This document shows positions 1-62,051 of a stretch of DNA of 62,051 nt, in pieces. The DNA comes from Nocardia ninae NBRC 108245. GTDB lineage: Bacteria > Actinomycetota > Actinomycetes > Mycobacteriales > Mycobacteriaceae. Location: the NCBI RefSeq assembly GCF_007990755.1, contig NZ_BJXA01000053.1:1-62051 (forward strand). Direction: 5' to 3'. Below the pieces are notes generated by a model, which was given only the letters and a program-made list of their open reading frames with translations, made no database searches and was not told the origin of the DNA. Position 1 is the stretch's first letter. The number at the start of each line of letters is the position of its first letter. Position numbers and translations under genes: made by a program.

Positions 1-247
1 CGTCGATCCGCCGCGGCGAGCCGGTGGCCGTCGCGGCGATCACCTCGCGGTCGGCCTGCGCCACCGCGGTCCTGGCCTCGATCCGGCGCCGCTGCTTGAG
101 CTTCTTGAACATGTGGCCGACCGCGCGCTGCACCGCCACCGAGTCCGGATGCTCCTTTTCCAGCTGTCCGGCCTGGTCCAGTACCCGCAGACAGGTCGCG
201 AGTTCGTCCGGATCGATCATGCTTTCGGCCATCGGTGGTACAGGCAT
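1..247 (-). CDS. SDR-family oxidoreductase, N-terminal fragment (cut by window edge)
   Basis: Reading the minus strand from an ATG at 247 gives an open frame to the window edge. It starts MPVPPMAESMIDPDELATCL and carries a basic KKLKQRRR segment followed by ATATGSPRRID. From memory, this lead-in is typical of a group of actinobacterial short-chain dehydrogenases that have a charged N-terminal extension before the Rossmann fold. The catalytic part lies outside the window. An AAGG sits directly against the first ATG, so ATGs 15 or 27 bases further in could be the true start. The family call is inference from the N-terminus only. Confidence 0.5.
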   Translation of the reverse strand, partial: MPVPPMAESMIDPDELATCLRVLDQAGQLEKEHPDSVAVQRAVGHMFKKLKQRRRIEARTAVAQADREVIAATATGSPRRID

Positions 248-316
248 CCTTCGGTGAGCTGGGAAATCGACCCGACCATTGTCGCAAACCCTGAGACCCG
301 GTTACCGCGCGGTCAC

Positions 317-1102
317 CTACGCGCGCAGCAGCGCCATGGTCGAGGCGGCGGTCCCCTTCAACAACTCGATGACGGCGGCCACCGTGAGATCGGTGTTCGG
401 GTTGAGCGAGGGCGGGTGCAGCCAGCTGATCTCGTAGGTGGTCCAGCCGTCGCGGACGGCCACCGTGACGCCCGTGTTCGGGGCGTGTTCGGACTCCTTG
501 CGCACGACGTAGGCCTCGTCACCGAGGCCGTCGATCTGCGTGACGTCATCGTCCTCGGTGAGTTCGGACTTGTTCCAGGTCTCGAAGCGGGCGGTGAATT
601 CTGGACCGGGATCGGTCTGCTTGTGCACGGCAGCGCTGGCCTTGAGCGTGGTGTCCTTGGACCGCTCCCGGGACCCCGGCGGAGCGAGGCGAATCGTGCA
701 GGTCATCGAGTCGACGGCGCTGTGCAGCAGGGTCTGATGGAGTGGATACTTCGGCCCCGTCGAACTCGACGGCGCCAAGACGAAGCCGGAGTTCGTGTAC
801 GGCGCCGTGTCGGTGATCGCGCACAGATTGTCGACGTAGTGATAGCCCCGCAGATCGGGCACCGGGTCGGCGTGGCGATCGCTGTCGGCGACGCCGAGCA
901 CGCCGACGATCACCAGCGTCGAGACCCCCACCACGGCACCGAGCGTACGTAGTCGGTTGCCGCCGGGCTGTTTCCAGCGCCCGAGCGGTTGCGGCGGCAC
1001 CCGGCCGTCCGGGTACGGCCGCATCGGTCCGATCGGCGCCAACGGCTGATGCAGCCAGCCGGCGTTGCTGAGGCGAGGACCCTGAGCCGCCGGTCCCGTC
1101 AT
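317..1102 (-). CDS. Membrane-anchored hypothetical protein, single N-terminal TM
   Basis: This 261-residue protein is not recognised. It has a proline- and arginine-rich cytoplasmic start of about 45 residues, one hydrophobic segment at roughly 51-72 (LGAVVGVSTLVIVGVLGV), and an extracytoplasmic domain with two cysteines (in NLCAIT and SMTCTI) that could pair. The layout resembles small actinobacterial secreted or anchored lipoprotein-like domains, but there is no lipobox. It lies 45 bases after the helical-repeat gene on the same strand, so it may be the last gene of that operon. No strong ribosome site is visible before the ATG, so the start is uncertain. Confidence 0.6.
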   Translation of the reverse strand: MTGPAAQGPRLSNAGWLHQPLAPIGPMRPYPDGRVPPQPLGRWKQPGGNRLRTLGAVVGVSTLVIVGVLGVADSDRHADPVPDLRGYHYVDNLCAITDTAPYTNSGFVLAPSSSTGPKYPLHQTLLHSAVDSMTCTIRLAPPGSRERSKDTTLKASAAVHKQTDPGPEFTARFETWNKSELTEDDDVTQIDGLGDEAYVVRKESEHAPNTGVTVAVRDGWTTYEISWLHPPSLNPNTDLTVAAVIELLKGTAASTMALLRA

Positions 1103-1147
1103 GGGGGCGAAAGTATCACTTCGCCGTCGGCCCCGCCGGTCGTTCGG

Positions 1148-2671
1148 TCAGGCCTGTTCGGCGCGCAGATCGGCCGCCTCGCCGCCGCGGCCGCAGCTGT
1201 CCGCGCGGGCGGCGAGCCGGGTGCGCAATTCGGCGGGGATCTCCGCACGGACCTCGATCAGACCGGCCCACACCACATCTGGCGTGTCCGGTGTCAGCGC
1301 GGCCAGGAATTCGTCGAGATCGTCCATCCCGCCGATCAGGTCGAGCACTCGCGCGCGGCCGTCGGCGTCCTGGGCGAGCGCGATGTCGACCAGGGTGTCG
1401 ATGTTGTCGCTGCGCATGGCGGTGCGCACGGCGGCGAGCAGCTGTTCCCTGCCGAGGATGCCTAGGCACGAGGCGAGGATCGGGGTCGCGGAGTCGGGCA
1501 GCGCGTCCACCAAAGGCAGTGCCTGGGACCAGAGTTCGTGCTCGGCGGTGGTGGCGATCACCGCGCGCAGCACCTCCGGGCCACGCATGATCGGCAGTCC
1601 GGCCATCCGGCGACGGTCGGCATCGGTCATGGCGAGCGCGATCGGCAGCATGGCGTCCCACAACTTCGCCGAATCCGCCTGGGTGACAAGGTTGCCGAGT
1701 TCCTCGTCGGATTTGTCGGCCAGGCGCGCGGCCAGCACCGCGAGTTGTGCCGGTCGCAGGTGCACCGCGAGCGGCAGCAGGTCGAGCCAGAACCCTTTGT
1801 TCAGTGCGGCATTCATGATCGAGGCGAGCACCGATTCCTCCTGTACCGCGGGCCGCTCCGCGAAGACGCGCAGGCTGTCGGCGTTCATCGCGCTGGTGAT
1901 CGGCAACAGCGATTCCCAGGCGTCCAGCGCCCGCACCGTCTCGATCAGGCCGTCGAGCACGTCGCCGCCGAGCCCGGCCGCGATATCGCCGAGCGTGGCC
2001 CGATTCTCCGGGCCGACGCTGTCGAGCAGGTCGAGGCCCTCGGCCCACAGATCCTGTTCGTGCGCGGCCCGGATGACGCCGGCCAGCCGGTCGGTGACCA
2101 GGCCCATCAGCCGGTCGACGGCCGACTTGTCCTCCATCAGAAAGCCGATGCGCAGCAGATCGGCGTCGCCCATCGCGGGCACCGCGGCGCGCATCGATTC
2201 CTCCGGCACCACGCCGACGAAACGACTCATGGTGACGTGATCGGCGCGGCGCACCAACTCCCGCGCCACCTCGACCACCAGCCGGGGCGGCACCGCGGCG
2301 ATGATGTCGGCGGTGCGCCGCGGATCGAGCTGGATCGCGGTCTCGGCGAGGAACCGCGCGGGCAGCGCCTTGGCGATATCGACCGCGCGCGACGGTTCGA
2401 CCGAGCCCGCGACGGCCGCGCACAGCACCGGACCGAACGCGCGCTCGGCGGCCTTGGCGCTGATCGCGGTCGGCACCAACTTCGTCGCGGCGGCAACGCG
2501 TTTCATGCGTGCGGCGTCACCGTCGAAGAGCAGATCGGTGGCTCGCTCGCGGAACGCCCGAATGGCTTCTGGCGAAAGCTCATTGAGGAAGTCGAGCTGC
2601 GCCGGATCGGAAATATCGAGCAGGCGGGCGAGTTTCGTGGTCTCGGCCCGGGCCATCAGTGGGGTACTCAT
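1148..2671 (-). CDS. All-helical repeat protein, MgtE-N-like
   Basis: This 507-residue protein has no signal peptide or membrane segment. It is built almost wholly of short amphipathic helices with recurring patterns such as LPARFLAETAIQLDPRRTAD and LPPRLVVEVARELVRRAD-like units, which recall the superhelical MgtE N-terminal domain. The family resemblance is inference. Its ATG overlaps the stop of the 69-residue gene upstream by four bases (ATGA), so the two are probably translationally coupled. The operon reads EphD-like hydrolase, 69-residue protein, this protein, and a TetR gene with three operator-like boxes lies divergently upstream. The job of the protein is unknown; a scaffold or partner-binding role would fit the fold. 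Confidence 0.6.
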   Translation of the reverse strand: MSTPLMARAETTKLARLLDISDPAQLDFLNELSPEAIRAFRERATDLLFDGDAARMKRVAAATKLVPTAISAKAAERAFGPVLCAAVAGSVEPSRAVDIAKALPARFLAETAIQLDPRRTADIIAAVPPRLVVEVARELVRRADHVTMSRFVGVVPEESMRAAVPAMGDADLLRIGFLMEDKSAVDRLMGLVTDRLAGVIRAAHEQDLWAEGLDLLDSVGPENRATLGDIAAGLGGDVLDGLIETVRALDAWESLLPITSAMNADSLRVFAERPAVQEESVLASIMNAALNKGFWLDLLPLAVHLRPAQLAVLAARLADKSDEELGNLVTQADSAKLWDAMLPIALAMTDADRRRMAGLPIMRGPEVLRAVIATTAEHELWSQALPLVDALPDSATPILASCLGILGREQLLAAVRTAMRSDNIDTLVDIALAQDADGRARVLDLIGGMDDLDEFLAALTPDTPDVVWAGLIEVRAEIPAELRTRLAARADSCGRGGEAADLRAEQA

Positions 2672-2877
2672 AAACCGAGCGCTCTTTTCACGGTCGGCCG
2701 CATCAGCCGGGGAATGAGCTGGAGCGAGGATTCGACCGCCGCGCCGAGGCGTTCGCCGCGGGCGGCCACCGCGTTGCGCAGCAGGCGGTCGAGTTCATTG
2801 AGGTCGGAGTCGGTGAGCCGGTCGAATTCATCGGGCAGTGGTGCGCCGAGGGTTCGGCTCAGGGCTGCGTCCGGCAT
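2668..2877 (-). CDS. Small hypothetical protein, 69 aa
   Basis: The protein is short, soluble and mostly helical, with an acidic first half (DEFDRLTDSDLNELDRLL) and a basic end (RLMRPTVKRALGL). GGAG lies five bases before the ATG. The stop codon overlaps the next start in an ATGA junction, which supports translation. It sits 40 bases after the hydrolase gene. The product is not recognised; its conserved-looking placement between a hydrolase and a helical-repeat protein suggests a partner or adaptor, which is inference. Confidence 0.6.
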   Translation of the reverse strand: MPDAALSRTLGAPLPDEFDRLTDSDLNELDRLLRNAVAARGERLGAAVESSLQLIPRLMRPTVKRALGL

Positions 2878-2917
2878 GAGATCTCCGTATCGGTGTCGAG
2901 TTGTCGAAAGGGGCGGG

Positions 2918-3847
2918 TCAGCTGCTGCGCGGGGTGATCGCCGCCCGATCGGCGCGCATGTCGTCCACGAAGTTGGCGATCGCCTCGGCGACCAGCAGCG
3001 GCTCGGTGACCGGCAGCCAGTGATCGGCCGGGACCGCACAGCGCCACAGCCGGTCGACCCAGCGGGTCGAGGTGTCGTAGAGGGCGGCGGGCACGAACGG
3101 GTCGGTGCTGTCGACGAGCAACTGCACCGGCACCGCGGTGCGTCGCACCCGCGGGCGGCGCAGATGATGCAGCAGGTTGGCCTGCGCGATCCGCCCGCCC
3201 GCCAGCAGATCCGTGCGCCAGGTGCGCGCGATCCGGGCGGGCACGGGGGAGAGCCCACCAAGCCGTTCCAGCAGCAGCGTGCGGACGCGCGGCGGGTAGA
3301 GCCTGCGCGCCACCGGCACCGGGCTGAGCGTTCCGCGGGCATTGCGCAACCACCAGCCGAGGTCGCCGGCCCTCAGCTTGGCTTGCGGTACAACGGCCCG
3401 CAGCCACAGGCCGAGGTGGTCGAGGTTGGGGCCGGAAATGGCGGTGAACGAGGCGATTCGGGTGTTCGCCCGCGAATCGCACACGGCCTCCCACAGTTGC
3501 ACCGCACCCCAGCCGTGCCCGCAGGTGTGCACCGGTCGCTTCGGGCTCGCCGCGTCGATCACCGCGTAGAAGTCGGCCGCGAGCCGGTCGAGCCGGAAGT
3601 CTTCGAGCAGCGCGGGGCTGGTCGAGCGGCCGTGGCCGCGCACGTCGTAGGTGATCACCCGGAAGCCGTCGGTGAGCAGGGCGGCCACCGTGGCCCACAC
3701 GCGGTGGGTGTCGGTGAGGCCGTGCACCAGGACCAAGGGCAAGGCGGCGGGGTCGCCCCATTCGAAGACCGCGAGTTCGGTGCCGTCAGCGGTCACCGTC
3801 CACTGCCGGTCCGGGCGGGGGGTGTCGGTGTCGAGCAGGTTGGTCAT
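2918..3847 (-). CDS. EphD-like alpha/beta hydrolase with substituted nucleophile
   Basis: This 309-residue protein has an alpha/beta-hydrolase fold: oxyanion motif VHG at 41-43, YDVRGHGRS at about 68-75, a nucleophile elbow at 110-114, acid Asp249 in DSTDP and His276 in ADHW. It resembles the hydrolase half of mycobacterial EphD (phrases such as ISGPNLDHLG). The elbow reads G-H-G-W-G. Epoxide hydrolases and dehalogenases have Asp in the middle and lipases have Ser, so residue 112 is Gly and normal catalysis looks lost. The start was chosen at 3847 because GAGG lies eight bases upstream; an in-frame start 24 codons earlier lacks this. It is the first gene of a three- or four-gene operon. Confidence 0.75.
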   Translation of the reverse strand: MTNLLDTDTPRPDRQWTVTADGTELAVFEWGDPAALPLVLVHGLTDTHRVWATVAALLTDGFRVITYDVRGHGRSTSPALLEDFRLDRLAADFYAVIDAASPKRPVHTCGHGWGAVQLWEAVCDSRANTRIASFTAISGPNLDHLGLWLRAVVPQAKLRAGDLGWWLRNARGTLSPVPVARRLYPPRVRTLLLERLGGLSPVPARIARTWRTDLLAGGRIAQANLLHHLRRPRVRRTAVPVQLLVDSTDPFVPAALYDTSTRWVDRLWRCAVPADHWLPVTEPLLVAEAIANFVDDMRADRAAITPRSS

Positions 3848-3921
3848 GTCGTTGCCTCGTTCGGTGCGAGCGGCCGGCCGTGCACGCAGTTCGTCGGTGG
3901 GGTGGCTCGATACCGGCACCC

Positions 3922-4032
3922 CGTACCGCTAGTACGTTTTCCGATACTGACAGTACGAAGAAAACCCCGGCAACGGGAGATCTAGCCACAGACTATGGCG
4001 TAGCTCACGCTGATTACCGTACCGGCGGTACG
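3922..4032. promoter_or_regulatory. Three CGTAC-N5-GTACG operator-like boxes
   Basis: The divergent region between the hydrolase and tetR holds CGTAC-N5-GTACG at 3922-3936, the variant GATAC-N5-GTACG at 3943-3957, and CGTAC-N5-GTACG at 4018-4032, where the last is a perfect palindrome around one central base. The first two are 21 bp apart, two helical turns. They are the likely binding sites of the adjacent TetR protein. The match is seen in the sequence; the binding is inference. Confidence 0.6.
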
Positions 4033-4739
4033 TGTATGCTGCGGTCGTGCCCCGTCCCAGCGTTCGTTCGTCGACGACCTCCCGCGCGGAGATCGTCGAC
4101 GCCGCGATCCGGGTGATCGACCGGGACGGACCGCGGCCGAGCATGGACGACATCGCCAGGGAAGCGGGCATCACCAAGCCCCGCCTGTATCGGCAGTTCG
4201 CCGACAAGGCCGATCTCTACACTGAGATCGGCAACCGGATGGCCAAGGCCGCCGCGGCCGCCGCGGGCAACGATCTGACGCTCATGCTGCAACCGCCGCG
4301 AACCGCGTTGCGGCGGGTGCTCACCGGATACGCCGACAGCATTCTCCAGCATCCCAACGTTTTTCGCTTCCTGGGCCAAGCGCAGGTGACCCAGCAGGCC
4401 GACGGCACCGTGCTGCAATTCGATCTCGGCCGCGCGGCCTCGGACCGTTTCGCCAGGCAAGCCCGCGACATCGCTGAGTCCATCCCGATCGACACAGCGG
4501 GCGTCGACTATCTGTCCCGCGCGGTGGTCGGCGTGGTCGTCGCGATCACCGACCTGTGGCTGGCCGACTCGGTCGTGCCGCACCCGGACCGGACCGCCGA
4601 ATTCATCGATCAGGCCACCGAATTCGTCTGGGGCCTGATCGACGGCTTCCTGCGCAGGCAGGGCATTTCCGCCGATCCGGAGACGCCGATCTTCACCTCG
4701 CTCGCCGCCGTGAATCAGGCGCAACAGCCCGCAAGCTGA
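4032..4739 (+). CDS. TetR-family transcriptional regulator
   Basis: The N-terminal HTH reads SRAEIVDAAIRVIDRDGPRP then MDDIAREAGITKPRLYRQFADK, which is a typical TetR DNA-binding domain. The C-terminal ligand domain of about 160 residues is the usual length. The first GTG at 4032 lies inside the third operator box, and a second GTG at 4047 is also possible. Neither has a clear ribosome site, so the transcript may be leaderless. It is transcribed divergently from the EphD-like operon and probably represses that operon and itself. The ligand is unknown. Confidence 0.85.
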   Translation: MYAAVVPRPSVRSSTTSRAEIVDAAIRVIDRDGPRPSMDDIAREAGITKPRLYRQFADKADLYTEIGNRMAKAAAAAAGNDLTLMLQPPRTALRRVLTGYADSILQHPNVFRFLGQAQVTQQADGTVLQFDLGRAASDRFARQARDIAESIPIDTAGVDYLSRAVVGVVVAITDLWLADSVVPHPDRTAEFIDQATEFVWGLIDGFLRRQGISADPETPIFTSLAAVNQAQQPAS

Positions 4740-4790
4740 CCGTTTCCCGGTAACCCATCGCACCGGTCGGCTCGACGCGTGCCCGCTTTG

Positions 4791-4819
4791 TTGACACACC
4801 GCCAATAGTGCGAGAATCT
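4791..4819 (+). promoter_or_regulatory. Promoter for acyl-CoA dehydrogenase gene
   Basis: TTGACA at 4791-4796, a 17-base spacer and GAATCT at 4814-4819 form a recognisable sigma-A-type promoter about 50 bases before the start codon. Confidence 0.5.
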
Positions 4820-4869
4820 GATGGCGAGGGACCGGCACCGAGGCCGGAGAGCAGCGAGCAAAGGATCCG

Positions 4870-6018
4870 ATGATGGCACGCGCCGCATGGAGTGACGACG
4901 AGGTCGAGGCGGTACGCGACCTGGCGAAGGCGTTCTTCGAGAAGGAGGTCGTCCCGCACGAGGAGAAGTTCGTCGCGCAGGGCCACCCCGACCGCGCGCT
5001 GTACAACCGGGCCGGCGAGCTCGGCCTGCTGTGCACCGCTATTCCCACCGAATTCGGCGGTGGCGGCGGCACCTTCGCGCACGAGGCCGCGATCATCGAG
5101 GAACAATCCCGGGCGGGTGACGGCTCGATGGGCATGCCGGTGCACACCTCGATCATCGCGCCGTACCTGAAGGAATTCGGTTCCGCGGAACTGAAGCAGC
5201 GGGTGCTGCCCAAGGCGGCCAGCGGTGAAATGGTGCTCTCGATCGGGATGACGGAACCGGGTACCGGCTCCGACCTGCAGAACATCAAGACCCGCGCGAT
5301 CCGCGAGGGCGACGAGTACGTCATCACCGGCTCGAAGATCTTCATCACCAACGGCTGGCTCTGCGACGGCATCATCATCGCCGCCAAGACCGACCCGACC
5401 AAGGGCGCCTCCGGCGTCTCGCTGATCTTCGCCGACGTCTCCGACGACACCCCCGGCTTCAAACGCGGCCGCATCCTGAACAAGATCGGCGGCAAGGCCC
5501 AGGACACGGCCGAGCTGTTCTTCGACGGACTGCGCGTGCCGGCTTCGAACCTGCTCGGCGAGTCCGAGGGCCTCGGTTTCTATCAGATGATGCAGATGCT
5601 GGCCCAGGAACGCCTGGTCACCGGCATCATCGCGGTCGTGATGATGGAGCAGGCCGTGCAGCTGACCATCGAGTACACCAAGGGCCGCGAGGCCTTCGGC
5701 AAGCCGCTGTTCGCGATGCAGAACACCAAGTTCGAGCTCGCCGAGTGCGCCACCATCGCGAAGGTCAGCCGCACTTTCCTCGACGACTGCATCGTCAAGC
5801 ATCTGCGCGGCGAACTCGACATTCCGACCGCGGCGATGTCGAAGTACTGGCTCACCGACCAGCTGGGTATCGTGGTGGACCGCTGCCTGCAACTGTTCGG
5901 CGGCTACGGCTACATGACGGAGTATCCGATTTCGCAGCTCTACACCGGCGCCCGCGTCCTGCGCATCCTCGCGGGTAGCAACGAGGTGATGAAGGATCTC
6001 ATTGCCCGGTCTCTCTGA
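4870..6018 (+). CDS. Acyl-CoA dehydrogenase
   Basis: This 382-residue protein is of standard length for the family and should oxidise an acyl-CoA to the 2-enoyl-CoA with FAD. The FAD-binding signature reads MTEPGTGSDLQNIKTRA, followed by GSKIFITNG. The second signature is LFGGYGYMTEYPISQLYTGARVLRI. The C-terminal AGSNEVMK lacks Glu at the MCAD position, while MMEQAV before YTKGREAFG has Glu where long-chain and isovaleryl enzymes carry their catalytic base; that assignment is inference. AAAGG precedes the ATG. The gene overlaps the next tetR by 17 bases, so the two are co-transcribed and the regulator probably senses related acyl-CoAs. Confidence 0.9.
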   Translation: MMARAAWSDDEVEAVRDLAKAFFEKEVVPHEEKFVAQGHPDRALYNRAGELGLLCTAIPTEFGGGGGTFAHEAAIIEEQSRAGDGSMGMPVHTSIIAPYLKEFGSAELKQRVLPKAASGEMVLSIGMTEPGTGSDLQNIKTRAIREGDEYVITGSKIFITNGWLCDGIIIAAKTDPTKGASGVSLIFADVSDDTPGFKRGRILNKIGGKAQDTAELFFDGLRVPASNLLGESEGLGFYQMMQMLAQERLVTGIIAVVMMEQAVQLTIEYTKGREAFGKPLFAMQNTKFELAECATIAKVSRTFLDDCIVKHLRGELDIPTAAMSKYWLTDQLGIVVDRCLQLFGGYGYMTEYPISQLYTGARVLRILAGSNEVMKDLIARSL

Positions 6019-6673
6019 TACGACGAGCGATCCCACCGCTCGCCGGGGCGATACCGACGCTGCCGCGCTGCCGCGCCGGCGTCGGCTCGAACCCGACGAG
6101 CGGCGGGCCCAGATCCTGGCCTGCGCGATCGACATGTTCGGCGAGCGGCCCTACGCGGCCGTGTCCACGGCCGAGCTGGCCCAGCGCGCCGGGGTGGCCC
6201 GCGGGTTGATCAACCATTACTTCGGCAACAAGCGCGACCTCTATCTCGCGGTGGTGCGCCGCATGGTCACGCTGCCCAAGTTGGACGACATGATCGTGCC
6301 CACCGGCACCGAGCGTGAGCGCGTCGAGGCAAGTGTGCACTGGCTGCTGGATACCATCGCCGAGCACGGCAGCACGTGGGTGAAGGTGACCAGCCACGAG
6401 GGCGTCGGCGACGATCCCGAAGTGCAGCAGATCCTCGATCAGGCCGACGACGCGGCCGCCGAGCGACTGCTGCTCATGGTCGGGCTGGCCGATTCGGCAC
6501 GCAGTGCGGCATTGCGCGCGATGGTCCGCGCGTATGGCGGGCTGGTGAAAGTCGCGGGGCGCGAATGGATCACCCGCGGCACCCTCACCCGCCCGCAGGT
6601 GCACGAGCTGCTCGCCGACATGCTGATGACTCTGGTCACCGAGTCGCTGCCGAAGGTGGACCGCCGGCACTGA
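6002..6673 (+). CDS. TetR-family transcriptional regulator
   Basis: After a charged 30-residue lead there is a clear TetR HTH: ERRAQILACAIDMFGERPYA followed by STAELAQRAGVARGLINHYF. The C-terminal domain is of usual size. The start is probably TTG at 6002, inside the last codons of the acyl-CoA dehydrogenase gene, so translation is likely coupled. The context suggests regulation of fatty-acid or other acyl-CoA degradation. No operator of its own can be picked out. Confidence 0.85.
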   Translation: MPGLSDTTSDPTARRGDTDAAALPRRRRLEPDERRAQILACAIDMFGERPYAAVSTAELAQRAGVARGLINHYFGNKRDLYLAVVRRMVTLPKLDDMIVPTGTERERVEASVHWLLDTIAEHGSTWVKVTSHEGVGDDPEVQQILDQADDAAAERLLLMVGLADSARSAALRAMVRAYGGLVKVAGREWITRGTLTRPQVHELLADMLMTLVTESLPKVDRRH

Positions 6674-6733
6674 GCGCGCGGCGGTCCGTATCCGTCAGGA
6701 CCGGATACATCCGGCCGGACTTCGACACAGGGT

Positions 6734-7096
6734 CTAGCTGAGTGGCTCCGGGGCCGCCTCGCCGGGAGCGACTGGTTCCATGCTGTAGCGCACCGGCCGT
6801 CGATGCCCCGGCGCGTGGCCGAGCCTGCCGTACTTGCGTTCGAGCACCTCCTCGCGCCGATGCTCGACCAGCAGCGCGCCGACACCGAGGATCCACAGCG
6901 CGGCCGTCGCGATCGCGCCGATCTGCGTCCAATCGCTGAAGCCGTAACCTGCGGCGGTGAGGGTGCAGGCCAGCGCGACCATGCCGAGCGCGCAGAGAAT
7001 GAGACCGGGAACGTTGTAATTGTCGCCGAGTAGATCGCCGGCCTGGGCGTGCCACGGCCGGTTTTCGCGGTCGTCGGGGGTGGTGCTACCGAACAT
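6734..7096 (-). CDS. Small two-TM membrane protein
   Basis: This 120-residue protein has two hydrophobic segments at about 30-53 and 58-78, followed by a charged stretch (EHRREEVLERKYGRLGH) and a disordered tail. It loosely recalls small mycobacterial UsfY-type membrane proteins, but this is not a firm assignment. An excellent ribosome site (AGGAGG five bases before the ATG) supports the start. It is convergent with the tetR gene and divergent from the next membrane protein. Confidence 0.65.
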   Translation of the reverse strand: MFGSTTPDDRENRPWHAQAGDLLGDNYNVPGLILCALGMVALACTLTAAGYGFSDWTQIGAIATAALWILGVGALLVEHRREEVLERKYGRLGHAPGHRRPVRYSMEPVAPGEAAPEPLS

Positions 7097-7289
7097 GGTT
7101 CCTCCTGGGGAGTCAGCGCAAGATCAGTGACACTTTCCGATCAGCATGAACCTCGAATGGCAAAACAGCCAGCAATTGGACGTTTCAGATGATGTCGCGC
7201 CGCCGTGCCCCTATTGTGGGTCGGGATATCGGGGCGGGTCCGGGCAGTCCGAGGTTCCTGCACGGTGGTTGTGTGGAGAGGGACCTGGC

Positions 7290-8048
7290 ATGGCACGGGC
7301 GGATCGCCGTGAAAGTGAACGTTGGCCTGCGGCAGCGCAGGATGACAGGTGGCCGGCGGCCGAGGAAGAGCAGTGGGTCGAGCCGGAGCCCGAGGAGCGT
7401 TGGCAGGAGGCGCCGCGGCGCCGGACCGGCCGGTTGCGGGTGGAGATTCCGCCCATTGTGAATCCCTATGCGATCGTCGCGCTGGTGGCCGCGCTGATCG
7501 GATTGTTTCCGGTCGCCATCGTTTTCGGGTTCATCGCGTTCTCGCATCCGCGCGGCCGGGTGATGGCGATGTTCGCGCTGCTGATCGGTGTCGCGGAAGT
7601 GACCGCCGTCGCGGGGCTGGTGGTGCTGTCGGGAAACATGCTGCCGGACTCGCTGACTCGCGCGGACCGGCTGCCGACTACGGCGAGCCTGTCGGCGCCG
7701 TCGACCGCCGATCGACTACCCCCGCCGACCACCTCCGTCGCGCCGAGCACGGCAGCGACCACCACGGGTACGAGCACGACCGAGCCGAGCAACCTGAAAA
7801 AGGGTGCGTCGTGCACGGAGAGTCAGGTCGGCCAGATCGGCAGCGGCGCCGAGGGCGGCACGCTCATCTGTCTACTCAGTTCGGGCAGCTATCGGTGGTC
7901 GGGCCCGTTCGTGGTGTCGACGGCGATCCAGCAGGCCGGGGGCAAATGCGATGGCAGCACCGCGAAGACGGGCCGCACCGCGGATGGGCGCGCGCTGGTC
8001 TGTGAGCTCTCGGGCCGCAGCGGCACCTGGGTGCTCTGGACCGAGTAG
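7290..8048 (+). CDS. DUF4190-like membrane protein with extracellular tail
   Basis: The protein has about 252 residues. An acidic, Trp/Pro-rich cytoplasmic N-terminus comes first, then two membrane segments around 55-105 (YAIVALVAALIGLFPVAIVF and MFALLIGVAEVTAVAGLVVL), a Thr/Ser/Pro-rich linker, and an extracytoplasmic domain with three or four cysteines (CTESQVGQ, LICLL, GGKCDG, LVCELSG). The two-TM arrangement with SHPRGR between resembles DUF4190 proteins. The start at 7290 was preferred to an in-frame ATG at 7146 because GAGAGGG lies upstream and the earlier part looks non-coding. Function unknown. Confidence 0.65.
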   Translation: MARADRRESERWPAAAQDDRWPAAEEEQWVEPEPEERWQEAPRRRTGRLRVEIPPIVNPYAIVALVAALIGLFPVAIVFGFIAFSHPRGRVMAMFALLIGVAEVTAVAGLVVLSGNMLPDSLTRADRLPTTASLSAPSTADRLPPPTTSVAPSTAATTTGTSTTEPSNLKKGASCTESQVGQIGSGAEGGTLICLLSSGSYRWSGPFVVSTAIQQAGGKCDGSTAKTGRTADGRALVCELSGRSGTWVLWTE

Positions 8049-8052
8049 CGCT

Positions 8053-9054
8053 CTACGCCTCTTTCTTGGCACGACTCGGCTGAACGCGGGGCGGTTCGTT
8101 CGGCATCTTCGGATACTGCGGTGGCCATGGCGCGTCCATGAGACCCGAGGCCAGATCGCGTTCCGACATTTCCAGTAGTGGGGCAATCGATTGCGGTGTG
8201 CGGTCGGCCCACGGATCGCCCTTGTCGGCCAGCCGCGCGGGCACGGTGGCGATGGTCAGCTCGTCCGGAACGACGGTGTCCAATTCGGACCAGTCGATCG
8301 GGGTGGAGACCTGCCCGCCGACCTTCGGGCGCACACACCACGCCCCGAACACCGTCTTGTGCGGGGCGTTCTGATTGAAGTCGACGAACACGCGGTTGCC
8401 GCGCTCCTCTTTCCACCACTGCGCGGTGATCTCCTCGGGATGGCGGCGCTCCAGCTCCCTGGCCAGCGCGACGGAGGCGGCCCGCACCTGGTATCCATCC
8501 CAATTCGGTTCCAGCGCAACATAAATGTGCAGGCCGCGCGAGCCCGACGTCTTGATCCGTGACTCGATGCCCAACTCCGCGAACAACTCTCGGGTGAGCA
8601 CGGCGGCGTGCTTGAGATCGTCGAAGGTGATGCCGGGGGAGGGATCGAGGTCGATGCGAAGTTCGTCGGCGATCTTCAGGTTGTCCGCCCGGTTGGGCCA
8701 CACGTGAAAACCGAGGCAGCCCTGGTTAACCGCCCACAGAATGTGCGCGAGATCGTGCGCGACGAGCGCGTCGGCGGTGGTGCCGTTCGGCGTGGACACC
8801 TCGACGGTGTGCAGCCACTTCGGCGCGGTTTTCGGCACCCGCTTCTGAAACCACGACTTACCGGACGCGCCGTCGGGATAACGCTCCAGCAGCAACGGAC
8901 GCCCGCCGACCACATTCAGGAACGGTTCGGCCACCGCCTGGTAGTAATGCACGAGATCGAGTTTCGTCTCGCCCCGCTTGGTGAAATACACCTTGTCGGG
9001 ATTGCTGATGGTGACTGTCTGGCCGTCCAGCTCGATATCGACCGACTCGGTCAT
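8053..9054 (-). CDS. LigD-type DNA polymerase domain protein
   Basis: This 333-residue stand-alone polymerase/primase domain is of the LigD PolDom family, which adds (ribo)nucleotides during non-homologous end joining. Metal-binding Asp135 and Asp137 are in RIDLDPSPG, the SGSRGLHIYV motif is at 170-179, and Asp225 is in VFVDFNQNAPHKT. It is the size of the mycobacterial stand-alone homologue Rv3730c rather than full LigD. Its ATG overlaps the stop of the ligase gene (ATGA), so polymerase and ligase are made together as separate chains. No ku gene is in the window. Confidence 0.9.
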   Translation of the reverse strand: MTESVDIELDGQTVTISNPDKVYFTKRGETKLDLVHYYQAVAEPFLNVVGGRPLLLERYPDGASGKSWFQKRVPKTAPKWLHTVEVSTPNGTTADALVAHDLAHILWAVNQGCLGFHVWPNRADNLKIADELRIDLDPSPGITFDDLKHAAVLTRELFAELGIESRIKTSGSRGLHIYVALEPNWDGYQVRAASVALARELERRHPEEITAQWWKEERGNRVFVDFNQNAPHKTVFGAWCVRPKVGGQVSTPIDWSELDTVVPDELTIATVPARLADKGDPWADRTPQSIAPLLEMSERDLASGLMDAPWPPQYPKMPNEPPRVQPSRAKKEA

Positions 9055-10181
9055 GACTTCGCCTCGCTATCGGCTTTCGCGGGCGCTGCGCCGTCGCCCT
9101 TTGCCGGGACCTCGGTGAAGATCGCACTCAATTCGGCGGGCGGTGCCTCATCGAGCTGGGCGTAGGTGCACGATTTCGGCGTGCGGTCGGCCCGGAAGCG
9201 GACCAGCCTGCCGCCGTGGCGCAGCCGCCCGGACTGCACGTGTTCGTAGCGGACCTCGGCGACCAGTTCGGTGCGCAGCGCCTCCCAGGACAGGTCCTTG
9301 CCGCCGGTCCAGCGGCTCACCCCGCCCGGCATCTTGCCGTCGGCCCTGGCCTGCGCCGCGGCATCGGCCCATTCCCGCCACGGATGGTTTTCCAGGGCGT
9401 TCTCGCGCAGCGGTGCCAGTTCCTCGACCAGTTCCTTGCGCCGCGCGGCCGTGAAGCTGCTCGCGACGCCGACGTGGTTGAGATTGCCCTCGTCGTCGAA
9501 CAGGCCGAGCAGCAGCGAACCGACGCCCTCGCCGTCCTTGTGCCAGCGGAATCCGGCGACCACACAGTCGGCGGTGCGTTCATGTTTGACCTTGAGCATC
9601 ACCCGCTTGTCCTGCAGGTAGGTGAGGTCATTGCCCTTGACCATCACCCCGTCGAAGCCGGCGCCCTCGAAACGGGTGAACCAGTCCTCGGCGACGTCGG
9701 GATCCTGGGTGATCGGTGTGAGGTGCACGCGTGCGAGCGCGGTGTCCAAGATCGTTTCCAGCAGCCGCCTGCGTTCGGCGAACGGTTCCTCGGTCAGGTC
9801 CTTGTCGCCGAGGGCGAGCAGGTCGAAGGCGACGAAGCTGGCCGGGGTCTCCACGGCCAGTTTGTTGACCCGTGAGGCGGCCGGGTGCAGCCGATTCTGC
9901 AGGGTGTCGAAGTCGAGGCCCTGCTCGGTGACCACCACGATCTCGCCGTCGACGACGCACCGATCCGGCAGCGCCTGCTTCAGCAGCTCGGCGACCTCGG
10001 GGAAATACCTGGTGAGCGGGCGATCGTTGCGTGAGCCGAGCTCCACCTCGTCTCCGTCGCGGAACACGATGCAGCGGAATCCGTCCCATTTGGGCTCGTA
10101 ACTCAACCCCGCTTCGCGTGGCACGCCGGACGTGGTTTTGGCCAGCATCGGCTTGACGGGCGGCATGACCGGCAGGTCCAC
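9051..10181 (-). CDS. ligC: ATP-dependent DNA ligase
   Basis: This 376-residue ligase has adenylation Lys31 in YEPKWDGFR (motif I, KxDG), then DGEIVV, GVMVKG and LKVKHERTADCVVAGFRW for the later nucleotidyltransferase motifs, and a C-terminal OB-fold region. The size and lack of extra domains fit the LigC class that works with stand-alone LigD-like polymerases in back-up end joining; the gene symbol rests on that similarity. GTG at 10181 was chosen because GAGGAGG lies just upstream. It is the first gene of a coupled pair with the polymerase. Confidence 0.85.
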   Translation of the reverse strand: MDLPVMPPVKPMLAKTTSGVPREAGLSYEPKWDGFRCIVFRDGDEVELGSRNDRPLTRYFPEVAELLKQALPDRCVVDGEIVVVTEQGLDFDTLQNRLHPAASRVNKLAVETPASFVAFDLLALGDKDLTEEPFAERRRLLETILDTALARVHLTPITQDPDVAEDWFTRFEGAGFDGVMVKGNDLTYLQDKRVMLKVKHERTADCVVAGFRWHKDGEGVGSLLLGLFDDEGNLNHVGVASSFTAARRKELVEELAPLRENALENHPWREWADAAAQARADGKMPGGVSRWTGGKDLSWEALRTELVAEVRYEHVQSGRLRHGGRLVRFRADRTPKSCTYAQLDEAPPAELSAIFTEVPAKGDGAAPAKADSEAKS

Positions 10182-10323
10182 GCGATCCTCCTCGGGTTCG
10201 TTGCTCACCCGTACCGACGCCGCGATCGTGCGAAATTCATCGGTGCGGGCAGTGGCCTCGCCGATGATCGTATGCGCCGCATCCGACAAGATCATCGAAC
10301 GCGCGGATGCGGCGGTACACCTC

Positions 10324-10728
10324 TCAGCTGTCCAACCATCCATGCTGCTCGGCGAAGACGGTGAGCCGATCGCGGATGGTGAGAATCTCACCCGCGGTGA
10401 GCGCGGGGCTCGCGTCGAGCAGCAGCTCGGTGATCAGTCGTTTGTGTTCGCTCGCGTTCAGCTGGCCCGAGTTCGACCGATGTTTGGATTTGTGCGGCGC
10501 GGGCGGCGGGCCCGGCTGACCGGCCACCACAGTCAGATTGACGGCCTTCGGCCCACGATCACCCTCTGTCATGTCGAATTCGAACACCCGACCCTGGCGC
10601 AACTCGTCTTCGTCCAGACCGATGTCGTTGACGTGCACGAATACGTCCGGCCCGCCATCTTCCGGTCGAATGAAACCGAATCCCCGAGAGCTGTCGAACG
10701 ACACCAATTTCCCGATGGACACCAACAC
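10324..10728 (-). CDS. Cold-shock-domain protein with C-terminal extension
   Basis: The first 65 residues are a cold-shock domain: GKLVSFDSSRGFGFIRPEDG carries the RNP1-like KxFGFI-type core, and DVFVHVNDI is RNP2. About 65 further residues follow, with a Pro/Gly linker and a helical end (TAGEILTIRDRLTVFAEQHG). This longer CspB-type form occurs in actinomycetes. The likely role is nucleic-acid binding and melting of RNA structure. A GTG start has AGGAG upstream. It stands alone between the ligase and flotillin genes. Confidence 0.85.
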   Translation of the reverse strand: MLVSIGKLVSFDSSRGFGFIRPEDGGPDVFVHVNDIGLDEDELRQGRVFEFDMTEGDRGPKAVNLTVVAGQPGPPPAPHKSKHRSNSGQLNASEHKRLITELLLDASPALTAGEILTIRDRLTVFAEQHGWLDS

Positions 10729-10762
10729 CCGCTCCTCGCCGCGCCGTCGCTACCCGGCCACC

Positions 10763-11863
10763 TTAGCCCGCGTTTTCGCTGTCGTTGGTTGAAAGCGCCT
10801 TTTGTAATGAATTGAAAACGGTGAGGCCCTGGCCGACCATTCCGTTGACGAGTTCGCTCACTCCGTCCGGCCCGTTGAGCACGGTCAGATTCGCGTTCGC
10901 CAATCCGTTCGACGCCTGCTTGACGATTTCCGGAAGTTGTTCGATCAACAACTGGTCCAACGCGATCCGGTTGTTCGACGCGGCCGCGGCGGCCTGGATC
11001 CTGGTGCGGTCGGCCTCCGCCTCGGCCAGGATGCGCACCCGTTCCGCCTCGGCCTGAGCGGGTTTCACCACTTCCGTCTGCAACTGCTGCTCGCGGAGCT
11101 CGGCTTCCTTGCGCGCCTGGATGGCTTGTGCGGTAAGCACTTCCTGCATCGCCATCGCCTCGGCGAGCGGACCCGACTGTGCCGCTTCGGCATTCGCCTT
11201 GTCGATGTCGCGCTGGTACTGCGCGCGCAGGATCGCGGTCTCGCGCTGGTACTCCGCCTGCCTGCGCAGCGACTCCTGCTCGGCCTGCGCGGAGAGCTGC
11301 GCCGCCTGCGATTGCGCGATCTGCGCGTCGCGCTGGACGGAGGCGTTGTGCGGCGCGGCCAGCGCCTGGATGTAGCCGAGGTTGCCATCGTCGATGGACT
11401 GGATCTGGAAGGAGTCCACCCAGAGCCCGATATTGCCCATCTCCACCTTGGAGGCCACGAGCACTTCATCGGCCAGCTTCTGGCGTTCCCGGATGATCTC
11501 CTCGACCGTCATCGAGCCGACGATCGAGCGCAGGTGGCCGGAGAAGATGCGGCCGGTGAGCACCGACATCTCCTTCTCCTGTTCGGACAGGAAGCGTTGC
11601 GCCGCATTGACGATCGAGGTGGTGTCGTTGGCGACCTTGAACGCGATCACCGCACGGACCTCGAGCTGGATCGCCTGCTTGGTGACGCAGCGCTCCTTGA
11701 TCTCGGCCTCGAACATGGCCAGCGAAAGGTAGCTGACCTTGCGGAACAGTGGAATCACCCAGCTGCCGCGGCCGATCACCACCTTGAACGGCGCGTTGTC
11801 CTTGCTCTTGGCGCCGCTGATCAGCATCGCCTCGTCCGGGTTGGGTACGTGGTAACCCAGCAC
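10763..11863 (-). CDS. SPFH/flotillin-like protein
   Basis: This 366-residue protein has an N-terminal SPFH/PHB domain (about 20-180) followed by a long Ala/Glu/Gln-rich coiled coil at about 185-300 (repeats such as QAEYQRETAILRAQYQRDID), as in flotillins. Flotillins organise membrane microdomains. Unlike many bacterial flotillins it shows no clear N-terminal membrane hairpin, so it may attach through a partner. GTG at 11863 has GGGAG upstream. The next gene downstream in position encodes a short NfeD-like OB-fold protein, the usual flotillin partner, which supports the call. Confidence 0.85.
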   Translation of the reverse strand: MLGYHVPNPDEAMLISGAKSKDNAPFKVVIGRGSWVIPLFRKVSYLSLAMFEAEIKERCVTKQAIQLEVRAVIAFKVANDTTSIVNAAQRFLSEQEKEMSVLTGRIFSGHLRSIVGSMTVEEIIRERQKLADEVLVASKVEMGNIGLWVDSFQIQSIDDGNLGYIQALAAPHNASVQRDAQIAQSQAAQLSAQAEQESLRRQAEYQRETAILRAQYQRDIDKANAEAAQSGPLAEAMAMQEVLTAQAIQARKEAELREQQLQTEVVKPAQAEAERVRILAEAEADRTRIQAAAAASNNRIALDQLLIEQLPEIVKQASNGLANANLTVLNGPDGVSELVNGMVGQGLTVFNSLQKALSTNDSENAG

Positions 11864-11893
11864 GGTTGTCTCCCTTACTGTTTCAGAACTGCT

Positions 11894-12127
11894 TCAGAAT
11901 GGTCGGGTCGGTTCCGGCGTCAGCGGAATCCACGGCACCACATCGAGGATGCGTCCCGGATTCACCTCGATGACCAGCACGGTCGCGCCCGCCGGAATCG
12001 GCTCGGCGGCGCGTGCGATGTACAGCTCTGTCCCCCCTCGAATTGCTATCAGTACCTCTCCGAGCAAGCCCGCACCCCGGATCGGCGATGTGAGCGTACC
12101 CGTCAAACCGACCACCGGGTCGCTCAT
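11894..12127 (-). CDS. NfeD-like OB-fold protein, short
   Basis: This 77-residue protein has a pattern of beta strands (GLTGTLTSPIRGAGLLGEVL, ELYIARAAEPIPAGATVLVI, GRILDVVPW) typical of the C-terminal soluble domain of NfeD proteins, without the membrane part. GGAGGAG is well placed before the ATG. It lies 30 bases upstream of the flotillin gene on the same strand, matching the known NfeD-flotillin pairing. The fold call comes from pattern and context. Confidence 0.7.
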   Translation of the reverse strand: MSDPVVGLTGTLTSPIRGAGLLGEVLIAIRGGTELYIARAAEPIPAGATVLVIEVNPGRILDVVPWIPLTPEPTRPF

Positions 12128-12281
12128 CGCACCGATCTCCTCCCGCTGGCAACCAGACCGCCACACTACGTCCCGCACAGCACGTTTCGGTATCCGAACG
12201 GAGACGGCGACCGTGACGCGATCGTTGTCACGCCGGAATGCCCAGGTTGCGGGTGTGTGATCGCCGTCGATAGCCCACGGG

Positions 12282-12294
12282 TATGTTGCTTGCA
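12282..12294 (+). promoter_or_regulatory. Possible leaderless promoter -10 of first caspase-STAND gene
   Basis: TATGTT at 12282-12287 fits an actinobacterial TANNNT -10 element and ends six bases before the ATG. No ribosome site is present, so transcription probably begins at the start codon. The second paralogue has the same arrangement. Confidence 0.45.
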
Positions 12295-15200
12295 TGGGAG
12301 GACGGCTCGCGTTGGTTGTCGGGTCCGAGTGTGCGGCGCTGGGGGAACTGGGGTTCACCGGCGAACTCGCCAACGGGTTGTACGCGAGCTTGACCGAGGT
12401 CGGTGGTTGGCGCTCGGCCACGGAGCTGGACGGGCCGGTGCTGGATCCGACTGCGGGGCAACTGGCGACGGTGATGGATGCGGCGTTCGCGGAGGCCGGG
12501 GAACGGCAGGCGACCTTGTTGCTCGCGTTCATCGGCCACGGCGTGGCGACCAGCGCCGAGGATTTCTATCTGCTCGCGCATGACTCGCCCGCAGTACCCA
12601 ACTCGCGCAACGCCTTTCACCTCACCCAGGAGATCAGGGAACGGCTGAACCAGTCGGCGCTGGACGGCCTGGTGGTGCTGGTCGATGCCTGCGAGACCGG
12701 GCAGGGCGTGATCGGTGCGGCGCGCCGGTGGACCGATCTGCTGGCCCAGTCGGCAGGGCGGATGGAGATGCTGGTCGCGGCCGGCGAGGGGCCCGCCTTT
12801 TCCGGCTGTTTCACCCGAACGATGCTGTCCACGTTCGACATCGGGCTGCCGCTGCGTGGCGAGAATCTGCTGCCCGCCGATCTGGTCGATCCGATCGCCG
12901 GGACCTGCGTTCATCAACAGCCGCAGTATCTTTCGTTCACCTCGGGTTCGGTGTCGGTGGCGCAGACCGCGGATCCGGGGCTCTGGCTGGTGCCCAATAC
13001 CGCGCGACATCGGGATGCCGTAAGTGGGCGCTCGGCAGCGGGATTCGTCGATCAGCTCACCCGCGGACTGCTGGTGACGCCGGATGTTCGTGAGCATCTC
13101 GACGCGATCGTGGACGCGGGCAGTCATCGCCTACGCGTGGTGATCGGCCCAGCCGGTGCGGGTAAGTCCACCTTGCTGGCCATGCTGATTCGACCGAGCC
13201 TGGTCGAAGGGCTCGCGGTGACGCCCGAATACGTCACCGCCGCAGTCTTTCTCACCGCCGCGAGCTCGATCGAGGCGGTCGCGGCCGAGCTGGCGGCGCA
13301 GCTGACCGCGCGACTGCCCGGATTCGCGGAGGCGGCGCAGACGGTGCGCGCGCACCGGGCCAGGGACGAGTTCGACATCTTCGACCTGACGGTGCGGCAC
13401 CCGCTGGCGCGACTGTCGACCGCGGGCAGGCGGGTCACGCTGGTGCTGGACGGGTTGAACCAACCGCAGGAAGGCACCCGGCGGTTGCTCGCCTCCGCCA
13501 TCGCCGATCTGACCAGGCGCGACGATCTGCGGCACGTGCGGGTCATCGTCGGCATCCGGGACGGGACGGGGGTCGAGCACTCGCCGAAGCTGGCGCACAT
13601 GCACCGGATCGAGGTGGGCGAACCCGCCGCCGACGACATCGCCACCGTGGTCGGGTCCGCGCGCGGCAGCGGGGCACCCGCAGACCCGGCGGACTGGGTG
13701 AACTGGATTCAGTCGTTGCTGGTCGAGACGCCGATGGCCGTCGGGGACGGGGCGCATGTGGTTTCCGGCGGCTGGCTGCTGGCTCGGATGTTGGCGGAGG
13801 TGGCGTCGAGCATTACCGACGGTGCGGTCGCCGCCGGTATCGGGTTCGACCGCATTGTCGCCTTGCGCGTCGAAGGGGCGCTGCGCGGCATGTCCGCCGA
13901 AACCACCGGTGCGGCAGGCACTTTCATCAGTGTGCTGGTCGCTGCCGGGGTCGGGCCGGTACTGCCGATCGAGCTGCTCGATGCCGCGATGACGGCGCTC
14001 GGCGTGGACTTCCACATCGCCCGGATCCGGGATATGACGGTAGCTTTGGGCGCGCTGGTGACGCGCAGCCGGCCGGGTACCCCGCGCGAGTCGCTCGGCG
14101 TGACGCACAGCGCCCTGCTGCCCGGACTGCGCAACGAGTGCAGGCTGCTCGGCGCGGAACTCGAGGACGCGCATCGGGCCATCGTGGCCGCGATCAAGGA
14201 GAGCACCAGCGACCGCGCCGCCGACTACGCGCGCGGCTCGGCCGTGCGGCACTGCCTCGCCTATCGGGATTCCGCCAGCGCCCTGCACTTCCTGGAACTG
14301 CTGGAGACCGCGCGATCCGCGGACAACCGCGATCTCTGGGCGGCCTGGGTGCCCGCCTTCATCGAGACGCTCGGCCCCGACCATCCAGATACCCTGACCA
14401 CCCGCAGTCGCGAGGCCTACCACCGCGCCGAGAGCGGCGATCTGGTCGGCGCCATTACCGCCTTCGAGCTGCTGCTGGCCGACCGCCTGCGCATTCTCGG
14501 CCCGGATCACCCCAAAGCCCTTGGCACGCGCGCGAACCTGGCCACCTACCGGGCCCGCTGCGGCGATTACATGGGCGCCCGCGCCGAGTACAAGCGGCTG
14601 TTCAGCGACCAGCGCCGCCTGCTCGGCCCCGATCATCCCGACACTCTGCGCACGCGAAACGACCTGGCGTCCAACCGCGCCGACCTGGGCGACCTCGTCG
14701 GCGCCATCGCCGATTTCGAAGAACTACGCGCCGACCGCTCCCGGGTATTGGGTCCCGAGCACCCGCAAACCCTGAAGACCCGCAACAGCCTGGCCTACTG
14801 GCGCGCCGAGACCGGCGACTTCCCCGGTGCCCGAGCCGATTTCGAGCAGATACTCGACGACTGCCAGCGTGTCTTCGGCCCCGACCGCCCCGCCACCCTG
14901 GCCGCGCGAAACAGCCTGGCCGCCTTCCGCGCTCGCAGCGGCGACCTGGCCGGCGCGGGCGCCGAGTTCAAACACCTGCTCGCCGACCGTCTCCGCGTGC
15001 TGGGCCCCGACCACCCCGACACCCTCACCACCCGAAGCTCCTTGGCGAGTTACCGTGCCGACGCCGGTGACCTCCCCGGCGCGATCGCCGATTTCGCCCG
15101 CCTGCTCGCCGACCGGCTGCGTGTGCTCGGCCCCGACCACCCCGACACCTTCGCCACCCGCAATGAACTGGCCGCCCGCCAAGCCCAGAACGGTGACATC

Positions 15201-15326
15201 GCCGGCGCCGTCGCCGAACTCGAAGTCCTCCTTGTCGCCGAACTCCGCGCCCTGGGCCCCACCCACGCCGCCACCATCCGCACCCAAACCACCCTCGCCT
15301 ACTGGCGCGAGCAGCTCGGGCGGTGA
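12294..15326 (+). CDS. Caspase-like / STAND NTPase / TPR protein (first of tandem pair)
   Basis: This is a 1010-residue soluble protein. Residues 1-235 form a caspase-like (peptidase C14-type) domain with His82 in AFIGHG and Cys133 in VLVDACETGQG, the expected catalytic dyad. Residues 280-430 are a P-loop NTPase with Walker A GPAGAGKST at 285-293 and Walker B VTLVLDG ending at Asp386-Gly387, of STAND type. A helical region follows to about 690. Seven full 42-residue TPR-like repeats (LGPDHPDTL...GDLVGAI...LLADRLR) and one partial repeat then run to the C-terminus. Sensor repeats, switch NTPase and protease effector together match the layout of NLR-like immune or cell-death proteins. The role in phage defence is inference. 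A close paralogue follows directly. Confidence 0.85.
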   Translation: MGGRLALVVGSECAALGELGFTGELANGLYASLTEVGGWRSATELDGPVLDPTAGQLATVMDAAFAEAGERQATLLLAFIGHGVATSAEDFYLLAHDSPAVPNSRNAFHLTQEIRERLNQSALDGLVVLVDACETGQGVIGAARRWTDLLAQSAGRMEMLVAAGEGPAFSGCFTRTMLSTFDIGLPLRGENLLPADLVDPIAGTCVHQQPQYLSFTSGSVSVAQTADPGLWLVPNTARHRDAVSGRSAAGFVDQLTRGLLVTPDVREHLDAIVDAGSHRLRVVIGPAGAGKSTLLAMLIRPSLVEGLAVTPEYVTAAVFLTAASSIEAVAAELAAQLTARLPGFAEAAQTVRAHRARDEFDIFDLTVRHPLARLSTAGRRVTLVLDGLNQPQEGTRRLLASAIADLTRRDDLRHVRVIVGIRDGTGVEHSPKLAHMHRIEVGEPAADDIATVVGSARGSGAPADPADWVNWIQSLLVETPMAVGDGAHVVSGGWLLARMLAEVASSITDGAVAAGIGFDRIVALRVEGALRGMSAETTGAAGTFISVLVAAGVGPVLPIELLDAAMTALGVDFHIARIRDMTVALGALVTRSRPGTPRESLGVTHSALLPGLRNECRLLGAELEDAHRAIVAAIKESTSDRAADYARGSAVRHCLAYRDSASALHFLELLETARSADNRDLWAAWVPAFIETLGPDHPDTLTTRSREAYHRAESGDLVGAITAFELLLADRLRILGPDHPKALGTRANLATYRARCGDYMGARAEYKRLFSDQRRLLGPDHPDTLRTRNDLASNRADLGDLVGAIADFEELRADRSRVLGPEHPQTLKTRNSLAYWRAETGDFPGARADFEQILDDCQRVFGPDRPATLAARNSLAAFRARSGDLAGAGAEFKHLLADRLRVLGPDHPDTLTTRSSLASYRADAGDLPGAIADFARLLADRLRVLGPDHPDTFATRNELAARQAQNGDIAGAVAELEVLLVAELRALGPTHAATIRTQTTLAYWREQLGR

Positions 15327-15346
15327 TTCCCGCTGATCCGCACCGA

Positions 15347-15400
15347 CTCTCGGGATCCGCACCGCTGGGGGCACCCCCGAGTGGGTGCGGGTCCCGAGAG
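15347..15400. repeat. Intergenic hairpin, copy 1 of a dispersed repeat
   Basis: CTCTCGGGA-T-CCGCACC (15347-15363) pairs with GGTGCGGGTCCCGAGAG (15384-15400), and a GGGGG/CCCCC hairpin is nested in the loop. It lies between the two paralogues and could terminate the first transcript. A near-identical right arm recurs at 54521. Confidence 0.6.
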
Positions 15401-15430
15401 CCAGTGCAGGTTTCCGCATAGCGCGCACGG

Positions 15431-15444
15431 TATGTTCCCTGGCA
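15431..15444 (+). promoter_or_regulatory. Possible leaderless promoter -10 of second caspase-STAND gene
   Basis: TATGTT at 15431-15436 ends seven bases before the ATG at 15444. Upstream, ATAGC and CACGG are shared with the first paralogue, so the promoter appears to have been duplicated with the gene. Confidence 0.45.
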
Positions 15445-18400
15445 TGGGAGGACGGCTTGCGCTGGTGGTGGGGTCGGAGTGTGCGGCGTTGGGGGAGCTG
15501 GGGTTCACGGATCGGCTGGCTGCTGATCTGTATGCGCGGCTGCGGGAGTCGGGCGGGTGGGGGAGTGCGACGGAGGTCGACGGGCCGGTGCTCGATCCGA
15601 CTGCGGGGGAACTGGTTACGGCGATCGATGCGGCGTTCGACCGGGCTTCGGAGCAGCGGGCGACGCTGTTGGTCGCGTTCATCGGGCATGGGACGGCTAC
15701 CAATTCGGGGGACTTCTATCTGATGGCGCGCGATTCGCCGGTAGTGCCGCGGTCGGACAACGCGTTTCATTTGACGCAGGGGATCAGGGAGCGGCTCAAT
15801 ACTTCTGCGCTGGACGGGTTGATCGTGTTGGTCGACGCGTGTGAGACCGAGCAGGGGGTGCGGGGTGCCGCACGGTTGTGGACCGGGCCGCTGGCGCGGT
15901 CGGCGGGGCGGATGGAGTTGCTGGTGGCGGCGGGGGACGGGCCTGCTTATGCGGGATGTTTCACTCGCACAATGCTTTCCACCTTCGGTGCCGGACTGCC
16001 GCTGCGTGGCGAGAATCTGCTGCCGTACGACCTGGTCGATCCGGTCGCGCGCGGTTGTGCCCTGCAACAGCCGTTGCACTTGTCGTTCACCGCGGGCACG
16101 GTGTCCACGAGTCCCGGTGGTGATGCCGGATTGTGGTTGGTACCCAACGCGGCTCGGCGCAGAGACGCGCTCACCGGTCGGCCCGCGGCCGGTGTCGTCG
16201 ACCAGTTGACCCGCCGATTGCTGTTCACCGACACAATGCGTGAGTGCCTCGCCGACGTGATCGACGCGGGTGGCCAGCGGTTGCGCGCGGTGGTCGGTCC
16301 GCCGGGCGCAGGCAAGTCGACCCTGATGGCGCTGCTGATCCGGCCCAGCGTGGTCGATGGTCTGGCCATCGCGCCCGAATATGTCACTGCGGCAGTCTTT
16401 CTCACGGCGAGCAGCTCGCTCGAATCGGTGGCCGAGGAGTTGTCTGCTCAGCTGGCGGAGCGAGTTCCGGGGTACGTCGAAGCACTGCGCGCCGCTCAGG
16501 AACATGCCGAAGCTGCTGAATCGGATGTTTTCGACATCTGTGTCCGGCGGCCGCTGGCCGCGGTATCGAGGCCGGGTAGCCGGATCACGCTCGTGCTGGA
16601 CGGCCTCGATCAGCCGGAAGCGGGCAGCCGAAAACTGTTGGTAGCGGCGGTCGCCGAGCTCACCGGTTGCGATGATCTGCGGCATGTCCGCGTCATCGCC
16701 GCGATCCGGAAGGGATCCGGCACCGACCGGCACCCGGCCCTCGCCCACATGCATCGCGTCGCGCTGCCCGAGCCGACCGCCGCCGACATTGCCGCCCTCG
16801 TGCAGGCCGGGTGGCGTGAGCTCGTTCCGGTTGCCCCGACCAGTTCGACCGACGCGCCCACTGGACTCGGTGCGCCTGCGAAGTCGCCGAGCGGCACAGT
16901 GCCCACACCCCAAGGGCTGCCGCCCTGGCTCGAAGAGACAAGCAGTTCGGACGACGGCCCGGTTTGGGGTACACCGCAGCCGGACATTGCCGAGGACGAA
17001 GACGAGGCCGTCAGGGCGCCGGAAGCCGGGGGCTGGCTGCTGGCTCGGTTGCAAAGCGAAGTCCTGCCGTCGTTGAGCGGGCGCTCGGTGTCGGTCGGCA
17101 CCGAACTGGAAGCCGTTGTGGCCCAGCGAGTTCGCACCGCGATGTACACGGCCGGATCCGCTGCGGCCGGCTCGATCGGTCCGATGCTCGCCATCCTCGT
17201 GGCGGCCGGGGCAGGCCCGGTGTTACCCATCGAGCTGCTCGAGAGCGCGATGTCGTCGTTCCGTGAAGACATCACGTCGGTCCGTATCCGCGATATCACG
17301 GTCAGCCTGGGCGCGTTGCTCACGCGCAGCAACCCGGGCACCACGCAGGAGTCCCTCGGCATCGCCCACAACGCACTGCTGCCTGCGCTGACAGCTCAGT
17401 TCGAGTGGTTCGACGTGGCGATGAAAGACGCGCACCGCGCGATCATCGCGGCCACGATGCGGTGCGCCAGCGCCCGAGCTGTCGAGTACGCCCGTGGATC
17501 GACGGCCCGCCACTATCTCGAATGCGGAGACAGCGGCCGAGCGCTGGCCTACCTCACCACCCTCGAGACGCCGCGCGCCGCCGACAACCGCGATCTGTGG
17601 GCCGCGTGGTTGCCGTCGATCGAGGCAGTGGTCGGTGCGGTGCATCCTGATGCGTTGCAGGCGCGGGAGTATCTGGCGCTGCGGCGGGCGGAGAGCGGCG
17701 ATCTGCCCGGTGCGATCGCCGAGTACACGCGCCTGCTCGATGACCAGCTCACGATCCTCGGCCCGGACCATCCGAACACTTTCACGACACGCCATCACCT
17801 GGCCGTGTGCCGTGGTGAGTCCGGTGATGCGGCGGACGCCGCGGCAGAGTTGACCCGGGTCCTCGCCGACCGGCGCCGAGTGCTCGGCGCAGACCACGCG
17901 GCGACCTTGGCTACGCGGAACAGACTCATTTCACTTAAGGCGCTGCGGGGCGACCTGTCCGGCGCCATCGCCGAGGCGCGGCAATTGCTGGACGATCAGC
18001 GTCGCATCCTGGGCTCCGATCACCCCGACACCATGGCAACCCGTAGCAACCTCGCGGGATATCTCAGCCAGAACGGGGACTCGGCGGGCGCCATAACGGA
18101 GCTGTCGGAGCTACTCACGGATCAGCGCGAGGTGCTGGGGCCCGACGACAGCCGGGTGCGGCTCACCCGCGCGAAACTCGCTACTGTGCGAGCGCGCGAT
18201 GGCGACATCGCCGGGGCGATCGCGGCGGCCGAAACCGTGCTGGCCGAACAACTTCGCCTGCACGGACCCGACGACCCGAGCGTGCTGCGGACGCGCACGA
18301 ACCTCGCGGCCTATCGCGCACAGGCCGGCGACCTGGCGCGTGCGACGGCCGAGCTGGAAGACGTGGTGGCCGACCGGATGCGGGTGCAGGGCCGGGGTCA

Positions 18401-18839
18401 TCGCGAAACCCTCTACAGCAGAGGCAATCTCGCGTCGCTCCGGGCACGCGGTGGCGACTCGGCCGGTGCGATCGCGGAGGCCGAGCGGGTCCTCGCCGAT
18501 CAGCTGCGCGTCCTGGGCCCGGACCACCCCGACGTGCTGGTCACGCGCACCAATCTTGTGTCGTATCGGGAGCGGTCGGGCGACGTGCAGCGCGCTGTGC
18601 ACGACGCCGAGCAACTGCTCGCCGACCGCCTCCGGGTACTCGGCCCTGACCATCCGGACACGCTGCTCACCCGCAACAACCTCGCCGCCTATCGCGCGCA
18701 CGCCGGCGATATCGCGGGCGCGGTAGCCGACTTCGCGCGCCTGCTCACCGACCGGGAGCGGGTGTTGGGCGCTGATCATCGGGACACCGAGGTGACCCGA
18801 AATCACCTGGCGCACTGGCGCTCCCGACTCCGTGAATAG
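15444..18839 (+). CDS. Caspase-like / STAND NTPase / TPR protein (second of tandem pair)
   Basis: This 1131-residue paralogue of the upstream protein keeps colinear landmarks: His82 in AFIGHG, Cys133 in VLVDACETEQG, Walker A GPPGAGKST at 285-293 and Walker B ITLVLDGLD. It differs after the NTPase, where a low-complexity linker of about 65 residues (Pro/Ser/Thr then Asp/Glu-rich) replaces a shorter segment. It also differs in the sensor end, which has nine full 42-residue TPR-like repeats plus a partial one. The repeats are less uniform than in the first copy. Start chosen by identity with the first protein (MGGRLALVVGSECAALGEL); no ribosome site is visible. The pair probably arose by duplication, and the sensing regions then diverged. 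Confidence 0.85.
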   Translation: MGGRLALVVGSECAALGELGFTDRLAADLYARLRESGGWGSATEVDGPVLDPTAGELVTAIDAAFDRASEQRATLLVAFIGHGTATNSGDFYLMARDSPVVPRSDNAFHLTQGIRERLNTSALDGLIVLVDACETEQGVRGAARLWTGPLARSAGRMELLVAAGDGPAYAGCFTRTMLSTFGAGLPLRGENLLPYDLVDPVARGCALQQPLHLSFTAGTVSTSPGGDAGLWLVPNAARRRDALTGRPAAGVVDQLTRRLLFTDTMRECLADVIDAGGQRLRAVVGPPGAGKSTLMALLIRPSVVDGLAIAPEYVTAAVFLTASSSLESVAEELSAQLAERVPGYVEALRAAQEHAEAAESDVFDICVRRPLAAVSRPGSRITLVLDGLDQPEAGSRKLLVAAVAELTGCDDLRHVRVIAAIRKGSGTDRHPALAHMHRVALPEPTAADIAALVQAGWRELVPVAPTSSTDAPTGLGAPAKSPSGTVPTPQGLPPWLEETSSSDDGPVWGTPQPDIAEDEDEAVRAPEAGGWLLARLQSEVLPSLSGRSVSVGTELEAVVAQRVRTAMYTAGSAAAGSIGPMLAILVAAGAGPVLPIELLESAMSSFREDITSVRIRDITVSLGALLTRSNPGTTQESLGIAHNALLPALTAQFEWFDVAMKDAHRAIIAATMRCASARAVEYARGSTARHYLECGDSGRALAYLTTLETPRAADNRDLWAAWLPSIEAVVGAVHPDALQAREYLALRRAESGDLPGAIAEYTRLLDDQLTILGPDHPNTFTTRHHLAVCRGESGDAADAAAELTRVLADRRRVLGADHAATLATRNRLISLKALRGDLSGAIAEARQLLDDQRRILGSDHPDTMATRSNLAGYLSQNGDSAGAITELSELLTDQREVLGPDDSRVRLTRAKLATVRARDGDIAGAIAAAETVLAEQLRLHGPDDPSVLRTRTNLAAYRAQAGDLARATAELEDVVADRMRVQGRGHRETLYSRGNLASLRARGGDSAGAIAEAERVLADQLRVLGPDHPDVLVTRTNLVSYRERSGDVQRAVHDAEQLLADRLRVLGPDHPDTLLTRNNLAAYRAHAGDIAGAVADFARLLTDRERVLGADHRDTEVTRNHLAHWRSRLRE

Positions 18840-18916
18840 CCGGCGCTGCAGACTCCGTGAATGTCCGGCGCTCCCGAATTCGGGACTAGTGGGCACTCCC
18901 GACTTCGCGAGTAGTG
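18817..18916 (+). repeat. Four tandem 25-bp degenerate repeats across a stop codon
   Basis: Units at 18817-18841, 18842-18866, 18867-18891 and 18892-18916 each begin GGCGCT or GGCACT and share the core CCCGACTCCGTGAATAG-like sequence. The first unit contains the last codons and stop of the second caspase-STAND gene, and the other three lie downstream. Confidence 0.7.
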
Positions 18917-19136
18917 GGCGTCAGTGGAACTAGGTGTCGATGGGCAGCGTCAGCTCACAAGCTCGGGGTTGTCGTGCCCGTGTCGGTGCGCCCGCCAACA
19001 CAACGCAGCCGTCTTCGCGGGGACATGCCATCGATGCGAGCGGCGTAGTTACCGCAGCTCGCGCGCGAGCCGGGTTCGCGCCGACCGCCACGTAGTAGTT
19101 TCCGGCGGCGCGGGCCGTGCGATGTGAGCGGCGTAG
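18917..19136. other. Gap without a supported gene
   Basis: A short open frame on the plus strand here has poor codon bias and no ribosome site. CGCGCGAG/GCGTAGTYAC-like words recur, but I see no convincing feature. Confidence 0.4.
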
Positions 19137-19535
19137 TCACAGTAGATCCCGCGCGAATCGGGTCGCGCCGACCGCCATGTAGCTGCCGGTGAGGGCGGTC
19201 ATGGCGACGGCGGTTGGGCGGGGGACGTCGCCGCGAGCAACATGGGCGGCCCCGTGCGTGGTGTCGATGATGTCGACCATCAGGGCGATGCGTTGCCAGC
19301 GCGGCCGTTCCTCGGCGGGGGCCGTGAGGTAGCCGACGCCGAGCGCGATGGCCCGTGCACCGAAGATGCGGGTCATGTAGGTGAGCTCAGGCGTCGAGCG
19401 GATGCCGAAGGCGGCGCTCAGTTTTCGTGGCAGGGCGATGGCCGCGGCGCCCAAGACGATTCGACCGACGGCCAGGCCGCGTAGTGGACCGGCCAGCGGT
19501 GAGCAGGTCGGCGTGGTGTTCGTTGCCATGCACAC
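19137..19535 (-). CDS. Small four-TM membrane protein, DUF4267-like
   Basis: The protein has about 132 residues, with four hydrophobic segments: LRGLAVGRIVLGAAAIALP, ARAIALGVGYLTAP, IALMVDIIDTTHGAAHVARG and AMTALTGSYMAVGATRFA. This pattern resembles DUF4267-type small membrane proteins; the match is by memory and not firm. The ATG two codons in (19529) is equally possible as start. It lies downstream of the ABC ATPase gene but is read in the same direction with a 64-base gap, so it could belong to the Mg-responsive transcript. Confidence 0.6.
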   Translation of the reverse strand: MCMATNTTPTCSPLAGPLRGLAVGRIVLGAAAIALPRKLSAAFGIRSTPELTYMTRIFGARAIALGVGYLTAPAEERPRWQRIALMVDIIDTTHGAAHVARGDVPRPTAVAMTALTGSYMAVGATRFARDLL

Positions 19536-19599
19536 GAGGGTCCCCGAAAGACCATGCGGGGTCGATTACCTGGGAGGTAATCGACCCCTGGTCGGACCG

Positions 19600-20946
19600 C
19601 TACGAAGTCCACTTCCCGCGCACGCCCGCGAATACCTGCGCCGCCGGATCCGCGGTGATCTTGTCGGAATCGGTGTCGTAGTCGTACAACTCGGCGTACC
19701 GCCCCCAGTCGATGGCGATGTCGAGTTGCCTGCGCGCGTCTTCCGGACCGAACCCGCGGCGGAGCAGGTCGAGGAAGAACCCGGCGCGGAGGTTACCGTC
19801 CGCGCTACCGGCCAGACCTTTGCAGATGGTGCGGACCAAAGGCGCGCGGTGCCGGGCCTGTTCGGCGAAGATGCGCTTGCTCTCCTGGATGTCGGCGGTG
19901 GTGAAGCGGGAGCCGATGTCGGTGAGCAGCACGTCGCCGTCCTCGACGGTGATCAGGCCGAGCATCTCGGCGGCGTCGACCAGCGGCAGCAGGTCGTCGA
20001 TCTCGAAGTTGAGTTCGTCGGCGATGTCGGGCAGGTCGGCGCGGCCACCGTTGGCGTAGACGAGCTCGACCAGACCGGCCAGCCCACCGACGGACGCGTC
20101 GGGCAGCGGCTGCGCGGTCGGCGTGGCCTTATCCGGTTCGGCGACAACGGGTTCGGTGTCACGCCCGGTGAGCAGGCCGTAGATCTGATCGACCATGGCC
20201 TCGAACCACGGTGCGCGCCGATCACGCGGGCGCGGTTGCGACACTTGAATTTCGGCGATGATGCGACCTGGATTGGACCCGAGGACGAGCACGCGGTCGG
20301 CCAGCTGCACGGCCTCCTCGATGTTGTGGGTGACGACGCAGATCGCCTTGGTCGGGAAACCCTCGGTGGCCCAGAGGTTCACCAACTCGGTGCGCAGGTT
20401 CTCCGCGGTGAGCACGTCGAGCGCCGAGAACGGCTCGTCCATCAGCAGCAGATCCGGTTCGAGCACGAGCGCACGGGCGAAGCCGACGCGCTGGCGCATC
20501 CCGCCGGAAAGTTCCTTGGGATAGGCGGATTCGAAGCCGTCCAGGCCGATCATGTCGATGGCGGCGAGCGCGCGCTGCTGCCGCTCGGCGGGCGGCACGT
20601 TGCGCGCGGCCAGGCCGAGCTCGACATTGTCCTGCACGGTGAGCCACGGCATCAGTGCGAACGACTGGAACACCAGCGCGGCACCGGGATTGCTGCCGTT
20701 GAGCGGTGTGCCGCGGTAGGTCACCTCGCCGTCGGACGGCGCGATGAGCCCGGCGATGATGCGCAGCAGCGTGGACTTGCCGGAGCCGGACCGGCCGAGC
20801 AGGGCGACGATCTCGCCGCTGCGCAGTTGCAGATCGATGCCGTCGAGCACCCGCAACTCGTCGCCTGCGGCGCCGATGAATCGCTTGCCGACGCCCGAGA
20901 TGTCCAGCAGCACAGCGCGGTCGGCCTCGGTGGTGGTCACGGTCAT
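19600..20946 (-). CDS. ABC transporter ATPase with AAA-associated C-terminal domain
   Basis: The 448 residues include an ABC ATPase domain with Walker [10 protein letters not shown] at 51-59, Q-loop [10 protein letters not shown], signature LSGGMRQR at 146-153, Walker B LLLMDEP at 166-172 and His in VTHNIEEAV. It is most like the nitrate/sulfonate/taurine ATPases. After residue 280 there is a second domain of about 150 residues of the AAA-associated type (winged-helix-like: [20 protein letters not shown]). It is 40 bases after the permease gene and is the third gene of the M-box operon. No substrate-binding protein is encoded nearby, so the substrate is unknown; anion transport is the family habit. 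Confidence 0.85.
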
Positions 20947-20986
20947 GATCGATCTCCCGTCGAACTAGTGGAGCGGTAGCCGGTGG

Positions 20987-22723
20987 TCACAGCGAGTACC
21001 GCCGTTCGGCCAGTGCGTATAGCCGCCGCCAGAACAGCCGGTTGATGCCGACCACATAGATGCTCATGACCAGCACGCCGATCAGGATCCGTGGTGCGTC
21101 ACCGACTTTCGTTGCCTCGTGGATGTAGGAGCCGAGCCCGGCCGCGACCAGCGTGGTGGACCCATAGTCGACGACCTCCGAGACGATGGACGCGTTCCAC
21201 GCGCCACCGGCCGCGGTGATCCCGCCGGTCACATAGCTGGGGAAGATGGCGGGCAGAATCAGCCTGCGCCACCACACTGTTCGCGGTAGTTGCAGGTTGG
21301 CCGCGGCTTCGCGCAGATCGGTCGGCACCGCGCTCGCGCCCGCGATGACGTTGAACAGGATGTACCACTGCGCGCCGAGCGCCATCAGGATGGTGCCCGC
21401 CCAGTTCAGGCTGGCCCCGCTCCACACGAGCACCGCGGTGATGAAGGGGAACAGGAAGTTGGCCGGGAAGCTGGCCAGCACCTGCACCACCGGCTGCGCG
21501 AGCCGGGACACCCTGGGGTTCAACCCGATCCACACGCCGATGGGCACCCAGATCACGGTGGCGAACACCAGCAGTACCACGACCCGGAGCAAGGTGAGGA
21601 AGCCGAGCCCGAACGCGTGCCCGACTTCGCCGAAGCCTGCGGTGGATTCGATGTAACCGATCACGCGATACCCGCCGTAGGCGACTGCCGCGCCGACCAC
21701 CACGGCGAACGCCAGATCACCGGCCTTGCGCCGCACCGGCGAGGCGTGCAGCGGGTACTCGGCGAGCCCGAACACGCTCATCAGCCGATCCAACGGCGCT
21801 ACGAGCGGACCGAGTACCTTGCCGAGCAACAGCGGAATGTGCGAGCGCCGCAACAGATTCAGCACGACACTGCGCGGCGCCTCGGCGGCGCCGGTGTCCT
21901 CCACCCGGAACCGCTCGGCCCATGCCGTGAGCGGACGCCAGAACAGGAAGTTCACCCCGACTACCATCACGATCATCACCCCGATCGCGATGAACACCTT
22001 GCTCAGATCGCCGTCGCCGGTGGCCGTCGCAACATAGGACCCGATACCGGGCAGCGCGTATTCATGGTTGTTCACGCTGATCGCCTCGGACGCGACCAGG
22101 AAGAACCAGCCGCCGCCGAAGCTCATCATCCCGTTCCAGACCAGCGGGATCATGCCGCTCGGCACGTCGACCCGCCAGAACCGTTGCCAGCGGGACAGTC
22201 TCAGGTTGCGCGCGGCCTCGTCGAGCTCGCGCGGCTGCGCGGCCAGACTGTGGTAGAACGCGAACGCCATGTTCCAGGCCTGCGAGGTGAAGATCGCGAA
22301 GATGGCGGCGCTTTCGAGACCGAGCTCGGAGCCGGGGAACAGCGCGATGAACCCGGCGACGGTGATCGACAGGAACCCCAGGATCGGCACCGACTGCAGG
22401 ATGTCGAGCAGCGGAAGCAGGACCGTGCGGGCCCGCCGCAGCCGTGCCGCGGCGGTCGCGTAGACGAAGGTGAACAGGATCGACAGCCCGAGCGCGGCGA
22501 ACATCCGCAGCAGCGAGCGCGCCGCGTAGTAGGGCAGCTGTCCGGGATCGGTGGAGACGGTGGCGGGCGCGGCGGCCTGGTCGAACGGCACGTTCGCGCT
22601 CGCCGACACCCGCACGACCAACCAGATCAGCACCGCGGCTCCGACGAACACCACGACATCGGCGAACCGGTTGCGCGGCCGGTCCAGCGCGGTGCCCGCC
22701 GGGTAGGAACGAAGCAGCGTCAT
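20987..22723 (-). CDS. ABC permease, two permease domains fused in one chain
   Basis: The protein has 578 residues and about twelve membrane segments. Two copies of the inner-membrane permease domain occur in tandem, each with the cytoplasmic coupling motif: EAARNLRLSRWQRFWRVDVP at about 190 and EAAANLQLPRTVWWRRLILP at about 485. Fused permeases of this sort occur with the adjacent type of ATPase. The protein therefore supplies the whole transmembrane channel. It lies 73 bases after mgtC and is probably on the same transcript, which would place it under Mg2+ riboswitch control. Substrate unknown. Confidence 0.85.
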   Translation of the reverse strand: MTLLRSYPAGTALDRPRNRFADVVVFVGAAVLIWLVVRVSASANVPFDQAAAPATVSTDPGQLPYYAARSLLRMFAALGLSILFTFVYATAAARLRRARTVLLPLLDILQSVPILGFLSITVAGFIALFPGSELGLESAAIFAIFTSQAWNMAFAFYHSLAAQPRELDEAARNLRLSRWQRFWRVDVPSGMIPLVWNGMMSFGGGWFFLVASEAISVNNHEYALPGIGSYVATATGDGDLSKVFIAIGVMIVMVVGVNFLFWRPLTAWAERFRVEDTGAAEAPRSVVLNLLRRSHIPLLLGKVLGPLVAPLDRLMSVFGLAEYPLHASPVRRKAGDLAFAVVVGAAVAYGGYRVIGYIESTAGFGEVGHAFGLGFLTLLRVVVLLVFATVIWVPIGVWIGLNPRVSRLAQPVVQVLASFPANFLFPFITAVLVWSGASLNWAGTILMALGAQWYILFNVIAGASAVPTDLREAAANLQLPRTVWWRRLILPAIFPSYVTGGITAAGGAWNASIVSEVVDYGSTTLVAAGLGSYIHEATKVGDAPRILIGVLVMSIYVVGINRLFWRRLYALAERRYSL

Positions 22724-22796
22724 GCCTGCACCTCGCTAGCGCTCGGCTCCGGCATGCCACTAGGCGCTGCGTCCATGATTCGCTCGCTGCGCTCGC

Positions 22797-23513
22797 TCAT
22801 GCCTGCGGCCCCTTCACATCCGAGGTCGCGATGTGCCACCCGACGCTGGTCACCGACGGTTCCAGGCTGAGCCTGCTCACCGCCGTCTCCATCTGCCGGT
22901 CGTCGCGCTGGTCACCGAACAGTTCGGCCCGCACCTCGACCCGGCCCGGCGTGCCGGTGTTCGCGCTGGAGATCGAGATCAACTGGAAGTCGGTGCGGGT
23001 CAAGGCCTGCACCAGCAGGGCACGCACATGGGCTTCGTTGTCGTCGTTGGTGACCGCGACGAACTCGTAGGACGCAGGCTGTTCGTGTCCGGCCTCCGGC
23101 TGCTTGTCGACCGCGCGCCCCGCCGCCCGCAGCGCGACATTGACCACGATCACCGCGACCGTTCCCGCGGCCGCGGTACTGAACATGCCCGCCCCGGCGA
23201 GGGCGCCGACCGCCGCCGCACACCAGAGCGTGGCCGCGGTATTGAGGCCGCGCACATTGAGCCCGTCGCGGATGATCACGCCCGCGCCGAGGAAACCGAT
23301 GCCCGACACGATCTGGGCAGCCACCCGGGTCGGGTCGGCGGTGCCGCCGGAGAAGCCGTGCGCCGACAACAGCACGAACAGTGTGGCGCCCGCGGCGACG
23401 AGCGCGTTGGTGCGCAGGCCCGCCATCCGGGCCCGGTACTGCCGCTCGAAGCCGATGGCGGCGCCGAGGCCGACGCCGGCGAGCAGCCGGAGGATCATTT
23501 CCACTGTTGTCAT
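22797..23513 (-). CDS. mgtC: MgtC/SapB-family membrane protein
   Basis: The 238 residues begin with four to five membrane segments and the family signature: GAAIGFERQYRARMAGLRTN, then QIVSGIGFLGAGVI and GLNTAATLWCAAAVG. A C-terminal ACT-like cytoplasmic domain occupies about residues 150-235. MgtC proteins support growth in low Mg2+ and survival in macrophages, in enterobacteria by restraining the F1Fo ATPase. GGGAG lies eight bases before the ATG. The gene is preceded by a leader ORF and an M-box riboswitch, so expression should rise when Mg2+ is scarce. Confidence 0.9.
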   Translation of the reverse strand: MTTVEMILRLLAGVGLGAAIGFERQYRARMAGLRTNALVAAGATLFVLLSAHGFSGGTADPTRVAAQIVSGIGFLGAGVIIRDGLNVRGLNTAATLWCAAAVGALAGAGMFSTAAAGTVAVIVVNVALRAAGRAVDKQPEAGHEQPASYEFVAVTNDDNEAHVRALLVQALTRTDFQLISISSANTGTPGRVEVRAELFGDQRDDRQMETAVSRLSLEPSVTSVGWHIATSDVKGPQA

Positions 23514-23560
23514 GACCGCACTCCCTGAACAATCGTCAGCGCACCGTCGAGACCAGCAGG

Positions 23561-23653
23561 TTACGGGGTATTTCCCGAAACGAAATCGGCTGATGAGGTG
23601 TCACCGGGTGAATATTTGGCTAACGGGGGATACGGACTATTACCGCCGGGCAT
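23561..23653 (-). CDS. Proline-containing leader peptide of mgtC, 30 codons
   Basis: Between the M-box and mgtC is an ATG with a near-perfect Shine-Dalgarno (AGGAGGTGA, ending five bases before it) opening a 30-codon frame that ends TAA 47 bases before mgtC. The peptide has prolines at 2, 7, 9, 10, 16 and 30, with P-Y-P-P clustered early. It uses codons rare in this genome (TTA, AAA, AAT). By analogy with the Pro-rich MgtL/MgtP leaders of Salmonella, ribosome slowing at prolines could couple translation state to mgtC expression. The ORF and its ribosome site are seen; the regulatory role is inference. Confidence 0.6.
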   Translation of the reverse strand: MPGGNSPYPPLAKYSPGDTSSADFVSGNTP

Positions 23654-23733
23654 CCGGCTCACCTCCTTCGTCCATCAGCGCACGACGATATGCCGGGCTT
23701 CACGTATTTGATCGTTGCAGAGCGCAGCACGAA

Positions 23734-23920
23734 TGACCGATAAAAACGCCGGTCAGTACCCGTCCTCGTAAGACCTTTGGCACTTCACGGCGTAAACCCG
23801 GTGGGTCCGGGAGCCAATCGGGATCACCCCTTAAGCCGGGGAGATCTGTCCTGACCCGGGGCGTCTCTCGACGTTCGGGGTCGCTGGCCTGTTTCCGTGA
23901 AGGAGCCTCAGCGAACGATC
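23734..23920 (-). promoter_or_regulatory. M-box (ykoK leader) Mg2+ riboswitch
   Basis: Read on the minus strand, the leader contains TGAGGCTCCT (23910-23901), ACAGGCCAGCG, GTCGAGAGACGCC (near 23873-23860), GGGTCAG, CTTAAGGGGTGAT and GTGCCAAAG (23783-23775), in the order of the M-box consensus. A TGACC/GGTCA stem with T's in the loop (23734-23755) follows and may be the expression platform. M-box RNAs bind Mg2+ and lower downstream expression when it is plentiful. The downstream mgtC gene fits this exactly. Confidence 0.9.
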
Positions 23921-23937
23921 GGCACCTTGCGCTGGTC

Positions 23938-23966
23938 AGTAAACACCCGAATGGAAACATTGGCAA
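23938..23966 (-). promoter_or_regulatory. Promoter for the M-box/mgtC transcript
   Basis: On the minus strand TTGCCA (23966-23961), 17 bases and TTTACT (23943-23938) stand so that transcription would begin about ten bases before the M-box. Confidence 0.4.
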
Positions 23967-24021
23967 CCCAGATGTGAGCGCGGTCGCACCCGGGGTCGAA
24001 TCGTGTTGCGGCGAGGGCGAA

Positions 24022-24651
24022 TCAGGACCGGTAGAGCGAGCGGTACGCGGTGATCATCGCGACGCAGTGGTCGATGATCTCGTCGCGGGTGGCGCGCAGC
24101 GACCCGTTGAGCCACGCGGAGAACATGCCCGCGTTGCCGCTGGCCATGGTCACCGCGGCGAGCCTGCGTTTGACCGGGTCGTCGATGTGGGAGAAGAGGT
24201 GGTCCTGCATGAGCCGGGTGAACACCGGCATCACCGAGATGGTGGTCTGGCCGAGGCCGGTGCTGGAGTACGGCTCCACCAGGAACAGCCGGGACTTGCG
24301 CGGGTCGGCGAGCACCTTGTCGACCAGGATCCGGGCGAGCTCACGGTCGCGCGAGGGCTCGTCGGCCGCGGCGAACGCGGTCATCGGCTCCAGGAACTCC
24401 TCGGCCACCTGCCGGTAGAGCACGTCGAGCAGCTCGTCCCGGCTGGTGAAGCTCTCGTAGAAGTATCGGTCGGTGAGGTTGGCTCGGCGACAGACCGCGC
24501 GCATGGTCACCCCGCTGGCGCCCGCCTCGCCGATCAGATCGAGTGCGGCCTCGAGTAGCGCGCTGCGGCGGGCCTCCCTGCGCTCGGTGAGGGTCGTGCC
24601 GCCCCAGATCCGCGGGCCCGCGTCGTCGTCTGATTCCTGGGCTGATTGCAC
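24022..24651 (-). CDS. TetR-family transcriptional regulator
   Basis: The 209 residues carry an HTH in ERREARRSALLEAALDLIGE and TMRAVCRRANLTDRYFYESF, typical of TetR. The C-terminal domain is helical. The gene lies upstream of, and on the same strand as, the M-box transcript, with a possible M-box promoter just after its stop, so it is probably a separate unit. Target and ligand are not evident. Confidence 0.85.
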   Translation of the reverse strand: MQSAQESDDDAGPRIWGGTTLTERREARRSALLEAALDLIGEAGASGVTMRAVCRRANLTDRYFYESFTSRDELLDVLYRQVAEEFLEPMTAFAAADEPSRDRELARILVDKVLADPRKSRLFLVEPYSSTGLGQTTISVMPVFTRLMQDHLFSHIDDPVKRRLAAVTMASGNAGMFSAWLNGSLRATRDEIIDHCVAMITAYRSLYRS

Positions 24652-24759
24652 CGCACCAGACTAGTCCGCGGCGAGCCCGCCGACCCGCACCGCCCGACTT
24701 CGGGTCCTGCCGAAACGGATTCGGTACGCGGGTCGCCGGGCCTGCCTGCGGCGCGTCGA

Positions 24760-25167
24760 TCAGGGCAGGACGACGCAGACGGGACCGAGGTTGACCCCGT
24801 TGCCGACAGTGGCTGCGGTCGAGACGAACGCTCCCGAATTGTGCACCGCGTAGACGGTGTGATTGCCGGGGAGCAGCGGCGTCCACTTCGCGGTCACCGT
24901 GCCGGACGCGGGCACGGTGATCCAGCCGCCGGGGTCGAAGGTGCCGGTGGCGTCGAAGAAGCCGATGACGTCACCGGGGGTCGCGGTGGCCGTGGCGATG
25001 TAACTGCAGGTGGTGCCGAACGCGGTGGAACTGCCGAAACTCAGGCCGGGTGCCACGCCGACGGCGGTGACGGCGGCAGGCGCGGCGGGTGCGGTGAGCA
25101 CCAGGGCGGCGGTCATGGCACCGAAGGAGGTCAGTGCGGCGGCGACGGATTTCTTCGACCGGTACAT
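24760..25167 (-). CDS. Small secreted protein with Ig-like beta domain
   Basis: The 135 residues start with a Sec signal peptide (MYRSKKSVAAALTSFGAMTA, then an Ala/Pro-rich cleavage region near residue 32). The mature part of about 100 residues is all-beta, rich in Gly, Thr and Val, with GTVTAKWTPLLPGNHTVYAV resembling bacterial Ig-like repeats, and has two cysteines (TTCSYI, PVCVVLP) that could form a disulfide. No enzymatic motif is visible. It stands alone. Confidence 0.7.
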   Translation of the reverse strand: MYRSKKSVAAALTSFGAMTAALVLTAPAAPAAVTAVGVAPGLSFGSSTAFGTTCSYIATATATPGDVIGFFDATGTFDPGGWITVPASGTVTAKWTPLLPGNHTVYAVHNSGAFVSTAATVGNGVNLGPVCVVLP

Positions 25168-25282
25168 GAGGAATCTTCTCTCTCGGGCGTGAAATGGAGA
25201 CGGCGCGGGCGTCCGCGCTCTCGAGTAGTCTCCGCGCGTCGCGAAAGAGACACGCCCGTAATGGCCGGATGACTCGCGCGCG

Positions 25283-26611
25283 TCACCCGCCACGTTCCAG
25301 TGGCAGACCGGCGTCGCGCCAGGCGACGATGCCGCCCGCCAGGCTGCTCGCGTCGTAACCCGCCTGGGTGGCTCGGGTGGCGAACCGTAGTGACAGCTCG
25401 CCGACCGGGCAGACGAACACCACCGGTCGGGACCGGGGGAACGGGATGCCCTGGGCGAACATCTCGTCCAGCTGGTCGTCGCGAATATTGAGCGCGCCGG
25501 GCACATGCCCGATCCGGTAGGCCATCGCGCCGCGGGTGTCCACGATGGTCGGCTTGCCGGTGCGTTCCAGCTCGGCCAGCTCGCCGGGTGTCAGGGTCGG
25601 CGTGGCCGCCTGCTCGGCGGCGCTCGGGGCCGGTCGGCGCACGGCGCGGTCGAACAGTTCCGGCCTGCGCTTCTTGATATAGGACAGGTACGGTTCCAGC
25701 CGGTCACAGACGATGAACACCGCGACGATCGGCCCGTCCGGTCGCTGTGCCGAAACATCCGGTACCGCAAGGGCTTCCAGCGCCGCCGCGTAGCTCGCGC
25801 CGCTGGTCGGCCCGGCCAGGATGCCGTAACCGGTAGCCAGCCTGAGGGTGGCGTCCACGGCTACACCGGACTCTACGGTCACGATGTCATCGTAGAAGTC
25901 GGGCTGGAAGAGGCCGACATCCCACATCTCGCTCTCCGAGCGGATCCCGGGAATGAAGTCAGCGCGGTCGGAAACCACTGCTACGGTGCGCAATTCGGGG
26001 TTGTGCTTGCGCAGGTAGGTAGCGGTGCCCCTGGTCGACCCGGTCGTGCCGAGCCCGCCGATCAGGTAGTCGACCCGGTTGATGCCGTCGGCTGCCAGGT
26101 CTTCGTGGATCTCCCGGCCGGTGCCGTGGTGATGCGCCTCGATGTTCTTCTCGTTGGTGTATTGCGAGGCGTGGTAGTAGGCGTCGGGCTGCTGGGCCAT
26201 CGTCGCCTCGATCACCGAGTACACATCGTTCGGTGTGGTCGGGTCGGGGCACTCGGACAGGCCGGGCAGTTCGACGATCTCAGTGCCCAACAGCTGCAGC
26301 AGTTCTCGGACCTCGGTGACCTTGATCCGGTTGGTCACCGCGCGCAGGCCGATGCCGTGCATCGCGCCCAGCACCCGCAGCGCCTTCGCGGTATTGCCGC
26401 TGGACGCCTCGATGAAGCTCTGCCCACCGGCCCGGATGGCGTCGAGCTCGTCGCGGATCATGCCCCAGGCCACCCGGTCCTTGACCGAGCCGAAGGGGTT
26501 GTGCGACTCCAGCTTCGCGTACAACTCGACGTTGCGCAGACCGTGCACGGCGGGATCGAGCCGCAGCAGGGGAGTGTTGCCGATGAGTTCGGTGATGTGG
26601 TCGTAGCGCAT
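25283..26611 (-). CDS. Cysteine-synthase-like PLP enzyme fused to rhodanese
   Basis: This is a 442-residue fusion. Residues 1-330 are a fold-type-II PLP enzyme of the cysteine synthase/SbnA group, with NTPLLRL, PLP Lys44 in NPFGSVKDR, the substrate loop EASSGNTAKAL and GPTSGASYAAA. Residues 350-442 form a rhodanese domain (TIVDTRGAMAYRIGHVPGAL) with Cys401 in VFVCPVG as the expected persulfide carrier. Beta-replacement chemistry with a built-in sulfur carrier would let the enzyme place sulfur into an amino acid. Its start overlaps the decarboxylase stop by one base (TGATG). It is the last gene of the operon. A cysteine-synthase-like gene and y4yA occur together in Rhizobium NGR234, from memory. 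Confidence 0.85.
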   Translation of the reverse strand: MRYDHITELIGNTPLLRLDPAVHGLRNVELYAKLESHNPFGSVKDRVAWGMIRDELDAIRAGGQSFIEASSGNTAKALRVLGAMHGIGLRAVTNRIKVTEVRELLQLLGTEIVELPGLSECPDPTTPNDVYSVIEATMAQQPDAYYHASQYTNEKNIEAHHHGTGREIHEDLAADGINRVDYLIGGLGTTGSTRGTATYLRKHNPELRTVAVVSDRADFIPGIRSESEMWDVGLFQPDFYDDIVTVESGVAVDATLRLATGYGILAGPTSGASYAAALEALAVPDVSAQRPDGPIVAVFIVCDRLEPYLSYIKKRRPELFDRAVRRPAPSAAEQAATPTLTPGELAELERTGKPTIVDTRGAMAYRIGHVPGALNIRDDQLDEMFAQGIPFPRSRPVVFVCPVGELSLRFATRATQAGYDASSLAGGIVAWRDAGLPLERGG

Positions 26612-28197
26612 CAGGGTGCCCCGGTGGGTCGGCGCGGCACCGGCGGACGCAACGGACCGCGCGCCGGGGTGCGCCGCTGCGGTGGCAGCGCGACCGGCAG
26701 GTGCGGTTCGTAGTCGGCATCGCGATACACCTGGAAGCTGCCCGCCCGGTGCGCCACCGCCAGCTTGATCGGCGGCGGCCGCATCGACGCCATCGCCGCG
26801 GACAGGTCCATGTGGTAGGCCGCGGTATTGGGGAACACCACCAGATCGCCGGCGCGCGGCCGTTGCGACAGCCATACCTTGTGATTGGTGATCAGGTCCC
26901 GCTCCAGACAGAGGCGGCCCGCGAAATACACACCGACGGGCCCGGTTTCGGTCACCGGATGCAGGCTCGGCGCGGTGTCGCCCGCGCCACGGGTCGGCAC
27001 CACCGCACCGTCCGGCGGCATCGGCGGGGACGGCCGGTGCGTGGTGCTCGGCAGGACGATGGGATCCACCATCACCTCTTGGTCGGCCGGCGTCACCGAG
27101 TCGCGGCTGAGATCGACGTTGACCAGCACGCTGCCGTCGGCGAGCTCCTTGACGAAGTCGACCCTGGCCACCGTCGCGCCCGCGTGGTCGAGCAGCGCTT
27201 TGCCCGGCTCCAGCCACACCTCGAGCAGATTGTCCGAGGCGACCTCGGCGACGGTGCGCCCGCCGTGGCGCTCCAGCGGGGCGGTGAGCAGATCGTCGAG
27301 CATCCTGGTGGCCGGAATCGTGTTGGCGTACTTGTGGAACACCGGAGTGCCGTGCACCGCGCCGTTGGCGACGTGGTAGCCGAAAGTGTTGCTGCCCCAG
27401 CTCATCGGCTCGCCGCGGCCGAGCAGCGATTCGCGCAGCGCGCGCACATAGCCGTCGAACCGATCGGCGTCCTCGGTGAAGACCTGCCGGAAGCCGCCGC
27501 CGATATTCAGCACGGTAGGTCTCAGCCCGTAACCGTAGGCTCGTTCGATCAGCGCCAGGCACGCGTCGATCGCGCGGACCCGTTCGCCGAGATCGCCGGA
27601 GTCCAGATGAAAGGCGAAGCCGAGCAAGTTGATTCGGCTGCGGTGTGCCGACAGCACGTCGAACGCACGCTGCATATGCGCGAGCGGCACCCCGAAACGA
27701 CTGATCTGGCCCTCGTCGAATCCGGAAACCCGCAGCAGCACCGGCACTTCGGCGCGGTCACCCGCCAGCTCCGCGATCCGCCGCAGCTCCCAGAGGTTGT
27801 CCACGTTGATCGTGACGCCGCAGTCGATCAGATCACGCAGGAACACTTCCCCTTTCGGCCCGGTCACCTCGATCCGCATCGGCCCGAAGCCGCCGCCGAT
27901 CGCGCTCGCCAGCTCCTGCGGAGAGGCGACATCGATGCAGATCCTGGCGTACTCGGCCGCACGGACGAAAGCGCGCGACTGATTGGCCTTGTGCGCGTAG
28001 CAGATTCGATGCCGCGGCAGTCTGCGGTCGAGCACCTCGCGGAATTGCCGCACGTTCTCCGCGTACACCTGGGGGAACACCAGGTGCACCGGTGCACCGA
28101 ACCGGATCAGGGTCTCCGCCACCGCGTCCGGGGTATCGAGGAAGGCACGCACCAGCGGATGAAGCTTCGCGGGTAGCGCCGGTAACGGTGCTGTCAT
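26611..28197 (-). CDS. Y4yA-like PLP-dependent decarboxylase (alanine racemase/LysA fold)
   Basis: This 528-residue fold-type-III PLP protein is related to diaminopimelate and ornithine decarboxylases. PLP Lys lies in ICYAHKANQSRAF at about residue 70, the His/Gly regions in GFAFHLDSGD and LNIGGGF follow, and a C-terminal catalytic region contains GRLCLERDLI, with Cys and acidic residues as in decarboxylases. A Pro-rich insertion lies at about 400-420 and a Pro/Arg-rich tail at the end. It fits the Y4yA family, whose substrates are not known. It overlaps both neighbours (ATGA upstream, TGATG downstream), so stoichiometric synthesis is likely. Confidence 0.8.
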   Translation of the reverse strand: MTAPLPALPAKLHPLVRAFLDTPDAVAETLIRFGAPVHLVFPQVYAENVRQFREVLDRRLPRHRICYAHKANQSRAFVRAAEYARICIDVASPQELASAIGGGFGPMRIEVTGPKGEVFLRDLIDCGVTINVDNLWELRRIAELAGDRAEVPVLLRVSGFDEGQISRFGVPLAHMQRAFDVLSAHRSRINLLGFAFHLDSGDLGERVRAIDACLALIERAYGYGLRPTVLNIGGGFRQVFTEDADRFDGYVRALRESLLGRGEPMSWGSNTFGYHVANGAVHGTPVFHKYANTIPATRMLDDLLTAPLERHGGRTVAEVASDNLLEVWLEPGKALLDHAGATVARVDFVKELADGSVLVNVDLSRDSVTPADQEVMVDPIVLPSTTHRPSPPMPPDGAVVPTRGAGDTAPSLHPVTETGPVGVYFAGRLCLERDLITNHKVWLSQRPRAGDLVVFPNTAAYHMDLSAAMASMRPPPIKLAVAHRAGSFQVYRDADYEPHLPVALPPQRRTPARGPLRPPVPRRPTGAP

Positions 28198-29483
28198 ACC
28201 GCGGATTCCGACGGCTCGGCGGTCCTAGCGTCCTCCGCCGCGCGCTCCGGCTTCTCCGCGACCGGGTTGTAGCCACCGTCCCGAATGGCCTCGAAGGCCC
28301 TGGCCCGGTTGCGCGGACTACGGAATTCGGCAACCACCCGCTTGCTGATCAGATCGATCTCGACCACCCGGATGTCCATCGACTCCAGCACCCCGCCGAT
28401 GGTCCGGACACAGTGCTTGCACGTCATGTCCGGCACATAGAACACCTGATCCTCGGCGGTGGCGGCGCGATCGGCGGTGTCCTCGTCCAGCGCGGCGCTC
28501 ACCTCGACGAGCTCGCAGCGGGCGACGGCCTCGGTGAACACCGTGACGAACTGGTCGACCACCACCGGCAGGACGGTGTAGTGCCCGCCGCCGAGGTGAT
28601 GCGGCATGGCGGCCAGGCAGGCGGGCCGGGTACCCGCGGGCAGCAGCGCGTACTGGCGCGAGATGAGGTCGAGGTCGTCGTGATATTTGGCGAGCGCCGC
28701 CGGGATGCTGAGGCCTTCTACATGGGTGGCCCGGCGCATCACGGTGTGCGCGTCGGCGATCGTCGCGTCCTTCATCGCCCGCAGCGTCGCGACGGTCTCG
28801 GCGGAGTAGCGCACCGTGCCGTCCGGCTGCGCGATGAGGGTCACCGGGATCATCCCGCGCCGGTAGGTCGACGCCTGCAACTCCCAATACCAGCGGGTGG
28901 CGACGGCCGAGAACAGTCCGGATTCGCGCATACCCGAGGCGAGTTCGATCGCGCTGCGATAGGGCGTCTGCCTGGCCAGCAGGGCATGCTGGGCCAATGC
29001 CCGCCCGGCGGCCTCGATGCCGACCCGGAAGATATCCATCGGCTCGTGATCGGTGGTGGTGCCGTCGAGCACCGCGTGCGCGCGCGGACCGAGCGCGGAA
29101 ATGCGTTCGGCGAAGGCGGTATTGGCGTCGAGCGCGTGCCACAGCGCCAGCACGGTCTCGCGCATGGCGATCGGCACCAGCGGGCCGAGGCCGTCGGCGC
29201 GGTAGTGGCCGGTGTTCGGGATGCCGTCGCTGTCGGTCCAGGTGATCCGATGGGTGGCGCTGGTGACCTGATACGGCCGGCACGGTCGCATGAACCGCTC
29301 CAGGTACAACCGCTGCGAGTAGGTCAGGTGACTGTTCGGCTCGGTATGCAGTGCGGTGCAGGTGAATTCGAACCTGCGCTGCTCGGGGACGGCTACCGGT
29401 GTCGCGAACAGCCCCGGCTGGGCCAGCTCGGCGAGCACCCGGGACGCGGCTCGCCGGTCGTAGCGCGGGGTGTCCATTGTCAT
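28194..29483 (-). CDS. Unknown enzyme-like domain fused to heavy-metal-associated (HMA) domain
   Basis: The 429 residues end in a ferredoxin-like HMA domain with the metal-binding motif DMTCKHCVRTI (Cys355 and Cys358), as in copper chaperones. The first 340 residues are not recognised. They are soluble and rich in conserved-looking His, Arg and aromatic positions (YSQRLYLERFMRP, RWYWELQAS, MPHHLGGGHYTVLP). Starting ATGs at 29483 and 29477 both follow GAGGAGGTCAG. It is coupled by ATGA overlaps to the desaturase-like... rather, to the desulfurase-like gene before it and the decarboxylase after it. The HMA end suggests delivery or sensing of a soft metal in the pathway; that is inference. Confidence 0.7.
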   Translation of the reverse strand: MTMDTPRYDRRAASRVLAELAQPGLFATPVAVPEQRRFEFTCTALHTEPNSHLTYSQRLYLERFMRPCRPYQVTSATHRITWTDSDGIPNTGHYRADGLGPLVPIAMRETVLALWHALDANTAFAERISALGPRAHAVLDGTTTDHEPMDIFRVGIEAAGRALAQHALLARQTPYRSAIELASGMRESGLFSAVATRWYWELQASTYRRGMIPVTLIAQPDGTVRYSAETVATLRAMKDATIADAHTVMRRATHVEGLSIPAALAKYHDDLDLISRQYALLPAGTRPACLAAMPHHLGGGHYTVLPVVVDQFVTVFTEAVARCELVEVSAALDEDTADRAATAEDQVFYVPDMTCKHCVRTIGGVLESMDIRVVEIDLISKRVVAEFRSPRNRARAFEAIRDGGYNPVAEKPERAAEDARTAEPSESAV

Positions 29484-30772
29484 CTGACCTCCTCGGCAAT
29501 CGTCATGACGCACTTGGTGAATCGGTCGATCTCGTCGGCGGTGTTGTAGATATGGGTGCTCACCCGCACCGAGTCGTCGGCCTGTGCGCCGTCGGCGGCC
29601 GTGCAGTGCAGGCCGGTGCGTACCAGGAAACCCAGTTCGCTCAGCACGAAGCCGAGGTCGGTCGCGGTGATCCCGTCGAGGGTGAACGAGACGATGCCGT
29701 AGCCGACCGGTGACGGCGTAAATGCGGGCCCAGGCAGGAATTCGAGGCCGTCGATCGGCCGGAGGGTGTCGATGAGCCGCACGGTCAGCTCGCGATTGTG
29801 TGCCGCGATGGCGCCGATATCGAACGATTCCAGCACCTCGAGCGCGCTGCCGAACGCGAGAATGCCGGGGATGTTGTGGGTACCGCCCTCGAGGAGCGCG
29901 GGCATCGCCGCTGGGACAAGCCCGGCCTCGCTCACCAGCACCCCCGAATTGCCGCCGGGCAGGAAGGGCACCAGTTTATCGTGGACTCGCCTGTGGCAGT
30001 AGAGGATTCCGGTTCCCGGTGCGCCGAACATCTTGTGCGCGGCGAAGATTGCGAAATCCGCGCCGAGTTCGGTCACATCCACCGGAACGTGCCCACCGCT
30101 CTGGCTGCAGTCGACGCACAGCAGGATCGCGGGGTCCAGCTTGCCGCGCAAGGGCGCCAAAGTCGTCAGTCCGCCGTACACGTGGTGCAGGTGGCTGGCG
30201 GTGATCAATCGGGTGCGCGGGGTGACCTTGGCGAGGATGTCGGCGGTGTCCGCCTCGCCACCGGCGGTCACCCGGTAGGGGATCAGCTCGATCCGGCGCC
30301 CGAAGCGCGCGAGCAGCCCGCGCAGGTGATGCCAGGGGTGCACGTTGGACGCGTGATCGGCTGGGCTGTACAGGATTTCGTCGCCGTCCTCCAGTACGGC
30401 CAGCCCCCAGGAGAGGGTGACGGCGTTGATTGCCGCGGTGGCGCCGCCGGTGAAGACCACCTCGTCCGGGTGTTCGGCACCGATGAAGGCGGCGGTGCGG
30501 TCCCGGATTCTGCTCAGGCGGGTGGTGAGGCTGGTCGCCCACGGGTACGTGCCGCGTCCGGCGTTGGCGGTGCGTGAGCTGTGATAGCGGTGAATGGTCT
30601 CGATGACCGGCAGCGGCTTCTGCGTGGTCGCGGCGCTGTCCAGATAGATCTCGGTGGAGTCGGCGAGTGCGGGGAAGAGCTTGCGGATGTCGGCGGGGGC
30701 GTGCGCCGCCGCCGGCGATAGTCGTCCGGCCGAGGCCCGCGCGAAATGCGGCCTCGAGGCATGGGATCGCAA
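29480..30772 (-). CDS. Cysteine-desulfurase-like class V aminotransferase (SufS type)
   Basis: The 430 residues match group II cysteine desulfurases: IYLDSAATTQKP near the start, PLP-binding Lys247 in FAAHKMFGAPGTG and active-site Cys390 in RTGLHCTAADG with the usual downstream RVSTHIYNTADEID. Such enzymes take sulfur from cysteine as an enzyme persulfide. The start was set at TTG 30772 because GGAGGG lies nine bases upstream. It opens the four-gene operon and is not accompanied by sufBCD, which suggests that sulfur is passed to the rhodanese fusion rather than to Fe-S clusters. That hand-off is inference. Confidence 0.85.
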   Translation of the reverse strand: MRSHASRPHFARASAGRLSPAAAHAPADIRKLFPALADSTEIYLDSAATTQKPLPVIETIHRYHSSRTANAGRGTYPWATSLTTRLSRIRDRTAAFIGAEHPDEVVFTGGATAAINAVTLSWGLAVLEDGDEILYSPADHASNVHPWHHLRGLLARFGRRIELIPYRVTAGGEADTADILAKVTPRTRLITASHLHHVYGGLTTLAPLRGKLDPAILLCVDCSQSGGHVPVDVTELGADFAIFAAHKMFGAPGTGILYCHRRVHDKLVPFLPGGNSGVLVSEAGLVPAAMPALLEGGTHNIPGILAFGSALEVLESFDIGAIAAHNRELTVRLIDTLRPIDGLEFLPGPAFTPSPVGYGIVSFTLDGITATDLGFVLSELGFLVRTGLHCTAADGAQADDSVRVSTHIYNTADEIDRFTKCVMTIAEEVR

Positions 30773-30894
30773 CGTGACGCTCCCTCCGCAAAACCGTTTC
30801 ACAAGGTGCGTTGGACGCCACCAACGATACGCACTTCTGGCAGGTCTTCGAAGGATTCTCGTGGGCAACGGGTTTCACCTACTAGGGTGGAGCC

Positions 30895-31317
30895 ATGTCT
30901 TTGACCTTGAAAGAGCGTCAAGAGTTCCTCGCGCAGCCGCATGTCGCGGCTTTGTCGGTGGCAGGTGGTCCCGACCGGGGTCCGCTGTCGGTGCCCATCT
31001 GGTATCAATACGAGCCCGGCGGCGAGCCGTGGGTGATGACCGGGGCCGATTCGCGGAAGTTACGGTTGATCCAGGAGGCCGGCCGGTTCACGCTGCTGGT
31101 GCAGCGGACGGAACCGACTACTCGATATGTTGCGGTGGAGGGTCCGGTCGCCAAGATCATCCCGCTCACCGAGGAGCTGCACGTGGAAATGGTGCGGCGC
31201 TACCTGACCGGCGACGCCGTCAACCACTACCTGAAGCAGGCGGAGGGCTTCGGCGATCAGGTCGTGGTGTACCTGCGGCCCGAGCACTGGCTGTCCGCCG
31301 ACCTCGGCGGCGTGTGA
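30895..31317 (+). CDS. PPOX-class flavin/F420-binding protein
   Basis: The 140 residues form a split-barrel pyridoxamine-phosphate-oxidase-like fold: LSVAGGPDRGPLSVPIWYQY, then GADSRKLRLIQEAGRFTLLV and RYVAVEGPVAKI. Actinobacteria have many such small flavin- or F420-dependent reductases. The substrate cannot be judged. It is divergent from the sulfur operon (122 bases between starts) with GGGTGGA before its ATG. Confidence 0.8.
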   Translation: MSLTLKERQEFLAQPHVAALSVAGGPDRGPLSVPIWYQYEPGGEPWVMTGADSRKLRLIQEAGRFTLLVQRTEPTTRYVAVEGPVAKIIPLTEELHVEMVRRYLTGDAVNHYLKQAEGFGDQVVVYLRPEHWLSADLGGV

Positions 31318-31330
31318 GCCGGTCGGCTCA
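31315..31330. terminator. Convergent hairpin TGAGCCG-GT-CGGCTCA
   Basis: A 7-bp perfect stem overlaps both stop regions of the convergent PPOX and CBS genes. It has no T run, as is common in actinobacterial terminators. Confidence 0.4.
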
Positions 31331-31762
31331 GTACTTGCCCTGAAGGTACTCGACCAGGTGCTGACGCTCGGTGGTCAGTTCGGAGATCGCGCTCTTCACC
31401 ACATCGCCGATGCTGACGATGCCGATCAGTCGGCCCTGGTCGATCACCGGCAGATGCCGAATTCGATGCTCCGTCATGGTGTTTCGTAGTCCGTCGACAC
31501 GGTCGTCGGGCGCGCAGCTGCGCACGTCGGTGGTCATGATCTCCGACACCGGGGTATCGAGCAGCTCCGCGCCGCGCGCATGCAGGTTACGCACCACGTC
31601 GCGTTCGGAGATGATCCCGACAATCCCTTCGCCGTCACGTGACACGACAACCGCACCGATATTGTGCTCGGCCAGCGTGGCCAGCAGGCTTCGAATTGTC
31701 GTGTCGGGTGCGACCATTGCTACGTCGCTACCTTTTCTGCGCAAGATCTCGGCTATTAGCAT
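31328..31762 (-). CDS. Tandem CBS-domain protein
   Basis: The 144 residues hold two CBS domains: TTIRSLLATLAEHNIGAVVV with GIVGIISERDVVR, and DRVDGLRNTMTEHRIRHLPV with RLIGIVSIGDVVK. Stand-alone pairs of this sort bind adenine nucleotides and modulate partners. GGGTGA before the ATG at 31762 supports this start over in-frame ATGs upstream. Mycobacterial hypoxia-linked Hrp1 is similar in build, so a stress role is possible but unproven. Confidence 0.85.
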   Translation of the reverse strand: MLIAEILRRKGSDVAMVAPDTTIRSLLATLAEHNIGAVVVSRDGEGIVGIISERDVVRNLHARGAELLDTPVSEIMTTDVRSCAPDDRVDGLRNTMTEHRIRHLPVIDQGRLIGIVSIGDVVKSAISELTTERQHLVEYLQGKY

Positions 31763-31854
31763 GCTGTCACCCATCCAGATGTCTGCGGCAGTTTCAGGAT
31801 CCCAAGTTCGGGGGCTGGTGACCAGCACGAATCAGTTACAGGGTCACGGGGCGG

Positions 31855-33114
31855 TCACAGGCGGCGGGTGACACTGCGGTCCAGATCGCGGGCGAGCAGT
31901 GCGATGGCGGCCTGCGAAATCCCGGCGGAGGTGGCCAGATCGATGGTGGTGAGCTGCGCGATGCGGCGTAGTCGATAGTCGACGGTGTTGGGATGCACGT
32001 AGAGCTGACGTGCGGTGAGCTGCCGGTTCATATCGTTGCCGAGATAGGCGCGCATGGTTTCGAACAGTTCGGCGTGCGCTTCCAGCGGGTCGAGGATGGT
32101 GGCGATCCGCCGGGTCGCCGGGCCGCCGCGGGTGAGTTGGTACTCCACCGCCAGATCGGCCATGTGATACAGGCCAGGGGGCTTGCCACCGACCCGAACC
32201 AGATTGAGTAGTTCGTGTGCCTGGTCGGCGGATTCGGGGATCTCGTCGGTGTCGCAGGCGACGACGGTCGCCGTGAGCGGCACCTCGGCGGCCTCGGCCA
32301 GCTGCGCGAGAGTCTCGGCGGTGAGCGGGGTTTCGCCGTCGTCCACCGGGATGAGCATGGTGCCGCCCTTGGTGCTGAGCAATGCCAGCGCGCGGGAGGC
32401 GAACACGGTGGCCAAGGACGATTGCAGCCTGCGTAGTTTGCGCCGGGCCGCGACGTTCGCGTCGACCCGCGGATCGCGTTCGTCCGGATGTTCCGAAAGA
32501 GACAGGGCCACTACCTGATACGCGTCGGCGATCGGGATGCCCGCCTGCCTGGCGAGGGCTGAACTGCCGCGCCCGCTCAGGAGTGCCGAGGCCAGAGTTT
32601 GCGCGGCGGTCTGGTGTTCCTTGGCGACGAGATGCTGTTCGTCGACGTAGGCGTCGGCCACGGCGGCGGTGACGGCGGCCAGTAGTTCCAGCATGAGGTC
32701 GGTGGCGACGAGCAGCTCGTTGACGTCATCGGCCCTGGCCGGTGCGGTGACCAGGCCGAACGCGATGCGGACGCCTTCGTGGTAGCCGCGCAGAATAGTG
32801 CTGAGCGGAACGCCTTCGCGGGCCCACTGGGCGGCGGCCTCACGCACCTCGCCGAGTTGTTCGTCGCCGGGAACGGTACGCCGGTCGAACATTTCGGCCA
32901 CCAAGCCCAGGCAGGTGCGGGTGAGTTTGGTGACGTCACCGCGCAATTGCTCGCCCGGCAGGGTGCGGCACGGTGCCATGCAGGTGGCGAAGTAACCCAC
33001 CATCCGTGAGGCGACTCGGTCGGTGTTCTGCAGTGGCACCGAAGCCAACTGGCCACCGATTTCGAGCGCCGATTCTGGCGAATCGGGGGATAGATGCAGC
33101 GCGGAGAAGGTCAT
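31855..33114 (-). CDS. PucR-type transcriptional regulator
   Basis: The protein has about 419 residues. An N-terminal helical sensor region (AAQWAREGVPLSTILRGYHE, DAYVDEQHLVAKEHQTAAQT) leads to a GGDEF-like middle domain, and the C-terminal PucR/CdaR HTH reads RQLYVHPNTVDYRLRRIAQL. Proteins with this N-terminal arrangement are abundant in Nocardia and Mycobacterium. A truncated relative lies at 51479. The start at 33114 was chosen as the first Met before the conserved part; the earlier 20 codons look non-coding. Confidence 0.8.
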   Translation of the reverse strand: MTFSALHLSPDSPESALEIGGQLASVPLQNTDRVASRMVGYFATCMAPCRTLPGEQLRGDVTKLTRTCLGLVAEMFDRRTVPGDEQLGEVREAAAQWAREGVPLSTILRGYHEGVRIAFGLVTAPARADDVNELLVATDLMLELLAAVTAAVADAYVDEQHLVAKEHQTAAQTLASALLSGRGSSALARQAGIPIADAYQVVALSLSEHPDERDPRVDANVAARRKLRRLQSSLATVFASRALALLSTKGGTMLIPVDDGETPLTAETLAQLAEAAEVPLTATVVACDTDEIPESADQAHELLNLVRVGGKPPGLYHMADLAVEYQLTRGGPATRRIATILDPLEAHAELFETMRAYLGNDMNRQLTARQLYVHPNTVDYRLRRIAQLTTIDLATSAGISQAAIALLARDLDRSVTRRL

Positions 33115-33371
33115 TCGGGTCGCTCCATTGCCACGTCGGGCGTAATAGAACTGTGCCCGAATCGTTCGGCTCACTATACGAAAGGGTCCTGCGCGTGGGA
33201 AGTTATCAGCGAGATCCCTTGGGAGCCTACGGCATTATGCGGTGACCCGTTCGTGACATACCACTACTGGCGAAACATCCACGCGGAATCCCGTTATGCT
33301 CCGTGGAATGTTCGGCCGGATGGATTAGCCGACATGTTCGAACACCGATCGGTAGCAACGGATTCGAGCGA

Positions 33372-33602
33372 CTACTCGTCGTCGAGACCGGCGGAGAGGT
33401 AAGCGGCCGCGGCCAGCCACTGCCTGCACTGCGGGCCGTGCACCTCATGGGCGGCCAAGATATCCCGCGCCTGCCGATAGGTGAGACCGGGTGGTTCGAC
33501 AGCGCAGTCGGATACCGGAACCGGAGCGGGACATTGCCGCAAAGTCTCGACGCCGGTGCCGATGACGGCAACCCGGCGGGGAGTCCGGAATGGCTGGCTC
33601 AT
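33372..33602 (-). CDS. Small hypothetical protein downstream of a TGCAAG operator, 76 aa
   Basis: This is a 76-residue protein starting MSQPFRTPRRVAVIG and ending in a helical region (TYRQARDILAAHEVHGPQCR). AGGGG lies before the ATG. The 28 bases upstream of the start closely resemble those of the small gene at 38856 (CATTCGA, CGCCCCT, TGGC in order on the plus strand), and both lie downstream of the same palindrome. It is near a DUF574 methyltransferase and a DUF397 gene. No function can be assigned. Confidence 0.55.
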   Translation of the reverse strand: MSQPFRTPRRVAVIGTGVETLRQCPAPVPVSDCAVEPPGLTYRQARDILAAHEVHGPQCRQWLAAAAYLSAGLDDE

Positions 33603-33716
33603 TCGACCGCCCCTCGCGTGTGGCATGTGGGGAGTTGCTGTGTAGGCGCCGCCGGCTCGAACTCCCTGCGTACCTCCCCGATATGGGTACGAGTCTATGC
33701 CTGCGTCGCTTACAGA

Positions 33717-33732
33717 TGCAAGTACATTTGCA
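33717..33732. promoter_or_regulatory. Operator-like palindrome TGCAAGTACATTTGCA
   Basis: TGCAA and TTGCA half-sites flank GTACAT. The flanking bases CAGA and CG are shared with the copy at 38987. It lies about 115 bases upstream of the 76-residue gene. It is probably bound by one of the XRE regulators. Confidence 0.55.
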
Positions 33733-33778
33733 CGGACGCCGTCGATGAACAGCGACCGAAATCGGAGGGAACGGCGGC

Positions 33779-33811
33779 CCTTATCGACCGCCGTTATCGT
33801 CGTCGATAAGG
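33779..33811 (-). terminator. Hairpin CCTTATCGAC / GTCGATAAGG
   Basis: A perfect 10-bp stem with a 13-base loop lies immediately after the stop of the DUF574 gene on the minus strand. There is no T run. Confidence 0.5.
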
Positions 33812-34612
33812 CTACGGTGTGCGGGCTACCGCGCAGTAGGCGGAGATCGGCCTGGTCAGAGCCGTCTCGGAGGCCTCGGGGCGCCACTGGGTGATCGAAA
33901 CGAAGCCGGGCTCAACGACTTCCAGCCCGTCGAAAAGCTCCCGGAGCTGTTCCTTCGGGCGCGGAATGTACGGCTTGCCGCCGGTGCCGATGTAGTTGTC
34001 GCAGAGCTGCACGAAGTCGGCGCTGTCGTCGGTGCCGTCCCACAGCACGAGGTAGCTGCCCGATGGCACGGCGGCCAGCACGGTTCGCACGATGCGCGAC
34101 ACGTCGGCGTAGGACTCGGCGTGGCCGAGCACGCCCATGAACATGACGCCGATCGGCTGGTCGAAGTTCAAGATATTGCGCGTGTCGGCGACGATGCGCT
34201 CGGGCTCGTTGTAGTCGGCCTCTATATAGGTGGTTACGCCTTCCCGAGTTGTGTTGGTCAACAGGGCCCTTGACTGAACGAGCACCATCGGATCGTTGTC
34301 TATGTAAACGACTTTCGACGCCGCGGCGATGCCCTGGGCCACCTCATGGGTGTTCTGCATGGTCGGTAGGCCGGTGCCGATGTCGAGGAACTGGCGCAGG
34401 CCGGCCTCGCGGGTGAGGTAGCCGACCGCGCGGATCAGGAACCGGCGCGATTGCACTGCCATGGTGACGATCTCGGGGTCCACGCCGATGCCCGCGTCGC
34501 CGGCGATCCGGTCGATTTCGTAATAGTCCTTACCGCCCATCCAGTAGTTCCAGATGCGGGCCGAGTGCGGGATGTCGGTCCGGATCACGGGGCTGTTGTC
34601 CGCGTGCGGCAT
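33812..34612 (-). CDS. DUF574 S-adenosylmethionine-dependent methyltransferase
   Basis: This 266-residue protein has the family start (SARIWNYWMGGKDYYEIDR), SAM-binding FLDIGTGLPTMQNTHEVAQ, VVYIDNDPMVL and the late GGxxxxP region (RPISAYCAVARTP). These proteins are very abundant in Streptomyces and Nocardia and are typically linked to XRE/DUF397 genes, as here. The substrate is not known. It is divergent from the DUF397 gene. Confidence 0.9.
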   Translation of the reverse strand: MPHADNSPVIRTDIPHSARIWNYWMGGKDYYEIDRIAGDAGIGVDPEIVTMAVQSRRFLIRAVGYLTREAGLRQFLDIGTGLPTMQNTHEVAQGIAAASKVVYIDNDPMVLVQSRALLTNTTREGVTTYIEADYNEPERIVADTRNILNFDQPIGVMFMGVLGHAESYADVSRIVRTVLAAVPSGSYLVLWDGTDDSADFVQLCDNYIGTGGKPYIPRPKEQLRELFDGLEVVEPGFVSITQWRPEASETALTRPISAYCAVARTP

Positions 34613-34858
34613 GGATTGGGCTCCTCAGGAACGCCGGTGCGGGCACCGGTTGCCGGTGCCCGCCGGGGGGTGTCGCCAATGACTGAAATATCCGATCTGC
34701 CCTGCGACAGTACAAGATTCAACTGTGGTGGATGGTCGTGATCGACTGTCTGAGCAGGGGGTTCGCCAGGCGAAACATCGGTGCGTCAGATCCCGGACCG
34801 AGTGGTCCGAATTAGTAGGCGCGCGGGGGCGAACTTCGTGCTATCGTCCAAACTGTCG

Positions 34859-34894
34859 GTGCAAATGCAAGAACGTTTGAGCGTGCATCTGCAC
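34859..34894. promoter_or_regulatory. Operator region before DUF397 gene (intergenic 34613-34937)
   Basis: GTGCAAATGCA (34859-34869) and TGCATCTGCAC (34884-34894) form an inverted repeat with one mismatch. Between them TGCAAGAACGTTTG (from 34866) matches the palindromes at 33717 and 38987 in most positions. The rest of the 325-base gap shows nothing clear. Confidence 0.55.
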
Positions 34895-34937
34895 GAACTG
34901 ATCAGCCGAACATTGGCGTAACCGAGGAGTGGGGAAC

Positions 34938-35159
34938 ATGTCGGATACATCCACCAACAAGATCACTGGCTCGTGGCGAAAGAGCACCTACAGCAATCCG
35001 AGCGGGAACTGCGTCGAAGTCGCCGAGGCGACCAACGGCCAGGTCGCCGTACGGAACTCCCGGGATCCCGAAGGCGGGGTGCTGTTCTACACCCGCCCGG
35101 AAATCGACGCGTTCGTCCGCGGCGCGAAGGCCGGAGAGTTCGACTATCTGACGAGTTGA
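34938..35159 (+). CDS. DUF397 protein
   Basis: The 73 residues contain the family pattern WRKSTYSNPSGNCVEVAEA, then VAVRNSRDPEGGVLFYTRPE, with the end in GAKAGEFDY. DUF397 proteins are small partners or targets of adjacent XRE-type regulators (as with Scr1/Scr2 and BldB-like families). GGGGAAC precedes the ATG; an in-frame GTG three codons earlier is possible. The XRE gene follows after 90 bases. Confidence 0.9.
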   Translation: MSDTSTNKITGSWRKSTYSNPSGNCVEVAEATNGQVAVRNSRDPEGGVLFYTRPEIDAFVRGAKAGEFDYLTS

Positions 35160-35249
35160 GCGGTAACATAAGCGATCGGTGCGGTGTGTTTCGCGACAGG
35201 TGGTTGTGACACACTGTGGGCAACCCCCCGAGTATCGGAGACGAACTCA

Positions 35250-36143
35250 ATGATCGCTGAACCCGACGACGATGGTCTGGTGCATCCCGTTGTCGCGGAA
35301 CGTGGTCCGACAGTGCTGCGTATTGCACTCGGCGGCCAGTTGCGCAGACTGCGAGAAGCCAGGGGCATCACCCGAGAAGCAGCGGGCGACGCCATTCGTG
35401 GCTCGCACGCGAAGATCAGTCGTCTCGAGTTGGGCCGCACCGGTTTCAAAGAACGTGACATCAGGGACCTGCTGTCGCTGTACGGCGTCAACGACACCGA
35501 AGAGCGGGAGAAGTTCCTCGATCTGGCCAGGCAGGCGAACGAGCCGGGATGGTGGCATCGCTACAGCGATCTGCTGCCCCAATGGTTCGGCACCTACCTG
35601 GGTCTCGAACAGGCGGCGAGCAAGATCCGCACCTATGAGGCGCATCTTGTTCCCGGACTACTGCAAACACCCGAATACACCAGGGCGGTAGTCGCCCTCG
35701 GCTACGAAGATGCCGACACGGATCGGCGGGTTCAGGTACGGCAACGCAGGCAAGAGATTCTGCACCGCTCCGATCCGCCGATCGTGTGGGCGGTCATCGA
35801 TGAAGCCGCGTTGCATCGACCGGTCGGCGGTCCGCGCGTGCATCGCGAGCAGATGGAACACCTGATCGAACTAGCTCAACTGCCAAACGTCACGGTACAG
35901 GTGTTGCCGTACTCCGCAGGCGAGCACGCCGCCGCGGGTAGCTCGTTCAGCATTCTGCGCTTCTCCGAATCCGAGCTCCCCGACATCGTCTACCTCGAAC
36001 ACCTGACCAGCGCCCTCTACCTGGACCGCAGACAAGACCTCGCACTGTATCTCTCGGTCATGGACCGACTCAGCGTGCAGGCCGAGCGGCCGGAGAAGTC
36101 GATCGAAATCCTGGCGAAGTACGCCGAAGGCTACGATCGCTGA
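35250..36143 (+). CDS. XRE-family regulator, DUF5753 (Scr1-type)
   Basis: The 297 residues start with an HTH (LGGQLRRLREARGITREAAG, then AIRGSHAKISRLELGRTGF) and continue with the DUF5753 domain (WFGTYLGLEQAASKIRTYEA, LVPGLLQTPEYTRA, PNVTVQVLPYSAGEHAA, LPDIVYLEHLTSALYLD). It forms the standard pair with DUF397. GGAG lies nine bases before ATG 35250. It is a good candidate to bind the TGCAAG palindromes around it. A paralogue lies at 46961. Confidence 0.9.
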   Translation: MIAEPDDDGLVHPVVAERGPTVLRIALGGQLRRLREARGITREAAGDAIRGSHAKISRLELGRTGFKERDIRDLLSLYGVNDTEEREKFLDLARQANEPGWWHRYSDLLPQWFGTYLGLEQAASKIRTYEAHLVPGLLQTPEYTRAVVALGYEDADTDRRVQVRQRRQEILHRSDPPIVWAVIDEAALHRPVGGPRVHREQMEHLIELAQLPNVTVQVLPYSAGEHAAAGSSFSILRFSESELPDIVYLEHLTSALYLDRRQDLALYLSVMDRLSVQAERPEKSIEILAKYAEGYDR

Positions 36144-36299
36144 TCACCCCTGCGAGGGGACCCATGCGGGTGCGCGCGGATGCCAGCTATCCGTCAGCGC
36201 TGCCCCATGATCTGAGCTCTGCCGCAGTCGCCTTGCCGCGCGCTGGGCCACCGGGGTTCGACGGCGCCTGTGGCGCACCGCAACTCGATGGGGTAGCCC

Positions 36300-38340
36300 T
36301 TTCCGTGCCGACGGCACTGCACAGTGCCCGGTCAGCGAAGCCGAACAACTCAACGCGAACGCGCGGTGGTCCAGCACCGGACAACTCGGCATCGGAAGCT
36401 CGCCACCCGCAGCAGGCGCTGAGCAGTCCGGCAGGGCCACTGAGCAACTGGGTGCGGCTGCCGGGCGGCTGTCCGTTGGCCCTGGGCAGCCGACCGAAGG
36501 TACGGGGCAACTCGGCGGGTGCGCTCGGCCCTGAGGCTTGGCTGCGCGATTCGCCGCACGCGTTGACCGGCGGGCCGGTTCCGTCGCGCAATTCGCTAGG
36601 GACACTAAACAACTGGACGTCGACCCTCAGCCGCCGCCACCACCATTTGCAGCCAGCGGGACACCACGGCAGCCCCCACCGAATGGGACCACCGCGATGT
36701 CCCGCCCACCAACACCATCCGCACCCAACGGGACACCACAGCGCCATTTGTCGAGCGGCCCCGCCCCCAAGTCCCACTCGCGAATGCCGTCGGTGCCCGA
36801 CGGGACGCCACTGCGCCAGCTGGGCTGGCCGGGACTTCGCCACAGGAGCTGGCAATTCGGCGTGGCCGCTGGGCATCTCGGCTCAGCCGGCGCGCAATTC
36901 GCCGGCGCGCTGAGCATTCGGATGCGAGCGCCGGGTATGCGAGGCAGCTCGCCGGGGCCGCTGAACAACCGGGCGTGGGCGCCGAGCAACCGAGCGCAGG
37001 TTAGGCGGAGTTCCAAGGCGGGGGCCCTGCGCAATCGGGGGTGGCCGCCGGGCAACTGGGCGCGGCTGCCGGACGGCTGGCAGTTTGCGCTGAGCAGTCG
37101 GCCGCGGGAACGGGGCAACTCGGCGTGGGCACCCAGCACTGAAACTTGGCTGCGCGATTCGCCGGACGCGTTGACCGGCCTGGCCTGGTCCGTCGCTCAA
37201 TTCGATAGGGACACTAACCAATTGGGCGTGGATCCTCAGCCCCCGCAACCACCATCCGCGGCCCGCTGGACGCCACGGCGACCCCCACCGAATGGGACAC
37301 CCGCCATGTCCCGCCCGCAAACACCGTCCGCGGCCAACGGGACACCACGGCGCCATTCATCGAGTAGCCCCGCCATCAAGTCCCACTGCCGAATGCCGTC
37401 CGCGGCCAACGGGACACCACTGCGCCAGCTGGACTGGCTGGGACTTCGCCTCCGGGTCTAGCAATTTGGCGCGGCCGCTGGAAACCTTGGCTCGGCCGCC
37501 TCGCAATTCGACCGGCGCGCTGGGCATTCGGATGCGAGCGCAAGGTACGCGGGAGAGCCTGGCTCGGCCGCTGAGCAATCGGGTGCCGGCGCTGAGCAGC
37601 AGGGTGCGGGTTATGCGAAGTTGCGGAGTGGGGGCCCTGCGTAATCGGGCGTGGTCGCTGGGCAACCGGCCGGGGGAACCGGACAACTCGGCAGGGGCGC
37701 TCGGTCTCGGGGCGTGGCCGTCGCGCAATTCGCTAGGGGCGCTAAGCAACTGGGTGTGGGTACCGCGCGATGCGGCGAGCCGATGGGACGACAGATCTGA
37801 AGCGTTGCGCAACGGGGCGGTGCCGCTGCGCAACGGAGCGCGAGCGCTGTACGACTCGGCGCTGGGGCCGCATGATTCGGCGGGGGAGCCGCGCAACCAG
37901 GCGGAGGTGCCGAGCGACTGGTCTCGGCTGCCGCGCGATTCGCCGGAGACGTTGGCTGGCTCGGCGGGTCCGGCGCGCAATTCGCTAGGGGCGCTGCGCA
38001 ACTGGGCGTCGATGCCGTGCGATGCGGCTGGCCGGTGGGGCGACAGATCTGCAGCGGCGCGCAACGGGGCGGTGCCGCTGGGAGATGGAGCGCGAGCGCT
38101 GAGCGGCTCGGCGCTGGGTCTCATGATTCGGGAGCGCCGCGCAATCAGGCGCGAGCGCTGAGTGGCTCGGCAGGGCTGCCGCGTGATTCGGCAGGGGCGC
38201 GGAGCAGCGGGGCGCGGGTGCGCAGCTTCGGCGTGGCCTCTTAGCTATTCGGCGGTGCCGGCGAACGACGGGACCTGGGCGCTGAGCAACGGGGCGGGGG
38301 CGCTGGGTGGCTCGGCGCGGGCTCGTGGGCCTTCACCAGG
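36300..38340 (+). repeat. Two-kilobase region with 21-bp period (heptapeptide-coding repeat, frames broken)
   Basis: Long runs of consecutive 21-base units are seen, for example from about 36430-36610, 36940-37220 and 37565-38130, with units such as CTGCGCAACGGAGCGCGAGC+G. In the plus-strand reading they encode heptads of the form [L/P]-x-[N/D]-x-A-x-x (LRNGAVP, LRNGARA, PHDSAGE, PRDSPET). The open frame shifts at least four times (frames 2, 1, 2, 1, 2), and no start codon with a ribosome site or single long frame spans it. Blocks of 600 bases recur, including a 215-base Pro-rich block at 36630 and 37235. It is either a decayed heptapeptide-repeat gene or DNA-level repeat expansion. Confidence 0.7.
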
Positions 38341-38430
38341 GCTGCGGCACACTTCGGCGGATCGCGCGGCGGCTCGAGGTGGAGGCCGGGGGGCGCGAGT
38401 GGGCGGCTCGGGTGGGGGTGGGGCCGTAAT

Positions 38431-38509
38431 GCCTTGTGCCGCAAGTCCTGGGCCGGAGGGTGGATCATCGCCAGTGGAGCAGGGTGGCTCAGTGCTTGCG
38501 GCACAAGGC
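38431..38509. repeat. Perfect 15-bp inverted repeat with 49-bp spacer
   Basis: GCCTTGTGCCGCAAG (38431-38445) and its exact complement CTTGCGGCACAAGGC (38495-38509) flank 49 bases. It lies at the end of the heptad region and beyond the stop of the convergent 102-residue gene. It could be a terminator or the footprint of a small mobile element. Confidence 0.6.
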
Positions 38510-38547
38510 AATTCGGTGTCCGCCGGACATCGGGCTGCCCGGAAGTG

Positions 38548-38856
38548 TTACTGCCTGATGAAGCTGGAGGCAATCCGCCAGAACGTCGAAGGCTGCAGTG
38601 TATGGAAATCCCAGTCGTCGACGACGTCGTGCGCCGTGGTGACGATCCGGTCGATGTCGAAGTCATGTCGGGTGGCCGCACCCTTGGATTCGACGGCATC
38701 GATGACGAACGCGACGGCGGTTTCCCGCGAGTACGCGGTGTTCCTTTGGCCGCTACGGGCCGACGGTGTGCTCATTTTTGTACCGTTCGCTGGCTTGTCG
38801 ACCAGTGCGGCGGCGGCTATTCCGAGCCGGCCGCCGGCGGAAAGTGGTTGGTTCAT
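38548..38856 (-). CDS. Small hypothetical protein downstream of a TGCAAG operator, 102 aa
   Basis: The 102-residue protein starts MNQPLSAGGRLGIAAAALVD and has a C-terminal region (TRHDFDIDRIVTTAHDVVDD, then WDFHTLQPSTFWRIAS) of alpha/beta character. AGGGG lies before the ATG in a leader very like that of the 76-residue gene at 33602, though the proteins differ. The operator palindrome at 38987 is 131 bases upstream. Function unknown; probably part of the same regulon. Confidence 0.6.
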   Translation of the reverse strand: MNQPLSAGGRLGIAAAALVDKPANGTKMSTPSARSGQRNTAYSRETAVAFVIDAVESKGAATRHDFDIDRIVTTAHDVVDDWDFHTLQPSTFWRIASSFIRQ

Positions 38857-38986
38857 TCGAACGCCCCTGACGTTTGGCGGCAGCGGACCCACGGCGACTT
38901 CGGCCTTCGGCTCGACCATGCGGCCTCCCCTGGTTGTCCCCTGTAAAGCGTTGCGCGACTGAGTTTAGGTCGCTGTGCCTTTCAGA

Positions 38987-39002
38987 TGCAAGTACATCTG
39001 CA
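38987..39002. promoter_or_regulatory. Operator-like palindrome TGCAAGTACATCTGCA
   Basis: This is identical to the 33717 site in 15 of 16 positions, with shared flanks. It is the second copy upstream of a small minus-strand gene. Further TTTGCAAG and CTGCAAG words follow at 39008-39045. Confidence 0.55.
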
Positions 39003-39074
39003 CGATCGATTTGCAAGCGCACGTGCGGGATTTGGCGTCTGCAAGTTTGCTGACACGTTGTCCCAATAAGACGA

Positions 39075-39374
39075 TCAGTTGGCAAAAAGGACGTCTGTGC
39101 TGTAGTGAATCTGCGTGCCGGGTTCTACATACCGGTCGGCCGCTGCCCGCATGGCCAGAAAATGTTCGGTGAAACGGTGCGCCTCGGCCGCTTCGTCGTC
39201 GGTATATAGCTGGTAGAGGAAGAATCGATGCGGATCGACGCGGTCGGCACAGACATCGAAGCGCAGACAACCCGGCTCGTCGCGCAGCGCCGACACCGCA
39301 CTGCGGGAGATGGCATCGAGGAAGTCGGCGCGCGATCCCTCCCGGATTTTCATGGACACGATGCGGCTGAACAA
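39075..39374 (-). CDS. Antibiotic-biosynthesis-monooxygenase (ABM) domain protein
   Basis: The 99 residues form a single ABM/ferredoxin-like barrel: IVSMKIREGSRADFLDAISR, DEPGCLRFDVCADRVDPHRF, YQLYTDDEAAEAHRFTEHF. These are cofactor-free monooxygenases or quinone-modifying enzymes, and many are of unknown substrate. The start is TTG at 39374 with AGGAGAG upstream. It is 30 bases from the NAD(P)-binding gene and probably co-transcribed. Confidence 0.85.
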   Translation of the reverse strand: MFSRIVSMKIREGSRADFLDAISRSAVSALRDEPGCLRFDVCADRVDPHRFFLYQLYTDDEAAEAHRFTEHFLAMRAAADRYVEPGTQIHYSTDVLFAN

Positions 39375-39404
39375 GTTTGCTCTCTCCTAACGAGAACGGG
39401 ATGG

Positions 39405-40100
39405 TCAATCGGCAAGGGGGGCAGCATTTTCCGAAACGACGCCCGCGGCGAGCTCGGCGACCGCCCTGCTGATCGCCGTGTCGCCGGAGACGAGTTCGAG
39501 TGTCGCGCCCGCGGTGTGTGTCGCGGGCAGCAGTTCGGCCAGCACGGCGGCCACGTCGGCCCGGGGGATGTCGCCGCGCGGAACGCGGGGTGCGGCCAGG
39601 GTGACCAGTCCGGTACCCGCGGTATCGACCAGGCGCCCCGGTCGCAGGATCGTCCAGTCCAGCACGCGCTCGCGCAGGTCGTTTTCGGCCTGTGTCTTGG
39701 CATCGATGTAGGCGGCCCAGATGTCGTCGCTCCCGGGTGCGGGAGGTTGACCGGCGCCCATCGTGGAGATCTGCACGAAGCGCCGCACGCCTGCCCGTTC
39801 GGCGGTGTCGGCCAGCCGGACAGAGCCGTCCCTGTCGACAGTGTACTTGCGTTCGGCGCTGCTGCCCGGTCCCGCGCCTGCGGCGAAAACGACTGCGTCC
39901 GAACCCTTCACGGTATCCATCAGGTGTGCGGTTGCGGCGTGCTCCAGGTCGAGCACGGCGGGTTCGGCGCCGACGGCGGTCACGTCGGCGGCGTGGTCGG
40001 GATTGCGGATGAGCGCGACGACCTCGTCGCCGCGGCGGGTGAGCAGGTCGGCGAGGAGGAGGGCGATCTTTCCGTGTCCGCCTGCGATGACAATGCGCAT
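39405..40100 (-). CDS. NAD(P)-binding Rossmann protein (atypical SDR, YwnB-like)
   Basis: The 231 residues have the nucleotide-binding start MRIVIAGGHGKIALLLADLL, then VFAAGAGPGSS, RRFVQISTMGAG and DWTILRPGRLVD, typical of the NmrA-like atypical SDR group. Such proteins act as reductases or redox sensors. GGAAGGA precedes the ATG. The adjacent ABM monooxygenase suggests a joint reaction on a quinone-like compound, which is inference. Confidence 0.8.
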   Translation of the reverse strand: MRIVIAGGHGKIALLLADLLTRRGDEVVALIRNPDHAADVTAVGAEPAVLDLEHAATAHLMDTVKGSDAVVFAAGAGPGSSAERKYTVDRDGSVRLADTAERAGVRRFVQISTMGAGQPPAPGSDDIWAAYIDAKTQAENDLRERVLDWTILRPGRLVDTAGTGLVTLAAPRVPRGDIPRADVAAVLAELLPATHTAGATLELVSGDTAISRAVAELAAGVVSENAAPLAD

Positions 40101-40134
40101 GGGTCGGTCCTTCCGATCGGGGGCGGTCCCGGAC

Positions 40135-40683
40135 TCAGCGTTCGGGGCCACCCGGGTTGCAGCGCGCATCGACGGTGGCTTGATAACCGACCGCCGGGCG
40201 CCAGGGTTCCAAATTCCAACTCGTTTTGTTCGGCTCGACCAATCGTGCCCAGATCCAATGACAGATGAATTGATCACGCATGCCGGGCGTGTCCGCGTCC
40301 GGCGATTCCGTCAGCACTTCCTGCCAGGCGCGTTCATCGGTGCCCGGAAAAGTGGTCTGCCGTCCGGCGTTTGTCGGGTAGACGCGCAGCCGTGACCCGT
40401 CCACGGTGTCGGTCCACTCGACGTGGTCGATCAGCGGCATCCCTGCGTAGGGGTCGACGGTGGGTGTGGCAGCTGTCCGGGAGGTGCCAGGAGCTGCCGT
40501 GGTCGTCCGGGACGGCAGTGGGGCGGAGGTCGTGACGGAAGGCGTGGCAACCGCCTGGTCGGCCGGGGCATTCGACCCGCAGGCCGTCGGCAGCAGTGCG
40601 GCACACAGCAGCACCGACGTCCTGGCCTGACGCGCGAGATCGGACCGCCGCGACGCGCGAGTCGGCCGATTCGGCTGCCCCAC
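40135..40683 (-). CDS. Secreted lipoprotein with DUF2599-like domain
   Basis: The 182 residues begin with a signal sequence and a lipobox-like LLPTAC (Cys at about residue 35), then a Thr/Ser/Pro-rich linker. The C-terminal domain contains RDQFICHWIWARLVEPNKTS and WNLEPWRPAVGYQATVDARC, which matches DUF2599 proteins from memory. It is probably attached to the outer face of the membrane. The GTG start at 40683 has AGGAG five bases upstream. Confidence 0.7.
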   Translation of the reverse strand: MGQPNRPTRASRRSDLARQARTSVLLCAALLPTACGSNAPADQAVATPSVTTSAPLPSRTTTAAPGTSRTAATPTVDPYAGMPLIDHVEWTDTVDGSRLRVYPTNAGRQTTFPGTDERAWQEVLTESPDADTPGMRDQFICHWIWARLVEPNKTSWNLEPWRPAVGYQATVDARCNPGGPER

Positions 40684-40892
40684 TCCGGCTCCTTCCGCGT
40701 CGCGTCCGGACCGTCGGTGATCCGGCCCCGCCCTCCGAGCCTAGCGACCGCCCGGTACCTACGGCGTCTTCGCCGACCGCAGCGGAGCCGGGCCGCACCC
40801 CGGTGACACTCGCTCGGATGGCATGCTGCCCCCGGTTAGGCCACCGATTGTGGTGGCTTGCTCCTGGAGACCCGGATAGGGATAGTCGTTCG

Positions 40893-42020
40893 ATGATGTG
40901 TACACGGATCATGGCGGGGGCGGCCGGGGTCGTGATCTCGGTGGGCCTCGCGTTCGCGACGCCCGCGGTGGCGGCAGTGGGTGAAGCACCGGGCACGGTG
41001 ACGAATTCGGTGGAACTGACCGGGCGTTTCCGGGTGGACGGCGCGGCGACGGCGGAGCGGCTGACCTATTGGTCGCGCGGACCACGCGGACCGATGCAGA
41101 GCACCGGGGTGATCTACGTACCCGAGGGCACGCCGCCACCGGGCGGCTGGCCGATCGTCGCCTACGCGCACGGCACAACCGGTATCGCCGATCAGTGCGC
41201 GTTCACGCTGGAACCTCGCGTGTACTACCTCGATACGTTGTATCCGGAGCTGCTGCGGGCGGGGTACGCGGTGATGGTCACGGACTACGTCGGCCTCGGC
41301 ACCCCCGGCACGCACCCCTACCTGGACGGACCCTCGCAAGCCCGCAGTGTGATCGACGGTGTCCGTGCCGCGCGGGCGATCGCACCGGAACTGGGCACCA
41401 AGTGGGCGGTGTTCGGCCAATCGCAGGGCGCGCAAGCCGCGTTGTTCACGGCGCACCTCGCGCCCGCCGACGCGCCGGAACTGCAACTGCGCGGCGCGGC
41501 CGCCACCGGTCCGCCGTCGAACCTCGAGTTGCTCATCCCGCTGGCCGGCCCGTGGATACCGCGGCTGCCGCTGGAGAAGACCCCCGCGTACGTGGCCATG
41601 CTGCTGGCCGGATTGCGCGCGAGCGCACCGGAACTCGACGTCGACAGCTACCTGACCGAGGCCGGTCAGGAGGCCTTGCGGGTGGTGGAGTCGGAGTGCA
41701 TCACCGAGGCGAATGCCAGGCTGGCCGACGTCGCGATCGGCGCGATGCTGGCCAAGCCGCTCGACGATCCGGCGCTGTGGGCCGCCGCGCGGGCGATGAT
41801 GCGGATACCGACCGCCGGGTACACACTGCCGCTGTTCGTCGGGCAGGGCCTGACGGATATGGAGGTGCCGCCGCCGTTGACCGCCAAACTGCTTGCCGAG
41901 CTGCGGTTGTCGGGCACCGACCTGGAAACCCACCTCTATCCGGGCGATCATCTGGGTGCCGCGCGGGCGGCGCTGCCCGATGCGGTGTCCTTCCTGCATC
42001 GTGTCTTGGATTCGGCCTAG
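40893..42020 (+). CDS. Secreted lipase/esterase of the LIP family (first of three)
   Basis: The 375 residues start with a signal peptide ending near AVA at 27. The fold is alpha/beta hydrolase: YAHGTTGIADQC near 91-102, nucleophile Ser177 in GQSQG, acid in VGQGLTDMEVP and His in YPGDHLGAAR. This is the secretory lipase family common in Nocardia and Rhodococcus. Likely substrates are lipids or esters outside the cell. It is the first of three such genes within 5 kb, each monocistronic in appearance. Confidence 0.85.
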   Translation: MMCTRIMAGAAGVVISVGLAFATPAVAAVGEAPGTVTNSVELTGRFRVDGAATAERLTYWSRGPRGPMQSTGVIYVPEGTPPPGGWPIVAYAHGTTGIADQCAFTLEPRVYYLDTLYPELLRAGYAVMVTDYVGLGTPGTHPYLDGPSQARSVIDGVRAARAIAPELGTKWAVFGQSQGAQAALFTAHLAPADAPELQLRGAAATGPPSNLELLIPLAGPWIPRLPLEKTPAYVAMLLAGLRASAPELDVDSYLTEAGQEALRVVESECITEANARLADVAIGAMLAKPLDDPALWAAARAMMRIPTAGYTLPLFVGQGLTDMEVPPPLTAKLLAELRLSGTDLETHLYPGDHLGAARAALPDAVSFLHRVLDSA

Positions 42021-42122
42021 CGGAACCTTTGAATCTGCACTCGGTGCCGACTGGCGTGCGGTGCCGACCTGCGGAATGTGCTGAAACACGGTGACTTCCG
42101 CCGCCCGCCCAGCGAAATTCGT

Positions 42123-42365
42123 TCAGTGCCAGAGCGATCGGCAGGGGAGTCGGCGTAACCCGGGCCGCACCATGCCGTCCACCGTCACCGTGAGCCCGGC
42201 GTGCACTGCGGCGGAGGTGAATTCCCAGGCCTCCGTGCTGCTTGCCGCGTATTCGAGGACCAGCGCGTCATCGGGAGTCGGGCCGTCGAAGTAGACGGTG
42301 ACGCGCCGCGTGGGCGCCTCGTCGATGTTCTCGCGGTAAGCCAGTCTGCGCACAGTGCCGTCCAT
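42123..42365 (-). CDS. Small hypothetical protein, 80 aa
   Basis: This is an 80-residue soluble protein with beta-rich pattern (RRVTVYFDGPTPDDALVLEY, then AGLTVTVDGMVRPGLRRLPC). GGAAGGAG lies before the ATG, which supports translation. It lies convergent between two lipase genes. Not recognised. Confidence 0.5.
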   Translation of the reverse strand: MDGTVRRLAYRENIDEAPTRRVTVYFDGPTPDDALVLEYAASSTEAWEFTSAAVHAGLTVTVDGMVRPGLRRLPCRSLWH

Positions 42366-42645
42366 GCCACCGTCTCCTTCCGGACCGGGCGCGGCAACCG
42401 CGCCGGGTAGTTGTGAAGGTAAGGCCAGGCCATGGACCGGAACATGTTCCGTCTCGTTGGCTGGACATGTCACAGGGCCGCCGCGCGATGGTGGGGTCGT
42501 GTCACGAGCGAATGCGGACAACCATCACAGACCGGTCGCTCCAAACTTGTGAGATCTCAACATGATCTCCCCCCGCTCTGCCGCTCGTCGGCGAAATTGC
42601 CGAGGATGAGTCACAACGTTGGACCCATTCGAGAGGCATCTATCG

Positions 42646-43890
42646 ATGAGTCAGGCCCTACGTTCTATGGGCAGGGGAGCGACCCGTAACAGAGTGTTCC
42701 GCGCGTTGGGCGCGATGGCCGTCGGGCTGGCGCTCGTCGCCACGATGGCCGGACCCGGTACCGGCTCCCCGTTGTATCCCGCACCCGACCCCGACCCCTT
42801 CTACTCGACCCCGGCCGATATCGCCGACAAGAATCCCGGCGATGTCCTCGCGACCAGGGTGATGCCGCCACTGTTGATCTTCCCGGACACCACGGTGACG
42901 GTCGTGCGGTTCCGTTCCACCAGCTCCGAGGGCAAACCGATCGCGGCGACCACCACCGTGCTCACCCCCCGCGCGCACGTCGAGGATGGGCCGCTGCTGT
43001 CGTTCCAGCACATCATCAACGGGCTCGGCGCCGAATGCTCGGTCTCCAAGGTCCTCTACACCGACGACCCGAATCTCGTCGTGCGCGAGGCGCCGGGCTG
43101 GAACGTGCTGTTGCAACGCGGCTGGACGGTGGCGCTGCCCGATCACCTCGGCCCGAATTTCGCCTACGGCGCCGCGAAGCTGGGCGGTCAGATCACCCTC
43201 GACGGCATCCGCGCGGTCAAGCAGGTGGCCGAACTGAAAGTGCGGCAGAGCCCGGTATCGATGGTCGGCTACTCCGGCGGCGGCATGGCCACCGCGTGGG
43301 CGGCCGCGCTCGCTCCGAAGTACGCACCCGAACTGGATATCGCGGGCGCGGCGATGGGCGGCGTGCCGATGAACCTGGTGAAGATGCTGGAGGGCCTCGG
43401 TCTGGGCTCGCATCCGGTGTTCGGGCTCGCGCTGGCCGCGGGTCTCGGTCTGGAACGCGAGTATCCCGAGCGCTTCCCGCTCAGCGAGCAGCTGAACGAG
43501 CGTGGCCTCGCCGCCCGCGCGAAGATGGCCAACAGCTGCACGAACGACATTCTCTCCGCGGGTGCGGGCAAGGGCGCGCTGGACTTCGCGAAGTCGACGT
43601 CGATGATCAACGACAGCACCGCCCGCGCGGTGGTGGAGGAGAACAGTCTGGAGCTCTACGACGGCGTGCCGAAAACGCCGGTGTTCGAATGGCATTCGCC
43701 GATCGACGGGCTCATCCCGATCGACGCGGTGGTGAACACCGCCAAGCGCTGGTGTGCCGCCGGGGCGGCGGTGCAGTCCGAACAGATCCCGGTGCCCGAC
43801 CATCTCACCGCGGCGGTGCTCGGCATCCCGACGGCGCTGAACTGGCTCGACGCCCGCTTCCGAGGGGAGCCCGCCCCGAACAACTGCTGA
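42646..43890 (+). CDS. Secreted lipase of the LIP family (second of three)
   Basis: The 414 residues have a signal segment (MAVGLALVATMAGPGTG) after a basic start. Nucleophile Ser210 lies in VGYSGGGM, acid in HSPIDGLIP and His in VPDHLTAAV. Two conserved cysteines (GAECSV and NSCTND) may pair, as in the family. ATG 42646 was chosen over an upstream TTG because the signal peptide then has normal length. It differs enough from its neighbours to suggest an old duplication. Confidence 0.85.
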   Translation: MSQALRSMGRGATRNRVFRALGAMAVGLALVATMAGPGTGSPLYPAPDPDPFYSTPADIADKNPGDVLATRVMPPLLIFPDTTVTVVRFRSTSSEGKPIAATTTVLTPRAHVEDGPLLSFQHIINGLGAECSVSKVLYTDDPNLVVREAPGWNVLLQRGWTVALPDHLGPNFAYGAAKLGGQITLDGIRAVKQVAELKVRQSPVSMVGYSGGGMATAWAAALAPKYAPELDIAGAAMGGVPMNLVKMLEGLGLGSHPVFGLALAAGLGLEREYPERFPLSEQLNERGLAARAKMANSCTNDILSAGAGKGALDFAKSTSMINDSTARAVVEENSLELYDGVPKTPVFEWHSPIDGLIPIDAVVNTAKRWCAAGAAVQSEQIPVPDHLTAAVLGIPTALNWLDARFRGEPAPNNC

Positions 43891-44113
43891 AAGCACGCGC
43901 AGCAACCGCGCCGAACCCGACTCGCCACGAGCGGCATTCGGCTCGGTTGTTGCGGTTCGGCTACGTGTCACCCACAACTCGGTCGTTTCGGCGCGTCGCA
44001 GCGCGTACGGCGGGTTAGCCTGACTGTCTGGTACAACAGGGCCTTTCGGGGGCGCACGTCGCATCTCCCTGCGCGCCAGGTGAACCCGACGTCCGCACCC
44101 AAAGGCGTGTGCC

Positions 44114-45538
44114 ATGAGATGCTTACCCGCCATTGCCATGGCACTGCTGCTCGTCTGCCCGACCACGCTGGGGCAGGCGGCCGCCGAGCCGTTGCCCGCG
44201 CCACCCGGTCTGCCCGCGTTGCCGGAGTTCCCCGGCCTGTTCCCGCCACCGCCGGACGGTGGTTCGCTGCTGCCCGGCGTGCAGAAGCTGATCGATCAGG
44301 TCATCCCGCCGCCGCCGATCGCACCCGCCCCCGAGTCGGCCACGCCCGGTTGGCAGGCCAGCAGCTTGGGACCGTCGGTGGTCGCCTTGCGCGACGCGTC
44401 GATGCCAGCGAATATCGGTGATCCGATGTTCGATGCCTGGCCTGCTGACCTGGCGGACCTGGCCCCGGGCCAGGTCATCGAGGTCAGGGACATCACCGCG
44501 ACGGCCGCCCCGCTGATGCTGCTGCCGACCCAGCGCGCGCAACTGCTCAAGTACCGCACCACCGACGCGCACGGCGCGCCCTCCTTCGCGACCGCGACCC
44601 TGGTGGTGCCGAGCGCGGCCTGGCCGGGGCAGGGGCCTCGTCCGGTGGTGGTCAACAATCTGCCGATCGACGCACTCGGCCGCAGCTGCACGGCCGGATA
44701 CACGCTGGCGCACGGCCTCAACCCCGACACCAGCGTCACCGATTTCATCCCGCCGACCAGCTACGTCGCGGCGCTGCGTGGCTACGCGGTGCTCATCCCG
44801 GATCACGAGGGCCCGCGGATGGCCTACGCCGAGCCGTTCGTCGCAGGCCATGCGGTGCTCGACGGCATCCGCGCGGTGCGCGGCCTGCTCCCGGCCGAGT
44901 TCGGCGCGAGCAAGTTCGGCATGGCGGGCTACTCCGGTGGCGCCATCGCCACGCACGGTGCGGTGAAGTTGATCGACGGGTACGCACCGGAATTGGCGGA
45001 CGTCATCGTCGGCGCGGTGCTGGGCGGCGTGCCTGCGGACTACGAGATCCTGGCGCGCAGCATGAACGGCAACCTGGCCTCGGCGATCTTCATGGGCGCG
45101 GTGTTCGGCATCGGCCGGGAGCGCCCGGAGATCCTCGCACGCATGAACAATCTGGCGCAGTGGGTGGCGACCTCGCCGGTGAAGAACCTCTGCGGCAGCA
45201 CCTTCGGCGCGATCGGTCTGCTCATGCTGCCGATCGATATAGCCGCCAATATCCCCGACCCGCTGCACTCCGAGGTCGCGTCCGAGATCTACCGAGTGAC
45301 CAGGATGGCGGAGATGAAGTCGGGCACGCCGCTGTATATCTACAACGGCGAGCAGGAATTCTGGATCCCGGCCGAAGGTGCGCGCAATCTCTATCTCGAG
45401 CAATGCCGGCTCGGCGTCCCTTCGGTGTATCGCAGTGTCCTCGGCGAGCACATCATCGCCGGCGGGCTCGGTTATCCGGAAGCGATGCTATGGCTCGATG
45501 ATCGGCTGCAAGGAGTACCCGCACCGAATGAGTGCTGA
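44114..45538 (+). CDS. Secreted lipase of the LIP family (third of three), Pro-rich N-terminus
   Basis: The 474 residues start with a signal peptide (MRCLPAIAMALLLVCP) and continue with a Pro-rich segment of about 50 residues. The catalytic domain has Ser274 in AGYSGGA and His in LGEHIIAG. The usual acid region reads YNGEQEFWIP, so Glu rather than Asp may be the third residue. Cysteines in GRSCTAGY and LCGSTFG probably pair. The family and secretion are clear; the substrate is not. Confidence 0.85.
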   Translation: MRCLPAIAMALLLVCPTTLGQAAAEPLPAPPGLPALPEFPGLFPPPPDGGSLLPGVQKLIDQVIPPPPIAPAPESATPGWQASSLGPSVVALRDASMPANIGDPMFDAWPADLADLAPGQVIEVRDITATAAPLMLLPTQRAQLLKYRTTDAHGAPSFATATLVVPSAAWPGQGPRPVVVNNLPIDALGRSCTAGYTLAHGLNPDTSVTDFIPPTSYVAALRGYAVLIPDHEGPRMAYAEPFVAGHAVLDGIRAVRGLLPAEFGASKFGMAGYSGGAIATHGAVKLIDGYAPELADVIVGAVLGGVPADYEILARSMNGNLASAIFMGAVFGIGRERPEILARMNNLAQWVATSPVKNLCGSTFGAIGLLMLPIDIAANIPDPLHSEVASEIYRVTRMAEMKSGTPLYIYNGEQEFWIPAEGARNLYLEQCRLGVPSVYRSVLGEHIIAGGLGYPEAMLWLDDRLQGVPAPNEC

Positions 45539-45751
45539 CGATTTGCGGAACCCCGGCGCGTCGTCAAGCCCACTGAATTATTGCTGTTAGCGTTTGCCGC
45601 GTTTGTCGCGATCTATGACCGACCACAACCCTTTCACGATGTCGGTTGGGCGACGTCCGGACTTGCCGCCCGCGCGATTCGACTCTGCCGTGTTTCGGTA
45701 TTGTGGGCCGGTCCGGGCGGGCTCGACGCCGGGACTTTTCGAAAGAGGCAG

Positions 45752-46819
45752 ATGAACGACATCACGACCACCGCGTCCGAACAGGCCCTGGCCTTGGTGG
45801 GGCGGCACTACCGGATGACCGAGCACTACGAGGTAGGGCGCGAGAAGATCCGGGAATTCGCCCGTGCCGTACACGAGCGGCATCCGGCGCACTGGCACGA
45901 GGCGGCCGCCGCGGAGCTCGGCTACGACGCCCTGATCGCGCCGCTGACCTTCACCTCGATCGTGCTGATGTTGATGCAGCGCAAGATGTTCGAGTCGGTG
46001 CTCACCGCCTACGACATCGGCCAGGTGCTGCAGACCGAGCAGTCCATCGAGGTGCACCGTCCGGTGCTGGCCGGCGACCAGTTGCACTGCGTCTCCTACA
46101 TCGAGTCGTTCCGGCAGTTCGGTGACAAAGACTTCATGGTGACCAAGAGCGTGCTCACCAACCAGCACAAGGAACTGCTGCAGATCGCGACCTCGACCGC
46201 CGTCGCGCAGACCGGCGTCGATATCGCCACCGAGCTGCGGTCCGCGGTCGACGGCGTCATCATGACCGGCCAGTCGACCGCCGACCGGCACGACGCCGCC
46301 ACGCAGCGGACCTCGCTCGGCGAGGACGCGGGTGTGGTCGAGTGCTTCGACGAACCCGTGCGCACCGACCCGCTCGACCGCAAGCGGACCCCGCGCACCG
46401 TGCCGAGTTTCGACGAACTGTCCGTCGGCATGGAGCTGCCCGTGCACTCGATGCCGCTGTCGCGCGGCGACCTGGTGAATTACGCAGGCGTGTCCGGTGA
46501 TTCGAATCCGATCCACTTCAGCGACGCGGTCGCGCGCAGTGCGGGCCTGCCGGACGTGGTGTCGCACGGGCTGCTGACGATGGGTCTCGGCGCGGGGTAT
46601 CTGACCTCGTGGCTCGGCGATCCCGCCGCGGTCACCAGCTACGGCGTGCGGTTCGCCGGGTTCGCGCCGGTCGCGGCGACCAAGTCGAGTGCCATCGAAT
46701 TCCGGGGCAAGATCAAGTCGCTCGACCCGGAACGGCGGACCGCGACCGTTGCCCTCACCGCCACCTGCGACGGCCGCAAGCTGTTCGGTCGCGCGACGGC
46801 CGAGGTCGCGCTGCGCTGA
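45752..46819 (+). CDS. Fused HadA/HadB-like (R)-hydroxyacyl dehydratase, double hot-dog
   Basis: The 355 residues have two MaoC-type hot-dog domains. The first (about 20-160: REFARAVHERHPAHWHEAAA, LIAPLTFTSIVL) is HadA-like and the second (215-355) carries the hydratase-2 motif with Asp250 and His255 in SGDSNPIHFSD. Mycobacterial HadAB/HadBC act in FAS-II during mycolate synthesis; the fused form should dehydrate (3R)-hydroxyacyl-ACP or CoA. AGAGG lies before the ATG. A paralogue at 55641 lacks the catalytic His. Confidence 0.85.
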   Translation: MNDITTTASEQALALVGRHYRMTEHYEVGREKIREFARAVHERHPAHWHEAAAAELGYDALIAPLTFTSIVLMLMQRKMFESVLTAYDIGQVLQTEQSIEVHRPVLAGDQLHCVSYIESFRQFGDKDFMVTKSVLTNQHKELLQIATSTAVAQTGVDIATELRSAVDGVIMTGQSTADRHDAATQRTSLGEDAGVVECFDEPVRTDPLDRKRTPRTVPSFDELSVGMELPVHSMPLSRGDLVNYAGVSGDSNPIHFSDAVARSAGLPDVVSHGLLTMGLGAGYLTSWLGDPAAVTSYGVRFAGFAPVAATKSSAIEFRGKIKSLDPERRTATVALTATCDGRKLFGRATAEVALR

Positions 46820-46830
46820 TCCCGCGTCCT

Positions 46831-46892
46831 GAGCCGGTGCCTGTATCCATTGAGCTGGTGCTGTATCCATTCCGAGCCGACCCTGTATCGAG
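46831..46892 (+). repeat. Three tandem 20-21-bp repeats
   Basis: GAGCCGGTGCCTGTATCCAT+T (46831-46851), GAGCTGGTGCTGTATCCATT (46852-46871) and a weaker third copy ending CCTGTATCGAG (46872-46892) run head to tail after the hydratase gene. Confidence 0.65.
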
Positions 46893-46918
46893 GGCCCAGA
46901 GCCGGGCACAGGGTCTTT
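46879..46918 (+). terminator. Terminator GACCCTGT / ACAGGGTC with T run
   Basis: An 8-bp perfect stem (46879-46886 with 46908-46915) is followed by TTT, 60 bases after the hydratase stop. Confidence 0.55.
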
Positions 46919-46960
46919 GGTCAGTAGAAACAGACAAGCTTCGCATGGCAGACTCGATCT

Positions 46961-47908
46961 ATGCGTCCTTCGGAGGTGCGTCAGTCGGCTGAATCCCCGC
47001 TGATCGGTGGGGCAGTTCCGACGGGCGCGCCGACGGTGCTGCGCATGATGCTCGGCAGCAGGCTGCGCAAACTCCGTGAGGCCTGCGGGATGACCCGCGA
47101 GGACGCGGGCGAGGCCATTCGCGGCTCGCACTCGAAGATCAGCAGGTTGGAGCTCGGCCGCACCGGTTTCCGGGTGCGGGATCTGACCGATCTGCTCGAC
47201 CTCTACGGGGTCACCGACCCCACCGAGCGTGAGGAATTCCTGGAGCTGGCGCGGCAGGGCAATCAGTCGGGCTGGTGGCACCGCGACAACGACTGGCTAC
47301 CCAAGTGGTACGACACCTACCTGGGTCTCGAACAGGCGGCAACGCTGGTTCGCGCCTATGAACCGCGCGCGGTGCCCGAACTCTTGCAGACCCCGGAGTA
47401 CGCCCGCGCGCTGCTGTCGCTGGCCCACTCGGGCGAGCTACAGCCCGATATCGAGCGCCGGGTCGCGCTGCGCATGCGCCGCCAAGAGATTCTGGACCGG
47501 CCGCAGCCGCCGCAGCTCTGGGTGATCGTGGAGGAAGCGGCGTTGCGCAGGCCCATCGGCGGTTCCGCGGTGTGGAACGCGCAGATCAATCATCTGCTGA
47601 AGGTCGTCGAGAAGCGCAACATCACCGTCCAGGTGCTGGCCGACCATGTCGGCGGACCCGCGCTCGCCGACGGCGCGTTCACCATGCTCCGCTTCGCCGA
47701 GTCCGACCTGCCCGACATCGTCTATCTCCAGCAGCTCACCAGTGCGCTGTACCTGGACAAGCAGGCCGACGTGGACGCGTATCGCGCCGTGGCCAACCAA
47801 CTTTCGGTGCACGCCGCGCCGCCGGAGTACACCGTCTCGCTGCTGGAAGCGCTGCGCCGCCGTCAGCCGCCGATCCTCGATCAGCCAGCCGGTACCCGCC
47901 GGGTCTGA
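46961..47908 (+). CDS. XRE-family regulator, DUF5753 (second copy)
   Basis: The 315 residues have HTH LGSRLRKLREACGMTREDAG with AIRGSHSKISRLELGRTGF, then DUF5753 (WYDTYLGLEQAATLVRAYEP, ITVQVLADHVGGPALADGAF, LPDIVYLQQLTSALYLDKQA). It is strongly similar to the protein at 35250, but no DUF397 gene lies next to it, so it may act on the same promoters or be an orphan. No clear ribosome site precedes the ATG. Confidence 0.85.
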   Translation: MRPSEVRQSAESPLIGGAVPTGAPTVLRMMLGSRLRKLREACGMTREDAGEAIRGSHSKISRLELGRTGFRVRDLTDLLDLYGVTDPTEREEFLELARQGNQSGWWHRDNDWLPKWYDTYLGLEQAATLVRAYEPRAVPELLQTPEYARALLSLAHSGELQPDIERRVALRMRRQEILDRPQPPQLWVIVEEAALRRPIGGSAVWNAQINHLLKVVEKRNITVQVLADHVGGPALADGAFTMLRFAESDLPDIVYLQQLTSALYLDKQADVDAYRAVANQLSVHAAPPEYTVSLLEALRRRQPPILDQPAGTRRV

Positions 47909-47931
47909 CGGCATTTCGTCACGTGATTCCG

Positions 47932-47956
47932 CTCGGCCGAAGTGGATTCGGCCGAG
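47932..47956 (+). terminator. Hairpin CTCGGCCGAA-GTGGA-TTCGGCCGAG
   Basis: A perfect 10-bp GC-rich stem with a five-base loop lies 24 bases after the XRE stop. It has no T run. Confidence 0.6.
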
Positions 47957-48065
47957 CCGAATTGGGCACCCGATACTCGAAAAGACTGGACGTTCGCGCT
48001 CTGTAGCGCGCTCGGCCGGGGTCGGTCCGAGTGACCCCGAAACCGAGTCCTCGCAGGGCGCGAAG

Positions 48066-48086
48066 TATTGTCCCACTGGGACAATA
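48066..48086. promoter_or_regulatory. TetR operator, perfect 21-bp palindrome
   Basis: TATTGTCCCA-C-TGGGACAATA is perfectly symmetrical around one base and ends 19 bases before the tetR start. It overlaps the expected promoter, so autorepression is likely. Confidence 0.7.
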
Positions 48087-48104
48087 AGGTGGTAAAGTGA
48101 CATT

Positions 48105-48749
48105 ATGAGCGACACCGGTGTCGATCTCGATGGCCGCAGGCTGCGGACCAGGCGCAGCCGGGAAGCGCTGTCGCGTGCGGCCTTCGAGCTGCTCACCGAG
48201 CGGGGGCTCGGCGCGGTGGCCGTCGAGGACATCGCGGTGCGGGCCGGCGTCACCCGGCGCACCTTCAGTCGGCATTTCACGTCCATCGCGGAGGCGATCC
48301 TCGGCGATGTCGACCAAGACGTCCACCTGTTCAACGAGGCGCTGTGCCGCCGGCCGGCGGACGAATCGCCGCTGGTCGCCTACCGCAACGCGGTGCACGA
48401 CTGGTTCGACGCCGAATACGGCGGCGAACGCGCCGCGCTGCTGGCCAGGCGCTGGGCGCTGTTCCAGCGCTTCGAGGAAGAACCCGAACTTTTCGCCGGA
48501 TATCAGCGCATCCGCATCGAAGGTCAGCGAGAATCGGTGCGGATCATTGCCGCCCGGCTCGGCGTCGACCCGGAGCGGGACCTGCGCCCGGCCACCGCGG
48601 TGGCCGCGGGTGCGGGCCTGCTGATCTCGGCCTTGCAGACCTGGGCCGCCGGCGACGATCCGAGCGGCCTGCCCGACCTCATCGAGGGATATTTCGACAC
48701 ACTCGTCGCACTCACCACCGAATTCCGGACCGAGGAGTCACCATCATGA
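48105..48749 (+). CDS. TetR-family transcriptional regulator
   Basis: The 214 residues have HTH RRSREALSRAAFELLTERGL with AVEDIAVRAGVTRRTFSRHF. The C-terminal domain (WFDAEYGGERAALLARRWAL) follows a group of mycobacterial TetR proteins that sit before transporters or membrane proteins. Stop and next start overlap (ATGA), so it is co-translated with the Rv1733c-like membrane protein. The palindrome upstream is its likely site. Confidence 0.9.
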   Translation: MSDTGVDLDGRRLRTRRSREALSRAAFELLTERGLGAVAVEDIAVRAGVTRRTFSRHFTSIAEAILGDVDQDVHLFNEALCRRPADESPLVAYRNAVHDWFDAEYGGERAALLARRWALFQRFEEEPELFAGYQRIRIEGQRESVRIIAARLGVDPERDLRPATAVAAGAGLLISALQTWAAGDDPSGLPDLIEGYFDTLVALTTEFRTEESPS

Positions 48750-49330
48750 CCACAGGGTCGGTGAATATGTATCGCAGGACGTGCCGTCGCGTCGGACTGG
48801 ACCGAAATCCCATGCGGCGCAGAGAAGACCGCGTGCAGACCATGGTGGGGGTAGCCCTGGCGCTGGTGTTCCTGATACTCGTTCCGGTGCTGGTGATGAC
48901 GGTGGGCGCGCGGGTCTATCACACTGAAACCGCTGTGGTGCAGGCGAAAACGGCACAGCTGCAGCGGATCGAGGCGACGGTGACCGAGACCGGCAAGGCG
49001 CCGCTGTACGCGCCGATCATGCCCGCCAAGGTCCGGTGGACCGACGCCGACGGCGTGGTGCACAACGAGGACTACCAATCGACCACCGTCGTGCAACCCG
49101 GTCAGGCCGTGACCATTTGGCGCAACAGCGCGGGCAAGATCGTCGAACCGCCGTCGCCGAGCCAGGCGCTCAGCAAGGCGGTGCTGTTCACCACCGGCGC
49201 GGTGCTCGGCACCATGGCCGTGGCGGCCGGCTGCTACTGCACGCTGCGCAGCAGCCTCGACCGCAGGCGGCTGCGGATGTGGGAAATGGAGTGGGCGACA
49301 GCGGATCTGCGCTGGGGTAGCCACAGCTGA
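48746..49330 (+). CDS. Rv1733c-like two-TM membrane protein
   Basis: The 194 residues have a first membrane segment at about 33-55 (VGVALALVFLILVPVLVM), an extracytoplasmic domain (VRWTDADGVVHNEDYQSTTV, AVTIWRNSAGKIVEPPSP) and a second segment at about 145-165. Order and motifs match the Rv1733c family of mycobacteria, where the prototype belongs to the DosR dormancy regulon. Function is unknown. It is coupled to the tetR gene by a four-base overlap. Confidence 0.8.
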   Translation: MTTGSVNMYRRTCRRVGLDRNPMRRREDRVQTMVGVALALVFLILVPVLVMTVGARVYHTETAVVQAKTAQLQRIEATVTETGKAPLYAPIMPAKVRWTDADGVVHNEDYQSTTVVQPGQAVTIWRNSAGKIVEPPSPSQALSKAVLFTTGAVLGTMAVAAGCYCTLRSSLDRRRLRMWEMEWATADLRWGSHS

Positions 49331-49351
49331 CTCGAATACGTCACTGGCAGC

Positions 49352-49384
49352 GTCCGGTCGCGTTGTGACACAACGCAACCGGAC
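49352..49384. terminator. Bidirectional terminator palindrome
   Basis: GTCCGGT-C-GCGTTGTG-A-CACAACGC-A-ACCGGAC has fifteen paired bases with one mismatch. It lies exactly between the stops of the convergent membrane-protein and carboxylase genes. Confidence 0.65.
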
Positions 49385-49392
49385 GTGCTCGA

Positions 49393-50941
49393 CTACACCG
49401 GCAAGAGGCTGTGCTTGCGCGGATTCGGCTTGGCGGTGTTCTTGTCGCGCAGCAACCGCAGGGCCTTACGAATCTCCAGCCGCGTCTGCGACGGTTCGAT
49501 AACCGCGTCGATGTAGCCGCGTTCGGCGGCGATCCACGGCGTGGCCATGGTGGCGTTGTAGAAGTCGATCATCTGCTGGCGCACCGTCGCCCGCTGATCG
49601 ACCGGGGCGGCCTCGAGCTGCCTGCGGCCGACGATGCCGACCATGCTCTCGGCGCCCATCACCGCGATCCGGGCGGTCGGCCAGGCCAGGCTGATATCGG
49701 CGCCGAGCTGCTTGCAGCCCATCACCGCGTAGCCGCCGCCGTAGGCCTTGCGGGTCACCACCGTCACGATCGGCACGGTCGCCTCGATGACCGCGCGGAA
49801 GAAGCGGCCGCCGCGCTTGATCACCCCGCTGCGCTCCTCCTCGATGCCCGGCAGCACGCCGGGGGTGTCGACCACGAACACGAGGGGCAGCCCGTAGGCG
49901 TCGCACAGGCGGATGAAATGGGTGGCCTTGTCCGAGCACTGCGCGTCGAGCGCGCCGCCGAGCACCTGCGGCTGATTGGCGACGACGCCGACGCTGCGGC
50001 CGTCGACCCTGGCGAAACCGGTGATCAGGTTCTGCGCGGTGGCCGCGCCCATCTCGTGGAAGTCGCCGTCGTCGAAGATCCGCACGAGGATCTCGTGCAT
50101 GTCGTAGCCGACCTTGTCCGAATCCGGGATGATCGAATTCAGTTCCAGGTCGTGGCTGGTCACCTCCGGCTCCAGGCCGGGGTTCACCACCGGCGGCAGC
50201 TCCAGGCAGCTCGACGGCAGGAAGCTCAGGTAGCTGCGCACCCAGTCGAAGGCGGCCTGCTCGTCGGGCGCGACATGGTGCACCGTGCCGTTGCGGGCCA
50301 GCGCCGCGGCGCCGCCCAGCTCGTCCGCGGCTCACGTCGGCGCCGGTCACCTCCCTGGTGACCTCGGGGCCGGTGACGAACATGTACGACTTCTCGGTGG
50401 CGACCAGCACGTCCATATTGACCGGGCCGTACACCGAACCGGCCGCGCACTTGCCGAGCATGATGGCCACCTGCGGCACATAGCCGGACATGTCGCCCTG
50501 GCGCCGGCACATCAGGGCGTACCAGGCCAGTGAGGTGACCGCGTCCTGGATACGGGCGCCGCCGGAGTCGTTGATCGCCACCACCGGGCAGGCGTTCTCG
50601 TAGGCGAACTCCATCGCGGTGGCGACCTTGCGGCCGAACATCTCACCGACCGAACCGCCGTGCACGGTCTGATCGTGCGCGATCACCACGACGGGCCTGC
50701 CGTCGATGCGGCCGCGGCCGGTCACCACGCCGTCGCCGTACATGGCGCCCGGTTGCGCCGTTTGGCGCATCAGCGCGCCGATCTCCACGAAGCTGCCCGG
50801 GTCGAGCAGCGCGCGCACCCGCTCCCGTGCGCTCGGGATGCCTTTGGTCTTGCGTTTCGCGATGCCGGTTTCGCCGGCGGGTTCCTCAGCGAGCTCCAGG
50901 ATCCCCCGCAGCTCTTCCAGCTTCTCTCGCGTACCGGTCAT
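49393..50941 (-). pseudogene. Acyl-CoA carboxylase beta subunit, frameshifted
   Basis: The gene encodes the carboxyltransferase chain of a propionyl/acyl-CoA carboxylase (AccD type), about 515 residues if intact. The N-terminal half (from ATG 50941) has [33 protein letters not shown] and [17 protein letters not shown]. The C-terminal half in another frame has [42 protein letters not shown] and [20 protein letters not shown]. The frames switch near 50326-50331, where CCGCGG seems to carry one extra base before the DELGG expected from the family. The first frame runs on without a stop to about 49466. Either a true inactivating insertion or an assembly error would explain it. Confidence 0.8.
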
Positions 50942-51478
50942 AGGTAGTGTTTTGCCCTTCGAAACTCTGCAGCGTCGCCGTACGGGGGCGCAGCGCTCGA
51001 TGTTATCCGTGGTGAGAGCTACTGCACAGTTGTTCGTCACATCCGATGGGACAGCTCACAGGTTTGGCCGGCCCGCTCGCGGTGTATGGGACACCCCGCT
51101 CTGCCTGCGGAGGGCACGGTGTTTGTGCAAGTTACCAGTCTGCGCGGGCCCCGCCGATGAGTGGTCCCGAGGTTCGCGCGGATGTCTGTTCGGAGACCCC
51201 CGGGTGACGTTAAGGTGACGCCGACGCAGCGCCGGAATGCGCGGTCGGCGCTGCGTCACACATTCTTTGGTGCGCGCAACCGCCTTGCGGTGGAAAAACC
51301 CCGGTGGGCCGAACGCGCGGTCGCCGCCGAAATCATGCCCGGGTGGTCGGTGAGCTGTGCCGAAAATCACTCGGCGGCTTGTGAATTCGCCCAATGAGTG
51401 GCGAGATCACTGATGAGATCCCCGATTTCGCGCTCGTATCCCGATTTGATCACGATCCGGCGCTAGCCTTCATGAGTC
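50942..51478. other. Intergenic region with a 12-bp inverted repeat
   Basis: No supported gene lies in these 537 bases. GACGCAGCGCCG (51223-51234) and CGGCGCTGCGTC (51246-51257) form a perfect inverted repeat with an 11-base loop, between divergent accD-like and PucR-like genes. It could be an operator or an RNA hairpin. Confidence 0.5.
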
Positions 51479-52450
51479 ATGACGGCAATGCAGGTGAGTT
51501 CGAGTTCCGCGAGTTTGGCGTCGAAACTGCTCGACTACTTAGCCGGGCACGCGGGCGCCGGTCTGCCGGGCGAGGTCACGGCCACCACCCGAGATTGTGT
51601 GGTCGCCGCGATGAAGCTGCTCGCGCCGCGGACGCCGCTGCGGGTGGCCGAGCCGCCCGAAATCGCGGGTGCCGCAACGCGTTGGGCGCGTGAAGGGGTC
51701 GCACTGGAAACCGTGCTGGCCGCGTATCACGACGAAATTCGCGCCGGGCTGGAATTCGTTGCGGCGGACACCGAGGGCGACGACGTCGTCGCGGGAGCCC
51801 AGCTGATCTTGCGCGTGCTGGAAATGGTGACGCTCAAAGCGTCGACCGCCTATGTCGACGAACATCGGCTGGTGGCCAGGGAACACCAAACCGCGGCACA
51901 GACTTTGGTGTCGGCCTTGCTCGGCGGCCATGCGATGGGCGACCTGGCGATGCAGACCGGGATCGCGATCGCACCGGCGTATCAGGTGGTGGCGCTGAGT
52001 ATTCCGGCCCATCCCGAGGAGCGAAGACCCGGCCTCGGGGCCGCCGCGGCCCGGCGCAAATTGCGCCGGGTGCAGTCCGCGCTGGCCAAACCGCTGGGCT
52101 CCCGGGCCTTGTCGCTGCTGTCCGCGGCGGGCGGCACCGTGCTCGTGCCCACCGATGTCCGGCCCGCCCGCATCGGCTCGCCCGCGATGACCGCCGAGGT
52201 GCTCGCCATGCTGAGCGACGCCGCCGAGGTGCCGCTGACCGCGGTGGTCGCCGTCGGCGCCACCGCGCGCATTCCCGAACTCGCCGCGCGCACCCACGAT
52301 CTGCTGGACCGTATCCGCGGCGCGGATCGGGCGCCCGGGTTCTACCGGGTGGCCGAGCCGCAGGAATCGCCCGATTGTGACCCGGCCCAGCCGGTCCCGA
52401 TTCCCGTCGTCACCTCGCCCAACGATCATGAAATCGGTCGTTCCGCTTGA
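51479..52450 (+). CDS. PucR-like sensor protein lacking the C-terminal HTH
   Basis: The 323 residues match the N-terminal and middle parts of the regulator at 31855 (ATRWAREGVALETVLAAYHD, AYVDEHRLVAREHQTAAQTL, RKLRRVQSALAKPLGSRALS). The protein stops after GFYRVAEPQ, before the region where the other protein has its DNA-binding helix-turn-helix. A disordered tail of about 30 residues ends it. It may be a truncated relic or a dominant partner for PucR-type proteins. An ATG three codons later is an equally good start. The desaturase gene follows 50 bases downstream. Confidence 0.75.
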   Translation: MTAMQVSSSSASLASKLLDYLAGHAGAGLPGEVTATTRDCVVAAMKLLAPRTPLRVAEPPEIAGAATRWAREGVALETVLAAYHDEIRAGLEFVAADTEGDDVVAGAQLILRVLEMVTLKASTAYVDEHRLVAREHQTAAQTLVSALLGGHAMGDLAMQTGIAIAPAYQVVALSIPAHPEERRPGLGAAAARRKLRRVQSALAKPLGSRALSLLSAAGGTVLVPTDVRPARIGSPAMTAEVLAMLSDAAEVPLTAVVAVGATARIPELAARTHDLLDRIRGADRAPGFYRVAEPQESPDCDPAQPVPIPVVTSPNDHEIGRSA

Positions 52451-52500
52451 TGTCTCGCCTTTAGGGTCGAATTCCGCCGCGCCGAGCATAAGGAGTCCGT

Positions 52501-53451
52501 GTGACCACCGCGTTGACCGATCGCGATATTCTGTGTGAACTGGAACCCGTCGCCGAACGTTTGCTCAATGACCACATTCGCAAAGCCAAGGCGTGGAATC
52601 CACACGATTACGTGCCGTGGGACGACGGCCGTAATTTCGCCGCCATGGGCGGAATAGACTGGGAGCCCGGTCAATCGAGGCTGACCGAGGTGGCCAGGAC
52701 CGCCATGGTGACCAACCTGCTCACCGAGGACAATCTGCCGTCCTATCACCGGGAGATCTCGGAAACCTTCTCGCTGGACGGCGCCTGGGGCACCTGGGTC
52801 GGTCGCTGGACCGCCGAGGAGAATCGCCACGCCATAGTCATGCGCGACTATTTGGTGGTCACCCGCGCGGTCGATCCGGTGCTGCTGGAGCAGGCCAGGA
52901 TGGCGCATATGACCACGGGTATCGCGAAACCCGTGAAGGGCCAGCAGTTCCTGCGTTCGGTCGCCTATGTCACGCTGCAGGAATTGGCCACCAGAATAAG
53001 CCATCGCAACACCGGAACCGCATGCGATGAACCCATCGCCGAGCGTATGCTGCAACGGATTGCCGCCGACGAAAATCTGCACATGATCTTTTATCGCAAC
53101 ATCAGCGCCGCGGCTCTCGACCTGATGCCGAACGAGACGCTGCGTGCCATCACCGACGTCGTCACGCGCTTCCAGATGCCCGGCCTCACCCAGCCGAACT
53201 TCCGCCGCAACGCGGTCGTGCTCGCCAAACACGGCATCTACGACCTGCGTCAGCACCTCGACGTCGTGGTGCGGCCGGTGTTGCGGGCGTGGGATGTGTT
53301 CGAGCGCACCGACCTATCCGGCGACGGTGAACAAGCCCGCGACGAGCTCGGCGCCTACCTCGACGAATTGGCCGAGAAGGCAACACGATTCGAAGAACAG
53401 CGCGACCGGGTGGCGGCCAGACAGGCAGAACGAGCCGCCGCGAAACCATGA
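52501..53451 (+). CDS. Acyl-ACP desaturase (DesA type)
   Basis: The 316 residues form a ferritin-like diiron enzyme: Glu76 in LTEDNLPSYH, Glu107 and His110 in AEENRH, Glu161 and His168 in QELATRISH, Glu191 and His194 in DENLHM. This is the soluble stearoyl-ACP desaturase family, represented in mycobacteria by DesA1 and DesA2, which serve fatty acid and mycolate synthesis. The GTG start has AAGGAG upstream. Its stop overlaps the next ATG, so it is coupled to the antigen-85-like gene. Confidence 0.9.
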   Translation: MTTALTDRDILCELEPVAERLLNDHIRKAKAWNPHDYVPWDDGRNFAAMGGIDWEPGQSRLTEVARTAMVTNLLTEDNLPSYHREISETFSLDGAWGTWVGRWTAEENRHAIVMRDYLVVTRAVDPVLLEQARMAHMTTGIAKPVKGQQFLRSVAYVTLQELATRISHRNTGTACDEPIAERMLQRIAADENLHMIFYRNISAAALDLMPNETLRAITDVVTRFQMPGLTQPNFRRNAVVLAKHGIYDLRQHLDVVVRPVLRAWDVFERTDLSGDGEQARDELGAYLDELAEKATRFEEQRDRVAARQAERAAAKP

Positions 53452-54467
53452 GACTCCGGGGCCCGATCAGCGCGGCGGCGATGGCAGTCATCGCCGCGAC
53501 GGTCGCTGTGCCCGCGGTGGCCGACACTCCGGGCGTGGCGAGCGCGCCGCCGCCCGCCGTCGACCCGGCGATGACCAGGACCGGGCTGCTCTCGATCGAC
53601 AGCGTTGGCCCGCAGCGCGAGCGGCTGCGGATTTCGTCCGCGGCCATGCGGCGGGTGATCGAGGTCGACGTGCTGCGCGGCACCGGCACGGCACCGCGCC
53701 CCACGTTGTACCTGCTCGACGGCGTCGACGGCGAGGCCACCTCGGGCTGGCTGAGCAAGGGTGGCGCGGCGGAGTTCTTCGCGGACAAGCCGGTGGACGC
53801 GGTGCTGACCGGCGGCGGCACCGGCAGCATGTACAGCGACTGGGTCCGGCACGACACCGCCCTCGGCCTGAACCGGTGGGAAACCTTCCTCACCGAGGAA
53901 CTGCCGCCGATCGTGGAGTCGCTGCTACGGTCCAGCGGCCGCCGCGCCATCGCCGGGGTCTCGATGGGCGCGCAGGCGGCCATGATGCTGGCACAACGGC
54001 ATCCGGGGCGCTACCACGCCGTGGCGGGCATGAGCGGGTGCTATTCGACGGCGGATCCCTTGGGGCGCGCCGTCACCACGATCACCGTCGCCTCGCGCGG
54101 CGGCAATGTCGAAAACCTCTGGGGCCCACCGACATCACCGGAGTGGGCGGCACACGACAGCCTGCTCGGCGCGGAAGCGTTGCGCGGCACCGCCATCTAC
54201 CTCTCGGCCGCCACCGGCGTGCCGACCGGCGCCGATCTGGTGGCCATCGCGGAGTCGTCCACCCTCGTCGAGGCGTTGCGGCTGGCGGGCGGCGGCGCGG
54301 CGCTGGAAGCTGGCGCCCGCTCGTGCACCGAGCGGTTCGCCGGACGGCTGACCGAGCTGAACATCCCCGCCGCCGTGCACTACGACACCGCGGGCATGCA
54401 CACCTGGCCCGACTTCGAAGCCCAACTCCCGAAGGCATGGGAATTCCTGACCCCCGCCCTCTACTGA
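53448..54467 (+). CDS. Antigen-85-like secreted esterase (mycolyltransferase family)
   Basis: The 339 residues have a signal peptide (AAAMAVIAATVAVPAVAD) and the esterase-D/antigen 85 fold: TLYLLDGVDGEATSGWLSKG, nucleophile Ser172 in AGVSMGAQAAMML, and His318 in AGMHTWPDFEAQL. Antigen 85 proteins transfer mycolates to trehalose and arabinogalactan outside the membrane. Coupling to a desaturase gene (ATGA) fits a cell-envelope lipid role. Whether it is a true mycolyltransferase cannot be told from sequence alone. Confidence 0.85.
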   Translation: MRLRGPISAAAMAVIAATVAVPAVADTPGVASAPPPAVDPAMTRTGLLSIDSVGPQRERLRISSAAMRRVIEVDVLRGTGTAPRPTLYLLDGVDGEATSGWLSKGGAAEFFADKPVDAVLTGGGTGSMYSDWVRHDTALGLNRWETFLTEELPPIVESLLRSSGRRAIAGVSMGAQAAMMLAQRHPGRYHAVAGMSGCYSTADPLGRAVTTITVASRGGNVENLWGPPTSPEWAAHDSLLGAEALRGTAIYLSAATGVPTGADLVAIAESSTLVEALRLAGGGAALEAGARSCTERFAGRLTELNIPAAVHYDTAGMHTWPDFEAQLPKAWEFLTPALY

Positions 54468-54484
54468 CGCTGTTGCCGGGAGCC

Positions 54485-54537
54485 TTCTCGGTCCCGCACT
54501 GCTTACGGGCGCTCAGAGTCGGTGCGGGCCCCGAGAG
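54485..54537. repeat. Intergenic hairpin, copy 2 of a dispersed repeat
   Basis: TTCTCGG-TCCCGCACTG (from 54485) pairs imperfectly with CGGTGCGGGCCCCGAGAG (ending 54537). The right arm differs from the 15384-15400 arm in one base, and AGTGC follows both. Confidence 0.55.
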
Positions 54538-54597
54538 AGAGTGCGGCTGTGCTGTGGACGCATGGAATCAGCGGGCGGTTGTTGCGTTGACAAAGGT

Positions 54598-55632
54598 ATG
54601 ACCTCGGCACTTCCCTCCGTCCGGTTCTCGATCCTGGACCGCTCGCGCGTTCGGCGCGGTCAGCCGCACCCTGCGGCATTGCGCGACACGGTCGAGTTCG
54701 CCAGGCTCGCCGAGGAGTGGGGGTATCACCGCTTCTGGGTGTCCGAGCACCACAGCGTGCCCGGTGTGGCCGGGTCGGCGCCGACGGTGCTCGCCGCGGC
54801 GGCCGCGGCGGCGACCGAACGCATCCGGATCGGGACCGGCGGGGTGATGTTGCCCAACCATCAGCCGCTGATCGTCGCCGAACAGTTCGGCGTGCTGGAG
54901 TCGCTGTATCCGGGCCGGATCGACATGGGCCTCGGCCGCTCGGTCGGCTTCACCGACGGGGTGCGCCGCGCGCTCGGCCACGACAAGCGCGACGCCGAGG
55001 ATTTCGACGCCCAGCTGACCGAGCTGCTCGACTACTTCGACCACGGTCGCAACGGCGTGCACGGCTGGCCCGCCGAGGGCTTGCGGATTCCGGCGTTCCT
55101 GCTGGCCACCGGCTCCGGGGCGGAGCGGGCCGCGCGGTTCGGGCTGCCGCTGGTGATCGCGGCGGTGGGCGGACAGGACCGGATGGTCGAGGCGATCGAG
55201 CGCTACCGGGCCGAGTTCCGCGCCACCGCCTGGGGCACGAGCCCGTACGTCATGGTGTCGGGGTCGGTCGCCATCGCCGATACCACCGAGCAGGCGCACC
55301 GGCTGCTGCTGCCCGAGGCGTGGTCGAACGCGTATTCGCGGACCCGCGGCGAATTCCCGACGCTGATCCCGCCCGCCGAGATCGAGGCGATGACCATGAC
55401 GGACCGGGAACGGCGCATCTTCGAGGACTCGCTGCGCGGTCAGGTGCACGGCACCGAGGACGAGGTCGCCGATCAGTTGGAGCGGCTGGTGCTCAGTACC
55501 GGCGCCGACGAAATCCTGGTGCACACAAGCACTTACGATCGGTCGGCCCGGCTGGAGTCGCATCGCCGGCTCGCGCGACTCACCGGATTGCTCGGCTCGG
55601 CGAGCGCCGCTCGCGCAACCTCGGCGGTGTAG
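54598..55632 (+). CDS. LLM-class flavin-dependent oxidoreductase
   Basis: The 344 residues form a luciferase-like TIM barrel: LAEEWGYHRFWVSEHHSVPG, GTGGVMLPNHQPLIVAEQFG, LYPGRIDMGLGRSVGF. This is the MsnO8/SsuD-like branch (single-component, FMN). F420-dependent forms lack this exact pattern, so FMN is more likely. The substrate is unknown. AAGG lies close before the ATG. Confidence 0.85.
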   Translation: MTSALPSVRFSILDRSRVRRGQPHPAALRDTVEFARLAEEWGYHRFWVSEHHSVPGVAGSAPTVLAAAAAAATERIRIGTGGVMLPNHQPLIVAEQFGVLESLYPGRIDMGLGRSVGFTDGVRRALGHDKRDAEDFDAQLTELLDYFDHGRNGVHGWPAEGLRIPAFLLATGSGAERAARFGLPLVIAAVGGQDRMVEAIERYRAEFRATAWGTSPYVMVSGSVAIADTTEQAHRLLLPEAWSNAYSRTRGEFPTLIPPAEIEAMTMTDRERRIFEDSLRGQVHGTEDEVADQLERLVLSTGADEILVHTSTYDRSARLESHRRLARLTGLLGSASAARATSAV

Positions 55633-55640
55633 CCCACGGC

Positions 55641-56657
55641 TCATTCATTTAGGGGGAAGCGGACTTCCGCGGCGGCGTAGCCGAACAGTTTGCGACCGTC
55701 GGACCGTGCGTCGATCGCGATGGTGGCCCGGCGACGGCGCGGATCGAGGGATGTGATTCGGCCGCGGAACTCGATAGCGCTCGTCGCGCGCGTCGGTACC
55801 CGCAGCGAGTGCGCGAAGTGGGCGAACTGCGCGCGAAACCTGCTGACAGCGGACGGATCTCCGAGCCAGGAACTCAGAAAGCCCGCTGCCAGACCGAGTT
55901 TCAGCATGCCGGGGGCGACCACCGACGGCAGCCCGGTCGCGGTCCGTTCGTCGTAGGTGGCCGACTCGGCGTCACCTACCGCCTTCGCGTAATTCACCAC
56001 GTCACCGCGCGAGAGATGCACAATGTGCGAAGGAAGTTCGGTGCCGACGGCGAGCGTGTCGAAATCGATGACGGTACGGGGTATCCGTGGCGCACACGGC
56101 GGGGCTACGCGGGCCGCGGCCACCGGGACGAGGTTGCCGGGCTTCGGACCAGGCCGGATAGGGGAGTAGCCCTGCACCGACTCGGCGAGCCCGGTCCTGG
56201 CGAGCAGTGCGGTCGAACCGGTCTGCACGGTCTCCCCGTGCTGATCGATCAGCACGCTCTTGATCGCCAGCACGTCGTAGTCGGCGAAATGCCGGAACGA
56301 CTCGAAATAGATGTCACAGCTCAGCCGATCGCCCGCGACCAGCGGCCTGCCGAGATCGAGAACCTGGTCCGCGTGCAGAATCCGGGTCGGCGGATAACCC
56401 GTGATCAAGGTGTCCAGTATTTCCCGCTGCACCCGGCTCAGGATCATCGAGGACAGCGTGGCCGGCGCGAGCAGTCCGGCGAAACCGAGCTCGGCGGCCG
56501 CGTCCGCGCTCCAGTGCGCCGGGTGGTAATCCTGTACCGCGCGGGCGAATTCGCGGATCGTCGCCCGGTCGATCGCGTAGGCGGCCGCCGACCGGTACCG
56601 GTGGTTCACCAGGGCACCGACCTGGTCGGACGGTGTGACGGAAAGGTCGCGCATCAT
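55641..56657 (-). CDS. Double hot-dog MaoC-like protein lacking catalytic His
   Basis: The 338 residues share architecture with the protein at 45752 (REFARAVQDYHPAHWSADAA, LLAPATLSSMIL in the first domain). In the second domain the hydratase motif reads VGDAESATYDE. Asp229 is kept but the position of the essential His is Thr234, and the later SHG is APG. It is therefore probably inactive as a hydratase and may be a structural partner. AGGAG lies before two adjacent ATGs (56657 and 56654). It is convergent with the LLM gene. Confidence 0.8.
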   Translation of the reverse strand: MMRDLSVTPSDQVGALVNHRYRSAAAYAIDRATIREFARAVQDYHPAHWSADAAAELGFAGLLAPATLSSMILSRVQREILDTLITGYPPTRILHADQVLDLGRPLVAGDRLSCDIYFESFRHFADYDVLAIKSVLIDQHGETVQTGSTALLARTGLAESVQGYSPIRPGPKPGNLVPVAAARVAPPCAPRIPRTVIDFDTLAVGTELPSHIVHLSRGDVVNYAKAVGDAESATYDERTATGLPSVVAPGMLKLGLAAGFLSSWLGDPSAVSRFRAQFAHFAHSLRVPTRATSAIEFRGRITSLDPRRRRATIAIDARSDGRKLFGYAAAEVRFPLNE

Positions 56658-56668
56658 TTGCTCCTGCC

Positions 56669-57304
56669 TTATGAACCGGGACCGAATTGCCATGCCAGCG
56701 GCGGTATCTGATCAGGTGTCACCGTGCCGACCACGGCTACGCCCGCGTCGGTGAAGGTGCCGACGGCTCGGTCGATATGGTCGGCCGAGGTGACCACCAC
56801 CGCGTCCCGCGCACCGATCGTCCGCATGATCCGCGCGGAGTGTTCGGCGTTCTGCACGGTCGACGCCGCCTCCGGCTCCAGATGAATCCGCTCGGCGGCA
56901 ATGCCGTGTGCGACGAACCAATCCGCCATCGCGCGCGCCTCGGTGATGCCGTTGTGTGGATTGCCGCCGGTGACGATGATCGGCGACGCCGGCGCGAGCA
57001 GCGCCTGGACGAAGCCGGCGTGCAGGCGGTCGATCAGCTCCGGGCGCATCGACCCGTCGGGCAGCAGGCCGTAGCCGAGCACCACGATCGCGGTCGCCGG
57101 ACCGTGTAGCGCGGGAAGGGGTTCCGGCTCGGGTGGGACCAAGGCCCGCAGCATGTCCGGTAGTGCGCTGTCGGCCGAGCCGGTGCTGTCGGCCAGCGCG
57201 GCCGGAAAGTGGATGAGCGCGGCGGCGACGGCGACCGCGCCGAAGAGAGTGCGTACGGTGCGCCGTGCCGGGCACGACGGTCCGCGAAAAGGATTGGCGA
57301 ACAT
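56669..57304 (-). CDS. Secreted DUF218 (YdcF/ElyC-like) protein
   Basis: The 211 residues have an N-terminal signal sequence (TLFGAVAVAAALIHFPAALA) and a DUF218 domain: TAIVVLGYGLLPDGSMRPEL, IIVTGGNPHNGITEARAMAD, HLEPEAASTVQNAEHSARIM. Members act in envelope metabolism or vancomycin sensitivity in enterobacteria, but the reaction is not settled. It is 11 bases upstream of the MaoC-like gene and probably shares its transcript. Confidence 0.85.
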   Translation of the reverse strand: MFANPFRGPSCPARRTVRTLFGAVAVAAALIHFPAALADSTGSADSALPDMLRALVPPEPEPLPALHGPATAIVVLGYGLLPDGSMRPELIDRLHAGFVQALLAPASPIIVTGGNPHNGITEARAMADWFVAHGIAAERIHLEPEAASTVQNAEHSARIMRTIGARDAVVVTSADHIDRAVGTFTDAGVAVVGTVTPDQIPPLAWQFGPGS

Positions 57305-57694
57305 GGGCAGCTCCGAGGATCAGCCGGCTGCGGACAGCGGGAAAAGGTTCACCCATGCTCGGCTATTCGGTCGGCTGCGCCGCACAATTCTTTTGTTGTC
57401 TGTAGACCTCACCGTCCGGCGCCGTCGCGGTTCGGAGAAAAGCACGTGCCTTTTGTGGGACCGCGGAAATATCGCGCCGCCACACTGTGACCATTCCTCA
57501 TCGACTAATTTGCTCGGCCGGACTGTGCCGTATACCTAACCGCGACAGCGGCTTTGGTGAGCTGTCCAGTAACCGCGCTGTCCCGTCGGTCGGTGACCTT
57601 CCCGGTTTTAGCGTTGGCGCAGTTTCGGTGCCGCCGAACGGCATCCCCCTCGGCACTGCGACACCAATTCTTGCTCGACGTAGGAAGGCATGCA
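57305..57694. other. Upstream region of first class-2 lipase
   Basis: No supported gene. Segments such as CTGTAGACCTCACCGTCCGG and CCGGACTGTGCCGT are repeated, in the same order, in the region 58901-59314 before the second lipase. The promoter has evidently been duplicated with the gene. Confidence 0.5.
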
Positions 57695-58900
57695 ATGAAA
57701 CGAAGTACCTTCGGCCGATCGTCGCTCGCGGCGGCGGTGCTGACCGGTGTCTCGGTGCTGATCATGGGCATCGCCGGGGTCGGCGCGAGCGCTGACCCGG
57801 CGGCCGCGGCGACCGAACAGTCTCTGGCCGATTACATCGCCGCGGGCCGGAAAGCGGCGCCGGTCGCCGAATCCGGCAGCGCGTCCGGCTCCGCCTGCAA
57901 TTCCGGCAGCGGCGCGGGTTCGGGCAACGGCTCGGGGAACTGTTACGGCGGCTCGGGCAGCAGCTCCGGGTTGTCCGGTGGATACGCCAGCGACACAGTC
58001 GGTTACGGCCCGCCGATGACCTCCTGGCTGGCCGCCTTCGGCCACGGTTTGATGAACCCGGACGTCGCGCCGCCCGGCGCCAACGACTGGAACTGCAAGC
58101 CCACCGCCGCGCACCCACGCCCCGTGGTGATGCTGCACGGCACCTGGATGAACGCCTACAACGGCTACGCGTACATGGGTCAGCCGATCAAGGACGCCGG
58201 CTTCTGCACCTTCACCTTCAATTACGGCCGGTCCAACCTGGTCCAGGGCGGCGGTCTCGGCTCGGTGCTGCCCGGCGTGATGGGCACCGGCTACATCCAG
58301 GACTCCGCCGAGCAACTCGCCACCTTCGTCGACCGGGTGATCGCGGCGACCGGCGCCGACGAGGTCGACATCATGGCGCACTCGCAGGGTGGCGCGATGG
58401 CGAACTGGTACACCAAGTTCGAGGGCGGCGCGGACAAGGTGAAGAACCTGATCACCTACGGTGCCACGCATCACGGCACCTCCCTGGTCGGCATCGGCGC
58501 GCTGGGCCGGGCGATCAACAACTTCGGCATCGACATTCTCGGCTTCATCGAGATCTTCGTCGGGCACGCCGGTATCCAGCAGACGATCGGCTCCGATTTC
58601 GTCAACCAGCTGAATGCCAACGGCGACACCATTCCCGGCGTCGACTACACGATCGTCGGCACCCGCTACGACGAGATCACCAACCCGTACGACCTGACCT
58701 TCCTGCGGCCGGGACCGGGGGCCTCGGTACAGAACATCACCCTGCAGGACGGCTGCGAACAGGACGTTTCGGATCATTTGACGATCATGTACTCACCCCG
58801 CGCCCTGTCCATCGCGCTGCGGGCACTGGACCCGGCGGGCCACCCCAACCTGGCGTGCACATTCAACCCGTGGCTGATCGGCGGTGGCGGACAGCTGTAG
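57695..58900 (+). CDS. Secreted class-2 lipase (first of tandem pair)
   Basis: The 401 residues have a signal peptide, then a Ser/Gly-rich insertion with two cysteines at about 60-92, then the lipase domain: PVVMLHGTWMNAYN near 144-156, nucleophile Ser230 in MAHSQGGAM (A-x-S-x-G as in Bacillus LipA), and His in SDHLTIMYSPRA. Cysteines at ~134, 171 and the late pair (DGCEQD, LACTFN) suggest disulfides. AGGAAGG precedes the ATG. The product is likely to hydrolyse extracellular triacylglycerols or envelope esters. Confidence 0.85.
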   Translation: MKRSTFGRSSLAAAVLTGVSVLIMGIAGVGASADPAAAATEQSLADYIAAGRKAAPVAESGSASGSACNSGSGAGSGNGSGNCYGGSGSSSGLSGGYASDTVGYGPPMTSWLAAFGHGLMNPDVAPPGANDWNCKPTAAHPRPVVMLHGTWMNAYNGYAYMGQPIKDAGFCTFTFNYGRSNLVQGGGLGSVLPGVMGTGYIQDSAEQLATFVDRVIAATGADEVDIMAHSQGGAMANWYTKFEGGADKVKNLITYGATHHGTSLVGIGALGRAINNFGIDILGFIEIFVGHAGIQQTIGSDFVNQLNANGDTIPGVDYTIVGTRYDEITNPYDLTFLRPGPGASVQNITLQDGCEQDVSDHLTIMYSPRALSIALRALDPAGHPNLACTFNPWLIGGGGQL

Positions 58901-59314
58901 CACCGCAACAAGACGTGCATCTCGGCGAACAGGTGGAACCCCAACCCTCCGAACCTGTTCCGACGGATGCGCCACCGTCACGCGACCGATGCGCACAGAA
59001 CAGATTCTTCAACCCCGCCTCTCTGTTCCGTAGCGAATTTCGGCCCGTGGCGAAAGTGCCCACCGGATGGCGACCGCACGCGCCGCCCGGTGGGCACTGT
59101 GCTTTCACCGAATCTGCACCAGGTTTACCGAATCTGGATGAAATTTACGTGCCATTGGTCGCGTGGTTATATCCGCTCCATGAGTCGCTGTTTGCCTGTA
59201 GGTCGCACCGTCCGGCACGGGTTTGTTCGGGGTAGACGCCCCGGATCTTCCCGTGCCGGACTGTGCCGTTTCCGTGTATCCCGAACACTGCGCCCGACGC
59301 AGGAAGGCATGTCG
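58901..59314. other. Upstream region of second class-2 lipase
   Basis: No supported gene. It contains the duplicated promoter words noted at 57305-57694 and ends in the same GACG-AGGAAGGCATG context. Confidence 0.5.
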
Positions 59315-60436
59315 ATGAAACGAAAGACCCCCAGTCGATTATCGATGGCGGCGGCGCTGCTCGGCGTCTCCGCGCTCCTCATGGGTGTTGCGGGTGCGGG
59401 CGCGAACGCCGCACCGCCGGACGCGTCGATCGAGCAGCGCATCGCCGACCGGATCGACGCGAGCGGACCGGGCGCCGCCGTCGCCGATTACGGCTTCAGC
59501 GCGGGTCTCTCCGGCGGATTTGCCAGCGACACAGTCGGTTCCGGTCCGGTGCTGCCCGCCTGGCTGGCGGCCTTCGGCTACGGTCTCACCCACCCGGACG
59601 CCGCGCCGCCCGGCGCCAACGATTGGAACTGCAAGCCCACCGCAGCGCACCCGCGCCCGGTGGTGCTGCTGCACGGCACTTGGATGAACGCCTACAACAG
59701 CTTCGCGTTCATGAGCCAGCCGATCAAGGACGCCGGCTTCTGCACCTTCGCGTTCAACTACGGCCGCGCCGATCCGACGCAGGGCGGCGGCCTGCCGCCG
59801 CTGCTGCCGGGCGTGATGGGCACGGGCAACATCGAGATCTCGGCCAAGCAGCTGGCCACTTTCGTCGACCGGGTACTGGCCGCCACCGGCGCGCCCGCCG
59901 TCGACGTCATCGGGTATTCGCAGGGTGGCGCGATGGCGAACTGGTACACCAAGTTCGAGGGCGGCGCGGCCAAGGTGCAGAACCTGATCACCTACGGCGC
60001 AACGCATCACGGTTCGACCATCGACGGTATCGCCGCGCTCGGCCGGGCCATCAACAACATCGGTGCCGACATCGTGGGCGCCAGCTCGATCGTGGTCGGC
60101 CACGCGGTCGCCGAGCAGACCATCGGCTCGGACTTCGTCAACCAGCTCAATGCCAACGGCGACACCGTCCCCGGCGTCGATTACACCATCGTCGGCACCC
60201 GCTACGACGAGATCATGACCCCCTACAACCTGACCTTCCTGCGCCCGGGCCGGGACGCGTCGGTGCAGAACGTCACCCTCCAGGAGGGTTGCGAACAAGA
60301 CCTCTCCGATCACCAGACGATGATGTACTCACCCCGCGCCCTGTCCATCGCCCTGCGTGCCCTGGACCCGGCCGGGCACCCGGATCTCGTCTGCACCTTC
60401 AACCCGTGGTTGATCGGCGGCGGCGGGCACCTCTGA
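59315..60436 (+). CDS. Secreted class-2 lipase (second of tandem pair)
   Basis: The 373 residues are a close paralogue of the preceding lipase: PVVLLHGTWMNAYN, Ser202 in IGYSQGGAM (standard G-x-S-x-G), and His in SDHQTMMYSPRA. It lacks the Ser/Gly-rich insertion. The domain bodies are mostly identical (NDWNCKPTAAHPRPVV, QTIGSDFVNQLNANGD). ATG 59315 fits the AGGAAGG spacing better than the ATG two codons before. The convergent minus-strand gene overlaps its 3' end. Confidence 0.85.
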   Translation: MKRKTPSRLSMAAALLGVSALLMGVAGAGANAAPPDASIEQRIADRIDASGPGAAVADYGFSAGLSGGFASDTVGSGPVLPAWLAAFGYGLTHPDAAPPGANDWNCKPTAAHPRPVVLLHGTWMNAYNSFAFMSQPIKDAGFCTFAFNYGRADPTQGGGLPPLLPGVMGTGNIEISAKQLATFVDRVLAATGAPAVDVIGYSQGGAMANWYTKFEGGAAKVQNLITYGATHHGSTIDGIAALGRAINNIGADIVGASSIVVGHAVAEQTIGSDFVNQLNANGDTVPGVDYTIVGTRYDEIMTPYNLTFLRPGRDASVQNVTLQEGCEQDLSDHQTMMYSPRALSIALRALDPAGHPDLVCTFNPWLIGGGGHL

Positions 60437-60877
60437 CGCCGACTCGGCGGCGCTCGGGCACTCGTGGGACACCCTGACCGCGATGTCACTCGCGGTGAGC
60501 GCTGCCGAGGTCTTCGTTGCCAGATGCTCGGCCCAGGACAACTCCTGTGCCAGGGCGATCGCGGAGTTCGTTGTGGTGCAGTGGAACTGAGCGGACGCCA
60601 CGATGTCGTCCAGCGCGAAGATCACATCGACGGCGACCTTGCGGTGCACCGTGACGGTGATCGCCGCGATCGCCCGGCGCTCGACGCAATGCTTGACATC
60701 CACGGTGGCCAGCGGCAGGTCGCGCACCCGCGGGGTGCTGATGCCGACCACGTTGCCGTAGCGCCACCGGCGCGGCGACCGACCGCCCGACTGTCCGACG
60801 GCCTCGTGCACCGCGAGGATGAGATCGTCCAGCGCGAGGGCGGGGACGGTCACCTCATAGGTATAGCGACGGTTCAC
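60329..60877 (-). CDS. Hypothetical protein overlapping the lipase 3' end
   Basis: This 182-residue soluble protein has good GC-rich third-position codon bias in the non-overlapping part, with alternating strands and helices (NRRYTYEVTVPALALDDLIL, GNVVGISTPRVRDLPLATVD, VAVDVIFALDDIVASAQFHC). The last 36 codons run antisense into the lipase gene. The GTG at 60877 is a guess, since AGGTG lies some distance upstream. Not recognised. Confidence 0.5.
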   Translation of the reverse strand: MNRRYTYEVTVPALALDDLILAVHEAVGQSGGRSPRRWRYGNVVGISTPRVRDLPLATVDVKHCVERRAIAAITVTVHRKVAVDVIFALDDIVASAQFHCTTTNSAIALAQELSWAEHLATKTSAALTASDIAVRVSHECPSAAESASEVPAAADQPRVEGADEIRVPGRVQGTQGDGQGAG

Positions 60878-61132
60878 GATAGGTGCCCACACCTTCCGCG
60901 TGTGGTCGCGATGTGTCGCACCGGCGACCGAGTCCAGAACAAGCAATGCCCGAGAAGATCGAGGGCGCAACCGATTCGCACGACGGCAGGGTGCTTGCCG
61001 AGTGCCGTGGTCTGTTCCGTCCGCGAACCCTGACGATGTCACGATTTCGCATCGTTGTCTGTCGGTCAAATGTCCGACACCGTCGTCGGGGAGTAATGGA
61101 GGTTACCGGACCGCATCCACTGTTCGAATGAC

Positions 61133-61173
61133 TTCGCTTCGACTATCGCGATGTTAGCGTCGAAGTGAGCGAA
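61133..61173 (-). terminator. Hairpin after luxR gene; rest of 60878-61192 empty
   Basis: TTCGCTTCGAC (61133-61143) pairs with GTCGAAG-TGA-GCGAA (61159-61173) 20 bases after the LuxR stop. The remaining 250 bases up to 60878 show no gene or clear site. Confidence 0.45.
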
Positions 61174-61192
61174 AGACAGTGGCGCAATGCGA

Positions 61193-61480
61193 CTACAACT
61201 CATCCAGCGTGATCAAACCGTCCTGCAGGGCGCGGGCCACCAGCGCGGCTTTGGTGTTGGCCGCCCGGTCGACCGCCGCGTACTTGGCGCGGATGCGGGT
61301 GATGTGGGTGTTGACCGTACCGATCGACAGGTAGAGCTGCATGCCCACTTGGGTTTTGGAGTCGCACTTGACCCAGGCGACCAGTACTTCGAGTTCGCGC
61401 GCCGACAGGTGCGGGTCGCGCCACAAGGCGATCGGGTTCGGGGTCGGTTGAGATCGGGGATCCGGAACGATGGAGTGCAT
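61193..61480 (-). CDS. LuxR/GerE-type HTH regulator, short
   Basis: The 95 residues are little more than a GerE helix-turn-helix: LSARELEVLVAWVKCDSKTQ, VGMQLYLSIGTVNTHITRIR. No receiver domain is present. The upstream gene encodes a sensor-like protein, so the two may form an unusual pair in which the HTH protein responds through contact rather than phosphorylation. Ribosome site weak. Confidence 0.8.
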   Translation of the reverse strand: MHSIVPDPRSQPTPNPIALWRDPHLSARELEVLVAWVKCDSKTQVGMQLYLSIGTVNTHITRIRAKYAAVDRAANTKAALVARALQDGLITLDEL

Positions 61481-61607
61481 CTGTATTTCCCGCTTCGTGC
61501 AGTATCAAGTCGGCGCCGGTGCCGCACCTCCCCGAAGGTTGCAGACCAATAACCGATGTGCCCACTGAATATACGATCCGCGGTGGCTTCTGGGAATTCC
61601 CCAGCTT

Positions 61608-62051
61608 TCAGCCCGCAGGTCTGGGGTCTTGCTTCGCGTCGCGAACGAGTTGGCGATCGTCCAGGTCGGACCGTATCGCGCCGTCGGCCTGCACCTCGAT
61701 GCGCAGTTCGCCGTTGTCGCGCAACAGAATCGAGGCGAGCGTCGCGCGGCCCGGCGGCAGTATCCGGGCCGTGACCGTGCCGCCGTCGGCATAGTCGAGC
61801 GCGTCGCGTAAGACGGTGCGCACCTGTTGTCGGAGGTCGGTGTCGACCTCGTCCAGCCCGCCGCCGTCGTCGAGCACCACCGTCACCCCGCGCTGGCGCG
61901 CGTAGCGTGCCGCGGTGCCGACCGAGCCATCGATCATCAGACCACCCAGGATGTCGTCGCGCAACTCCGCCTCGACCAGCTTGCACTCGGCCTGCTCCGG
62001 TGCGGTGAGTTCGCGCCCGGACGCGATGATCTCGAGCAGCGGCCGTGCGGC
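61608..62051 (-). CDS. Sensor-like protein, C-terminal fragment (cut by window edge)
   Basis: The open frame enters from the window edge and ends at 61608. The visible 147 residues start with helices (RPLLEIIASGRELTAPEQAE) and continue with RQRGVTVVLDDGGG, DTDLRQQVRTVLRDALDYAD and GGTVTARILPPGRATLASIL. This looks like the ATP-binding end of a histidine-kinase-like protein of the type found beside short LuxR genes. The catalytic motifs cannot all be seen. It is upstream of the LuxR gene by 127 bases on the same strand. Confidence 0.6.
   Translation of the reverse strand, partial: AARPLLEIIASGRELTAPEQAECKLVEAELRDDILGGLMIDGSVGTAARYARQRGVTVVLDDGGGLDEVDTDLRQQVRTVLRDALDYADGGTVTARILPPGRATLASILLRDNGELRIEVQADGAIRSDLDDRQLVRDAKQDPRPAG

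What the first reader, a model, noticed from the sequence alone, without database searches (positions are those of the whole stretch)
12294..18839. Tandem caspase-like / STAND NTPase / TPR proteins resembling bacterial NLRs
Both proteins have the caspase dyad in place (His82 and Cys133), a STAND-type P-loop and a C-terminal array of 42-residue repeats. Seen in sequence: motifs, order and tandem paralogy. Known: such protease-NTPase-repeat layouts occur in animal and bacterial immune or cell-death sensors. Inferred: the pair could be a two-sensor anti-phage or self-killing module. No adjacent known defence gene was found.
Basis: partly seen in the sequence, partly recalled or inferred. Interest (0 to 1): 0.85.

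Follow-up and report, generated by a model that had tools for sequence, protein, structure and literature searches.

The report
Caspase sensors paired with gated lipase
Two neighbouring genes of a Nocardia bacterium encode caspase-type proteases fused to a molecular switch and a repeat sensor, and they appear to work with a lipase-like enzyme encoded elsewhere in the genome, which looks built to be switched on by being cut.

Summary

New is the partner. An alpha/beta-hydrolase gene lies head-to-head with the caspase gene in 7 of 9 loci titled outside Nocardia; in the window's genome it is encoded in trans. Of 150 Nocardia genomes, 40 have both, 1 only the caspase (catalytic His lost), 0 only a close hydrolase. 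Genomes carry 1-6 caspase sensors but usually one close hydrolase.

The hydrolase has two variable loops, each with a conserved [Q/M]-G dipeptide, flanking a two-helix segment: 45 of 82 distinct relatives have both, all close hydrolases; two others nearly so. In plasmid loci 6 of 7 hydrolases beside a similar caspase have both, 0 of 5 others.

Best explanation: NLR-like sensors whose caspase cuts a gated lipase twice to kill or arrest the cell, as Canu does with a nuclease. Pairing is well supported; cleavage, lipid target and phage trigger are inferred.

The parts
12294..15326 (+). Copy 1 (a): caspase-STAND-TPR protein, 1010 aa; length 1009-1010 in the 7 tandem loci compared
12294..12998 (+). 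Copy 1 caspase domain, residues 1-235; His82 at 12537-12539, Cys133 at 12690-12692
13146..13172 (+). Copy 1 P-loop GPAGAGKST, residues 285-293; Walker B Asp386 at 13449-13451 (motif DGLNQP)
14364..15323 (+). Copy 1 TPR array, 8 units of 42 residues (about residues 691-1010)
15444..18839 (+). Copy 2 (b): caspase-STAND-TPR paralog, 1131 aa; faster evolving, 803-1133 aa in the 7 tandem loci
15444..16148 (+). Copy 2 caspase domain (residues 1-235), His82 and Cys133 present, 74% identical to copy 1
16296..16322 (+). Copy 2 P-loop GPPGAGKST
16845..17075 (+). Copy 2 low-complexity insertion (approx. residues 468-544), mostly absent from copy 1, with a Q-G dipeptide at residues 490-491
17541..18836 (+). 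Copy 2 TPR array, 9-10 units (about residues 700-1131)

Best explanation
The two genes encode NLR-like sensors. The C-terminal TPR array senses a trigger, the STAND NTPase switches and brings copies together, and proximity activates the N-terminal caspase. The activated caspase then cuts an alpha/beta-hydrolase of lipase type (in this genome G000:C22:49337-50254, read as L132:8338-9258) in two disordered loops, each marked by a conserved [Q/M]-G dipeptide. That frees or removes the roughly 50-residue two-helix segment between them and turns on the hydrolase, which damages lipids and kills or arrests the cell. Several diversified sensors feed one shared hydrolase. Shown: domains, fold, dyad, co-occurrence, adjacency in relatives, dual-site conservation. 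Inferred: oligomerisation, cleavage, activation, lipid substrate, trigger.
Against: No cleavage, lipase or phage assay exists. Orthocaspases are said to cut after positively charged residues (PMC6426788, start of abstract), and the D-x-C motif here is of that type (recalled), so cutting at Q/M-G would be unusual. The link between the mark and the caspase type is not strict: plasmid locus L226 has a strong caspase partner but lacks site 1; L228 has only site 2 and L217 only site 1 (as MG) beside weak caspases; and two distant Nocardia hydrolases, L213 and L216, dropped by my first motif filter, have MG at site 2 and a QG three residues past site 1 beside weakly scoring caspase proteins. Close and distant hydrolases are separate branches, so shared ancestry explains part of the contrast, and relatedness inflates the profile statistic. 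No Foldseek match of the hydrolase passes E 0.001 (best 0.018) and its Pfam matches are below cut-off. Four genomes (G071, G077, G129, G157) have only a distant hydrolase and no family caspase. L104 (Kibdelosporangium) has no adjacent hydrolase.
Confidence: 0.5

Rival explanations
1. The caspase-STAND-TPR protein and the hydrolase act in one pathway, but without proteolysis of the hydrolase: the Q-G dipeptides are structural turns or part of a substrate or partner contact, and the hydrolase acts in parallel or upstream.
For: Kaur et al. infer only that caspase and alpha/beta-hydrolase 'operate together'. Q-G could form turns; plasmid locus L226 lacks site 1, and L213, L216, L217 and L228 show one or both marks beside weakly scoring caspases. 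Known orthocaspase specificity is basic P1 (abstract).
Against: Both dipeptides sit in low-confidence, variable loops, both are missing from the 13 other hydrolases, and the same Q-to-M swap is seen at both sites.
Confidence: 0.29
2. The sensors act alone: the activated caspase degrades general cell proteins and the hydrolase is an unrelated gene carried by the same lineages.
For: In the window's genome the genes are unlinked, and the hydrolase has a stable syntenic place in 6 of 6 genomes examined.
Against: Adjacency in 7 of 9 loci titled outside Nocardia, adjacency in both non-Nocardia hits of the class sample, and a caspase-profile hit at E<1e-4 beside 16 of 20 broader hydrolase loci looked at, two of which are those same two hits.
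Confidence: 0.1
3. The pathway serves development, stress or competition in filamentous growth, not defence against phages. This concerns the trigger and can hold together with the best explanation.
For: The main locus lies in a conserved chromosomal neighbourhood in several Nocardia; PADLOC finds nothing specific in 10 neighbours and the phage collection has no match.
Against: Patchy presence (41 of 150 Nocardia genomes), copy number variation, decayed copies, sensor swapping (TPR, WD40, possibly membrane-anchored) and plasmid carriage of related pairs look like conflict genes.
Confidence: 0.3

Closest known systems
VMAP ternary systems (MoxR-vWA) with caspase and alpha/beta-hydrolase pair (Kaur et al. 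2020, PMC7159879; passages read)
   Same: A caspase domain beside an alpha/beta-hydrolase. Seven plasmid loci that look like this type (hydrolase, caspase-profile protein; in six an AAA or MoxR ATPase annotated next) have a caspase scoring over 90 bits with our profile, and 6 of 7 hydrolases show both Q-G sites.
   Different: There the caspase is fused to the VMAP protein beside MoxR and vWA genes. Here it is fused to STAND-TPR, with no MoxR or vWA among the neighbours scanned, and the hydrolase is often in trans. The Q-G sites do not appear in the passages I read.
Canu caspase-nuclease defence (PMC12799240; outline and section 8 read)
   Same: MALT1-like caspase; effector gated by two disordered insertions with conserved glycine; TPR or Ig-like domains at the loci.
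   Different: The effector there is a metallo-beta-lactamase-fold nuclease; here a lipase-type alpha/beta-hydrolase. There CanAB is a complex; here caspase, NTPase and sensor are one protein.
EACC1-caspase two-gene systems (PMC7159879; passages read)
   Same: Distant caspase homology (NCBIfam caspase_w_EACC1 E 3e-9 and 1e-10); variable C-terminal domains.
   Different: Score 37-41 against a cut-off of 140; no EACC1-like gene upstream on the same strand. Small genes that look EACC1-like precede only distant homologs L042, L043 and L045 (label by eye).
Prokaryotic metacaspase-NACHT-WD40 and caspase-TPR proteins (Asplund-Samuelsson et al. 2012, PMC3501461; passages read)
   Same: Caspase + NTPase + repeat architecture.
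   Different: The passages read mention operon neighbours but no alpha/beta-hydrolase partner for this architecture.
Bacterial NLR-like defence proteins (Avs, bNACHT)
   Same: STAND switch with repeat sensor (general knowledge).
   Different: PADLOC matches are confined to stretches around the P-loop (best E 0.0012).

Membership tests
Caspase superfamily (clan CD, C14) | Caspase-hemoglobinase fold | tested here: met
Caspase superfamily (clan CD, C14) | His-Cys dyad | tested here: met
   His82 and Cys133 in 55 of 55 rows; His82 17 of 18 and Cys133 18 of 18; distances not measured
Caspase superfamily (clan CD, C14) | Pfam Peptidase_C14 curated cut-off | tested here: not met
   protein 1 no match, protein 2 20.5 bits against 21.4
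STAND NTPase | P-loop NTPase profile above cut-off, Walker A and Walker B Asp | tested here: met
   NPHP3_N 32.6 and 37.4 against 24.8; AAA_16 37.5 against 32.6 in protein 1 only; K291 and D386 invariant in 18; one outgroup, L103, lacks the P-loop Lys
STAND NTPase | Winged-helix element and ADP-to-ATP switching with oligomerisation | not tested
   NTPase region was not modelled
NACHT subfamily | Pfam NACHT cut-off 26.7 | tested here: not met
   25.7 and 16.6 bits
EACC1-caspase system | NCBIfam caspase_w_EACC1 cut-off 140 | tested here: not met
   36.8 and 41.4
EACC1-caspase system | EACC1 gene immediately 5' on the same strand | tested here: not met
   nearest called upstream genes are on the minus strand; no EACC1 profile was run
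VMAP ternary system | MoxR, vWA and VMAP genes in the locus | tested here: not met
   the 9 neighbours scanned match LigD parts, CSD, SPFH/flotillin, DUF4267, ABC transporter parts, MgtC or nothing
Alpha/beta-hydrolase (partner) | alpha/beta-hydrolase fold | tested here: met
Alpha/beta-hydrolase (partner) | Catalytic triad | tested here: inconclusive
   invariant candidates S193 (HSLG), D251 and H286 in 18 sequences; geometry not measured
Canu | Adjacent gated MBL-fold nuclease | tested here: not met
   no nuclease among the neighbours scanned

The most novel reading that the evidence does not exclude
A many-sensors, one-executioner circuit in Nocardia: dispersed caspase-NLRs with swappable sensors (TPR arrays of different length, or a membrane-spanning form with an outside domain) all converge on a single lipase kept off by a two-helix gate with two identical protease marks, [Q/M]-G. 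The same dual-marked lipase is reused by unrelated core systems (STAND and MoxR-vWA-VMAP). It would be a bacterial counterpart of inflammasome-caspase-gasdermin signalling with a lipase as executioner and a caspase of unusual Q/M specificity.
Probability: 0.4. Interest if true: 0.87.

Novelty: new variant of a known kind. Interest (0 to 1): 0.72.

Why it matters
Caspase-STAND proteins in actinobacteria have long been called apoptosis-like without a known target. This work names a specific candidate substrate that is separately encoded and could be missed by defence-island searches, and names two exact sites in it, so the question becomes a simple cleavage assay. If right, it extends the protease-gated pro-effector principle (Canu, gasdermin) to lipases and shows sensor and effector separating in the genome while remaining tied.

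Tried and rejected
EACC1 system: rejected on score and missing 5' gene. FxSxx-COOH peptide system: the NCBIfam match (170 and 192 bits against a cut-off of 300) covers only the C-terminal TPR part in its best stretch. Known defence family: PADLOC on the two proteins, on 10 neighbours and on 3 hydrolases gave nothing that I take as specific. Positive selection on the TPRs: dN/dS stays below 1 in every comparison made, so no evidence. Auto-processing at Q-G: QG at 137-138 just after Cys133 occurs in the window's clade but not in L027, L028, L030, L032, L036, L039, L040 or L041; a QG in the copy-2 insertion is in W15, L046b, L048b, L050b and L051b but not in L047b or L049b; left as a remark. Hydrolase against the PDB by sequence profile: one match at E 0.7, a GNAT acetyltransferase. 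Phage collection: no match to residues 1-470. Plasmids: 43 records with related hydrolases, all under 60% identity; I read 12 of the 15 listed: H1-H4, H7 and H9-H15, leaving out H5, H6 and H8. For the broader hydrolase survey I read 20 loci: 13 of the 48 genomes and 7 distant Nocardia copies; 3 of 20 had no caspase-profile hit beside them (L206, L211, L214) and L207 only at E 0.94.

I re-ran it without that filter: 82 distinct sequences, 45 with both sites, 2 with one in register (L213, L216, which also have a QG three residues past site 1), 35 with neither. Of the 13 'other' hydrolases, by my matching of loci 10 lie beside a caspase-profile hit, 2 do not (L211, L214) and 1 was not looked at (L192).

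Literature: searches listed no paper that I recognised as describing this pairing with STAND-TPR caspases or the Q-G sites; only open-licence full texts are held; three papers were read in passages (PMC7159879, PMC8195603, PMC3501461) and one in outline and one section (PMC12799240). A bench role cannot be decided by these tools.

Full report

EVOLUTION OF THE PAIR. The tandem occurs in the window and in 6 of the 69 loci, all Nocardia. Copy 1 keeps 1009-1010 residues in all 7; copy 2 varies from 803 to 1133. Between the two window copies identity is 74% in the caspase, 51% in the NTPase and 53% in the TPR part, and dN/dS is 0.18, 0.37 and 0.35. All values are below 1, so both copies are under constraint, the protease most. 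Elsewhere in the genus the same caspase-NTPase carries TPR arrays of different length (proteins of 946-1465 residues), or, in L028, L039 and L041, a hydrophobic segment followed by a low-complexity linker and a further domain instead of TPRs (the membrane and Ig-like reading is by eye, and Pfam gave only AAA_16 for L028).

THE PARTNER. In relatives an alpha/beta-hydrolase gene beginning M-x-x-[IV]-V-[LF]-V-H-G-I lies head-to-head with the caspase gene: 14 of 69 loci, one more in convergent order. Among the 9 loci whose titles are not Nocardia, 7 have it (L087, L099, L101, L103, L105, L111, L112; the L099 copy contains a stop as read); L104 has none and L106 is cut off 184 bp upstream. In the window's genome it is on another contig, G000:C22:49337-50254, in a neighbourhood shared by all 6 genomes I looked at. 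Over 150 Nocardia genomes (the window's included) 40 have both the caspase family (E<=1e-20) and a close hydrolase (E<=1e-60), 1 has the caspase only, 0 the close hydrolase only, 109 neither; 4 of the 109 have a distant hydrolase. The exception, G035, has lost the catalytic His (Tyr). Caspase matches run from 1 to 6 per genome (in some genomes a match is a fragment). Close hydrolases are one per genome except two in G033 and G167, and in G069 what looks like one gene in two contig pieces. By coordinates, 12 of the 40 have the two genes side by side and 28 do not (contig ends could hide a few, e.g. G069). Caveats: relatedness is not corrected; in these genus-wide searches at most 10 (caspase) or 15 (hydrolase) first-look candidates per genome were scored.

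BEYOND THE GENUS. In a sample of 394 genomes of the class (the window's included; 5-6 candidates scored in each), the caspase profile finds 3 (window, G261, G403), and both others have the hydrolase next door. The hydrolase profile finds 48 genomes. In 20 broader hydrolase loci that I fetched, G261 and G403 among them, a caspase-profile hit at E<1e-4 is next to the hydrolase in 16, a marginal one (0.94) in 1, none in 3. Three of the four weakly scoring partners that I scanned with Pfam carry WD40 repeats (L198, L200, L213) and one shows only caspase and AAA matches (L209); L197 (G403) carries TPRs. So hydrolase plus caspase-STAND with swappable sensor is a wider actinobacterial theme; the pairing of caspase and alpha/beta-hydrolase was reported for MoxR-vWA-VMAP systems by Kaur et al. 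(PMC7159879).

THE DUAL MARK. The hydrolase alignment has two stretches where nearly everything varies except one dipeptide: Q70-G71 and Q123-G124 (L132 numbering). In 43 non-identical close hydrolases site 1 is QG in 42 and MG in 1, site 2 QG in 41 and MG in 2; in 13 hydrolases outside the family neither site is Q/M-G. That set had passed a motif filter; without it, 82 distinct sequences give 45 with both sites (all close hydrolases), 35 with neither and 2 in between: L213 and L216, distant Nocardia hydrolases beside weakly scoring caspase proteins, have MG at site 2 and a QG three residues past site 1. In 14 representatives below 75% identity there are 17 conserved dipeptides; ranked by variability of their flanks, the top two are these. 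Two random dipeptides of this family coincide with a chance of about 0.7%. In the model (of the L090 protein, residue numbers one lower at site 2) site 1 falls in the only segment under pLDDT 50 (67-74), site 2 in blocks of 62-66, and helices 79-99 and 103-113 lie between them. That in-between part is more variable than the rest (mean entropy 2.09 against 1.38 bits).

A TEST OF THE MARK. I looked at hydrolases on plasmids, taken by the ranking of a search and not by their sites. Two loci came first; having seen that one of them (L218) carried both marks, I fetched ten more and scored all 12. Seven have a partner scoring above 90 bits with the caspase profile; in six of these seven an AAA or MoxR ATPase is annotated next, and L223 is unannotated. 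Six of the seven hydrolases have both Q-G sites; L226 has only site 2. Five have a weak (<30 bits) or no caspase-profile partner; none has both sites (L228 has site 2, L217 has MG at site 1). The mark thus largely follows the type of caspase partner across two different core systems, as expected if it is what the caspase reads. Shared ancestry of this hydrolase branch remains an alternative reason.

MECHANISM. Best-supported: sensor - STAND switch - caspase - two cuts - open lipase - membrane damage. The closest precedent is Canu, in which a MALT1-like caspase turns on a nuclease with two disordered gating insertions (PMC12799240). The hydrolase is a lipase/esterase-fold protein; its best structural neighbours include SOBER1, RBBP9, Nir2 and lysosomal phospholipase A2, all within one Z unit, so substrate class is not settled. 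Invariant Ser193, Asp251 and His286 are triad candidates. Against it: orthocaspases are described as cutting after basic residues (PMC6426788, start of abstract), so Q/M at P1 would be unusual; the cut could also be after the glycine or nearby.

VERDICT. The hydrolase partner in trans, the many-to-one arrangement and the dual Q-G mark are, as far as nine literature searches in the held library show, not described for this family. I file it as a new variant of a known kind.

Noticed in passing
window 10763-12164 and loci L026, L029, L031, L033, L034, L035, L038: The copy-1 gene sits at a conserved chromosomal site beside an SPFH/flotillin gene (Pfam Band_7, Flot), a cold-shock gene and LigD primase and ligase genes; L034 was called without the flotillin gene and L038 shows no LigD genes in the part listed. 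A small gene between looks NfeD-like (by eye, no Pfam match). Whether membrane microdomains matter for the pathway is open.
   Followed up: partly
L028, L039, L041: Family members in which the TPR array is replaced by a hydrophobic segment, a low-complexity linker (in L039 with a run of 46 glutamines) and a C-terminal domain, suggesting a membrane-anchored sensor.
   Followed up: no
window 12702-12707, 15852-15857 and 16911-16916: Q-G dipeptides just after the catalytic Cys in both copies and in the insertion of copy 2: possible self-processing sites in this clade only.
   Followed up: partly
L042, L043, L045: Distant caspase proteins preceded by a small 116-125-residue gene that looks like EACC1 (by eye), so Nocardia may also carry the EACC1 type.
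   Followed up: no
L217 (Rhodococcus ruber plasmid): A related hydrolase and a weakly scoring caspase protein annotated as WD40 on a plasmid beside a helicase, a PIN-domain gene, recombinases and a transposase.
   Followed up: partly
Walker B, residues 386-391 of both copies: DGL[DN]QP in both copies: the acidic residue often found after the Walker B Asp in NACHT proteins (recalled) is Gln in many members, and Asp389 is Asn in copy 1 and its closest relatives, which may mean slow nucleotide hydrolysis.
   Followed up: no
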